A stretch of DNA of 31,922 nucleotides, from the IMG/VR virus record IMGVR_UViG_3300044971_002070, positions 1 through 31,922 of that record. The stretch is one strand, 5' to 3'. The notes beneath the pieces are model-generated. The model was given only the letters and a program-made list of their open reading frames with translations, had not been told where the DNA came from and searched no databases. Both the position numbers and the translations under genes were made by a program. This document shows, in pieces, positions 1 to 31,922 of this stretch (within the stretch, counting starts at the first letter, position 1; each line of letters begins with the position of its first letter). Origin of the DNA: a virus.

Positions 1-284
1 TAGAATTAGTTCAAGACCCAGGAGCATTATTAGAAGCAGCATTTACTGACCCAGGAGCAGCATTAGCAGCCCTTGGAAGTATTGGTGCAGATATGACAGA
101 GGCAGAAAGAGAAGAAGCAACAGAGATGGTTGTAGCTACAGTTGTAGCAGCAGGAGCAGCAATTAATGCAGCAGCAGTTGCTGCAGGTGGAGCAACAGGT
201 GGAAGCACAGGTGGAGGAAGTTCTGGCGGAGGTGGTGCTTCAGGTGCCAATTCACCAGGTTCAAGAGGAGGAAGAAAATGGTAA
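1..284 (+). CDS. C-terminal end of a Gly/Ala-rich phage protein (5' truncated)
   Basis: An open frame enters from the left edge (first full codon at position 3) and stops at 284. The 93 visible residues start acidic and Ala/Leu-rich, contain an Asp-Pro-Gly-Ala segment that appears twice (about residues 5-8 and 16-19), pass through a long Ala/Val helix, and end in a Gly/Ser-rich tail with a basic GGRKW terminus. This low-complexity end looks like the tail of a virion structural protein, but the domain that would identify it lies outside the window. The ATG at 93 is an internal Met. The stop overlaps the next start at 278, so the two genes are probably translationally coupled. Confidence 0.6.
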   Translation, partial: ELVQDPGALLEAAFTDPGAALAALGSIGADMTEAEREEATEMVVATVVAAGAAINAAAVAAGGATGGSTGGGSSGGGGASGANSPGSRGGRKW

Positions 285-457
285 GAATACTAAAGAATAT
301 AGTTAAGGATCTAATAGACCAGGCATGGACTCTCCTTGGAATGTTTATTGCCTGGGTAGTTTTGGACGGAAGTGCAAAGACTATAGTTGGATACGGAATC
401 ATAGCAACCACAGGTCTATGGATATTAACTAGTCCTTTTAGAAACAAAGAAGAGTAG
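278..457 (+). CDS. Small membrane protein, 59 aa
   Basis: ATG at 278 overlaps the upstream stop codon by 7 nt. The protein begins MVRILKNIVKDLIDQAW, an amphipathic basic helix, and continues with two short hydrophobic stretches (about residues 18-30 and 36-52) split by DGSAKT, ending in charged FRNKEE. The length and topology would fit a holin-like or accessory membrane protein. I recognise no family, so function is unknown. The tight overlap and uninterrupted frame support it as a real gene. Confidence 0.55.
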   Translation: MVRILKNIVKDLIDQAWTLLGMFIAWVVLDGSAKTIVGYGIIATTGLWILTSPFRNKEE

Positions 458-463
458 TATAAT
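458..463 (+). promoter_or_regulatory. -10 box TATAAT, predicted leaderless start for the lipoprotein
   Basis: TATAAT ends 7 nt before the ATG at 471, so transcription should begin at or next to the start codon. No convincing -35 is seen. Confidence 0.5.
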
Positions 464-470
464 ACAAGAT

Positions 471-680
471 ATGAAGAAAATATTATCTATCGTATCTGCA
501 GTAGTGCTTTCATTAGCCCTAACTTCATGCGGTATGCTAGAAAATAGATATCGTTATGACTGCCACGACCCAGCTAACTGGTATAATAAAGAGTGTAATC
601 CACCAGTCTGTTTAGCAGATGGATTATGCACAAAAGACATACTTGGTTTTGATCCCATGGAGGGTGGCGTAAATGAGTAG
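471..680 (+). CDS. Small lipoprotein, 69 aa
   Basis: The N-terminus has a lysine pair, a hydrophobic stretch (residues 4-17) and a lipobox LTSC at residues 17-20, so Cys20 should be lipidated after signal peptidase II cleavage. The mature part (about 50 aa) has four further cysteines (in DCHD, KECN, PVCL and GLCT), which could form disulfides outside the membrane. Phage lipoproteins may act in superinfection exclusion or as spanin-like partners, but nothing specific identifies this one. It overlaps the next gene, whose ATG is at 673. Confidence 0.65.
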   Translation: MKKILSIVSAVVLSLALTSCGMLENRYRYDCHDPANWYNKECNPPVCLADGLCTKDILGFDPMEGGVNE

Positions 681-1029
681 AAAAAGATATACATCAGACG
701 AACTAGATGCAAGATTAAAGTTTTTTCTTGGAATGACATTAGGAACAATTTTGCTATTTACAACAATGGGTATTTTGTATGCCCTTGTTTTTGTAACACA
801 ACCAATAGGTGAGCAGTCAGAAAATGATAAAATGTTTTTTAATGTTTTGTCATCTGTCGCAACATTTATTACTGGAACACTTGCTGGTATTTTGATTGGT
901 AAAAATGGCGGAAGCTCAGAAGTTACAGAAACTTCCCAGCCATATGAACAACAGTCTATTCAGACATCTTCACCTACTGTAACACAAGCAGTAGATGAGA
1001 TTGATTATCTTGATGATTTTATTGACTAA
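673..1029 (+). CDS. Two-helix membrane protein, 118 aa
   Basis: A charged N-terminus (residues 1-15) is followed by two hydrophobic segments, about residues 17-41 and 55-76, the second ending in GILIGKN. A Ser/Thr/Gln-rich linker then leads to an acidic tail DEIDYLDDFID. Two membrane helices plus a polar tail resembles phage holins or membrane-anchored accessory proteins, but no family motif is visible. It overlaps the lipoprotein gene by 8 nt, suggesting co-translation of a lipoprotein/membrane-protein pair. Confidence 0.6.
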   Translation: MSRKRYTSDELDARLKFFLGMTLGTILLFTTMGILYALVFVTQPIGEQSENDKMFFNVLSSVATFITGTLAGILIGKNGGSSEVTETSQPYEQQSIQTSSPTVTQAVDEIDYLDDFID

Positions 1030-1041
1030 ATAGCACATTAC

Positions 1042-1070
1042 TTGACACTATATGGGGTATCTGGTATACT
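1042..1070 (+). promoter_or_regulatory. Consensus sigma70-type promoter for the Ntn hydrolase gene
   Basis: TTGACA (1042-1047), a 17-nt spacer, then TGG-TATACT (-10 at 1065-1070 with an extended -10 TGn). A leader of about 25 nt carries an AAAGGGG Shine-Dalgarno sequence before ATG 1100. This is among the best promoters in the window. Confidence 0.75.
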
Positions 1071-1099
1071 TAAAAGTAATCATCTAAAGGGGTTTATGC

Positions 1100-1624
1100 A
1101 TGACTTGTATTGCTGTAGTAAAACATGAAGATAAAATCTACATGGCTGGAGATCGTGGTGCCTCAGATGATGGAACTATTTTAGCACTTGATGCTCCAAA
1201 AGTTTGGAAGATTGGTCCATATCTTATTGGATATGCTGGATCAATGGACGGAGAAAGAATCCGTTATAACTTTAAACCAACACCTCCAAATATTAAAGAT
1301 ACTGATAAGTTTATGCAGACTAGGTTTATTAAAGAGCTTCGTGAATTCTATAATGAGTTCTGGGTTGACACATCTAAGGATGGAGATCTTGGTTTAATTA
1401 TTGGAATTCGTGGTGAGATCTATGAGCATAGTTCTGCCGATATGTCTTTATCTAAATATACCCTGCCATATTTATCTATAGGTTCTGGAGCTGAGTATGC
1501 TTATGGAGTTTTGTATGCAACAGATAAGCAAAAGAATGCAAGAAACCGTGTAGTATCTGCGGTATCTGCAGCAATTAGATTTAGCCCATCCTGCATGGGT
1601 CCAGTAGATGTGGTTAGTTTATAA
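1100..1624 (+). CDS. Proteasome-beta/HslV-like Ntn hydrolase, 174 aa
   Basis: The protein starts Met-Thr, so Met removal exposes an N-terminal Thr1. In mature numbering Asp17 (in MAGDRGAS) and Lys33 (in APKVWKIG) fall exactly where the 20S proteasome beta subunit and HslV place their catalytic Asp17 and Lys33. LIGYAGSMDG matches the substrate-cleft Gly segment, and LSIGSGAEYAYG matches the conserved GSG region. The 174-aa length equals HslV (about 175 aa). Known members are threonine peptidases in ring complexes fed by an ATPase unfoldase; no ATPase is seen here, so a host partner or a self-contained role is inferred. It has its own strong promoter and an AAAGGGG ribosome site, and its TAA overlaps the next ATG. 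The C-terminus shortly after the GSG helices diverges from the family. Confidence 0.8.
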   Translation: MTCIAVVKHEDKIYMAGDRGASDDGTILALDAPKVWKIGPYLIGYAGSMDGERIRYNFKPTPPNIKDTDKFMQTRFIKELREFYNEFWVDTSKDGDLGLIIGIRGEIYEHSSADMSLSKYTLPYLSIGSGAEYAYGVLYATDKQKNARNRVVSAVSAAIRFSPSCMGPVDVVSL

Positions 1625-2214
1625 TGATAAGTTTAGAGCTTCTTGATCAATGTGGATTTATAGATGTTGAAAAACTTGAGGATAACATATTTTATATTCC
1701 AAATTTTTTATCTAAGGATGAGTTAGAGATATTTACTAACATTATAGATAAGACTTCAGAAGAAGACTGGACAAAGTTAAACAACTTTCAATCTTTAGAC
1801 TGGAATAACAAGTTTTATGACTACAACAATGAACACATAGCAGCTATGGCTAGAGATAAATTTAATAAACTTTTGTTTCTTATGCCAGGTTCTATAATTC
1901 ATGGCCTAGGTAGAATTCTTAGACAGCGCCCTGAAGATAATATGAATGCTCATATAGATGAAACATATGATACTTTTAATAATTTAAATAAAGATTACGC
2001 AACTGTTATTTATTTAAATGATGACTATGAAGGTGGAGAACTGTCATTTGTAAACCTTAATATAAAAATTAAACCATCTTCTGGCTCACTAATGATATTT
2101 AAAACTGGAGAAAAATATCTTCATGAAGTAAAAACTGTAAGTGGAGATAAGGTTCGTTATTGTTTACCTACATGGATACTTTCTATACCAGTTGACAAAG
2201 AATTAATTGTTTAG
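1624..2214 (+). CDS. 2OG-Fe(II) oxygenase, prolyl-4-hydroxylase-like, 196 aa
   Basis: The double-stranded beta-helix core is readable: HxD at His110/Asp112 (NAHIDET), the strand VIYLNDDYEGGELSF, the IKPSSGSLMIF strand, the distal His167 (YLHEV) and Arg178, which would bind 2-oxoglutarate. These are the metal and cosubstrate ligands of the P4HA-like oxygenases, which hydroxylate protein side chains or small molecules. The substrate is unknown. The gene begins in the TAATG overlap with the Ntn hydrolase, so the two are probably one transcriptional unit. A second copy of this fold is at 6332-6952. Confidence 0.85.
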   Translation: MISLELLDQCGFIDVEKLEDNIFYIPNFLSKDELEIFTNIIDKTSEEDWTKLNNFQSLDWNNKFYDYNNEHIAAMARDKFNKLLFLMPGSIIHGLGRILRQRPEDNMNAHIDETYDTFNNLNKDYATVIYLNDDYEGGELSFVNLNIKIKPSSGSLMIFKTGEKYLHEVKTVSGDKVRYCLPTWILSIPVDKELIV

Positions 2215-2220
2215 TATACT
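2192..2220 (+). promoter_or_regulatory. Consensus promoter inside the 3' end of the oxygenase gene, leaderless
   Basis: TTGACA (2192-2197), a 17-nt spacer and TATACT (2215-2220), with exactly 6 nt to the ATG at 2227. The transcript should begin at the start codon. Confidence 0.7.
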
Positions 2221-2226
2221 TTATAT

Positions 2227-2445
2227 ATGAGCGATGAATTTGATGAAATTTTAAAGGACATTCAAAACAAAGAGTCAGACTTTAATGAGTTTGATATTTG
2301 GCTTGAAAATGGAATTGATAGGGGATGGATAACAGAGCCGTTCTGCAATACTCATGATGGAGATCCATATATGAGTGAAGAAGAAATGCAAGAATGGGAA
2401 GACGGCGGAGATCCGTGCCAAGTAGTGTTCAGAATAAAACAATAA
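2227..2445 (+). CDS. Acidic hypothetical protein, 72 aa
   Basis: A soluble acidic protein with WLENGIDRGWI (residues 25-35), PFCNTHDGDPYM and EWEDGGDPCQVVFR near the C-terminus. Small proteins of this type (GWI, then C.THDG.P, then WE.GGDPC) are common in actinobacteriophages, in my memory, without known function. The two Cys and the conserved His/Asp could bind a metal, which is inference. It is driven by its own leaderless promoter. Confidence 0.65.
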   Translation: MSDEFDEILKDIQNKESDFNEFDIWLENGIDRGWITEPFCNTHDGDPYMSEEEMQEWEDGGDPCQVVFRIKQ

Positions 2446-2475
2446 TAAACAAACAACAATAAAAGGGGTAATAAA

Positions 2476-3354
2476 ATGAAAAAAGTAGCAGTGGTATTAG
2501 TAGCAGTTTTTGGTTTGGCTTTCTTGCAACCAGCAACTGCATCAGTAGATAAATCAATTGTAATCATTGATACAGCAATTGATTCTTCTATACCTGTATT
2601 AAAAGCAAAGCTAGTACAAGAGGTTTGTATTTTAGATAGCAGACCATGCCCAAATGGAACTAAGTTTCAAGAAGGGCTTGGATCTGCAACTCTACCATCT
2701 TCTCAGGCACTAACTGGTGGATTTGAGCATGGAACAATCATGTCTCTTATTGCAAATAAAGTAAATCCAGATGTAAACATTATTTTTATTCGCATTGCTG
2801 GAGTATTGCCAAATGGCAAGATTTCTACATTTAGTGATATTGAAATTGCAAATGCACTTAGTTGGTCAATTGCAAACAAGGAAAAGTATAATATCGTTTC
2901 TGTGTCTGCATCTTTAGGTAATCACAATGTAAGAACTGGAGCAAACTACTGTCCAATAACTACAAGGCACGACTTGTTGATTAACAACATTAACACATTG
3001 TCCTCTATGGGTGTTGCTACAATGTTTGCTGCAGGAAATAACAGAGATGTTAACAGAGTTAATTTTCCAGCCTGCATTCCTTCAGCAGTAACAATTGCTG
3101 GAGCAACTGCAGATAATGCGATTTCTCCATTTTCAAATGGAGGACCTACTGTAGACTTCTATGCGCTTGAATCATTTAACACTCAAGTAAAGAGATCTGT
3201 TGGAACATCAGCAGCAACTGCAGCATTTTCTGCTTACTGGGCCAAAAACTATAAGGGCACATATCAATCAACGTATGACTACATGAAGTCTATTACTCAA
3301 AAGGCAGTTGGTCGTAATACAAAAACTGATGTATTGGTTGATATACTAAAGTAA
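2476..3354 (+). CDS. Secreted subtilisin-like serine peptidase (S8), 292 aa
   Basis: A signal peptide spans residues 1-22, with a likely cleavage after ATA. The complete S8 triad is present: Asp32 in IIDTAID, His85 in FEHGTIM and Ser245 in VGTSAATAAF, with the oxyanion Asn188 in FAAGNN. Between them lie the expected Gly-rich strands and SVSASLG. Four cysteines (51, 58, 159, 200) could form two disulfides outside the cell. There is no propeptide domain, and at 292 aa it is a compact subtilase. Ribosome site AAAAGGGG precedes ATG 2476. A phage-encoded exported protease could process surface proteins or attack host or competitor proteins; this is inference. Confidence 0.85.
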   Translation: MKKVAVVLVAVFGLAFLQPATASVDKSIVIIDTAIDSSIPVLKAKLVQEVCILDSRPCPNGTKFQEGLGSATLPSSQALTGGFEHGTIMSLIANKVNPDVNIIFIRIAGVLPNGKISTFSDIEIANALSWSIANKEKYNIVSVSASLGNHNVRTGANYCPITTRHDLLINNINTLSSMGVATMFAAGNNRDVNRVNFPACIPSAVTIAGATADNAISPFSNGGPTVDFYALESFNTQVKRSVGTSAATAAFSAYWAKNYKGTYQSTYDYMKSITQKAVGRNTKTDVLVDILK

Positions 3355-3361
3355 AAGGTTA

Positions 3362-3434
3362 TGGTCTGTAGCTCAGTTGGCAGAGCGGGGCACTGTTAAT
3401 GCCCATGTCGCAAGTTCAAATCTTGCCAGACCAG
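3362..3434 (+). tRNA. tRNA-Asn (anticodon GTT)
   Basis: A 73-nt cloverleaf: acceptor TGGTCTG/CAGACCA, D-arm GCTC..GAGC, anticodon loop CTGTTAA with GTT at 3395-3397, T-loop TTCAAAT and discriminator G, as usual for tRNA-Asn. No CCA is encoded. Confidence 0.92.
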
Positions 3435-3438
3435 CAAT

Positions 3439-3512
3439 GCGGATATTGCATAGTGATAGTGCGTAACCTTGCCAAGGTTAATGTGTGGGTTTGATTCCCG
3501 CTATCCGCTCCA
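3439..3512 (+). tRNA. tRNA-Gly (anticodon GCC)
   Basis: Acceptor GCGGATA/TATCCGC, anticodon loop TTGCCAA with GCC at 3471-3473, and an encoded CCA at 3510-3512. The D-loop is degenerate and the T-loop reads TTTGATT rather than TTCRANT. It begins 4 nt after tRNA-Asn, so the pair is probably one transcript. Confidence 0.88.
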
Positions 3513-3527
3513 ACTTTATACCTCTGG

Positions 3528-3533
3528 TATAAT
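3528..3533 (+). promoter_or_regulatory. Extended -10 TGG-TATAAT before the TauD-like gene
   Basis: TATAAT preceded by TGG lies between tRNA-Gly and ATG 3554, giving a short leader of about 14 nt. No clear -35 is present because that region is the tRNA 3' end. Confidence 0.5.
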
Positions 3534-3553
3534 AAATAAGTAATTCTATAGAA

Positions 3554-4396
3554 ATGGATGTTTATATGATTAATATAGAACCAATTGAATTTCCAGGGAT
3601 AGATTCAATAAAAAACAATATTGAATTTTATAAAAATAAATTTTTATCAGATAATATAGTAGTGTTTAAAAATGCTAACTGCGATGAATTGATGCAAAAT
3701 AAAATAGCAAAAATTTTAGGTGATGAACTAAATTGTTATCCAATAACAAGAGAAAACTCTGTAGACTTTTATATTGAAGACCACCACAAACATATAGATA
3801 GTAACCCTTATGCTGGCAAAGATGATATATTGCTTCATTGGCACATAGAGCATGTGGTTAGAGATAGATCCCATACCTTGGGAATATGGAATATGGAACT
3901 TTTTAAGTGTGATCCTGATTCTGGTAAAACATATTTTGTAGATATGGTTAGTTTGTATTCTATCTTAAGTAAAGAAGAACAAGACTTCTTGGATAAAGCA
4001 ACTGTAACAGCTTTTTATAAAAAAAGAAATCAAGATCTTTTAGACGAAGAAAAAAAGGGAATGGATTTTTATCAAGAAAAGAATTTTACATATGGTATGT
4101 CTAAAAAACACTGGATAACTAATGAAAAAGGAATAAGGTTTCAATTTGGTGATAGATCAACTTTAACCTTATTTGATGGTAGAGTGCCAACAAAAGAAGA
4201 AGTATATGAGTATAATTCTATTTGTGAAAAAATTGAAAATAATGTACTCCTTAATGAAGACATAAGAATGGTTCTTAGGTGGGAACAAGGATATCTAGCA
4301 ATTCCAGACTTGTTTAAGTTGGCACACTCGGTTACTGGTGGTTTTAAAAAGGAAGAAAGAAGACTTAAAGGAGTTTTTGCTCTAGAAAAAATATAG
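3554..4396 (+). CDS. TauD/TfdA-type Fe(II)/2OG dioxygenase, 280 aa
   Basis: The proximal metal motif is LHWHIEHV (His97-x-Glu99, where TauD has HxD), followed by GKTYFVDMVSLYSIL, matching the TauD segment after the metal strand, and a distal LAIPDLFKLAHSV with His258 and Arg269/270 about 11 residues on for 2-oxoglutarate. Length matches TauD (about 283 aa). TauD-family enzymes oxidise small molecules such as taurine, or free amino acids; the substrate here is unknown. The HxE ligand set is unusual but occurs in some non-heme iron enzymes. An in-frame second ATG at 3566 is an alternative start. Confidence 0.75.
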   Translation: MDVYMINIEPIEFPGIDSIKNNIEFYKNKFLSDNIVVFKNANCDELMQNKIAKILGDELNCYPITRENSVDFYIEDHHKHIDSNPYAGKDDILLHWHIEHVVRDRSHTLGIWNMELFKCDPDSGKTYFVDMVSLYSILSKEEQDFLDKATVTAFYKKRNQDLLDEEKKGMDFYQEKNFTYGMSKKHWITNEKGIRFQFGDRSTLTLFDGRVPTKEEVYEYNSICEKIENNVLLNEDIRMVLRWEQGYLAIPDLFKLAHSVTGGFKKEERRLKGVFALEKI

Positions 4397-4422
4397 GTTT
4401 TTAAATAAGACTTAACCTATGA

Positions 4423-4428
4423 TATAAT
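4423..4428 (+). promoter_or_regulatory. Extended -10 TGA-TATAAT for the Hsp20 gene
   Basis: TATAAT with the extension TGA, then a leader of about 50 nt that ends in GAAAGGGGAATAAA before ATG 4484. CCTTT at 4441-4445 is complementary to AAAGG of the Shine-Dalgarno sequence (4471-4475). Confidence 0.55.
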
Positions 4429-4483
4429 AAATTTGTACTGCCTTTGGGGGTACATTAACTTATTCGCTTGAAAGGGGAATAAA

Positions 4484-4900
4484 ATGGTAACACAATTTGC
4501 TATGGATCTTTTCAATGATCCTTTTTTTATTGGATTCAACAGAGAGTTGGGTCGTCTTAATACAGCACATAAAACAAATCTACAGTCATATCCTCCATAT
4601 GATCTTATCAAGCTAGATGAAGATACATATAGATTGTCTCTTGCAATTGCAGGGTTTTCAAAGGATGATATTGATGTATCAGTAGATAATGGAACCTTAA
4701 TTATAAAAGGTGAAATTACAGAAGTAACAGATGCAGAAGTGGTTCACAAAGGTATTGCTGCTCGTAAGTTTGTACGATCATTTGCTCTTGGTGAATACAT
4801 GGAGGTAACTGGGGCGGAACTTAAGGACGGTATGCTAAACATTAGTGTTGATCGTATTGTCCCTGAAGAAAAGAAGCCAAAATCTATTAAAATCAAGTAG
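4484..4900 (+). CDS. Hsp20-family small heat-shock protein, 138 aa
   Basis: A short N-terminal arm with FNDPFFIGFNREL is followed by an alpha-crystallin domain, about residues 38-128: YPPYDLIKLDEDTYRLSLAIAG, the GTLIIKGEI strand, ARKFVRSFALGEYMEV and ELKDGMLNISV. The C-terminus ends with an IxI-type motif (SIKIK) used for oligomer assembly. This matches IbpA-type holdases, which bind unfolding proteins without ATP. In phages Hsp20 proteins are thought to aid virion protein folding or host survival. The gene has its own promoter and a longer leader than most genes here, which may be regulatory. Confidence 0.92.
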   Translation: MVTQFAMDLFNDPFFIGFNRELGRLNTAHKTNLQSYPPYDLIKLDEDTYRLSLAIAGFSKDDIDVSVDNGTLIIKGEITEVTDAEVVHKGIAARKFVRSFALGEYMEVTGAELKDGMLNISVDRIVPEEKKPKSIKIK

Positions 4901-4905
4901 TAAAA

Positions 4906-4911
4906 TATAAT
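4906..4911 (+). promoter_or_regulatory. -10 box TATAAT before the structured RNA
   Basis: TATAAT ends 3 nt before the long GC-rich stem beginning at 4915, so transcription would start within or just upstream of that stem. No good -35 is visible. Confidence 0.45.
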
Positions 4912-4914
4912 AGT

Positions 4915-4994
4915 CCCCACACAGGACCTTAGAGATGGCTTAGTTACCCATTTATATATAACCTGGCCTTCGTGCCTGAATTACCTGTGTGGGG
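4915..4994 (+). ncRNA. Candidate structured RNA with an 11-bp closing stem and a three-way junction
   Basis: CCCCACACAGG (4915-4925) pairs perfectly over 11 bp with CCTGTGTGGGG (4984-4994), a strikingly GC-rich stem in AT-rich DNA. Inside, 4933-4938 can pair with 4948-4953 (core ATGG/CCAT), and 4959-4961 with 4981-4983 plus GGC/GCC (4965-4967 and 4974-4976) form a second hairpin, so the fold would be a three-way junction of 80 nt. There is no open reading frame. It is not a tRNA: no T-loop and an overlong acceptor. A TATAAT precedes it and an HNH gene follows. Function unknown; it could also act as a terminator, although there is no U-run. Confidence 0.55.
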
Positions 4995-5025
4995 CATTTA
5001 CATTTAGGTGTATAATTATAAAACC

Positions 5026-5301
5026 ATGTCAGAAAAAGAATTGGTAGTTTACAACAAACAGCAATTCAAGCAGCGTCTAAAAGAAATTAAAGAGGCTAGT
5101 GGGTGTGTTGACTGCGGAGAATGCAACCATATAGTTTTAGACTTTGATCATCTAAAAGATAAAAAATATAATATATCAAGAATGATTCACGATGGATTTT
5201 CTTGGGCAGCAATCAAAAAAGAAATATCAAAATGTGAAGTTGTATGTGCTAACTGTCATAGGATTAGAACTCATAATCGTTTGACAGATAAAGCTTCGTA
5301 A
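5026..5301 (+). CDS. Small HNH-type protein, 91 aa
   Basis: Zinc ligands CVDCGEC and CANCH bracket the HNH-like core LDFDHLKDKKYNI and CHRIRTHNR, as in short phage HNH nucleases, which nick or cut DNA and are often homing or packaging helpers. The frame is open from GTG 5008, but that codon lies over a TATAAT at 5011-5016; ATG 5026, 9 nt after this box, is the better start and gives MSEKELVVYNK. The gene directly follows the candidate structured RNA. The promoter of the endolysin gene is embedded in its last codons. Confidence 0.75.
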   Translation: MSEKELVVYNKQQFKQRLKEIKEASGCVDCGECNHIVLDFDHLKDKKYNISRMIHDGFSWAAIKKEISKCEVVCANCHRIRTHNRLTDKAS

Positions 5302-5310
5302 TGATATAAT
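5281..5310 (+). promoter_or_regulatory. Strong promoter for the endolysin gene
   Basis: TTGACA (5281-5286), an 18-nt spacer and TGA-TATAAT (5305-5310). A leader follows with a perfect AGGAGG (5328-5333) before ATG 5339. Confidence 0.7.
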
Positions 5311-5338
5311 AGAATGTCATACCTAATAGGAGGAAAAA

Positions 5339-6130
5339 ATGGCGGTAAAAGGTAGTTTAGAAGCAATTATTGAAGTTGCTAAGAAAGAAGTAGGAACCAT
5401 TGAAGGTCCTAAAGATAATGAAACAAAGTACGGTAAGTGGTCTGGTGCAAACTTTTTAGCTTGGTGCCAATCATTTGTTTCGTGGTGTGCATTTACATCA
5501 GGCTTAGATCCAAAGAAGTATCCAAAGACTGCATCAACAGTTGCAGCAGCAGATTGGTTTAAAAAGAATAATCGTTGGGCCGATGCTCGTAATGATGATC
5601 CAACTCCAGGAGACTGGATTTATTTTGATTTCCCAGATGATGGTGTAAATCGCATTTCGCATGTTGGATTGTGCATCAAGAACAATGGCGATGGAACTAT
5701 CCAAGTTATTGAAGGAAACACATCTGGAACTGCTAAGGGAGACCAACGTAATGGCGGAATGTGTGTAGAAAAGACTCGTGCTTATGTAAAAAATAAAAAG
5801 GGTATTTTAAATGCAGTAGTTGGCTGGGGTCGTCCAGTTTATGCTGGAGAAGAAAATGTTCCATTGCTTTCAAAGGGCGGAGTAGTTGCAAAGCCATCTG
5901 TACCATCTACTGAGGCAACACCTGCTCCAGTTAAGAAAGAGTTTAAGCCATTTAAGGTTGGTTCAAAAGGAGAATCTGTAAAGAAGGTTCAAGAGTTACT
6001 TGGCCTTAAAGCAGATGGTGATTTTGGTCCAGGTACTGAAAAGGCAGTTAAAGCATTTCAAAATAAATCTGCTCTACCAGTAACAGGAATTGTAGATCAA
6101 GCAACACTAAAAGCTTTGAGAGGAAAGTAA
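5339..6130 (+). CDS. Endolysin: CHAP peptidase/amidase plus peptidoglycan-binding domain, 263 aa
   Basis: The N-terminal CHAP domain (about residues 8-165) has the nucleophile Cys43 in LAWCQSFVSWC, His108 in ISHVGLC and the acidic/Asn pair in IEGNTSG (Glu125, Asn127). A Pro/Ala/Lys linker (about 175-200) leads to a PG_binding_1 domain (about 205-262) with VGSKGESVKKVQELL, DGDFGPGTEKAVKAFQ and the LPVTGIVDQATLKAL repeat. CHAP enzymes cut peptide bonds in peptidoglycan. No signal peptide is seen, so release would need a holin, plausibly the protein at 13802. Start chosen for its perfect AGGAGG. Confidence 0.92.
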   Translation: MAVKGSLEAIIEVAKKEVGTIEGPKDNETKYGKWSGANFLAWCQSFVSWCAFTSGLDPKKYPKTASTVAAADWFKKNNRWADARNDDPTPGDWIYFDFPDDGVNRISHVGLCIKNNGDGTIQVIEGNTSGTAKGDQRNGGMCVEKTRAYVKNKKGILNAVVGWGRPVYAGEENVPLLSKGGVVAKPSVPSTEATPAPVKKEFKPFKVGSKGESVKKVQELLGLKADGDFGPGTEKAVKAFQNKSALPVTGIVDQATLKALRGK

Positions 6131-6131
6131 T

Positions 6132-6332
6132 ATGGAATCAACAAAAAGAACATTACTTAAAACAGCAAGCTGGGAAACCTTTCATCTAGTCGGTGTTGCA
6201 GGTGTTATTTATTTGTTCACTGGAGAATGGGAATATGCTAGCCTTGGTGCTTTAATCTACATTGGATGGGAAGCTCTTGGATATTTTTTGCACGAAAGAG
6301 TCTGGGCTAAGTTTGGAAAAGGAATAAAGTAA
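6132..6332 (+). CDS. DUF2061-like small membrane protein, 66 aa
   Basis: The pattern KRTLLKTASWETFHL, a hydrophobic helix VGVAGVIYLFTG, then ALIYIGWEALGYFLHERVW matches the DUF2061 family (KR.L.K..SW near the start and YxLHERxW near the end), with two membrane helices. Function of the family is unknown. It starts 1 nt after the endolysin stop, and its TAA overlaps the next ATG, so it belongs to the endolysin operon and could be a lysis accessory, though this is only inferred from position. Confidence 0.7.
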   Translation: MESTKRTLLKTASWETFHLVGVAGVIYLFTGEWEYASLGALIYIGWEALGYFLHERVWAKFGKGIK

Positions 6333-6952
6333 TGTATATCAACTCATTTCCAATAAATCCAACTTATATTGTTGGAGGGTCTATAGCTGTTTATGAAAAT
6401 ATCTGGCATGATTATTCAAAAACAATTGATGATGTGTTAGAACTTACTTCAGATATTGATTCAGATATTAGGTTTGTTCCATCACAAACCAATGCAGATA
6501 TACATGCTGGAAATGGTTTTGTTCAGTCAATTAGAACAAGTTCTGGATTGAATATAACCAAGGCTGCAAGGTCTAATGAAGTGTTTAGACAAATAAACAA
6601 TAGGTGTTATGAGTTAATATCTTCAGCAGTGCATAATTACAGGGGTATATTCAAAATAGAAGCAGAAATAAAAGATGTTGAACATTATGGTCTTCTTAAG
6701 TATTCTGCTGGTGAAGAGTATAAATTTCATTATGATGGAGGCACTGAAAGCAAAAGAAGTATTTCTGTTTTAATATATCTAAATGATGATTATGTTGGTG
6801 GTGAAATTGATTTTCCTCATTTAAACGTAAAAATTAAACCAAAAGCTGGAACACTAATGCTATTCCCATCAAACTATGCATATGGACATATTGCTCATCC
6901 AGTAGAATCTGGAACTAAGTATGTTATAGTGACATGGCTTCACGATAGGTAA
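6332..6952 (+). CDS. 2OG-Fe(II) oxygenase, prolyl-4-hydroxylase-like, 206 aa
   Basis: Core motifs are KFHYDGG (His133, Asp135), VLIYLNDDYVGGEIDF, IKPKAGTLMLF, the distal His189 in IAHPV and Lys196 as the likely 2-oxoglutarate anchor. It shares the YLNDDYxGGE and IKPxxGxLMxF strands with the oxygenase at 1624-2214, so the two are paralogues; this one is nearer to the cyanophage-type P4H-like proteins with an N-terminal region of about 100 aa. Substrate unknown. It begins in a TAATG overlap with the DUF2061-like gene. Confidence 0.88.
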   Translation: MYINSFPINPTYIVGGSIAVYENIWHDYSKTIDDVLELTSDIDSDIRFVPSQTNADIHAGNGFVQSIRTSSGLNITKAARSNEVFRQINNRCYELISSAVHNYRGIFKIEAEIKDVEHYGLLKYSAGEEYKFHYDGGTESKRSISVLIYLNDDYVGGEIDFPHLNVKIKPKAGTLMLFPSNYAYGHIAHPVESGTKYVIVTWLHDR

Positions 6953-6956
6953 ATAA

Positions 6957-7142
6957 ATGGCTATTTATGAATATGATTGTATGCCATGCGGTATAAGATT
7001 TATTAAAGAAAGATCTATTAATGATTCTGACCCAGGGTATGCCTGTGAAACTTGCAACCATAGACTGGTTCGTGTATACTCTAATGTAGGAGCAGTTTTC
7101 AATGGCAGTGGTTTTTATTCCACTGATAATAGAAAGAAGTAG
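6957..7142 (+). CDS. FmdB-family zinc-ribbon protein, 61 aa
   Basis: MAIYEYDCMPCGIRF at the N-terminus, a second CxxC (CETC) and the C-terminal GSGFYSTD are the full signature of FmdB-type small zinc ribbons. The family is named after a putative regulator of formamidase genes, but its biochemical role is unsettled. Length (61 aa) is typical. It starts 4 nt after the oxygenase stop. In phages it may be a DNA- or protein-binding accessory factor. Confidence 0.82.
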   Translation: MAIYEYDCMPCGIRFIKERSINDSDPGYACETCNHRLVRVYSNVGAVFNGSGFYSTDNRKK

Positions 7143-7149
7143 GTATAAT

Positions 7150-7404
7150 ATGAGTACCATGATTGATACCCCTGTAGAAACTAAAGAGTGGGTTCTTAAA
7201 GCAACAGATAGATGTGACTCATGTGCAGCAGAAGCTTTAGTAAAGGTTTCTGGTATAAATGGAGAGCTAATGTTTTGTGGCCATCACTATAATAAGATTA
7301 TGGATAATCCAGAAGGTTATGCAAAAATGATGTCTTTTATGATTAGCATAACTGATGAACGTGATAAGTTAATTGAAAATAAAGCAAAGGGGAAGGATTA
7401 CTAA
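7150..7404 (+). CDS. Zinc-ribbon-like hypothetical protein, 84 aa
   Basis: Metal-binding pattern CDSCAAEA and LMFCGHHY (CxxC and CxHH) with a beta-rich spacer, like the small treble-clef proteins common in actinobacteriophages. The frame extends up to 7102, but those codons overlap the FmdB gene; ATG 7150 (MSTMIDTPVE) is the probable start. A TATAAT sits directly against this ATG (7144-7149), too close to be its leaderless promoter, so it is likely read from the upstream transcript. Its TAA overlaps the next ATG. Confidence 0.65.
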   Translation: MSTMIDTPVETKEWVLKATDRCDSCAAEALVKVSGINGELMFCGHHYNKIMDNPEGYAKMMSFMISITDERDKLIENKAKGKDY

Positions 7405-7547
7405 TGGGAAAGCATAACGATAAAATTAAGAAAGCTTTGGAGCAAAGAATTGCTGCAACACCAGCAGGGGCAGGGTATAAAAAGCCAGGCTCTATGAATA
7501 AGAAAAAGACTGGCTATAGAGGGCAAAGAGCAAAGGGATCAAAGTAA
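7404..7547 (+). CDS. Very basic small protein, 47 aa
   Basis: MGKHNDKIKKALEQRIAA, then AGAGYKKPGSMNKKKTGYRGQRAKGSK: almost a third of residues are Lys or Arg, with few hydrophobics, so it is likely a nucleic-acid-binding or ribosome-associated peptide, or a virion packing protein (inference). It fits exactly between its neighbours, sharing a TAATG with the gene before and ending one base before the nuclease ATG at 7548. Confidence 0.6.
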   Translation: MGKHNDKIKKALEQRIAATPAGAGYKKPGSMNKKKTGYRGQRAKGSK

Positions 7548-7955
7548 ATGTATGAGTATTATGTAAGAAAAGTAGAAAATGTCGTAGATGGAGATACCAT
7601 TGATGTTCTTATTGATTTAGGTTTTGATATTTTATTTCAGTCCCGTGTAAGACTCGCTGGTATTGATACTCCTGAGTCTCGGACAAAAGATCTTAAAGAG
7701 AAAGCTCTTGGTATTGAGTCTAAAGAGTATCTCAAGAAAGCTCTAAAGGATGCTAAGTCTGTTATTATCAAGACTGAGAAGATGGACTCATCTGAAAAGT
7801 ATGGTCGCATTTTAGGATGGGTATACATAAATGGAGACACAGTATCTCTTAATGATATGATGATCAACGATGGTTATGCCTGGGGATATATGGGAGATAC
7901 CAAAGTAAAAGACTTTGATGCACTTGCTAAGGCTAGAAAAAAGTCTGGTAAATGA
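7548..7955 (+). CDS. Staphylococcal-nuclease-like (thermonuclease) protein, 135 aa
   Basis: An SNase/OB-fold domain with VDGDTIDV (Asp14, Asp16), RVRLAGIDTPE (Arg35, Asp40, Glu43) and KYGRILGW (Arg87). These are the calcium-binding and catalytic residues of the family, and R35/D40/E43/R87 even keep the classical numbering. The family hydrolyses DNA and RNA. There is no signal peptide, so it would act in the host cytoplasm, perhaps degrading nucleic acid for nucleotide recycling. It overlaps the thioredoxin gene by 4 nt. Confidence 0.9.
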   Translation: MYEYYVRKVENVVDGDTIDVLIDLGFDILFQSRVRLAGIDTPESRTKDLKEKALGIESKEYLKKALKDAKSVIIKTEKMDSSEKYGRILGWVYINGDTVSLNDMMINDGYAWGYMGDTKVKDFDALAKARKKSGK

Positions 7956-8203
7956 TTATTGCTTATTACTTTACTGCAGACTGGTGTGCTCCTTGTAAAA
8001 AGGTAAGGCCAATTGTAGAAGAGATCAATAAGGATAGTGTAATAAAATTTAAACTTATAGATGTAGATTCTGAGATGGAACTTGTTAAAGCTTTTGAAAT
8101 TAAGTCAGTTCCAACTTTTATCATTATTAAAGATGGAGAAATAGTGAGCAGATCCACTGGTTCCCAAACTAAAGATAGCCTATTGGAAATGCTAAATGTT
8201 TAA
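7952..8203 (+). CDS. Thioredoxin, 83 aa
   Basis: The active site ADWCAPCKK (Cys12, Cys15) follows the first beta strand, and the cis-proline loop SVPTF has Pro54. At 83 aa it is shorter than the usual 105-110, lacking the first helix. It would reduce disulfides in the cytoplasm, serving for example a phage ribonucleotide reductase or DNA polymerase processivity; neither partner is in the window. Its start overlaps the nuclease stop (ATGA). Confidence 0.9.
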   Translation: MIIAYYFTADWCAPCKKVRPIVEEINKDSVIKFKLIDVDSEMELVKAFEIKSVPTFIIIKDGEIVSRSTGSQTKDSLLEMLNV

Positions 8204-8534
8204 TGACGAAGAAATAAGTAAGATGGTAGATAATCTTATACTTGAGGGTGGTATTGAGTTTGCAGGAATTGATCCAGAAAGTGGAGAAATGCTGTACTCC
8301 CTTACACCTAAAATAAGAGATTTAATGCCAGACTTATACGAAGAACATATAAACTTCATCAATGCTGATCTAATGTCTCTTTGGCAAAAAGGTTTTGTAG
8401 ATATAGACTTCTTCAGCGATGACCCACTAATAAATATAAATGATAAATATTATGATGAAAATGAGGTTGCAAAGCTTTCCAAAGAAGAAAGATGGTCTTT
8501 GAGGGAGCTCAAGAGAGCCATAGACTCTCAATAA
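8196..8534 (+). CDS. Acidic hypothetical protein, 112 aa
   Basis: Soluble, acidic and helical. GGIEFAGIDPESGEMLYSLTPK looks like a small winged or beta-hairpin element, followed by LMPDLYEEHINFINADLMSLWQKGFVDIDF and a polar C-terminus. I recall similar short proteins near phage head genes but cannot assign a function. It overlaps thioredoxin by 8 nt, and a new promoter follows it. Confidence 0.55.
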   Translation: MFNDEEISKMVDNLILEGGIEFAGIDPESGEMLYSLTPKIRDLMPDLYEEHINFINADLMSLWQKGFVDIDFFSDDPLININDKYYDENEVAKLSKEERWSLRELKRAIDSQ

Positions 8535-8540
8535 GTCTGA

Positions 8541-8546
8541 TATAAT
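8541..8546 (+). promoter_or_regulatory. Extended -10 TGA-TATAAT for a probable structural operon
   Basis: TATAAT with the extension TGA, then a leader with AGGAGG (8559-8564) 6 nt before ATG 8571. The leader-plus-strong-ribosome-site layout resembles that of the endolysin gene and may mark late genes. Confidence 0.6.
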
Positions 8547-8570
8547 CAGAGTGTAAACAGGAGGTTAATT

Positions 8571-9476
8571 ATGTCAGACAAGGATGCAAAAGCCATTCAA
8601 TCATCAGCTACCCCTGAAAACCCATCAGATTTTATTAATCCTGAAGCTGGTATGAAGAAGCCTGCAACAATGCCAAAAAGAAGAAGAAAAAAGAAGACTG
8701 AAAACAAAGCAGTTGATCCATCAATGATGATGCAGGAAGTTATTAAAGAAGGTGACTTTGTAATGGGCATGACATCAGAAGGAATGGTTCATGGCATGGT
8801 AGAGCACATTATGATTGAGGGTGGAGTATACGGAGTTCCTGGAACAGAGTATGCAATTCAATCTATGCCTCCAGAAAATCCAGCTATGGCTGTTAGAATT
8901 TATGAAGAAGAAGATGGCAAGTGGGAACCAACAGCATATAGTATTGGAATGATGTACAAGGATGCTGAAATTATTGATATAAACAATCATAGCATGGAAG
9001 ATGATGAAGAAGACTATGATTCTGAAGTTGCTATGGCAATGTATGATTCATCAATTGGCAAATCAGAAGATTATTATTCAGATGACGAAGAGATGGATAA
9101 GTGGGATAATATTACAAAAGCATGTTGGGTTGGATATACTCAACAAGGTATGAAAGAAAAAGATGGTCGCATGGTTCCTAACTGTGTTCCTGTTAAAAAG
9201 TCAAATGAAATGGAAGATGAAATGGAAAAAGCTAAGAAGCCTAATTATGGAGAAATGATCAAGCCAAGAAGTGGTGGATCAAAACCAACAAATCCTAGAC
9301 TTTATGCAACAGTTGTCCAAGCAGCAAAGGATAGGTTTGACGTTTATCCTTCTGCCGTTGCAAATGCTTGGGTTGTGCAAGAATACAAACGTCGTGGTGG
9401 AACCTATAGTTCTGAAAAGTCAATTAGCTTAGATCTTTGGAGTGGGCAGTTTGATCCAAGAAAGTTTAATAAATAA
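8571..9476 (+). CDS. Multidomain probable virion-associated protein, 301 aa
   Basis: A disordered N-terminus with a basic patch (KRRRKKK, about residues 37-43) precedes an SH3-like beta domain (about 57-145: GDFVMGMTSEGMVHGMVEHI to AYSIGMMYKDAEIID). A Met/Asp/Glu-rich linker leads to a short motif CWVGYTQQGMKEKDGR then VPNCVP (about 188-212), which I associate with phage head proteins. The last 70 aa carry NPRLYATVV...YPSAVANAWVVQEYKRRGG, resembling the DUF5872-type domain. Similar modules occur around prohead proteases and portals; no catalytic motif is visible here. It is immediately followed by 9476-9832. Confidence 0.6.
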   Translation: MSDKDAKAIQSSATPENPSDFINPEAGMKKPATMPKRRRKKKTENKAVDPSMMMQEVIKEGDFVMGMTSEGMVHGMVEHIMIEGGVYGVPGTEYAIQSMPPENPAMAVRIYEEEDGKWEPTAYSIGMMYKDAEIIDINNHSMEDDEEDYDSEVAMAMYDSSIGKSEDYYSDDEEMDKWDNITKACWVGYTQQGMKEKDGRMVPNCVPVKKSNEMEDEMEKAKKPNYGEMIKPRSGGSKPTNPRLYATVVQAAKDRFDVYPSAVANAWVVQEYKRRGGTYSSEKSISLDLWSGQFDPRKFNK

Positions 9477-9832
9477 TGGCTGATACATATAAACCAAATG
9501 ATGGCATGAAAGCTGCAGCACGTCGTGCTTTGAAGTGGAAAGAAGATGGAAAGGCAACAGGTGCTGGAACTCCAGTAGGTTGGGGAAGAGCAAGCGATAT
9601 AGTTGCAGGAAGATCAATGTCTCTTGATACTGTTAAGAGAATGTATTCATTTTTTTCTCGTCATGAAGTAGATAAAAAAGGTAAAGGCTTTTTTGATGGA
9701 CCAGAATTTCCATCTAACGGAAGAATTATGTGGGATGCTTGGGGTGGCGATGCAGGATTTTCTTGGAGCCGTGCCATTGTTGAAAGAGAAAAAAAGTTTT
9801 GGCAGGGCAGCCCGTTTAATTTTAAGGGGTAA
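9476..9832 (+). CDS. Conserved phage protein with a GRIMWDAWGG motif, 118 aa
   Basis: Readable motifs in order are MKAAARRALKWKEDG, GWGRASDIVAGRSMSLDTVKRM, FFSRHEVDKKGKGF and SNGRIMWDAWGGDAGFSWS. This series recurs, usually as a C-terminal domain, in phage head morphogenesis or prohead protease proteins as I remember them; the activity of the module is unknown. Here it is a free-standing gene starting at the overlap with the stop of 8571-9476, so the two may represent a split version of one head-associated protein. Confidence 0.65.
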   Translation: MADTYKPNDGMKAAARRALKWKEDGKATGAGTPVGWGRASDIVAGRSMSLDTVKRMYSFFSRHEVDKKGKGFFDGPEFPSNGRIMWDAWGGDAGFSWSRAIVEREKKFWQGSPFNFKG

Positions 9833-9834
9833 AA

Positions 9835-10254
9835 ATGATACTAGCCTTATCTATTGGCTTGACATTGATAACCTTTTGCTCTATACTTTTAATAGTAGTA
9901 AAAAAGCGTAAAAAGTATTTTGCTAAACTTGTTTATACTCAAAGTAGTATTCATCAAATAGTAAAAAGTTTTTTACCAAAAGATCTTTTTGAAGTACCAA
10001 AAATGCTTTCTCAATCAAGAAAGCATGTTCGTAACAATACGGTAAAGGTGCTGATAATAGAGGGTAGTGCATACTGGGTACATAACAATATGTTCTATGT
10101 GGCAGATGCAGTAAATGGGGAAGTAGACTCAGAAACTGTTAGGCCAGTTGACACAAACAATATGTCAAAGCGAGATATTGATAAGATGCTATTCATACTG
10201 GATAGCTTAAAGAATGGAAATTCTGATGATAGTAGCAGTACATGGAACGGCTGA
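9835..10254 (+). CDS. Single-span membrane protein, 139 aa
   Basis: One N-terminal membrane helix (about residues 2-22), a KKRKK stop-transfer cluster, then a soluble cytoplasmic domain with VKVLIIEGSAYWVHNNMFYVADAVNGE and a polar tail. The beta-hairpin segment around 78-100 may be a small ligand or protein-binding fold, but no family is recognised. Ribosome site AAGGGG precedes ATG 9835. Its end overlaps the next gene by about 40 nt. Confidence 0.6.
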   Translation: MILALSIGLTLITFCSILLIVVKKRKKYFAKLVYTQSSIHQIVKSFLPKDLFEVPKMLSQSRKHVRNNTVKVLIIEGSAYWVHNNMFYVADAVNGEVDSETVRPVDTNNMSKRDIDKMLFILDSLKNGNSDDSSSTWNG

Positions 10255-10576
10255 CTTTAATAATTACCAAGTCTTTCTTCGTGCCATGAGTGTTGCTCTT
10301 TCTGGGATGCAAGATGGAGACAAAGAGTTTACAGTTTATTCTGCTGGGCCAGCTTCAATAAACTCTTTTGTTTCTGAGTTTTGCAATCTATCAGAAAGAG
10401 GCATGAAATCTCGTGGAAGAAAAATTAGGTTCTATAAAGTTCCTGCTTCCTGGGTTGAAGAAAACATATCTAGCGTAAACTATCTTGCATTTTTGGGTAA
10501 GCCAAAGCAGGCTGTATCAAGACTTGTTACAACTGCAGAAAAAAATAATATTGAAGTCGGAATTTTTAGATACTAA
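10214..10576 (+). CDS. Possible SLOG/DUF2493-like nucleotide-binding protein, 120 aa
   Basis: The start IVAVHGTADFNNYQVFLRAM resembles the first strand and loop of DUF2493/YspA-like SLOG domains (VAVTGSRDF...), followed by FTVYSAGPASINSFVSEFC as the expected second strand/helix and VPASWVEEN further on. SLOG domains bind nucleotides or their derivatives. The classic later motifs are weak, so the call is tentative. Starts at 10214 or 10226 are both possible; the first overlaps the previous gene by 41 nt. Confidence 0.5.
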   Translation: MEILMIVAVHGTADFNNYQVFLRAMSVALSGMQDGDKEFTVYSAGPASINSFVSEFCNLSERGMKSRGRKIRFYKVPASWVEENISSVNYLAFLGKPKQAVSRLVTTAEKNNIEVGIFRY

Positions 10577-10587
10577 GGGGTAAAAAA

Positions 10588-10797
10588 ATGATTGTAAAAG
10601 ATTTAAAGACAATGGAACAGATTGTAGCAAAGAACTACAACTTACATTGGGATGGTTGGACAGTTGTAGAAACTAAGCAGTCTGATGTTGCCAAGACTGC
10701 TGTTAATGGAATTCGTCGTAATGGTAAATGGTTTTTGGCAAAGACATTTGTACCTGATCGTAATGGCTGGGATATTCCAAATAGATATAAGGAATAA
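10588..10797 (+). CDS. Small hypothetical protein, 69 aa
   Basis: MIVKDLKTMEQIVAKNYNLHWDGWTVVETK then a beta-rich end WFLAKTFVPDRNGWDIPN. Proteins with a similar layout (NxxLxWDGWxV...NGxWxxxxxxxPxxxGWxxPxxY) are frequent in actinobacteriophage genomes, in my memory, without known role. Ribosome site AAGGGGTAAAAA before ATG 10588. It sits directly upstream of the WhiB gene. Confidence 0.6.
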   Translation: MIVKDLKTMEQIVAKNYNLHWDGWTVVETKQSDVAKTAVNGIRRNGKWFLAKTFVPDRNGWDIPNRYKE

Positions 10798-10799
10798 AA

Positions 10800-11087
10800 A
10801 TGAAGCAACACTTATGGAAAGATGAAGGTGCTTGCCTAGGATCAGATACAAACTTATTTTTTGATAAGTATGAAGATGATGAGCTTATGAGACCAATCAT
10901 AGATAATCTATGCCAGTCATGCCCAGTTCAAAAGATATGTTTTGCTAACGGTGTATCTAGTAAAGAGTGGGGTGTATGGGGTGGTATATACTTAGAGAAT
11001 GGTGAAATATCACGGGAGTTCAGTAGACACAGGACAAAAGAAAAATGGGGTGAGATGTGGAAATCTCTAACAATGGAGAAGATGTAA
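10800..11087 (+). CDS. WhiB-family iron-sulfur transcription regulator, 95 aa
   Basis: Four cysteines in the WhiB pattern: Cys12 (GACLGSD), Cys38 and Cys41 (LCQSCPV) and Cys47 (KICFANG), then the family turn GVWGGIY (residues 58-64) and a basic C-terminus. WhiB proteins hold a 4Fe-4S cluster and bind the sigma70-type factor to change promoter choice; phage versions such as WhiBTM2 can repress host WhiB2 and affect septation or superinfection. The family is restricted to Actinobacteria and their phages, which is the strongest host indicator in the window. Confidence 0.93.
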   Translation: MKQHLWKDEGACLGSDTNLFFDKYEDDELMRPIIDNLCQSCPVQKICFANGVSSKEWGVWGGIYLENGEISREFSRHRTKEKWGEMWKSLTMEKM

Positions 11088-11359
11088 CTAGCTTTGAATC
11101 AATGTGTGCCATCCTTGGTGAACTTTGGATGGACTATAAGTCTGATAAATATTTTAAAGATTTTATTGAGTACAATGATATTGGTTTGCCAATTGCATTT
11201 TTAGTTGATAACGAATTAGTTGAACCAACAGTCCTAGCAAAGCAGTATGTTTATGAAACATGGGATATTTTTCTTGCAGCATTAGAAATAAAAGAAGATC
11301 TTGGCTGGGAATCTTTAGAAGATTTATTTCACTATGTAGATAAGAAAGATAACAGATAA
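11057..11359 (+). CDS. Acidic phage protein, paralogue of the reverse-strand gene at 30833, 100 aa
   Basis: GTG start at 11057 with GGGGTGAG ahead of it, overlapping the WhiB end by 31 nt; ATG 11102 is an alternative. The segment CAILGELWMDYKSDKYF, then FIEYNDIGLPIAF, aligns over nearly its whole length with the protein encoded at 30833-31087 (C.IL...W, DFIE.NDIGLP.A, E.T.LA). It is soluble, acidic and helical. Two divergent copies in one genome suggest a functional pair, but the activity is unknown. Ends in a TAATG overlap. Confidence 0.65.
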   Translation: MEISNNGEDVTSFESMCAILGELWMDYKSDKYFKDFIEYNDIGLPIAFLVDNELVEPTVLAKQYVYETWDIFLAALEIKEDLGWESLEDLFHYVDKKDNR

Positions 11360-11589
11360 TGTATACAGATTCAATGCGTAGAGCGTTTCATGCTATACAA
11401 GCACCTAAAGGTTTTTCTGTTCAACTTATTGACAATGAGCACTTTCTTACTATAAAATTAGATGAAAAACAATTTATTCATTTAACGCATGATGAAAAAA
11501 TAGCAGCATTACAGTATGTTGTTCAGCTAAAACATGGATTAGAGATGGAAGGCGCAATTGTGCTAGTAACAAGAGAGGCATTGGTATAA
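11359..11589 (+). CDS. Hypothetical protein, 76 aa
   Basis: A small alpha/beta protein (FSVQLIDNEHFLTIKLDEKQFIHL, then a helix HDEKIAALQYVVQLKHGLEMEG and strand AIVLVTREAL). I do not recognise the family. Start ATG overlaps the upstream stop. The promoter for the following gene (TATAAT at 11585-11590) lies over its stop codon. Confidence 0.55.
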   Translation: MYTDSMRRAFHAIQAPKGFSVQLIDNEHFLTIKLDEKQFIHLTHDEKIAALQYVVQLKHGLEMEGAIVLVTREALV

Positions 11590-11590
11590 T
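11585..11590 (+). promoter_or_regulatory. Extended -10 TGG-TATAAT, predicted leaderless
   Basis: TATAAT ends 7 nt before ATG 11598. It probably drives the membrane protein, monooxygenase pair and holin-like group. Confidence 0.55.
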
Positions 11591-11597
11591 ATATATT

Positions 11598-11990
11598 ATG
11601 GAAATTATAATCATACTTGGATCTTTGCTTTTTATTTCATTATCTGCCCTACTAATATTATATGTTAAGGTCAGAGCATTAAAAAATAATGTAAAAAAGC
11701 TTTCTGTAGCATATTTAAAAATTGAAAATTTAATGTCATCTCAAACTAAACTAGACAATGATGCTCATCAAGAAAGTTTTATTAAGTTTCTTTCTGATTC
11801 TCGTGACTCAGCATTTGATTATATTGAAGAAGTTCAGTCTGGTCTAAGTGATTTTGTATTAGAAGTTGACCCACTTATTAGTTATTTTGATGAGTACGGT
11901 GACATAATGGGCATGATTCCTAACTATGATGGCATGAAAAAAATATCTATTGAATTTAAAAAATTAAAAAAATTATTACCAGGAAAATAA
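11598..11990 (+). CDS. N-terminally anchored membrane protein, 130 aa
   Basis: One membrane helix (residues 2-23), a basic turn, then a predicted helical and partly coiled-coil region (about 25-75) and an acidic segment with SDFVLEVDPLISYFDEYGD. No known family. The gene precedes the luciferase-like monooxygenase pair by only 2 nt, so it is probably co-transcribed with it and may anchor a complex at the membrane (inference). Confidence 0.6.
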   Translation: MEIIIILGSLLFISLSALLILYVKVRALKNNVKKLSVAYLKIENLMSSQTKLDNDAHQESFIKFLSDSRDSAFDYIEEVQSGLSDFVLEVDPLISYFDEYGDIMGMIPNYDGMKKISIEFKKLKKLLPGK

Positions 11991-11992
11991 AA

Positions 11993-12751
11993 ATGAAAAT
12001 ATATTGGTTTCAAAGAACACCTACCTTTAATTTTAAAGAGCTATCTGAGCGATTAGAGATTTCTGGTTTTACGGGAATTCTTTTCCCATATTCTTCAAGT
12101 GGTCCTGACTATTTTATAGATATAGCTCATTCTATAGACACAAAATTAAAGATAAAGTACATGGTTGCAGCAAGGCCTTATGCTATTACTCCACAGCAAT
12201 TGGTGAAAATAAAAGCATCAATGGATAAAATATCTAGAAATAGAATACTTATTAATTTTGTAACAGGAGCGATACCTGATGAAGAAAAAACTATTAGTAC
12301 GATTGTGGGAGATATCAATGATTTATCTTCAAATATAGAAAGATTAAACTATATGGAACAATACTTAATAAAATTAAAAGAAATAAAAGACATTCTTCCT
12401 CAATTTTATGTATCTTGCACAAATAAGTTTATATTTGAAGCAGTCAAAGACAACAAGGTTATAGTACCCTATTCATGGTATAAAACAAAAAATCTTGATC
12501 TACAGCCACAAAAGTCTATGGTATATGTTCTTGCAGCAATTAGAAAAAATAAAAAGGAACTGGATAGTTTAGATAGGGCTAATTTCTTGCAAGATACAGA
12601 GTTCTTCACAGAAAATGAATTTAAAGATTTTGTTTTATCTTTAAAGCAAGATAATTTTGATGGAATCTTAATATCAAATAATGTTACTGACCTTGAAACA
12701 GACATTATATTAAAAGTAATAGAAGAAATTAAAGAAGAAAGTGTGAGATAA
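11993..12751 (+). CDS. Luciferase-like (SsuD-type) monooxygenase, copy 1, 252 aa
   Basis: ISGFTGILFPYSSSGPDYF, then IKYMVAARPYAITPQQLVK, MDKISRNRILINFVTG and NYMEQYLIKLKEI follow the order of the alkanesulfonate monooxygenase SsuD motifs (FDGVL, LVAxRPGxxSPTxxA, FDRLSGGRLLxNVVTG, Y..EFL). These mark the TIM-barrel luciferase-like superfamily, which uses FMNH2 or F420. At 252 aa it is short (SsuD about 380), so the insertion regions are missing. The oxygenated substrate is unknown. It is paralogous to the next gene and preceded by AGGAAAAT. Confidence 0.72.
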   Translation: MKIYWFQRTPTFNFKELSERLEISGFTGILFPYSSSGPDYFIDIAHSIDTKLKIKYMVAARPYAITPQQLVKIKASMDKISRNRILINFVTGAIPDEEKTISTIVGDINDLSSNIERLNYMEQYLIKLKEIKDILPQFYVSCTNKFIFEAVKDNKVIVPYSWYKTKNLDLQPQKSMVYVLAAIRKNKKELDSLDRANFLQDTEFFTENEFKDFVLSLKQDNFDGILISNNVTDLETDIILKVIEEIKEESVR

Positions 12752-12757
12752 TTTAAT

Positions 12758-13636
12758 ATGGAATTTTATTATTTTGGTGGCTATTTTGAGGAAGGGTTTA
12801 TATCTAGACTAGAAGATAGTGGATTTAGTGGTGTAATGTTTACACATGACTTATCACAAGGTGATATGTTTACAAAAGTTGCAAGGGATATAAAATCTAC
12901 AGAAAAAATTAAATACTTGGTTGCAATAAGGCCATACACAATTTCACCACAATACCTTTGTATAATTAACAAATCTATTAACTCAATAATGAAACAAAGA
13001 CTACAAATAAATTTAATTTCTGGATATCCAAAAGAAAATGAAATAGATTTTGGTGGAATATTAGGAAATGTTAATGACTTATCAAGCAAGGTTGATAGAT
13101 CAAAATATCTTGTTGATTATGTAAACACCTTAAATACAATGCCAGGAAATCAGGATTACATTAATAAATTAGATTTTTATGTATCAACAACAAATCAGTA
13201 TGTATTAGAAGCAGCACAGATATATAAAAATAAAATAATTTTACCTTACAGATCCTATATAAATCAACACTGGTCTGTAGACAATAATAACCCTGATCAA
13301 TTATTATCAAATAAAATAAATCTAAAAGATACAGATGCTATGATAGCAATGACCCCAGTATTTAGAAAAACAGAAGCAGAGCTAAGCCTTTTAGATGGAT
13401 ATGTTATAAAACCAGCATGGCGTAAAGGAGAGTTAGAGCATTCAGTAACTGATGTTGAATATTTTACCTATGAGCAATTTGATAATTTTGTAGATAAGCT
13501 TGAAAAAGATGGAATAAAACAAATATTAATGAATGCTTGGCCACCTGAAGAAAGAGATGTGGTTATAGAAGCTATAAAAGAATATACAAAACAAAAAAAA
13601 TTAAAACAACTATTATCTATTGAGGAGAAACAATGA
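12758..13636 (+). CDS. Luciferase-like monooxygenase, copy 2, 292 aa
   Basis: Same fold signatures as its neighbour: DSGFSGVMFTHDLSQGDMF, IKYLVAIRPYTISPQYLC, QRLQINLISG and SKYLVDYVNTL, followed by matching FYVSTTNQYV and FRKTEAELSLL segments. The flavin-side segment is more diverged (LISG instead of NVVTG). Tandem placement suggests a heterodimer, as LuxA/LuxB form, with one partner possibly structural. A possible -10 (GATAAT) precedes ATG 12758 by 5 nt. Its stop overlaps the XapX start (ATGA). Confidence 0.7.
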   Translation: MEFYYFGGYFEEGFISRLEDSGFSGVMFTHDLSQGDMFTKVARDIKSTEKIKYLVAIRPYTISPQYLCIINKSINSIMKQRLQINLISGYPKENEIDFGGILGNVNDLSSKVDRSKYLVDYVNTLNTMPGNQDYINKLDFYVSTTNQYVLEAAQIYKNKIILPYRSYINQHWSVDNNNPDQLLSNKINLKDTDAMIAMTPVFRKTEAELSLLDGYVIKPAWRKGELEHSVTDVEYFTYEQFDNFVDKLEKDGIKQILMNAWPPEERDVVIEAIKEYTKQKKLKQLLSIEEKQ

Positions 13637-13791
13637 AAGATATTATTCTATCAACACTAACAGGTTTTGGATGCGGTGTCGTGTTCGCAGCATTCAAATT
13701 GCCAGTACCAGCACCACCAGTTTTTGCGGGAGTCGCAGGAATTATTGGTCTATGGATTGGCTTTACATTACTAACACGAGTTATATCCTAG
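13633..13791 (+). CDS. XapX-domain membrane protein, 52 aa
   Basis: The compact two-helix XapX pattern is present: a first helix STLTGFGCGVVFAAFKL, the PVPAPPVFAGVAG turn (family: SPAPPxxALxG), and a second helix IIGLWIGFTLL. XapX proteins are small membrane proteins of unknown role. The gene begins in the ATGA overlap with monooxygenase copy 2, with GAGGAG upstream, so expression is coupled. Confidence 0.75.
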   Translation: MKDIILSTLTGFGCGVVFAAFKLPVPAPPVFAGVAGIIGLWIGFTLLTRVIS

Positions 13792-13801
13792 GAGGAATAA
13801 A

Positions 13802-14074
13802 ATGAATACAGAACAACTAAAGGCACTACTAGCATCATATGGTCGCTCAGTACTTGCATCAGGTCTTGCCCTATACATGGCTGGCGTAACAGATCCAAAG
13901 GATCTATGGACAGCACTTGTTGCTGCTATCGCACCAGTAGCAATCAGAGCAATAAACCCTAACGACAAGGCTTTTGGCGTATTGCCAGATGCTAAGGAAG
14001 TAGAGAAGGCTCTAAAGTCTGCTAAGGCACCTGTAAAGAAGAAGGCTGCTGCTAAAAAGGCTGCTGCAAAGTAG
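13802..14074 (+). CDS. Holin-like membrane protein with a Lys/Ala tail, 90 aa
   Basis: NTEQLKALLASYGRSVLAS is followed by a hydrophobic region GLALYMAGV and VAAIAPVAIRAINPNDKAFG, a layout I associate with r1t-type phage holins. After GVLPDAKEVEKALKS comes a low-complexity tail rich in KKAAAKK (residues 78-90), reminiscent of lysine-rich histone-like tails. If a holin, it would time release of the endolysin at 5339. AGGAGG lies 6 nt before ATG 13802, and a strong terminator follows. Confidence 0.6.
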   Translation: MNTEQLKALLASYGRSVLASGLALYMAGVTDPKDLWTALVAAIAPVAIRAINPNDKAFGVLPDAKEVEKALKSAKAPVKKKAAAKKAAAK

Positions 14075-14086
14075 TTATATTATGGA

Positions 14087-14117
14087 GGCCAGCCTAGAAA
14101 TAGGCTGGTCTTCTTTT
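14087..14117 (+). terminator. Rho-independent terminator after the holin-like gene
   Basis: Stem of 10 bp (14087-14096 with 14101-14110; core CCAGCCTA/TAGGCTGG) closed by a GAAA tetraloop and followed by TTCTTTT. This ends the forward gene block and rules out a start at 14082 for the next gene. Confidence 0.9.
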
Positions 14118-14135
14118 ATGCTATTATGGATTAAC

Positions 14136-14822
14136 ATGTCAAATACAGCGCTAATAATGTGTACTTATATTAGGTTTGAAAACCTTAAAGTTACTTTGCA
14201 CTGCTTAAATAATCAAACAGATAAAGACTTTGATTTTTATATTGTTGACAATTCTAATAGAAACGAAAAACTTTTACAATATTTAGATAAATATAAAGGG
14301 ACTTTAAATATCTCTGTTCATAACTACGCAAATGATTTTAAACAATTTGCTAGATTTCTGTTGGCAAGAGACCTTGCTGAAGAAGGATATGAAAAAATAA
14401 TATTTATTGATGACGATGAAATAATTCCAAATACGTTTATACAAGAATGTCATAGACAATATGAAAGAGATTGTATAAAATCTTTTTGGGCACACAAGAT
14501 TAATTCAAGATACAAAAGAAAGATTAAAATTGTTGGTAATGAGTTAGGCAATTATGCTGGCACAGGTGGTCTTATCTGTGAATCTAAGCTATTCTTAAAT
14601 GAAGACTTTTTTGATTGTCCCGAAGAATATTGGATCATTGATGATCTATGGTTATCTTATTATATATTAAAGTTTACAGACTATAAGATTAAAGAACTTA
14701 GAACAAATATTGAATTCATAAAAGATAGAAAAGCAACGTTTATGACTCTTGGAGATTTGAAACAAAGATTCTCAGAAGAGTTTATCCTTCCAGAATCTGA
14801 AGGTATTGATTCTTTAGAATAG
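14136..14822 (+). CDS. Glycosyltransferase family 2 (GT-A), 228 aa
   Basis: The start TALIMCTYIRFENLKVTLHCLNNQ, then FDFYIVDNSN and the nucleotide-sugar/metal motif IIFIDDDEIIP (about residues 103-113) are GT2 features, with GTGGLICESK and PEEYWIIDDLWLSYY as acceptor-side segments. It transfers a sugar from a nucleotide donor to an unknown acceptor. ATG 14136 was chosen because upstream codons lie in the terminator hairpin; TATTAT at 14122-14127 may be its -10. Convergent and overlapping by 41 nt with the GT4 gene on the other strand. Confidence 0.8.
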   Translation: MSNTALIMCTYIRFENLKVTLHCLNNQTDKDFDFYIVDNSNRNEKLLQYLDKYKGTLNISVHNYANDFKQFARFLLARDLAEEGYEKIIFIDDDEIIPNTFIQECHRQYERDCIKSFWAHKINSRYKRKIKIVGNELGNYAGTGGLICESKLFLNEDFFDCPEEYWIIDDLWLSYYILKFTDYKIKELRTNIEFIKDRKATFMTLGDLKQRFSEEFILPESEGIDSLE

Positions 14823-15813
14823 ATGGATCAAAGTTTTCAAACCCAATAGTTGCAGCTTTTTCTTTTTCTGCTTTTTTATCACTGTTAACATAGTTATCAA
14901 TTCTTTTAGCAAGCTCTTTGGGATCAGCCTCATATACATCTAATTTAACTCTTGTCATAAGTGTGTTTATTTTTCTTGAAGGAATTAGCCAATCGTTTGG
15001 AAGAATTTCATTGTTTGGTGATATATCAGTCATAAAGACTGGCAGCCCACTCATGAGTGCTTCATTCATTGGCAAGCACAGACCAGCATATCTTCTTGGA
15101 AGAACCATGGCATCAAATCCTTCATACATTGATGATCTATGGTCAATATTACTTATATCAATAGTAAGTCTAGGATCTTTGCAATTAACTTTAAGTTCCG
15201 TCTGACTTCTAATGACCAACTCATAGTCAGCTGTTGAATGCTCAAGCATATCAATAACAGTTTGAGTACCATTCCTATCCTGGGAAGCTGCCTTACCACC
15301 AATATGAAGAATTCTTTTATGATCTTTCCCAAGATTATTATTTCTTGCAGAAGCAAACTCAGATGAGTCAGTAGGTGGCGGTAGATGAATAACGACAGTA
15401 TCATTGCCAAACTTACTAACAACCTCATCTATTTTCCAATAACTAGGGGCAATCATATAGCTTGGTAAAGGCATATCTGGTTTATTTAAATGATCAAGAA
15501 ACTCATAGTTATATTGCATTAATGTTTTAACATTACGTCTTTGTGAAAGGTGAATAAAGTGTGGATGGTAAAAGGTTTCGCATGTAAGTACAGAATTTAG
15601 TCCATCCATAAACCTAGCAACCTCTTGCTTAGTTGGAAAACCATCTGTCATGATTACGTTATAGCCATCATACCACTCAGGATATTGTTTATTATTATTA
15701 AATTTTGCAGAGTTAATTAAAAGAATCCTGTCTGGATTTAGCATTTTAACCAGATCCCTTGTCTGATTTCCCAATCCACTATTATCACATCTTGCAATTA
15801 TTCCAAATGTCAC
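14782..15813 (-). CDS. Glycosyltransferase family 4 (GT-B), 343 aa
   Basis: The C-terminal Rossmann domain has ILHIGGKAA, a beta-alpha series ending in DAMVLPRRYAGLCLPMNEALMSGLPVFMTD (split here as the E-x7-E donor-binding region near residues 240-260). It begins GIIARCDNSGLGNQ, similar to GT4 enzymes lacking a membrane anchor. It would use a nucleotide-sugar donor. It is the last gene of the reverse sugar operon, overlapping the upstream gene by 4 nt (ATGA). Confidence 0.8.
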   Translation of the reverse strand: MTFGIIARCDNSGLGNQTRDLVKMLNPDRILLINSAKFNNNKQYPEWYDGYNVIMTDGFPTKQEVARFMDGLNSVLTCETFYHPHFIHLSQRRNVKTLMQYNYEFLDHLNKPDMPLPSYMIAPSYWKIDEVVSKFGNDTVVIHLPPPTDSSEFASARNNNLGKDHKRILHIGGKAASQDRNGTQTVIDMLEHSTADYELVIRSQTELKVNCKDPRLTIDISNIDHRSSMYEGFDAMVLPRRYAGLCLPMNEALMSGLPVFMTDISPNNEILPNDWLIPSRKINTLMTRVKLDVYEADPKELAKRIDNYVNSDKKAEKEKAATIGFENFDPSILKNQYLQILEG

Positions 15814-16541
15814 TCTTTATATCCCCAGGCATCATCGTCTACTGTAAATTTTTGTGTACCTTCACGGCCATCTAAATGATAAGAGCGTTTTATGTTGCCT
15901 TCTGGATGATATATCCAAAGCTTGTGAGTATCCCACCCATCATCTTGAACCTTGCCATGAAACCTATCTTCAATAAAAGTTTTTTCATCAGAAAAAGGTA
16001 AAACAATATCACGATAATACTTTACTGCACTTATATGTGGGCGCTGGCTCCACTGAATTGTTTTCATAAAACCATCTTCAATGCCCAACATCAAATGATT
16101 GTGTTCAAAAGGAATAGATGATTCAAAGTGAAATCTAATTGTATTAGCCTTTTCATATTCAATCATATCTAAACATTTTTGCCAATCAATCTCATAGTCT
16201 GGGGTAAGTGGCGCATCTCCTTCAACATAAAGCATTGCAGAAGTATTAATGATATCAATTGTTTCCTTCATCATTGTTGTTTGGTGACTGTGTTCATCAA
16301 AAATTATTGGTAAAACATTTTTCCATTCATGCAAACACTTCCATAAAATTCTATTTTTGTATTCATCATAATCTGCTTTACGAGACAAACGTTCTTCACG
16401 CAAGCCATCAATTTGCAGTATAATCTCATTGTTAGGAAAGTGAACCCTAATTGCAGAAATTGTTTCATCAATTATTCTTGTATCTGGGTGGCTTGGCAAT
16501 ACAGAGGTAGCAATAATAATCGTTACATCATTTTTATTCAT
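15810..16541 (-). CDS. GT-A-type glycosyltransferase, 243 aa
   Basis: Rossmann-like start VTIIIATSVLPSHPDTRIIDETI, EIILQIDGLR and the variant metal motif AMLYVEGDAPLTPDYEIDW (where GT2 enzymes have DxD), then FIEDRFHGKV and acceptor-side segments. The DxD is replaced by EGD, so activity would need checking. It overlaps its upstream gene by 8 nt and the downstream gene by 4 nt, consistent with a polycistronic glycan cluster. Confidence 0.65.
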   Translation of the reverse strand: MNKNDVTIIIATSVLPSHPDTRIIDETISAIRVHFPNNEIILQIDGLREERLSRKADYDEYKNRILWKCLHEWKNVLPIIFDEHSHQTTMMKETIDIINTSAMLYVEGDAPLTPDYEIDWQKCLDMIEYEKANTIRFHFESSIPFEHNHLMLGIEDGFMKTIQWSQRPHISAVKYYRDIVLPFSDEKTFIEDRFHGKVQDDGWDTHKLWIYHPEGNIKRSYHLDGREGTQKFTVDDDAWGYKE

Positions 16542-17382
16542 ATAGATCCCTCATAACTTTAATAGAAAAATCTCTTTTATATTTAATCCACCAGCATACC
16601 ACTTGGTGCATATTGTTTGGATAGTTACTAATAAGATTAGGAAGGATTTCTTTTAGTTTATTCCAGTCATCAATCTTTTCAATTGGCACTCCCGCAGGGT
16701 AAACATAGTTAAAATAATCAATCATTTCACCTTTAGAATCAATAAGATCACCAACAGGTAAAGCCAGCATTTCAATGGCCTCAAAGAATCTAAAGGTGTC
16801 TATAACTTGGGCACCAGCGGGGGCTGGAACAACTCTAGCCTTTGATAGGGTGCGGTAGTACTCTTTAGGCTGTTCTCCCTGTGCAAAGCCCTTTGTAGGC
16901 TTATAGAGGGCATTGGGAAGGTCTGGCATAACCTCTGCTAACTGTTGTCTACGCTGATGGGTTATTTGTCCACCAAAATAAATGTCATATTCTTTAACAG
17001 GATAATCAGGTAGGTTAGACTTTAAATGCTGAGGTGGACCAATAAAAAATTTATTATATTTTTCATGTTTTTGATGTGGGTATTGAACCCAAATAGAAAT
17101 ATTAGGATGACTAATTTTATCTACATTAAATTGAGCGCTTTCATCACCAGTTATAAACAAGACAACTCTATCAAGGTTTTTTAATTGGTTTGATATTTCT
17201 TTTTCTTTACCAGCATTTCCATGTCCAGGAATAACAACAAACCCACGATCTGCTTTTGGTATTTCTTTTACAACTATCTGACTAACATTATTTTTTTCAA
17301 ATGTTTCTTTAAGTAATCCATAGTCCCATTTACCATCCGCAGCATCAAGTGGATCAATAGAATATATGTATGCATTAGTCAT
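16534..17382 (-). CDS. GT-B-type glycosyltransferase-like protein, 282 aa
   Basis: Two Rossmann-like halves: an N-terminal part with RGFVVIPGHGNAGKEKEI and VVLFITGDE, and a C-terminal part with YDIYFGGQITHQRRQQL, YYRTLSKARVVPAPAG and DTFRFFEAIEMLALPV, which resembles the donor-side end of exostosin/CgeB-like transferases. No precise family can be named. Position inside the reverse sugar operon, with ATGA overlap to the methyltransferase, supports a role in glycan assembly. Confidence 0.6.
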   Translation of the reverse strand: MTNAYIYSIDPLDAADGKWDYGLLKETFEKNNVSQIVVKEIPKADRGFVVIPGHGNAGKEKEISNQLKNLDRVVLFITGDESAQFNVDKISHPNISIWVQYPHQKHEKYNKFFIGPPQHLKSNLPDYPVKEYDIYFGGQITHQRRQQLAEVMPDLPNALYKPTKGFAQGEQPKEYYRTLSKARVVPAPAGAQVIDTFRFFEAIEMLALPVGDLIDSKGEMIDYFNYVYPAGVPIEKIDDWNKLKEILPNLISNYPNNMHQVVCWWIKYKRDFSIKVMRDLYE

Positions 17383-17927
17383 TTTGTAGCCCTAACAAAC
17401 ATCCACTCAGGATGCATATGATCTGTAAAGATTAAGTTTTTAAATCCTGCACTACTCAGCATTTTTTCAATTTCAAACCTTGATGTTTGATAGGAGTATG
17501 GAGAGTTCTCTTCCCCAACAACAAACTGAAAGAATAAAATACCATCAACTTTTAATTTTTCATAAGCAAGTTTTATGTAGTTAATCTTTTCTTGGTGTTC
17601 AATATGTTGAAAGACTAACATTGAATATACAAGATCAAGGTTGTCTGCAAGTTCTTGATACTTTATATTATCTCTTTTAGGTGCAAGGTTTATCATTTCA
17701 TCAGATATGTCTATCCCATAAAAGTTACACTCTTTGTGCATATCTGCAAAAGGAACTAGCAGTCTGCCTATTCCGCAACCAATTTCTAAAACACTATTCC
17801 ATTCGTGATTATTATTTTTTATAAGATCCAAAAATGTTTCCGTAGTTGCCCACTCATCTGCAATATACTTATACCTTACATCTGGATCTTTAGCAGCGTT
17901 ATCCCAAAAAGTTTTAGCATGATTCAT
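17379..17927 (-). CDS. SAM-dependent methyltransferase (class I), 182 aa
   Basis: Motif I is VLEIGCGIGRLLVPFA, followed by NFYGIDISDEMI (motif II), LVYSMLVFQHI and GILFFQFVV (motif IV-VI). It starts FWDNAAKDPDVRYKYIA, as in small sugar or lipid methyltransferases. ATG 17927, with GAGGTG about 10 nt upstream, is preferred over the ATG at 17945. It overlaps the FkbM gene. A methyl group on a glycan is the likely outcome; the exact acceptor is not visible. Confidence 0.82.
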   Translation of the reverse strand: MNHAKTFWDNAAKDPDVRYKYIADEWATTETFLDLIKNNNHEWNSVLEIGCGIGRLLVPFADMHKECNFYGIDISDEMINLAPKRDNIKYQELADNLDLVYSMLVFQHIEHQEKINYIKLAYEKLKVDGILFFQFVVGEENSPYSYQTSRFEIEKMLSSAGFKNLIFTDHMHPEWMFVRATK

Positions 17928-18627
17928 AATAAAGATGCACCTCATGCTGATAGTCTAAAATTATTTCAGTATATCCTAATCCCTTGATCCATTGTCTAAG
18001 ATTATATAAAGATTCATCCCATTGCTGTAACATAAACTCAGGGTGTCCAGATAGCCAGATCTTTGGTTTGTGTTCTCTAAGCACCCTCTCAGCCCCTCCT
18101 AGAACCCTCCATTCACTACCTTCTACGTCCAATGAAATGGCGGTAGGTGGCTTAATACCATGGTCATAAACACAAGAATCTATTGTGATCTGACCATAGG
18201 TATCTCCTTCAAGATATAACTCTTTAAAGCCATGTGCTGCTTCAATTGCATCGTTAACCTCTGGAGGCCATTCATTGTAATATATTCTAGAAAGTTTATT
18301 TATCTTGTCAGATGCGAATCCAGGAATACATACCATAGGAAGTTCTAGGTTGTTTGCTGTCCAAGTTGCAGGAAAGTGTGACCAAACTTTAGGATTTGGC
18401 TCAAACAATACTACTTCTGCTCCCCACATTTGACACAGTGCTGGGAACTCTCCTTCTTCTGCACCAACATAATAAACAATATCACCATTGCCAAGATTAT
18501 CATGCATTGACTTTAGTCTAGGCTTCTCCCAACCACTTGGCAGATACCACTCTGGTCTATCTGCACGATGCTTAGGCAAGATCATTTCAAACTCTCCGTT
18601 TAAAACTGCTTTAACCATTTCTGTCAT
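17914..18627 (-). CDS. FkbM-family methyltransferase, 237 aa
   Basis: DIVYYVGAEEGEFPALCQMWGAEVVLFEPNP is split over motif I and II (the usual GxxxGxFt plus E-P-N), and the FkbM signature AISLDVEGSEWRVLGGAERVL is present, followed by KPKIWLSGHPEF. FkbM enzymes O-methylate sugars or macrolides. ATG 18627 lies in a perfect ATGA overlap with the epimerase stop and has GGAATGG in front, so it is preferred to the longer TTG start at 18666. Confidence 0.85.
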   Translation of the reverse strand: MTEMVKAVLNGEFEMILPKHRADRPEWYLPSGWEKPRLKSMHDNLGNGDIVYYVGAEEGEFPALCQMWGAEVVLFEPNPKVWSHFPATWTANNLELPMVCIPGFASDKINKLSRIYYNEWPPEVNDAIEAAHGFKELYLEGDTYGQITIDSCVYDHGIKPPTAISLDVEGSEWRVLGGAERVLREHKPKIWLSGHPEFMLQQWDESLYNLRQWIKGLGYTEIILDYQHEVHLYYESC

Positions 18628-19508
18628 TTTTGTATCCATTCCATAAGGGATACTTTTGGCATCCAACCAGTTAAATCTTTAAACTTTTGATTTGATGCAA
18701 GAGTTTCTTGCACTTCCCCAATTCTTGACGGGATAAACTTAACATCATTTGAAATCATATTAGCAATATCAATTATAGAATAGTTACTTCCATACCCAAT
18801 GTTATATACCTCACCAAAGCCATGACTTGCTTCAGATGCAAGGATGTTTGCTTCTACTACATCAGAGATATGCGTAAAGTCTCTACGTTGAGATCCATCA
18901 CCAACTACTGTTAGTGGCTTTCCTTCGTGGTATTGCTTTAAAAATAACCCTATTACTGGTGCATACTGACCTTTTAATGGTTGTCTATCCCCATAAACAT
19001 TAAAATACCTAAGAGATATAGTCTCAAGACCATATAAATTATAGTAAACTCTTGCAAGGTTTTCACCAAAAACTTTTGCAGCAGAGTATGGTGTTAATGG
19101 ATCAGATGCCTGAGTTTCTATGTTTGGTAGTATTGCTCTCTTACCATATGCAGAAGATGTACTAGAATAAATAAACTTCTTTACTTTTGCTAAACGAGAT
19201 AGATCCAACACGTTAGCAGTTCCAATTGCGTTAGATTGAATAGATTTCTTTGGGTTTAAGATTGCTGGCTGAATTCTTGCATCAGATGCTATGTGGAACA
19301 CATAATCTACCCCATTAAATAAGTGCTCTATCTTATCATAATCACATATATCATATTTATAATTACTTGCTTTTGGGTTCCAGTAAAATTGTTCATGACA
19401 CTCTGCTGACTCATTATCTATACAAATAACATTATGACCAAGATCTATCAGCTTATCAACAAGGTTAGATCCAATAAATCCTGCTCCTCCAGTTACCAAG
19501 CAATTCAT
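18624..19508 (-). CDS. NAD-dependent nucleotide-sugar epimerase/dehydratase, 294 aa
   Basis: An extended short-chain dehydrogenase: the NAD-binding LVTGGAGFIGSNLVDKL at the start, VDYVFHIASDARI, SSTSSAYG with the catalytic Ser/Thr, and YSAAK with the Tyr-x3-Lys pair, then SLRYFNVYGDRQ and RRDFTHISDVVEA. This is the UDP-glucose 4-epimerase/dTDP-glucose dehydratase class, which prepares the donor sugar. It overlaps both neighbours by 4 nt in the reverse operon. Confidence 0.92.
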   Translation of the reverse strand: MNCLVTGGAGFIGSNLVDKLIDLGHNVICIDNESAECHEQFYWNPKASNYKYDICDYDKIEHLFNGVDYVFHIASDARIQPAILNPKKSIQSNAIGTANVLDLSRLAKVKKFIYSSTSSAYGKRAILPNIETQASDPLTPYSAAKVFGENLARVYYNLYGLETISLRYFNVYGDRQPLKGQYAPVIGLFLKQYHEGKPLTVVGDGSQRRDFTHISDVVEANILASEASHGFGEVYNIGYGSNYSIIDIANMISNDVKFIPSRIGEVQETLASNQKFKDLTGWMPKVSLMEWIQK

Positions 19509-20461
19509 TTAATATCTAATTCTTTTAAGATTTCAGTCCATCTATGAACATATGTGTGCTCTTTCTTTGTGCGATTATGTCCATTTAATCTAATTCTTTC
19601 TCTTACCAAAGAGTTTTCAAGATATTGGTCTATCTTATCTTTTAAGTCATCAAGGTTCCCGTGCTTATAAAATACAACTTCATCAGGCATAAAGTATTTA
19701 TCTAAGCCTTTAATTTCTGGGTATATAGTAAATCCACCACGACCAGTAGATTCAAACAATCTATCGCTAGTGTAATAAGGATAATCAAAGCCTATATTAA
19801 GACTATCTCCAACTGCAATCTTACTTTTAGCGTAGATACGGTTTAATTCATCACCACGAACAGTTCCAGTGTCACCATCTCCACCAACATGAAGGAATCT
19901 TTTTCCATATGTCTTTCTTAAGAAATCAATTAGTTCTGTACGATACTTATGCTCATGGTGATATCTTTTGCTGCCAACAAAAATAACATCATGCTCAAAG
20001 TTTTGTGTATCATAATCTGGGTGGATATAGCATTCTTTATCATATACACCAGCAGGAAGGAAGTGTCCTTTTACTTCAGTATTTTCGTTAAACCAGTCAG
20101 CCATCAGCTTATCTACAGTAAAAAAGTGTCCAATTGTTTTATAAAAGTTATCTTCTTGCAGATCTTTCTGGCGATCAAGACCAAACCATAGGTCAAGGTG
20201 GTAGGTAATTGTCTGCACACCTGCCTGCTTTAGTTGAAGCAAAACGTTATCCATCGTAATCCTGCCAGTTGTTTCCCATCCATGAGTATGTACCCAGATA
20301 AATAGGTCTGAGTTAAGTGCTTGGTCAAGAATTACATGGCTCTTTGCTTTCTGTTCTTGCAATTTAACAACGGTATGTCCAAGAGACTCAAGACTCTTAG
20401 CATGATGATTCTCACTACTATAAGAAACCTCAAAGTTTCCAAGAAAAACAATTTTAGCCAA
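19505..20461 (-). CDS. CgeB-like GT-B glycosyltransferase, 318 aa
   Basis: N-terminal AKIVFLGNFEVSYSSENHHAKSL and LFIWVHTHGWE; C-terminal half has HDVIFVGSKRYHHEHKYR, GDELNRIYAKSKIAVGDSL and SDRLFESTGRGGFTIYPEI then FYKHGNLDDLKDKI, the pattern of the CgeB/Glyco_trans_1_2 type. The longest ATG start (20485) is only 3 nt from a TATAAT and would fall outside the mRNA. TTG at 20461, with AAAAGGGG 7 nt ahead, is the likely start. This is the first protein gene of the reverse operon. Confidence 0.75.
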   Translation of the reverse strand: MAKIVFLGNFEVSYSSENHHAKSLESLGHTVVKLQEQKAKSHVILDQALNSDLFIWVHTHGWETTGRITMDNVLLQLKQAGVQTITYHLDLWFGLDRQKDLQEDNFYKTIGHFFTVDKLMADWFNENTEVKGHFLPAGVYDKECYIHPDYDTQNFEHDVIFVGSKRYHHEHKYRTELIDFLRKTYGKRFLHVGGDGDTGTVRGDELNRIYAKSKIAVGDSLNIGFDYPYYTSDRLFESTGRGGFTIYPEIKGLDKYFMPDEVVFYKHGNLDDLKDKIDQYLENSLVRERIRLNGHNRTKKEHTYVHRWTEILKELDIK

Positions 20462-20488
20462 CGAAACACCCCTTTTTACTTTCATTAC

Positions 20489-20494
20489 ATTATA
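20489..20494 (-). promoter_or_regulatory. Extended -10 TGA-TATAAT for the reverse sugar operon
   Basis: TATAAT lies between tRNA-Arg and the first glycosyltransferase. The 20-nt leader would hold AAAAGGGG (20476-20469), which supports the TTG start at 20461. Confidence 0.6.
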
Positions 20495-20505
20495 TCATCT
20501 CTATG

Positions 20506-20577
20506 TACCCCTGATTGGATTTGAACCAACGACCTGCGGATTAGAAGTCCGTCGCTCTTCCGCTGAGCTACAGGGGT
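20506..20577 (-). tRNA. tRNA-Arg (anticodon TCT)
   Basis: Acceptor ACCCCTG/CAGGGGT with discriminator A, D-arm GCTC..GAGC, anticodon loop CTTCTAA (TCT at 20543-20545) and T-loop TTCAAAT. It would read AGA/AGG codons, which are common in these AT-rich genes. No CCA is encoded. Confidence 0.92.
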
Positions 20578-20581
20578 ATGG

Positions 20582-20655
20582 TGCGACAGGTAGGACTTGA
20601 ACCTACGATTACCGAATTATGAGTTCGGGGCTTTAACCAACTAAGCTACTGTCGC
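20582..20655 (-). tRNA. tRNA-Met (anticodon CAT)
   Basis: Acceptor GCGACAG/CTGTCGC, anticodon stem CCGAA/TTCGG with loop CTCATAA (CAT at 20619-20621), T-loop TTCAAGT. The loop suits an elongator tRNA-Met; a tRNA-Ile with modified C34 cannot be excluded. It lies 4 nt upstream of tRNA-Arg on the same strand. Confidence 0.88.
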
Positions 20656-20663
20656 TAGTACCA

Positions 20664-20762
20664 TTATTTTTTATCTTGCTTAACTCCAACAGTCATTACT
20701 AAGTATGAAACTAAATACCCAGAAAAAAATGAACCGATTGTTAAAATAATTAACTCAATCAT
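20664..20762 (-). CDS. Single-span membrane microprotein, 32 aa
   Basis: MIELIILTIGSFFSGYLVSYLVMTVG is one hydrophobic helix, followed by VKQDKK. GGAAGGAG sits before the ATG, and the start overlaps the end of the upstream membrane protein by 8 nt. Too short for family assignment; the good ribosome site and coupling support it. Confidence 0.5.
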   Translation of the reverse strand: MIELIILTIGSFFSGYLVSYLVMTVGVKQDKK

Positions 20763-20985
20763 TTGTTACTCCTTCCTTTTCATCTCTTCTCCAATGAACA
20801 AAAGACTTAACATAAACAATTCCATATGCAATAGCTGCAACTATAAAGCCATATTGCTTTGTAGTAACAGCATAAATAATCCATAAGCACTCATTTATAC
20901 AAAGGATTAGCCATCCCCAAATAGTCTTACGACCTACTAGAAATATACCAGTAACACCAATTGCTGCAAGAATCCATGACCACAT
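20755..20985 (-). CDS. Three-helix small membrane protein, 76 aa
   Basis: Starts MWSWILAAIGVTGIFLVGRKTIWGW and continues LILCINECLWIIYAVTTKQYGFIVAAIAYG, VYVKSFVHWRRD. The pattern of W-rich first helix, GRK loop and QYGF..A.AYG is widely seen in actinobacteriophage membrane proteins and distantly resembles the PnuC nicotinamide riboside transporter core. Transport activity in a protein this small is doubtful. It starts immediately after the preceding reverse gene's stop (TAAATG). Confidence 0.65.
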   Translation of the reverse strand: MWSWILAAIGVTGIFLVGRKTIWGWLILCINECLWIIYAVTTKQYGFIVAAIAYGIVYVKSFVHWRRDEKEGVTND

Positions 20986-21117
20986 TTATTTAGAAGCTGG
21001 CATGATTTTATCGCATGGACAAATGATTGATTCTGCCAAATCACCTTTTGCCTGAATAGTAATTATTGTCCCACACTCTTTATCTTCACACACATACTTA
21101 CGCTTGTTCATTGCCAT
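20986..21117 (-). CDS. Zinc-ribbon microprotein, 43 aa
   Basis: MAMNKRKYVCEDKECGTIITIQ and ICPCDKIM give two cysteine pairs (Cys10/Cys15 and Cys33/Cys35) suited to one zinc ion. The start overlaps the end of the upstream reverse gene by 20 nt. Function unknown; it is one of at least seven tiny Cys-rich proteins in this genome. Confidence 0.6.
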   Translation of the reverse strand: MAMNKRKYVCEDKECGTIITIQAKGDLAESIICPCDKIMPASK

Positions 21118-21340
21118 GGTGTACCCTTTCATTTTGTCCTCTTGCAATTGCAGCACATACCTTAAATGCTGCCTTTGTTCTACGACTCTTCATAAATCCT
21201 AACCTCTGCCATACTGGAACGGTAGCCTCAATATCAAGGGCTATCTGTTCTCTAATCTCTTTTACCGTTGTGATGATTAAGTCCATCACATAAGCTTTTT
21301 GTTCATCATCAAGATCTTTAGTCCACCCAGTATTTTCCAT
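21098..21340 (-). CDS. Hypothetical helical protein, 80 aa
   Basis: A soluble helical protein: WTKDLDDEQKAYVMDLI, EIREQIALDIEA, then basic MKSRRTKAAFKVCAAIARGQ. No family recognised. The start codon lies exactly 6 nt after a TGA-TATGAT box, and a TTGCAA is placed 17 nt further up, so it should be expressed from a leaderless mRNA. Confidence 0.6.
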   Translation of the reverse strand: MENTGWTKDLDDEQKAYVMDLIITTVKEIREQIALDIEATVPVWQRLGFMKSRRTKAAFKVCAAIARGQNERVHHGNEQA

Positions 21341-21346
21341 GTATCT

Positions 21347-21352
21347 ATCATA
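21347..21352 (-). promoter_or_regulatory. Extended -10 TGA-TATGAT, leaderless, divergent pair left member
   Basis: Six nt before the ATG at 21340; TTGCAA at 21375-21370 is a possible -35 with a 17-nt spacer. Confidence 0.6.
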
Positions 21353-21381
21353 TCAGAAAGTATGTCATATTGCAACTATGG

Positions 21382-21387
21382 TATGAT
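21382..21387 (+). promoter_or_regulatory. Extended -10 TGG-TATGAT, leaderless, divergent pair right member
   Basis: Six nt before ATG 21394. Together with the reverse box it forms two divergent start sites within 53 nt. Confidence 0.55.
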
Positions 21388-21393
21388 TAGTGT

Positions 21394-21558
21394 ATGTATG
21401 AATGTGATCACGATCTAAAGCCAATAGTATATGGCTATATGCACGGAGATATAATTGATAAAATAAATAATGGTGAAATTATTTATGGTGGAATTAGAAA
21501 GCTTGCTGGTGAAGCAGAGTGGTTCTGTAATAGATGCCTTGAAGATGTTTATCTTTAA
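21394..21558 (+). CDS. Zinc-binding microprotein, 54 aa
   Basis: MYECDHDLKPIVYGYMHGD, NGEIIYGGIRKLAG and WFCNRCLEDVYL: Cys4, His6 and the C-terminal CNRC pair form a plausible zinc site. Proteins with the C.H.LKPI.YG...GE...GG....C..C layout occur widely in bacteria and phages as unassigned small proteins. It has its own leaderless promoter. Confidence 0.65.
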   Translation: MYECDHDLKPIVYGYMHGDIIDKINNGEIIYGGIRKLAGEAEWFCNRCLEDVYL

Positions 21559-21563
21559 TTAAA

Positions 21564-21686
21564 TTATTGACGATGCCGTTTTTTATTTCCATACTTTAGC
21601 TTAACATCAGATTCAATCCTCTCAACCATTTCTTTTGTTACAGCATCAACATTAAATTCATTATCAAATTGTTGCTCAGTATCCAT
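21564..21686 (-). CDS. Small polar protein, 40 aa
   Basis: MDTEQQFDNEFNVDAVTKEM, then VERIESDVKLKYGNKKRHRQ: acidic first half, basic tail, likely one helix. The ATG overlaps the stop of the preceding reverse gene, which supports translation. Function unknown. Confidence 0.5.
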   Translation of the reverse strand: MDTEQQFDNEFNVDAVTKEMVERIESDVKLKYGNKKRHRQ

Positions 21687-21903
21687 TTAAACACTCATTT
21701 CTTGTATGATATAGTCTAACCTTTATCATAATTTTGCGGGATGGAGCAGACATATCTTCGTTACAAGTTAAACATCTATAAGACCATTCACCAGTAAAAA
21801 AGTCATATTTAGATCCCTTAGCGTTAGCATACTTATTAGCTACAAATACAGTGAAAGGATCTGGTATATCATAATGGTTATTCAAAGTCAACTTGCGTTT
21901 CAA
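21676..21903 (-). CDS. Cys-containing hypothetical protein, 75 aa
   Basis: YDIPDPFTVFVANKYANAKG, EWSYRCLTCNEDMSAP and LYHTRNECLNGY: Cys48/Cys51 with a later His and Cys may bind zinc. The only in-frame start is TTG at 21903, with GGAGTGG about 10 nt ahead, overlapping the previous gene by 26 nt. An alternative start downstream cannot be excluded. Confidence 0.5.
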   Translation of the reverse strand: MKRKLTLNNHYDIPDPFTVFVANKYANAKGSKYDFFTGEWSYRCLTCNEDMSAPSRKIMIKVRLYHTRNECLNGY

Positions 21904-22060
21904 ACTTTTTAGCCCACTCCGTCATATAGTTGTCTTCTCCCCTTGCAATATTAGCTGCAGCAATACGCATGCCCAGAGCGTTTGTTACCCCTGCAATAAT
22001 TGGAATAGCCTCTATCTCTGCTGCAATCTCCAGTCTTAACATCATTTCATCTACACTCAT
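21878..22060 (-). CDS. Hypothetical helical protein, 60 aa
   Basis: MSVDEMMLRLEIAAEIEAIP, IIAGVTNALGMRIAAANIARGED and TEWAKKFETQ. Amphipathic helices without a membrane span or cysteines. I do not recognise it. GAGGAATAAG precedes the ATG. It is separated from the upstream reverse gene by 1 nt. Confidence 0.5.
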   Translation of the reverse strand: MSVDEMMLRLEIAAEIEAIPIIAGVTNALGMRIAAANIARGEDNYMTEWAKKFETQVDFE

Positions 22061-22061
22061 C

Positions 22062-22304
22062 TTATTCCTCCATGTTTAATTCGTAATAAGTTCCCCACCA
22101 ATGATAGGGTTTATACAGAAAGGTTGACATATATGCGTGGTACCTACAAGCAAGACCAAGGTCATCATGATCTCTATAGTGTAAAAACATATTTAGATGA
22201 TAGTTTGCAGGTCTTTCACAAATATTACCTATCCATCTAAGTGGAAGTATATTGGTCCTCTGTATCTTCTTTGCGCTGTTGAGGAACCCATCGTAATCTT
22301 CCAT
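22062..22304 (-). CDS. Hypothetical protein with conserved aromatic/His residues, 80 aa
   Basis: The second half, ICERPANYHLNMFLHYRD then LGLACRYHAYMSTFLYKPYHWWG, is rich in His, Tyr, Trp and two Cys, and could bind a metal or cofactor. The full frame overlaps the 43-aa gene at 22237-22368 by 68 nt, so translation may actually begin downstream of ATG 22304. Function unknown. Confidence 0.5.
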   Translation of the reverse strand: MEDYDGFLNSAKKIQRTNILPLRWIGNICERPANYHLNMFLHYRDHDDLGLACRYHAYMSTFLYKPYHWWGTYYELNMEE

Positions 22305-22368
22305 CTACATATACCCTTTCATATCCAAGAGCTTTCCAGTCCATCTGCATAATTTTAGGCTCTTTCAT
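22237..22368 (-). CDS. Small basic protein, 43 aa, overlapping its neighbour
   Basis: MKEPKIMQMDWKALGYERVY, VDGRLRWVPQQRKEDTEDQYTST. Short beta-like segment GYERVYVDGRLRWVP resembles nothing specific. The ATG is exactly 6 nt after TGA-TATACT (22380-22375), which is the best evidence for it. Its 3' half is read in another frame by the following gene. Confidence 0.5.
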   Translation of the reverse strand: MKEPKIMQMDWKALGYERVYVDGRLRWVPQQRKEDTEDQYTST

Positions 22369-22374
22369 TTATAA

Positions 22375-22380
22375 AGTATA
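22375..22380 (-). promoter_or_regulatory. Extended -10 TGA-TATACT, leaderless
   Basis: Six nt before the ATG at 22368. It probably drives the reverse block down to 20664. Confidence 0.6.
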
Positions 22381-22410
22381 TCATTTCAAAAATAATAAGT
22401 CAAGATAGTC

Positions 22411-22416
22411 TATAAT
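22411..22416 (+). promoter_or_regulatory. -10 TATAAT, leaderless, for the sulfotransferase
   Basis: Six nt before ATG 22423. Only a weak -35 is seen. It is divergent from the box at 22380-22375. Confidence 0.55.
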
Positions 22417-22422
22417 AAAGAT

Positions 22423-23010
22423 ATGAAAAATAATAAATATACTCCTATTATAGAACATGATATGCCAGACCTCATAATGCTTACTTATCCTAGATCTGGT
22501 AGGCATTGGCTATATTGGAATATACTAACAAATACAGACTTAAAGGTAAACTTTTTTCACGGTATGGATCAAGGTATAGATAAAGAATATTATATGAAAA
22601 ACATTTCAGTACCAATAGTAACAGTTGTAAGAAGTCCAGAAGAGTGTTTAGCATCTATAAATACAATGGAAAAAAATACACAGTTTGAATATAGATTAAA
22701 GGACTACATAAATCACTATGAATTTATACTAAATAATGCAGATATGTTCTTTTTATATGAGGACCTAAGAGAGAATACTCCAAAAATATTGGAGGCAATA
22801 TGTGAAAAATATGGGGGTAATTTAATAGGGTCAAATAGCGACTATGATGAATATGAAAAATGGTATAAAGAAACACAAAATCCTTTTAAACTCATAACAT
22901 CAAAAGAATCTACACTCTATCAAGATGCATTAAAGCAGACCAAATCTCTTGATCTATCTAGACATAAAGAGCTCTACTTTGCTGCAAAAAATAAAGCTAT
23001 TAAATTATAG
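22423..23010 (+). CDS. P-loop sulfotransferase-like protein, 195 aa
   Basis: IMLTYPRSGRHWLYWNIL (residues 18-35) matches the 5'-phosphosulfate loop of PAPS sulfotransferases (YPRSGTTWL), and IVTVVRSPEECLASIN (65-80) matches the 3'-phosphate site with Arg70 and Ser78. A helix-rich remainder with FFLYEDLREN (the usual YEDL) completes the family pattern. It would move a sulfate from PAPS to a sugar or another hydroxyl group. Length (195 aa) is compact. It faces a GT32 glycosyltransferase, overlapping tail to tail by 11 nt. Confidence 0.82.
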   Translation: MKNNKYTPIIEHDMPDLIMLTYPRSGRHWLYWNILTNTDLKVNFFHGMDQGIDKEYYMKNISVPIVTVVRSPEECLASINTMEKNTQFEYRLKDYINHYEFILNNADMFFLYEDLRENTPKILEAICEKYGGNLIGSNSDYDEYEKWYKETQNPFKLITSKESTLYQDALKQTKSLDLSRHKELYFAAKNKAIKL

Positions 23011-23659
23011 ATAGATTATGTTTTTCAAGAAAATCTAAATATTTAATACTTGATCCATAATCATCTACCAAAAAATCTGAATTAAAAACTCTTTTAAGTC
23101 TAGCATCATGAAGTGCTGCAGTAAAAACATATTCTACATTTTTAAAATTTTGAACAGTATTTACAAAACATAGCCAAGTACCAATTTTGTTATCATAGTC
23201 TGCAACGCAAGCATCTATTATGTATTTCATTATAAAAGACCCTTGTTTTACTGCATAGCTACCATTAGTTGTGTTATTTATATCAACAAGAATATCTTTT
23301 CCATGATATCCCCTGGTTTTTGGTAATGCAATCATTTCACAACTATTAACTTGCTCTAACATGTAATCAAGTGGTTGAATACACACAGAGTCCATATCTG
23401 AATAAACCCCTCCATGTTGGTAAGTAACTAAGTATCTCCACAAATCTGCTTGATACATTGGCTGTAAGTTTTGATAAAGGCTAAATAAAAATGGGTGTTG
23501 TTTAAATGTTTCCTCCCTTTGATTATGGCTTACGTATCTATGCTCCCAGCCAGGGTTAAGATTTTTCCAAGTCTTAATCACCATCTTAAAGTTATCAGGC
23601 AGTTTATCAAATTCATAATTATGAGTTTGCCATATTATTTTTGGCACATCCATTGCCAT
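23000..23659 (-). CDS. GT32-type (DXD) glycosyltransferase, 219 aa
   Basis: IPKII-like start VPKIIWQTHNYEFDKLP, NLNPGWEHRYV, MYQADLWRYLVTYQHGGVYSDMDS (split motif with Asp88-x-Asp90), the signature of the Gly_transf_sug/OCH1 group found in capsule synthesis. The DMD pair binds the nucleotide sugar through a metal. MetAlaMet starts are both possible. It is 1 nt after the stop of the upstream microprotein. Confidence 0.88.
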   Translation of the reverse strand: MAMDVPKIIWQTHNYEFDKLPDNFKMVIKTWKNLNPGWEHRYVSHNQREETFKQHPFLFSLYQNLQPMYQADLWRYLVTYQHGGVYSDMDSVCIQPLDYMLEQVNSCEMIALPKTRGYHGKDILVDINNTTNGSYAVKQGSFIMKYIIDACVADYDNKIGTWLCFVNTVQNFKNVEYVFTAALHDARLKRVFNSDFLVDDYGSSIKYLDFLEKHNLSII

Positions 23660-23660
23660 A

Positions 23661-23786
23661 TTAGGATGACAAACCCATGACTAAATGCACATTGCAAACA
23701 TCAGCAACAACATACTCAGAGTCTTTCATGACTACATCATAATGTGTGGCTAACTTATCGCAAAAAAAGCACTTAAATTCTTTCAT
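23661..23786 (-). CDS. Zinc-finger-like microprotein, 41 aa
   Basis: MKEFKCFFCDKLATHYDVVM and ADVCNVHLVM: CxxC (Cys6, Cys9) with His15 and CNVH (Cys31, His34) can hold one zinc. Small proteins of this treble-clef type are frequent in actinobacteriophages. It has its own leaderless -10 (TGA-TATCAT, 23798-23793) exactly 6 nt before ATG 23786, inside the region preceding the GT32 gene. Confidence 0.6.
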   Translation of the reverse strand: MKEFKCFFCDKLATHYDVVMKDSEYVVADVCNVHLVMGLSS

Positions 23787-23792
23787 ATCTAT

Positions 23793-23798
23793 ATGATA
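23793..23798 (-). promoter_or_regulatory. Extended -10 TGA-TATCAT, leaderless
   Basis: Six nt before ATG 23786. A weaker hexamer than most, but with the same spacing. Confidence 0.45.
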
Positions 23799-23918
23799 TC
23801 ACATTGCCTTTGAATTAGATTTAATATCATTTTCCATACTAATATCCCAGACTATAAAACATTTAACGCACTGAATGCCTGACTCTCGCATATACCATTT
23901 ATGTTTACATTCTTTCAT
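23799..23918 (-). CDS. Zinc-ribbon-like microprotein, 39 aa
   Basis: MKECKHKWYMRESGIQCVKC, then FIVWDISMENDIKSNSKAM: Cys4/His6 and the CVKC pair give a four-ligand site like a small ribbon. It has a full promoter (TTGACT, 17 nt, TATGCT) and a 6-nt gap to the start codon. Function unknown. Confidence 0.6.
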   Translation of the reverse strand: MKECKHKWYMRESGIQCVKCFIVWDISMENDIKSNSKAM

Positions 23919-23924
23919 ACTTCA

Positions 23925-23953
23925 AGCATACCTTATTTTGGCGGGTAAGTCAA
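23925..23953 (-). promoter_or_regulatory. Promoter TTGACT-17-TATGCT, leaderless
   Basis: -35 at 23953-23948 and -10 at 23930-23925; the gap to ATG 23918 is 6 nt. The spacer contains CCCGCCAAAAT, nearly the same as in the HNH promoter at 29489-29461. Confidence 0.65.
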
Positions 23954-23960
23954 TAAAAGA

Positions 23961-24053
23961 CTATTTACCCTTAATAATATAATATACAGCCTGAGCAATT
24001 AATAAACCAGATATACAAAACATACCATATATCCAGTAAATAAATAGATCCAT
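23961..24053 (-). CDS. Single-span membrane microprotein, 30 aa
   Basis: MDLFIYWIYGMFCISGLLIA, then QAVYYIIKGK: one hydrophobic helix with a short charged end. The ATG is 3 nt after the stop of the upstream reverse gene. Too short to classify. Confidence 0.45.
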   Translation of the reverse strand: MDLFIYWIYGMFCISGLLIAQAVYYIIKGK

Positions 24054-24056
24054 GGT

Positions 24057-24293
24057 TTAAACTGGAGCTTCCCCATCCCAGACTACTTCCCAGGATGTTG
24101 TATTGTATAGACCTGCATCAGCAGCAGATCCTTCTTGATTGTATAAACCGCCATCTATATACGGTACTGGAGGAGGAATATATATGTCATCGTAGACAGT
24201 AACCTTTGGAATTACATTTCTTAATACTACTGTTTGTCTACCAAGATAAATATTTGCTTTAGGGGTTTTTTTACGAACCACTACTTGTGGCAT
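24057..24293 (-). CDS. Probable virion accessory protein, 78 aa
   Basis: VVVRKKTPKANIYLGRQTVV, then VTVYDDIYIPPPVPYIDGG and AGLYNTTSWEVVWDGEAPV: beta-rich with a Pro stretch. This kind of short protein, paired with an FRGDT-type Ig-like protein, usually sits near tail genes. Its ATG is in the overlap with the upstream gene's stop. Function inferred from context only. Confidence 0.5.
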   Translation of the reverse strand: MPQVVVRKKTPKANIYLGRQTVVLRNVIPKVTVYDDIYIPPPVPYIDGGLYNQEGSAADAGLYNTTSWEVVWDGEAPV

Positions 24294-24646
24294 TATGATG
24301 CCCCAGTTATATCATCTACTACGGTCATTATTCCTGTCAGTACTGTATAAATAGTATCTGGGTCTGGAGTTGTATCTGTGATCTGAACATCATAAAAATA
24401 TGGTCCTGCAGCCAGCCCTCTTCCAACAGTAGATGTGATTGTGCATCTTACAGTAGATGGTTCTACTTTAGTAGCAAGAGCTGTGGTTTTTGTGCCACCA
24501 GAGCCTCTTTGTGTTCCAATAGTAAAAGCCACTGTTTCGTATAGTGTGATATCAAAGTTAGTGCCATCTTGGTTTTTTAAAACTACATCAAATTCATATG
24601 TATCACCACGGTAATAGCTAAAGTCATGGTTGCCTGGGAATGCCAT
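24293..24646 (-). CDS. Ig-like (BppU-N type) phage structural protein, 117 aa
   Basis: FSYYRGDTYEFDVVLKNQDGTNFDIT (read as the RGDT-Y-F start plus DGTxxDIT) followed by VAFTIGTQRG and PYFYDVQITDTTPDPDTIYT resembles the N-terminal domain of baseplate upper protein BppU and related tail or decoration proteins. The longer start at 24697 lies over the promoter; ATG 24646 with GAGGAC ahead is preferred. It is driven by a TGA-TATAAT box at 24674-24669. Confidence 0.6.
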   Translation of the reverse strand: MAFPGNHDFSYYRGDTYEFDVVLKNQDGTNFDITLYETVAFTIGTQRGSGGTKTTALATKVEPSTVRCTITSTVGRGLAAGPYFYDVQITDTTPDPDTIYTVLTGIMTVVDDITGAS

Positions 24647-24668
24647 ATTGTCCTCTTTTCTACACTTG

Positions 24669-24674
24669 ATTATA
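24669..24674 (-). promoter_or_regulatory. Extended -10 TGA-TATAAT
   Basis: 22 nt before ATG 24646, leaving a short leader with GAGGAC. This position excludes the upstream ATG at 24697 as the start. Confidence 0.55.
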
Positions 24675-24726
24675 TCATGGTTTAAGGTTGGGCACAATAT
24701 TAAATAAATAAATGACGAAAGACTGG

Positions 24727-24732
24727 TATAAT
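24727..24732 (+). promoter_or_regulatory. Extended -10 TGG-TATAAT, leaderless with a GTG start
   Basis: Six nt before GTG 24739. Divergent from the box at 24674-24669. Confidence 0.65.
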
Positions 24733-24738
24733 GTTTAA

Positions 24739-25011
24739 GTGACTGTCAGAACTATTGAGTACCTTTTAAACAAATTTGGAGCAGGTAAGTCTCCAGGATC
24801 TTCGGAATATGTTGATCTCATTGATACTCTTGCCGACGATAGAAATGCTGTATATTTTTCAGCAACTGCCCCAGCGGATACTGAGGCTAATCCTCTTTGG
24901 TTTAATACCAGCACAAATGTGCTTAGTGTATATGATGGTGAGTGGATCGCTGCAGGCGACGGGCCAAAAGAAGATGATCAAAACATTTTAGCAAATCAAG
25001 TTTTCGGATAA
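24739..25011 (+). CDS. Small virion-type protein, 90 aa
   Basis: TVRTIEYLLNKFGAGKSPGS, then APADTEANPLWFNTSTNVLSVYDGEWI. The second half resembles the short beta repeats that phage tail or fibre proteins use (TEANPLWFNTST...LSVYDGxW). The GTG start is chosen because it sits 6 nt after the -10 box. It is the first gene of the forward adhesin block. Confidence 0.6.
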   Translation: MTVRTIEYLLNKFGAGKSPGSSEYVDLIDTLADDRNAVYFSATAPADTEANPLWFNTSTNVLSVYDGEWIAAGDGPKEDDQNILANQVFG

Positions 25012-25018
25012 GGAATGG

Positions 25019-25024
25019 TATAAT
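25019..25024 (+). promoter_or_regulatory. Extended -10 TGG-TATAAT, leaderless
   Basis: Six nt before ATG 25031. Confidence 0.65.
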
Positions 25025-25030
25025 AAAAAA

Positions 25031-25393
25031 ATGGCAACATATACAAAGGTAATTCTCTCAGGCTCAACACAGGGTCAGCCAACTACCGTTGTGGCAACTG
25101 CCTCAACTGGTACAACTATCCATACAACAGGCACATCTGCTACAGTCATTGACGAGGTGTGGCTCTATGCCAACAACACTTCAACCTCACCTGTACTTCT
25201 CACCGTTCAATTCGGTGGCACTGGCGCGGTACAACACGCAAAGCCAATCACCCTTGCTCCACAGTCAGGTGATGTTCTTATTGTTGCGGGCTTGCCACTT
25301 ACAGGTAATGGCAGTGCTGGTTTAACCGTTGCAGCCTTTGCAGCAACTGCATCCGTTATCACGATTTCAGGCTACGTTAACCGCATCAGCTAA
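25031..25393 (+). CDS. Beta-rich virion-type protein, 120 aa
   Basis: MATYTKVILSGSTQGQPTTV, TATVIDEVWLYANNTSTSPVLLTVQFGG and an end GYVNRIS: a compact beta sandwich of the kind seen in head-decoration or tail-fibre proteins. From here to about 28390 codons end in C or G more often and Ala/Gly/Thr are enriched, unlike the AT-rich neighbours, which points to separate acquisition or selection for glycine codons. The stop overlaps a tiny ORF. Confidence 0.6.
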   Translation: MATYTKVILSGSTQGQPTTVVATASTGTTIHTTGTSATVIDEVWLYANNTSTSPVLLTVQFGGTGAVQHAKPITLAPQSGDVLIVAGLPLTGNGSAGLTVAAFAATASVITISGYVNRIS

Positions 25394-25470
25394 TGAAGTA
25401 TTTAATTGCTTATTTAATAACCGTTTCAATAATTTTAGTATGGAACCACGCGAGGTGTAAGGATGGCTAA
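25393..25470 (+). CDS. Possible membrane peptide, 25 aa
   Basis: MKYLIAYLITVSIILVWNHA then RCKDG. Its ATG overlaps the stop before it (TAATG) and its end overlaps the next start. One hydrophobic helix. It may be a real coupling peptide or chance; no ribosome site beyond the coupling. Confidence 0.35.
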   Translation: MKYLIAYLITVSIILVWNHARCKDG

Positions 25471-26338
25471 TCCATCACGCAGGGGGCAAGTTGCGGGACC
25501 TGTATCAGGTCAAATGCGCGGTGATGAAGAAACACCTTTTGCTAATACTTCAATGATTTTGCCTTACGGCTTGCAACTGCAACAGACAATTCTTGCAGGT
25601 ACAACTTCGGTAACTATTCCTGCTGGTATTACATTTGTTTACGCTATCGCAGTTGGTGGTGGTGGTGTCGGTGGAGCAGGCGGTGTAGCGTGGGGCTGGA
25701 CAATAGCAACCTCATCTTGCATTGTCGGTGCAGGTGGCGCTGGTGCTAGCGGTTATACCCGTTACGGAAATGTTATTGCTGGCGGTGGTGGTGTTGGTAA
25801 CAACGCCTTTCTTGGTGGTGGAGCAAGTCCACCCTTTACTGGTTCAACAAATTATTATGGAATCCCTGCTGGCACTGCTGGTGCTGCTGGTATAAAAGGT
25901 AACAATGGTGCAGGTGCTGGCAGTGGTGGGCAAAGCACAACCAACGGAGTTGCTAGTGGTGCAGGCGGTGATGGCATTTCAGCAGGCGGTGGCGGTAGCA
26001 GTAGCGGTGCAGGAGCAGCAACTAATACTGGTGGCAACGGCGGCAACGGTTTAGTTGGTGGTGGTGGTGGTAGAGCGCAAGGCTCAACAACACTAAATGT
26101 TGGTGGTAATGGCGGTAATGGAATAAACATTTTAACTGGCGCAGTTACAACTGGCGGTACGGGAACAACTGGCGGTTCAGGTGGAACTGGCGCTGGCGGT
26201 GGTGGTGGTGGTGTTGCAGGTAATGGCAGTAATGCTTCAAGCGTAACTGGCGGTGCAGGTGGACTGGGCGGTGGTGCTGCTGGTGTTGGTGCGTTTAACG
26301 GCGCAGGCGGCAACGGAATACTTTACCTTTTTTACTAG
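25463..26338 (+). CDS. Glycine-rich tail adhesin, copy 1, 291 aa
   Basis: A short N-terminal region (NPSRRGQVAGPVSGQM) and a beta-like LQQTILAGTTSVTIPAGITF segment are followed by about 200 residues of Gly-rich repeats (GGGG, GGNGGNG, GAGG) and a terminus GGNGILYLFY. Such sequences form polyglycine-II bundles in phage fibre adhesins (compare the gp38 adhesin of T4-like phages), with the receptor loops between. It is followed by two paralogues. ATG 25463 has AAGG upstream (GTGTAAGG). Confidence 0.7.
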   Translation: MANPSRRGQVAGPVSGQMRGDEETPFANTSMILPYGLQLQQTILAGTTSVTIPAGITFVYAIAVGGGGVGGAGGVAWGWTIATSSCIVGAGGAGASGYTRYGNVIAGGGGVGNNAFLGGGASPPFTGSTNYYGIPAGTAGAAGIKGNNGAGAGSGGQSTTNGVASGAGGDGISAGGGGSSSGAGAATNTGGNGGNGLVGGGGGRAQGSTTLNVGGNGGNGINILTGAVTTGGTGTTGGSGGTGAGGGGGGVAGNGSNASSVTGGAGGLGGGAAGVGAFNGAGGNGILYLFY

Positions 26339-26347
26339 GAGAACACT

Positions 26348-27262
26348 ATGAGCAATCCAAACCGCAAAGGACAAGCTGGCAACCCAGTATCTATTGGGAT
26401 GCAAAGTGCTACATATACTCCATTTGTAAACACACATTTTAATCTGCCATTCGGATTATATTTACGCCAAACAATTTTGGCAGGAACTACATCAGTGACA
26501 ATCCCTGCGGGAATTAATTTTGTATTTGCTATAGCAGTTGGTGGTGGGGGTGGTGGGTCAGGTAACGGTGCAGGCGGTGCAGGTGGTGTTGCTTGGGGTT
26601 GGACACTAGCAACTTCAAGTTGCGTAGTCGGCACAGGTGGTGCAAGTAGTGTTAATGGTAATTACACGCGTTATGGAAATGTAATCGCAGGCGGTGGTGG
26701 GTCACATCTTAATAATGGGAGACTTGGCGGTGGTGGTGGTGGTGGTACTAATGGAACCGCATCAGGCGCGGGGGAAACAAATTATTGGGGCATACCTGGT
26801 GGTGGAACAAGATTTCAAGTAAACATCAAAGGTAATAATGGTAGTGGTGCTGGCGGTGGCGCACCAGATGCAATATCGGATGCAAGCGCAGGTGGAGATG
26901 GAATTTCTGGTGGCGGTGGTGGTTCGCAATTTACTGCAGGAACTCAAACCAACACTGGTGGTGGCGGTGGTAGCGGTTTAGTAGGTGGCGGTGGTGGTCG
27001 TGCTTCTGGAACAACAGGAACTCGTATAGGCGGTAATGGTGGTAACGGAATCAACATCCTTACTGGTCAAATAACAACAGGTGGTACTGGTACTACTGGA
27101 ACTGCAACAAACGGCGCAGGTGGTGGTGGTGGTGGAGTTGCTGGCAACGGCGGTAACGCTTCAGGTGGTTCAGGTGGTACTGGTGGTCTTGGTGGTGGCG
27201 CAGGTGGCGGTGGTGGTACATCTAACGCAGGCGGCAACGGAATTCTTTATCTTTTTTATTAA
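26348..27262 (+). CDS. Glycine-rich tail adhesin, copy 2, 304 aa
   Basis: Same architecture as copy 1: NPNRKGQAGNPVSIGM, LRQTILAGTTSVTIPAGINF, AVGGGGGGSGNG, an aromatic island YWGIPGGG, and the shared terminus AGGNGILYLFY. The variable loops differ from copy 1, the pattern expected of receptor-binding diversification. The ATG is 9 nt after the stop of copy 1, with AGGAG before it. Confidence 0.7.
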   Translation: MSNPNRKGQAGNPVSIGMQSATYTPFVNTHFNLPFGLYLRQTILAGTTSVTIPAGINFVFAIAVGGGGGGSGNGAGGAGGVAWGWTLATSSCVVGTGGASSVNGNYTRYGNVIAGGGGSHLNNGRLGGGGGGGTNGTASGAGETNYWGIPGGGTRFQVNIKGNNGSGAGGGAPDAISDASAGGDGISGGGGGSQFTAGTQTNTGGGGGSGLVGGGGGRASGTTGTRIGGNGGNGINILTGQITTGGTGTTGTATNGAGGGGGGVAGNGGNASGGSGGTGGLGGGAGGGGGTSNAGGNGILYLFY

Positions 27263-27276
27263 AAAAAACTATATGA

Positions 27277-27282
27277 TACAAT
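27277..27282 (+). promoter_or_regulatory. Extended -10 TGA-TACAAT before adhesin copy 3
   Basis: Nine nt before ATG 27292, with GGAG in between. It could give copy 3 its own expression. Confidence 0.4.
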
Positions 27283-27291
27283 GGAGATATT

Positions 27292-28386
27292 ATGAGCGCA
27301 TCTATTTATAGCAATTCATCATTTACTGATACACCTTATGGACTCAAGTTGCAACAAACTATCTCTGCAACAGGAACAACATCAGTAACAATCCCTGCTG
27401 GAATCAATAGAGTCTATGCAATCGTTATTGGTGGTGGTGGTAGCGGTTCATCATCAAGAGCGCAATCAACGGCAACGGTAACGGCTGCGACAGGTAACGG
27501 AACAACAATTACTTACACCGCAAACAATTCATTTCTAGCAGGTGAATTTGTAAACGTTTCAGGGCTTGGCGTTGCATCAGGTTCGGTTCTTAACGTAACT
27601 GGAGCCCCCATTGCCTCTGCAAACGCAACTCAATTTACAATCACCAATGGTACGGTAGGAGTTTCATCTGGAACTGGAACCGCAACAAATGGTGGTTCTA
27701 AAGCAGGTGGTGGTGCTGGTGGCTACTCTGCAGGTTGGACTTGGGCAACAAATACCGTAACCGTTGGAACTGGTGGTGCAGGAGTTTCTGGTTTTACTGC
27801 AGGTAATCGCGGCGGTAATTCTATTTACGGAATGGTTATGGCAGGCGGTGGTAGAGGCGGTTTTACTAACGGGCAATCTGGAGCATCAGTGGGGGCAACA
27901 GGACTTAACTCAAATAGCAGTACCTCAACGGTTTCTTATACGGGAGCACCTGCAGCAGGAGCAGGTGTGATTGGTTACGCAAGTGGTGCAGCAAACGCAC
28001 AAAATAGTGGACCTGCTGGCGTTTCAACAGGTGGTGGCAACGGCGGTGGTGGTGGTACATCTTCATCAACTACTGGAAATACTGGAACTTGCGGTAGTGG
28101 TGGTCGTGGTCTTATCTGTGGCGGTGGTGGTAGTTCAACAACTACAGGACTTGCAACTGGCGGTAATGGTGGCACAGGAGATTTCTATGCAGGCGGCACA
28201 GGTACATCTGGCACGGGAACAGGTTTTGGCGCAGGCGGTGGCGGTGCAGGTCTTGCTGGCGCAGGTGCTAACGCTTCTGGAAACAATGGCGGTAATGGTG
28301 GTGCTGGTGGCGGTGGTGGTGGTAGTTCTTCCCACGATGGCACATCAGGTTCAGGCGGTAACGGAATTGTTTATCTTTACTACTAA
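27292..28386 (+). CDS. Glycine-rich tail adhesin, copy 3, with an inserted beta domain, 364 aa
   Basis: Starts like its paralogues (LKLQQTISATGTTSVTIPAG) and ends GNGIVYLYY, but residues about 58-132 are a non-glycine, Thr/Val/Asn-rich insertion (TVTAATGNGTTITYTANNSF, GEFVNVSGLGVASGSVL, TQFTITNGTVG). Insertions of this type occur in phage tail-fibre proteins as separate beta modules, so copy 3 looks like a domain-shuffled adhesin. Its Gly-rich part is longer than in copies 1 and 2. Confidence 0.7.
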   Translation: MSASIYSNSSFTDTPYGLKLQQTISATGTTSVTIPAGINRVYAIVIGGGGSGSSSRAQSTATVTAATGNGTTITYTANNSFLAGEFVNVSGLGVASGSVLNVTGAPIASANATQFTITNGTVGVSSGTGTATNGGSKAGGGAGGYSAGWTWATNTVTVGTGGAGVSGFTAGNRGGNSIYGMVMAGGGRGGFTNGQSGASVGATGLNSNSSTSTVSYTGAPAAGAGVIGYASGAANAQNSGPAGVSTGGGNGGGGGTSSSTTGNTGTCGSGGRGLICGGGGSSTTTGLATGGNGGTGDFYAGGTGTSGTGTGFGAGGGGAGLAGAGANASGNNGGNGGAGGGGGGSSSHDGTSGSGGNGIVYLYY

Positions 28387-28395
28387 GGAGTAATT

Positions 28396-28668
28396 ATGGC
28401 TATTAGATACGAATACAACTCACTCTGCTGCGGTCATCACTATATGGAGACACGCAATGCAGATGATGCTCAAGTTGTGACTAAGTGCAATGTCTGCGGT
28501 CAGGGTGAGTATGAGCTGACGACACAGACAGAGATTGAAACTATTGCCGAGCCTGTTTATGTGGCTTCAGATGATCAAGTTGTTTCAGCAAGAGATAGGT
28601 TTATTTCGGCGGGATTTACTCAAGAAGAAATTGATCTACTTATTCAAGAATCACAAACAGAACAATAA
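28396..28668 (+). CDS. Zinc-ribbon protein after the adhesins, 90 aa
   Basis: MAIRYEYNSLCCGHHYMETR and CNVCGQGEYEL give CC..H and CxxC ligands (FmdB-like layout). A Glu/Thr-rich linker and a helical C-terminus RDRFISAGFTQEEIDLLIQE follow. Sits last in the adhesin operon with AAGGAG upstream, so it may assist or attach to the tail fibres (inference). Confidence 0.55.
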   Translation: MAIRYEYNSLCCGHHYMETRNADDAQVVTKCNVCGQGEYELTTQTEIETIAEPVYVASDDQVVSARDRFISAGFTQEEIDLLIQESQTEQ

Positions 28669-28755
28669 TTGCTTTATATTAGGCGGTTTTAAGTTCGGCG
28701 CGATATAGAAGTAACAAACCATCCCCTGCCCTACACGGGCACTATTGGTTAATAT
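28669..28755. other. Short convergent intergenic gap
   Basis: A gap of 87 nt between two convergent genes. GCCC...GGGC around 28724-28736 could form a weak hairpin, without a T-run. Nothing else is seen. Confidence 0.4.
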
Positions 28756-29454
28756 TTAAATGCTTGCGCCTTTGTCTATATTACATCTTCCATGTGCTGG
28801 CCTAACATTTTCTAAAGTATCTGGACCACCCTTAGATATAGGAATCAAGTGATCAATATGGAGTCCCTTTTCCCATCCTGTTTTTCCAACTTGGCGGGGT
28901 AGGGATAAATCAATCTCTAATCCACAGATATGACAGTTAACCCCATAAGTAGATATAACATTTTTTTCTGTATATGGGGAGGTAGGAGAGCCTTTTATAA
29001 TAGCCCTACGCTTTCTACCTGCTCTTAGCTTAGCTTCACGATGTATATCTGGGTTGTTCTTTGCCCATTCTCTTACTCTTTGGCGATTACGCTCAGCATT
29101 CTTTTTGTGATATTCTCTGCTCTTTTGCCTGTATGTTTCCCTATTGTTTTGATACTCAATGGCTTTTCTTTTCTTGATCTCTTCACGATATTTCTCAGCA
29201 TAAATACGACTGCGTTCTTTAATAATGTCTTTGTTCTTTTGGCGATATGCTTTTTTCTTTTTCTTAATATCAGCATCATTGACCATACGCCATTTCTTTG
29301 AGTATTCACGCATATAGTCAGCATTGGCTTTTCTACGTTCAGCCAGGCAAGGCTTACATCTAGCATTAAGCTTACCTTTAGACTTACTCTCCCAGCAAAA
29401 GAATTCACTTGTAGCAGGAAAGATTTGCTTACATTGAGTGCATGCTTTAGTCAT
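28756..29454 (-). CDS. HNH endonuclease with an N-terminal zinc module, 232 aa
   Basis: The N-terminus has CTQCKQIFPAT and RCKPCLAERR (two CxxC), the middle is a long basic helix/coiled coil (KKKAYRQKNKDIIKERSRIY and similar repeats), and the C-terminus carries the HNH site: CHICGLEIDL, LHIDHLIPISKGGPDTLENV, AHGRCNIDKGA. Such enzymes are homing-type or phage-packaging nucleases. ATG 29454, exactly 6 nt from the -10, is preferred to TTG 29457. Confidence 0.88.
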   Translation of the reverse strand: MTKACTQCKQIFPATSEFFCWESKSKGKLNARCKPCLAERRKANADYMREYSKKWRMVNDADIKKKKKAYRQKNKDIIKERSRIYAEKYREEIKKRKAIEYQNNRETYRQKSREYHKKNAERNRQRVREWAKNNPDIHREAKLRAGRKRRAIIKGSPTSPYTEKNVISTYGVNCHICGLEIDLSLPRQVGKTGWEKGLHIDHLIPISKGGPDTLENVRPAHGRCNIDKGASI

Positions 29455-29460
29455 CAAACC

Positions 29461-29489
29461 ATTATCTCAAATTTTGCGGGGGAAGTCAA
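29461..29489 (-). promoter_or_regulatory. Promoter TTGACT-17-GATAAT, leaderless, for the HNH gene
   Basis: -35 at 29489-29484, -10 at 29466-29461, 6 nt to ATG 29454. The spacer contains CCCCCGCAAAATT, shared with other sites in the window. Confidence 0.65.
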
Positions 29490-29513
29490 GAAAGGATCGT
29501 AATCCCTATTATA

Positions 29514-29654
29514 CTAAGGCATACATAGGCTACATGCACAGTTTACTTCATGATAGTATGCTGGATTACATCTAGGACATTTGGATGTAGGTTTTTCTAC
29601 ATAGGCTGGAAGCTCAAACATACCACCACAGTTAAAGCATAGGACATTTAGCAT
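29514..29654 (-). CDS. Cys-rich zinc-ribbon microprotein, 46 aa
   Basis: MLNVLCFNCGGMFELPAYVE, then KCPRCNPAYY and NCACSLCMP: seven cysteines in CxxC and CxxC/CxCxxC pairs, able to hold two zinc ions or a cluster. It starts 6 nt after TGC-TATACT (29666-29661). Function unknown. Confidence 0.65.
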   Translation of the reverse strand: MLNVLCFNCGGMFELPAYVEKPTSKCPRCNPAYYHEVNCACSLCMP

Positions 29655-29660
29655 AGTTAT

Positions 29661-29666
29661 AGTATA
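29661..29666 (-). promoter_or_regulatory. Extended -10 TGC-TATACT, leaderless
   Basis: Six nt before ATG 29654; divergent from the box at 29696-29701. Confidence 0.6.
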
Positions 29667-29695
29667 GCAGGCTAGTCCCTGGTTTAACATCATGA

Positions 29696-29701
29696 TATAC
29701 T
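29696..29701 (+). promoter_or_regulatory. Extended -10 TGA-TATACT, leaderless
   Basis: Six nt before ATG 29708. Confidence 0.6.
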
Positions 29702-29707
29702 CAAATT

Positions 29708-29953
29708 ATGAAGCCAGAAGAATGTACAGGAAGCCTTCAAGTAGGACATAAGAAAAATGAATATGAGCTGGTAGGTTTATCTCCATGTGGGGAGTATGTT
29801 GCTCATTGGGTTGGCAGATCCTGTAAAGATGTTAAAGATCTCCAGAATGATAACGTGTTAAATGATGTACATGTATGTAAATGTGCATCAGAGAAATGCC
29901 CTTGTGGTTCCTTTATATCCCATAAGCTTTCTGATCCTTGTCCTATTGTATAA
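29708..29953 (+). CDS. Cys-rich hypothetical protein, 81 aa
   Basis: A beta-rich middle (YELVGLSPCGEYVAHWVG) and a C-terminal cluster HVCKCASEKCPCGSFISH then PCPIV: eight cysteines in all, likely a zinc or iron-sulfur site. No family recognised. It is the last gene before the repeat-rich non-coding region. Confidence 0.6.
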   Translation: MKPEECTGSLQVGHKKNEYELVGLSPCGEYVAHWVGRSCKDVKDLQNDNVLNDVHVCKCASEKCPCGSFISHKLSDPCPIV

Positions 29954-30456
29954 GTATCTGGCGTTTGGTTTTAGGGCCTGTATATAGGGTTTAAAGGCTT
30001 ATTTGATACTATATGTAGTGGTTTGATAGGAAAATAAATCTTACTGATATTTTTTAGATTTACCTTTCGTGGAGGAAAGTGGAGAGAAGTGGAGTATTGG
30101 GCCCTTAGACAGATGGCGTCGTAATGTCCAAACCTTAAAAACCTCCTATCACAAACCTTTCCTTTTGTCAAACCTCACCTTTTGGCCTGCATTATATACC
30201 CAAACCTTGCTTTTGTCAAACCTTTATAGCTTAAAAACCCCTATAAAAACCTAGACAAAATGCTCCAATTTGTCCAGAAAATATATAGAAAGGTTTGTAA
30301 AATATCTAAAAACCAGGAGAAAAGGTTTGATATCGTAATGTTTTATATAGGGAGGTTTGGAGTAGGGGTTTGTCTATATCCCCCGCAAAATTCGGGGACG
30401 CTAAAGCGTTGATCGTAATGTCTGACAGGATTATTTAACACGTTATGTCGGGGGAA
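29954..30456. repeat. Non-coding region with AGGTTTGA and TCGTAATG repeats (left part)
   Basis: No supported gene in about 500 nt. It is packed with GGTTTG/CAAACC elements in both orientations, including a 13-nt direct repeat TTTTGTCAAACCT at 30163-30175 and 30211-30223, and TCGTAATG at 30119, 30333 and 30413. CCCCG/CGGGG (30381-30397) and ACGCTAAAGCGT (30398-30409) are adjacent small palindromes. A consensus reverse promoter lies at 30219-30191. Candidate roles are replication origin, phage regulator binding region or RNA gene; none is proven. Confidence 0.6.
30191..30219 (-). promoter_or_regulatory. Perfect-consensus promoter inside the repeat region, reverse strand
   Basis: TTGACA (30219-30214), 17-nt spacer, TATAAT (30196-30191). 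It fires toward 29954 where no reverse gene begins until 29654, so its product may be a non-coding RNA or antisense RNA. Confidence 0.65.
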
Positions 30457-30627
30457 TTAAAGAAGATAAAGAAAAGTACCTATAGCAGCTAAGGTAATAA
30501 CAAACCCTGATATAACTAAATAGAAGAAACCTTTATCTGGTATATCATAAGGTTTGTCAGCATGTCTACTAACTCCATCATTAATGAAGTAAGGTCCTCC
30601 ATGCTTTGAAAAATAGTTTCTTCCCAT
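30457..30627 (-). CDS. Membrane microprotein, 56 aa
   Basis: A polar N-terminal half (MGRNYFSKHGGPYFINDGVS, then HADKPYDIPDKG) and one C-terminal membrane helix FFYLVISGFVITLAAIGTFL. It sits alone within the repeat-rich region. The ATG is 6 nt after TGT-TATAAT (30639-30634), which supports it as a gene. Function unknown. Confidence 0.6.
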   Translation of the reverse strand: MGRNYFSKHGGPYFINDGVSRHADKPYDIPDKGFFYLVISGFVITLAAIGTFLYLL

Positions 30628-30633
30628 ATAAAT

Positions 30634-30639
30634 ATTATA
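30634..30639 (-). promoter_or_regulatory. Extended -10 TGT-TATAAT, leaderless
   Basis: Six nt before ATG 30627, divergent from the forward promoter at 30655. Confidence 0.6.
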
Positions 30640-30654
30640 ACATGGTTTTAAGGT

Positions 30655-30683
30655 TTGACAGATAAGGTTTGATATGCTAGAAT
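30655..30683 (+). promoter_or_regulatory. Promoter TTGACA-17-TAGAAT firing into the repeat array
   Basis: TTGACA 30655-30660, TGC-TAGAAT with -10 at 30678-30683. The transcript would start near 30690 and run through three TCGTAATG units to the hairpin and T-run ending at 30834. No open frame follows, so a small RNA of about 145 nt is possible. Confidence 0.6.
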
Positions 30684-30801
30684 ATGAGGTTTTTTTTGAG
30701 CTCTCGTAATGTCTAGAATAGGAGAAAAAATTTGGTGTCTCGTAATGTCTGAAAATGGGAAAAATTTGGACATATCGTAATAAGGTTTGATAGAATGGTT
30801 T

Positions 30802-30834
30802 GGGGCCCGAGCCCCCGCAGGGGCAGAGCTTTTT
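30802..30834 (+). terminator. GC-rich alternative hairpins followed by a T-run
   Basis: GGGGC (30802-30806), GCCCC (30811-30815) and GGGGC (30820-30824) can form either of two mutually exclusive 5-bp hairpins; the second is followed by AGAGC and TTTTT (30830-30834). The layout could be a terminator with an alternative fold. The reverse gene at 30833 ends here too. Confidence 0.5.
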
Positions 30835-31087
30835 AGATTTTTACAATATCACTTAAGGATGTAAACCCAACATCCTCAACATCTAAAAGCTCTAATAGAT
30901 CAGCGAATGTTACATCTATAATTTCTATTGCAAGAGGAGTTGCTTCTACTATACCGTTGGAAATAAAATATGCCATAGGCAAACCCAAATCGTTTATCTC
31001 AATGAAATCCTCAAGCCATTCATTCTCAGAATGGTTGATCCAGATATCATTTAAGATATCACATTTGCTAGCGAGTTCTGTAGTCAT
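30833..31087 (-). CDS. Acidic phage protein, paralogue of the gene at 11057, 84 aa
   Basis: CDILNDIWINHSENEWLEDF, then IEINDLGLPMAYFISNGIVE aligns with the 11057 gene along its length (CxIL, DFIExND(I/L)GLPxAxF, VExTxLA). Soluble and acidic. It overlaps the upstream reverse gene by 20 nt, so it is expressed with it. Function unknown. Confidence 0.65.
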   Translation of the reverse strand: MTTELASKCDILNDIWINHSENEWLEDFIEINDLGLPMAYFISNGIVEATPLAIEIIDVTFADLLELLDVEDVGFTSLSDIVKI

Positions 31088-31271
31088 GATATTGATCTTC
31101 CTTCTCTGCTTCTGCTGAATCTGCGAGTGTGATTAAGCGATTGTAAATTACATTAGGTGATAGGCGTACCAAATAAATACCAACCATGTCAAGGTCAAGG
31201 CGCAGGTCTGCAAGTATATTGGTTAATTGGATTGCTACCTTTTCTTCCTTCGTGACTAGTTTTTTTCTCAT
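31068..31271 (-). CDS. Hypothetical helical protein, 67 aa
   Basis: MRKKLVTKEEKVAIQLTNIL, ADLRLDLDMVGIYLVRLSPN and VIYNRLITLADSAEAEKE. I recall similar small proteins (DLD.VG.YL.R..P...YNRL...AE.AE.EKE) as very common in actinobacteriophages, without a role. Preceded by AAGGAGAACC and a TGA-TACAAT promoter (31293-31288). Confidence 0.65.
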   Translation of the reverse strand: MRKKLVTKEEKVAIQLTNILADLRLDLDMVGIYLVRLSPNVIYNRLITLADSAEAEKEDQYHDYRTR

Positions 31272-31287
31272 GGTTCTCCTTATCTAC

Positions 31288-31293
31288 ATTGTA
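31288..31293 (-). promoter_or_regulatory. Extended -10 TGA-TACAAT
   Basis: TTTGATACAATG is repeated at 31917-31912 before the other reverse gene pair, so it is probably a promoter type of this phage. The leader here holds AAGGAG. Confidence 0.5.
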
Positions 31294-31295
31294 TC

Positions 31296-31340
31296 AAAAA
31301 GAGGAGAGGGGCGCAACCCACCACAAATTGCGCCGCCTCT
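31296..31340 (-). terminator. Likely terminator of the reverse gene pair
   Basis: GGCGCAA/TTGCGCC (31310-31316 with 31328-31334) extended by AGAGG/CCTCT with one bulged G, an 11-nt loop, and on the reverse strand a TTTTT just past the stem (31300-31296). Confidence 0.6.
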
Positions 31341-31354
31341 AGTGTAGGGTGTAT

Positions 31355-31741
31355 TTATACCCCTACGTGCTCAGTCAAATTTACTGGATGATAGGCTTCA
31401 ATGAACAATTGCCAGTCAAGAACATTGCCCACATTATCAATGATAGTTTCTTTAGCGATGTCAATCACTACAGTAGTGTCTCCTAGGTCCTCATTGATAT
31501 TATTAATAGCATAGATACCAAAACCTGTATCACTGAATACAGAGTCTTGAATAAGATAACTAATCATCATACGGGTAAAGTAACTAGCGTCACTCCACCT
31601 AGGCTTTGCATGTAGCAGCGCCATTGCTATGTCCCGTTGCCATTCTGTCTCACCCCAGTGGCTATACAAGACCACATGGGAATAGGGCTCACCTACTGCA
31701 GCCTCTACATCTTTAAATATATAGTTAATCCGTGCTCCCAT
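31355..31741 (-). CDS. Conserved actinobacteriophage protein, 128 aa
   Basis: MGARINYIFKDVEAAVGEPY, HVVLYSHWGETEWQRDIAMAL, DASYFTRMMISYLIQDSVF and TGFGIYAIN. The YSHWGETEW and YxTRMxISYLI motifs match a family I have seen in many actinobacteriophages, with unknown role. Its ATG overlaps the stop of the upstream gene (TAATG). Confidence 0.7.
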   Translation of the reverse strand: MGARINYIFKDVEAAVGEPYSHVVLYSHWGETEWQRDIAMALLHAKPRWSDASYFTRMMISYLIQDSVFSDTGFGIYAINNINEDLGDTTVVIDIAKETIIDNVGNVLDWQLFIEAYHPVNLTEHVGV

Positions 31742-31884
31742 TAGGCTTGCTCCTCTTCTTCATCGTTTGAAGTCCAGTTGCCGTCTTCATCTTGATACTC
31801 ATAGTCAGCAACCCAGTTTGGGTCAGACTCTATCTCAAAAACAAGAGGCTCTCCGTCTTTAGTTGTAACTTTTATAGTTGCCAT
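31741..31884 (-). CDS. Small acidic protein, 47 aa
   Basis: MATIKVTTKDGEPLVFEIES, then DPNWVADYEYQDEDGNWTSN and DEEEEQA: two or three beta strands and a very acidic tail. AAGGAGAAAAC is before the ATG. A complete gene, translationally coupled to 31355-31741. Function unknown. Confidence 0.6.
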   Translation of the reverse strand: MATIKVTTKDGEPLVFEIESDPNWVADYEYQDEDGNWTSNDEEEEQA

Positions 31885-31911
31885 GTTTTCTCCTTTGTAG
31901 TGGTTTCTTTC

Positions 31912-31917
31912 ATTGTA
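31912..31917 (-). promoter_or_regulatory. Extended -10 TGA-TACAAT at the window edge
   Basis: Same TTTGATACAATG word as at 31293-31288. It would give a 20-30 nt leader with AAGGAG before ATG 31884. Any -35 lies outside the window. Confidence 0.45.
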
Positions 31918-31922
31918 TCAAA

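Follow-up and report, generated by a model that had tools for sequence, protein, structure and literature searches.

A repeat-rich region conserved among phages is a probable replication origin related to the BUS of bacterial oriC

Results

The repeat-rich region and its features

The window, by which we mean the whole stretch of DNA that was analyzed, is a 31.9-kb viral record (31,922 nt) encoding WhiB (Pfam) and tRNAs. Close to its right end, and adjoined on the right by leftward genes at 30833-31741, lies a dense cluster of short repeats and promoters. The cluster and its outlying element hold the following features:

29478-29503, plus strand: outlying TCGTAAT element over the -35 box of the leftward promoter of an HNH gene (29489-29461)
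30016-30832, no strand assigned: conserved, mostly non-coding region of ~800 bp, a predicted origin/regulatory region; left edge of homology at 30016-30020 among close relatives; aligned across 52 regions
30020-30029, plus strand: GGTTTGATAG, where relatives have tandem DnaA boxes (from comparison with relatives)
30038-30055, plus strand: AT-rich core ATC TTA CTG ATA TTT TTT, six NTN triplets, predicted unwinding site; register conserved in 43 gene-anchored and at least 120 pattern-found cores
30069-30094, plus strand: three GTGGAG direct repeats, 10 bp from one to the next; a single occurrence of the pattern in each genome
30100-30125, plus strand: TCGTAAT element 1, at the 50-bp distance from the first GTGGAG that most relatives share
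30129-30223, minus strand: cluster of CAAACCT half-sites surrounding the leftward promoter, five in number (30129, 30152, 30169, 30201, 30217)
30191-30219, minus strand: perfect sigma-70 promoter TTGACA-17-TATAAT (12/12 matches), leftward into the core
30291-30789, plus strand: seven AGGTTTG half-sites (30291, 30323, 30353, 30550, 30651, 30665, 30783)
30314-30339, plus strand: TCGTAAT element 2 (G-rich, A/T tract, TCGTAAT)
30394-30419, plus strand: TCGTAAT element 3
30457-30627, minus strand: predicted membrane protein of 56 aa, start kept in relatives, no Pfam match
30634-30661, minus strand: leftward promoter CTGTCA-16-TATAAT serving the gene for the small membrane protein
30655-30683, plus strand: rightward promoter TTGACA-17-TAGAAT, its -35 and its spacer each carrying AGGTTTG; absent in two close relatives
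30685-30710, plus strand: TCGTAAT element 4
30721-30746, plus strand: TCGTAAT element 5
30756-30781, plus strand: TCGTAAT element 6 (TCGTAATA)
30811-30830, plus strand: terminator-like hairpin GCCCCCGCAGGGGC with a T-rich tail; such hairpins are no commoner than in shuffles

An earlier note on this DNA had described positions 29954 to 30832 as non-coding, with six copies of TCGTAATG. Five copies are exact (30119, 30333, 30413, 30704, and 30740), while the site at 30775 reads TCGTAATA; the reported 35-36 nt spacing of the last three was correct (36 and 35 nt). The interval is indeed mostly non-coding, except for the small conserved ORF at 30457-30627 on the minus strand, and a related TCGTAAT placed at 29496 does exist, albeit at 29497. 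The interval also holds six exact copies of AGGTTTGA or its complement and 12 copies of AGGTTTG (five on the minus strand at 30129-30223 and seven on the plus strand at 30291-30789), and the description of TTGACA as often embedded in the second repeat is true of both strong promoters. None of the words reached its observed count in dinucleotide shuffles of the region (0/2000 each; expected counts 0.01-0.18). The most frequent 8-mer has 10 copies, vs a shuffle maximum of 4. Nor are the words spread at random through the genome, as 10 of the 11 window copies of CAAACCTT fall inside the repeat region. A CRISPR, which the note had discounted, is ruled out because the repeats are short, degenerate, and irregular rather than identical with regular unique spacers. 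No tRNA or Rfam RNA was found within the repeat region. Transcription from the rightward promoter through three TCGTAAT units to the hairpin (30655-30830) would yield an RNA of ~140 nt. TCCCCCGCAAAATT, itself part of a hairpin, and its exact 14-nt complement lie ~900 bp apart at 30379-30392 and 29470-29483.

The TCGTAAT word has a marked strand preference. Across the whole window it occurs 15 times on the plus strand and never on the minus strand, with some copies lying inside minus-strand genes; the eight copies left of 29450, together with the outlier at 29497, are all on the same strand. This bias is weaker in larger, complete relatives (15:3 to 13:7), and scattered genomic copies lack the extended motif found in the region, in which a G-rich run and an A/T tract are followed by TCGTAAT about two helical turns away. 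On both grounds a genome-wide polar motif of the chi/KOPS kind is not the favored reading. A stop-start (TAATG) translation signal was rejected for TCGTAATG, since copies also occur in minus-strand genes and in non-coding DNA.

A conserved core is shared by a group of phages

Three close relatives show 85-89% nucleotide identity to the region, with all alignments starting at 30016-30020. Further relatives were reached through a neighboring 128-aa gene (best 80 of 140 kept), and the 52 distinct aligned regions all have the same order: AATCTTACTGAT, then three GTGGAG repeats at 10-bp steps, then a TCGTAAT element, for which the usual distance to the first GTGGAG is 50 bp. In these regions, CAAACC-oriented sites lie to the left and GGTTTG-oriented sites to the right, and the DNA to the left of the core varies from one relative to another. 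A scan of a viral collection requiring TTACTGAT, combined with the earlier loci, yielded at least 120 distinct homologous cores, within 1 kb of which further TCGTAAT elements are found on one strand only (383:0). The GTGGAG-pair site occurs once per genome in 11/11 genomes. The repeats are thus conserved in related phages, and neither random spread of the words nor lack of conservation, either of which would have spoken against the reading of the earlier note, was seen.

One close relative is 90 kb in size and the others are 105-119 kb. Four of the latter have exact end overlaps of 99-127 bp and are therefore probably complete circular maps. The relatives encode DnaB, DnaG, and RecA (Pfam; three of four replication proteins scanned from one relative, the fourth giving no match) as well as a DnaE-like polymerase (recognized by eye from the sequence). 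No DnaA C-terminal domain, and hence no phage-encoded DnaA, was found in the nine records searched. Similar DNA was absent from 50,697 GenBank phage records, and the core was absent from records with related proteins (DSL-LC01 and three Streptomyces phages). A search of 84,980 bacterial genomes gave two matches, of which one is due to chance and the other is a phage contig that had been binned with a MAG. L273 (CANGYR010000020.1), labeled as a Chitinophagaceae MAG, carries the predicted phage origin core and is thus probably a misbinned phage contig. The lineage consists of roughly 105-119 kb phages of freshwater actinobacteria, with the window virus in a branch that lacks DnaA boxes.

Most relatives carry tandem DnaA boxes and DnaA-trios

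The DNA directly left of AATCTTACTGAT contains perfect DnaA boxes (TTATCCACA) in most relatives, two to four in number. Among the at least 120 cores listed, 85 have two or more boxes, seven have one, and 28 have none. Of the 85 listed cores with two or more boxes, 84 have a last box that stops 8 bp short of TTACTGAT, and the box-to-box gap is 2-3 bp in 83. Because the scan itself had required TTACTGAT, the check was repeated on a differently chosen set, namely 43 box-bearing cores picked only by the neighboring gene and GTGGAG. TTACTG stands exactly 8 nt after the last box in 43/43 of these, and the run of NTN triplets has a mean of 6.65 vs 3.52 in shuffles (maximum 4.07). NTN on the strand shown is 3'-NAN-5' on the other strand, which is the DnaA-trio pattern, and 5 nt separate the box from the first trio in relatives.

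At bacterial oriC, the basal unwinding system (BUS) consists of DnaA-boxes plus DnaA-trios (boxes #6/#7 in B. subtilis) [PMC6669920, PMC8287927], with boxes ≤3 bp apart, a short spacer (about 4 bp), and at least three NAN trios [PMC8287927]. The box gap, spacer, and trio number in the relatives satisfy these published rules [PMC8287927]: 85 of the at least 120 have tandem TTATCCACA boxes mostly 2-3 bp apart, a 5-nt spacer, and, on the complementary strand, about six NAN trios that keep the register. Unlike its bacterial counterpart, the phage arrangement sits beside three GTGGAG repeats with a promoter firing into it, and the window and 27 other cores listed lack boxes.

It should be noted that TTATCCACA also occurs, singly or in tandem, upstream of early genes +3 to +13 kb (right) of the core in six relatives (G003, G007, G009, G011, G013, and G014), near CRP-like TGTGA-N6-TCACA palindromes. 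Boxes alone are therefore no proof of an origin, and a regulatory or titration role is possible. Host DnaA/CRP control or titration of DnaA by the phage are both possible explanations for the early-gene boxes.

A strong promoter and regulator-type sites accompany the core

The leftward promoter aimed at the core is perfect (TTGACA-17-TATAAT) in 92/111 cores listed and scores ≥11/12 in 104/111, nearly always 146-232 bp to the right of TTACTGAT. By comparison, a perfect promoter was present in 3/2000 random phage pieces of similar length. Since the DNA left of the core is variable, linkage to a single gene does not by itself account for the promoter, and we infer that the core itself is the conserved target of transcription.

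Beyond the region, strong TCGTAAT copies are found upstream of leftward genes. In all six cases inspected (the HNH gene of the window, G007 twice, G008, G012, and G003), the motif extends over the -35 hexamer. Thus, the element is most likely a regulator site, and this role would also account for its one-strand polarity near the predicted origin. An ECF-type promoter (GGGGAAA-N15-CGTAAT) is less likely, as copies elsewhere overlay the -35 of opposite-strand promoters. The GGTTTG half-sites also look like regulator sites: they form palindromes (GGTTTGTCAAACC) at promoters in relatives and contain the -35 TTGACA. Both repeats accordingly occupy promoters in the manner of a phage operator array, with TTGACA lying in GGTTTG sites and a TCGTAAT element over a neighboring -35. 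Cluster A mycobacteriophages such as L5 carry stoperator/operator arrays of asymmetric sites that keep one orientation relative to transcription. The sites described here are similarly asymmetric, repeated, uniformly oriented to transcription, and overlapping a -35 TTGACA, but they differ in sequence and are clustered at one locus.

The window belongs to a branch without DnaA boxes

The window core contains no DnaA box within one mismatch and thus no tandem boxes of the BUS type, and its nearest relatives are also without a DnaA box. It nevertheless keeps six trio triplets (30038-30055, against the minimum of three), the GTGGAG array, the promoter, and the TCGTAAT elements. GGTTTGATAG fills the box position, singly in the window and as a pair 10 bp apart in the nearest relatives. 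One relative (L035) has both, with boxes after GGTTTGATAG; their simple loss would thus be enough to yield the form seen in the window. On a tree of the 128-aa protein, which is short and weakly resolved and does not tell loss from gain, the box state changes at least twice. No convincing marker gene for box loss or for the box-less genomes was found.

Discussion

The earlier note had offered an origin, a partition site, or a regulator-binding array as readings of this region. Comparison with relatives favors an origin that is also dense in regulator-type sites overlapping promoters, and no support was seen for partition. We consider the region to be probably a replication origin of BUS descent that is activated by transcription and has lost its DnaA boxes in the branch of the window. 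The sequence basis for this reading is one conserved core per genome, combining an AT-rich site in trinucleotide register, three GTGGAG repeats spaced by one helical turn, and a strong promoter nearby that points into the core, with tandem perfect DnaA boxes next to the AT-rich site in most relatives. In box-bearing relatives, host DnaA would bind the boxes and extend as a filament onto the trios, thereby opening the duplex, and the phage DnaB helicase, DnaG primase, and Pol III alpha would load at the opened site. Transcription through the core from the leftward promoter could provide transcriptional activation or a primer, while phage proteins bound to GGTTTG/CAAACC half-sites and to TCGTAAT elements over -35 boxes may switch this promoter and neighboring leftward ones. 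The branch of the window, its DnaA boxes gone, would have to open the duplex by transcription, by means of a phage protein docking at GGTTTGATAG or GTGGAG, or through DnaA sites that are very weak. A more specific version, in which the initiator was swapped such that the DnaA-trio melting site was kept, phage-regulator sites (GGTTTGATAG) replaced the boxes, and opening became DnaA-independent with the rest of the origin unchanged, is one we offer only tentatively. Cumulative GC skew shows no turn at the region and follows gene direction, and at fourfold sites the signs of the skew in plus- and minus-strand genes contradict each other; GC skew thus neither supports nor refutes an origin.

Known origins resemble parts of this arrangement. 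At lambda ori, a promoter reading through the origin provides transcriptional activation. The phage region similarly has a promoter that would transcribe through the origin beside an AT-rich site, with repeated putative protein-binding sites; unlike lambda, the predicted origin is not inside an initiator gene, relatives have DnaA boxes, and neither a lambda O nor an iteron Rep was recognized among the four Pfam-scanned replication proteins of one relative. P1 oriR and other iteron plasmid origins combine DnaA boxes, an AT-rich site, and direct repeats usually spaced 20-22 bp apart. The phage group shares DnaA boxes and an AT-rich site beside several direct repeats (six TCGTAAT elements and three GTGGAG repeats in the window), but its repeats also occur at ordinary promoters and do not have the 20-22 bp spacing.

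A rather unlikely alternative is that the region is solely a transcriptional control region, in which TCGTAAT and GGTTTG sites form an array of operators through which one or two phage regulators govern leftward early promoters, and the DnaA boxes of relatives serve regulation or titration with no origin present. The placement of outside TCGTAAT elements over -35 hexamers in the six inspected cases, a polarity that fits leftward promoters, the GGTTTG palindromes at promoters, and the boxes upstream of other early genes would all be expected of such a region. What it leaves unexplained is the invariant register of DnaA box, 8 bp, and trios, the unique GTGGAG array, and the near-perfect promoter, which points at a core that has no constant left flank. 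We give very little credence to a partition or packaging site with the TCGTAAT repeats as its recognition array: direct repeats in one orientation are clustered at one site, but copies are also found on ordinary promoters and the circular assemblies have no fixed end at the region. Degenerate, functionless repeats arising by short-word expansion, as the differing number of 35-36-nt units among relatives might suggest, can practically be dismissed, since motif, orientation, and spacing are kept across at least 120 distinct cores at deep divergence.

If the region is an origin of BUS descent, the oriC opening mechanism of the cell operates, or did so until recently, on the phage genomes of a large group of uncultivated viruses of freshwater actinobacteria. 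Box-bearing and box-less relatives, being otherwise alike, would then offer a ready comparison for studying DnaA-trios without boxes and a change of initiator, and the signature TTACTGAT-N14-26-GTGGAG-N4-GTGGAG would mark the origin of this phage group in metagenomes.

Two observations concern the neighboring genes. An HNH endonuclease gene (28756-29457) adjoins the predicted origin and has its own promoter under a TCGTAAT element; in one relative (G014), an HNH-like gene and a possible GIY-YIG gene, both recognized by eye, occupy the same place. At 25463-28386 there are three adjacent glycine-rich paralogous ORFs with strongly G-skewed repeats, which are probably tail-fiber-like.
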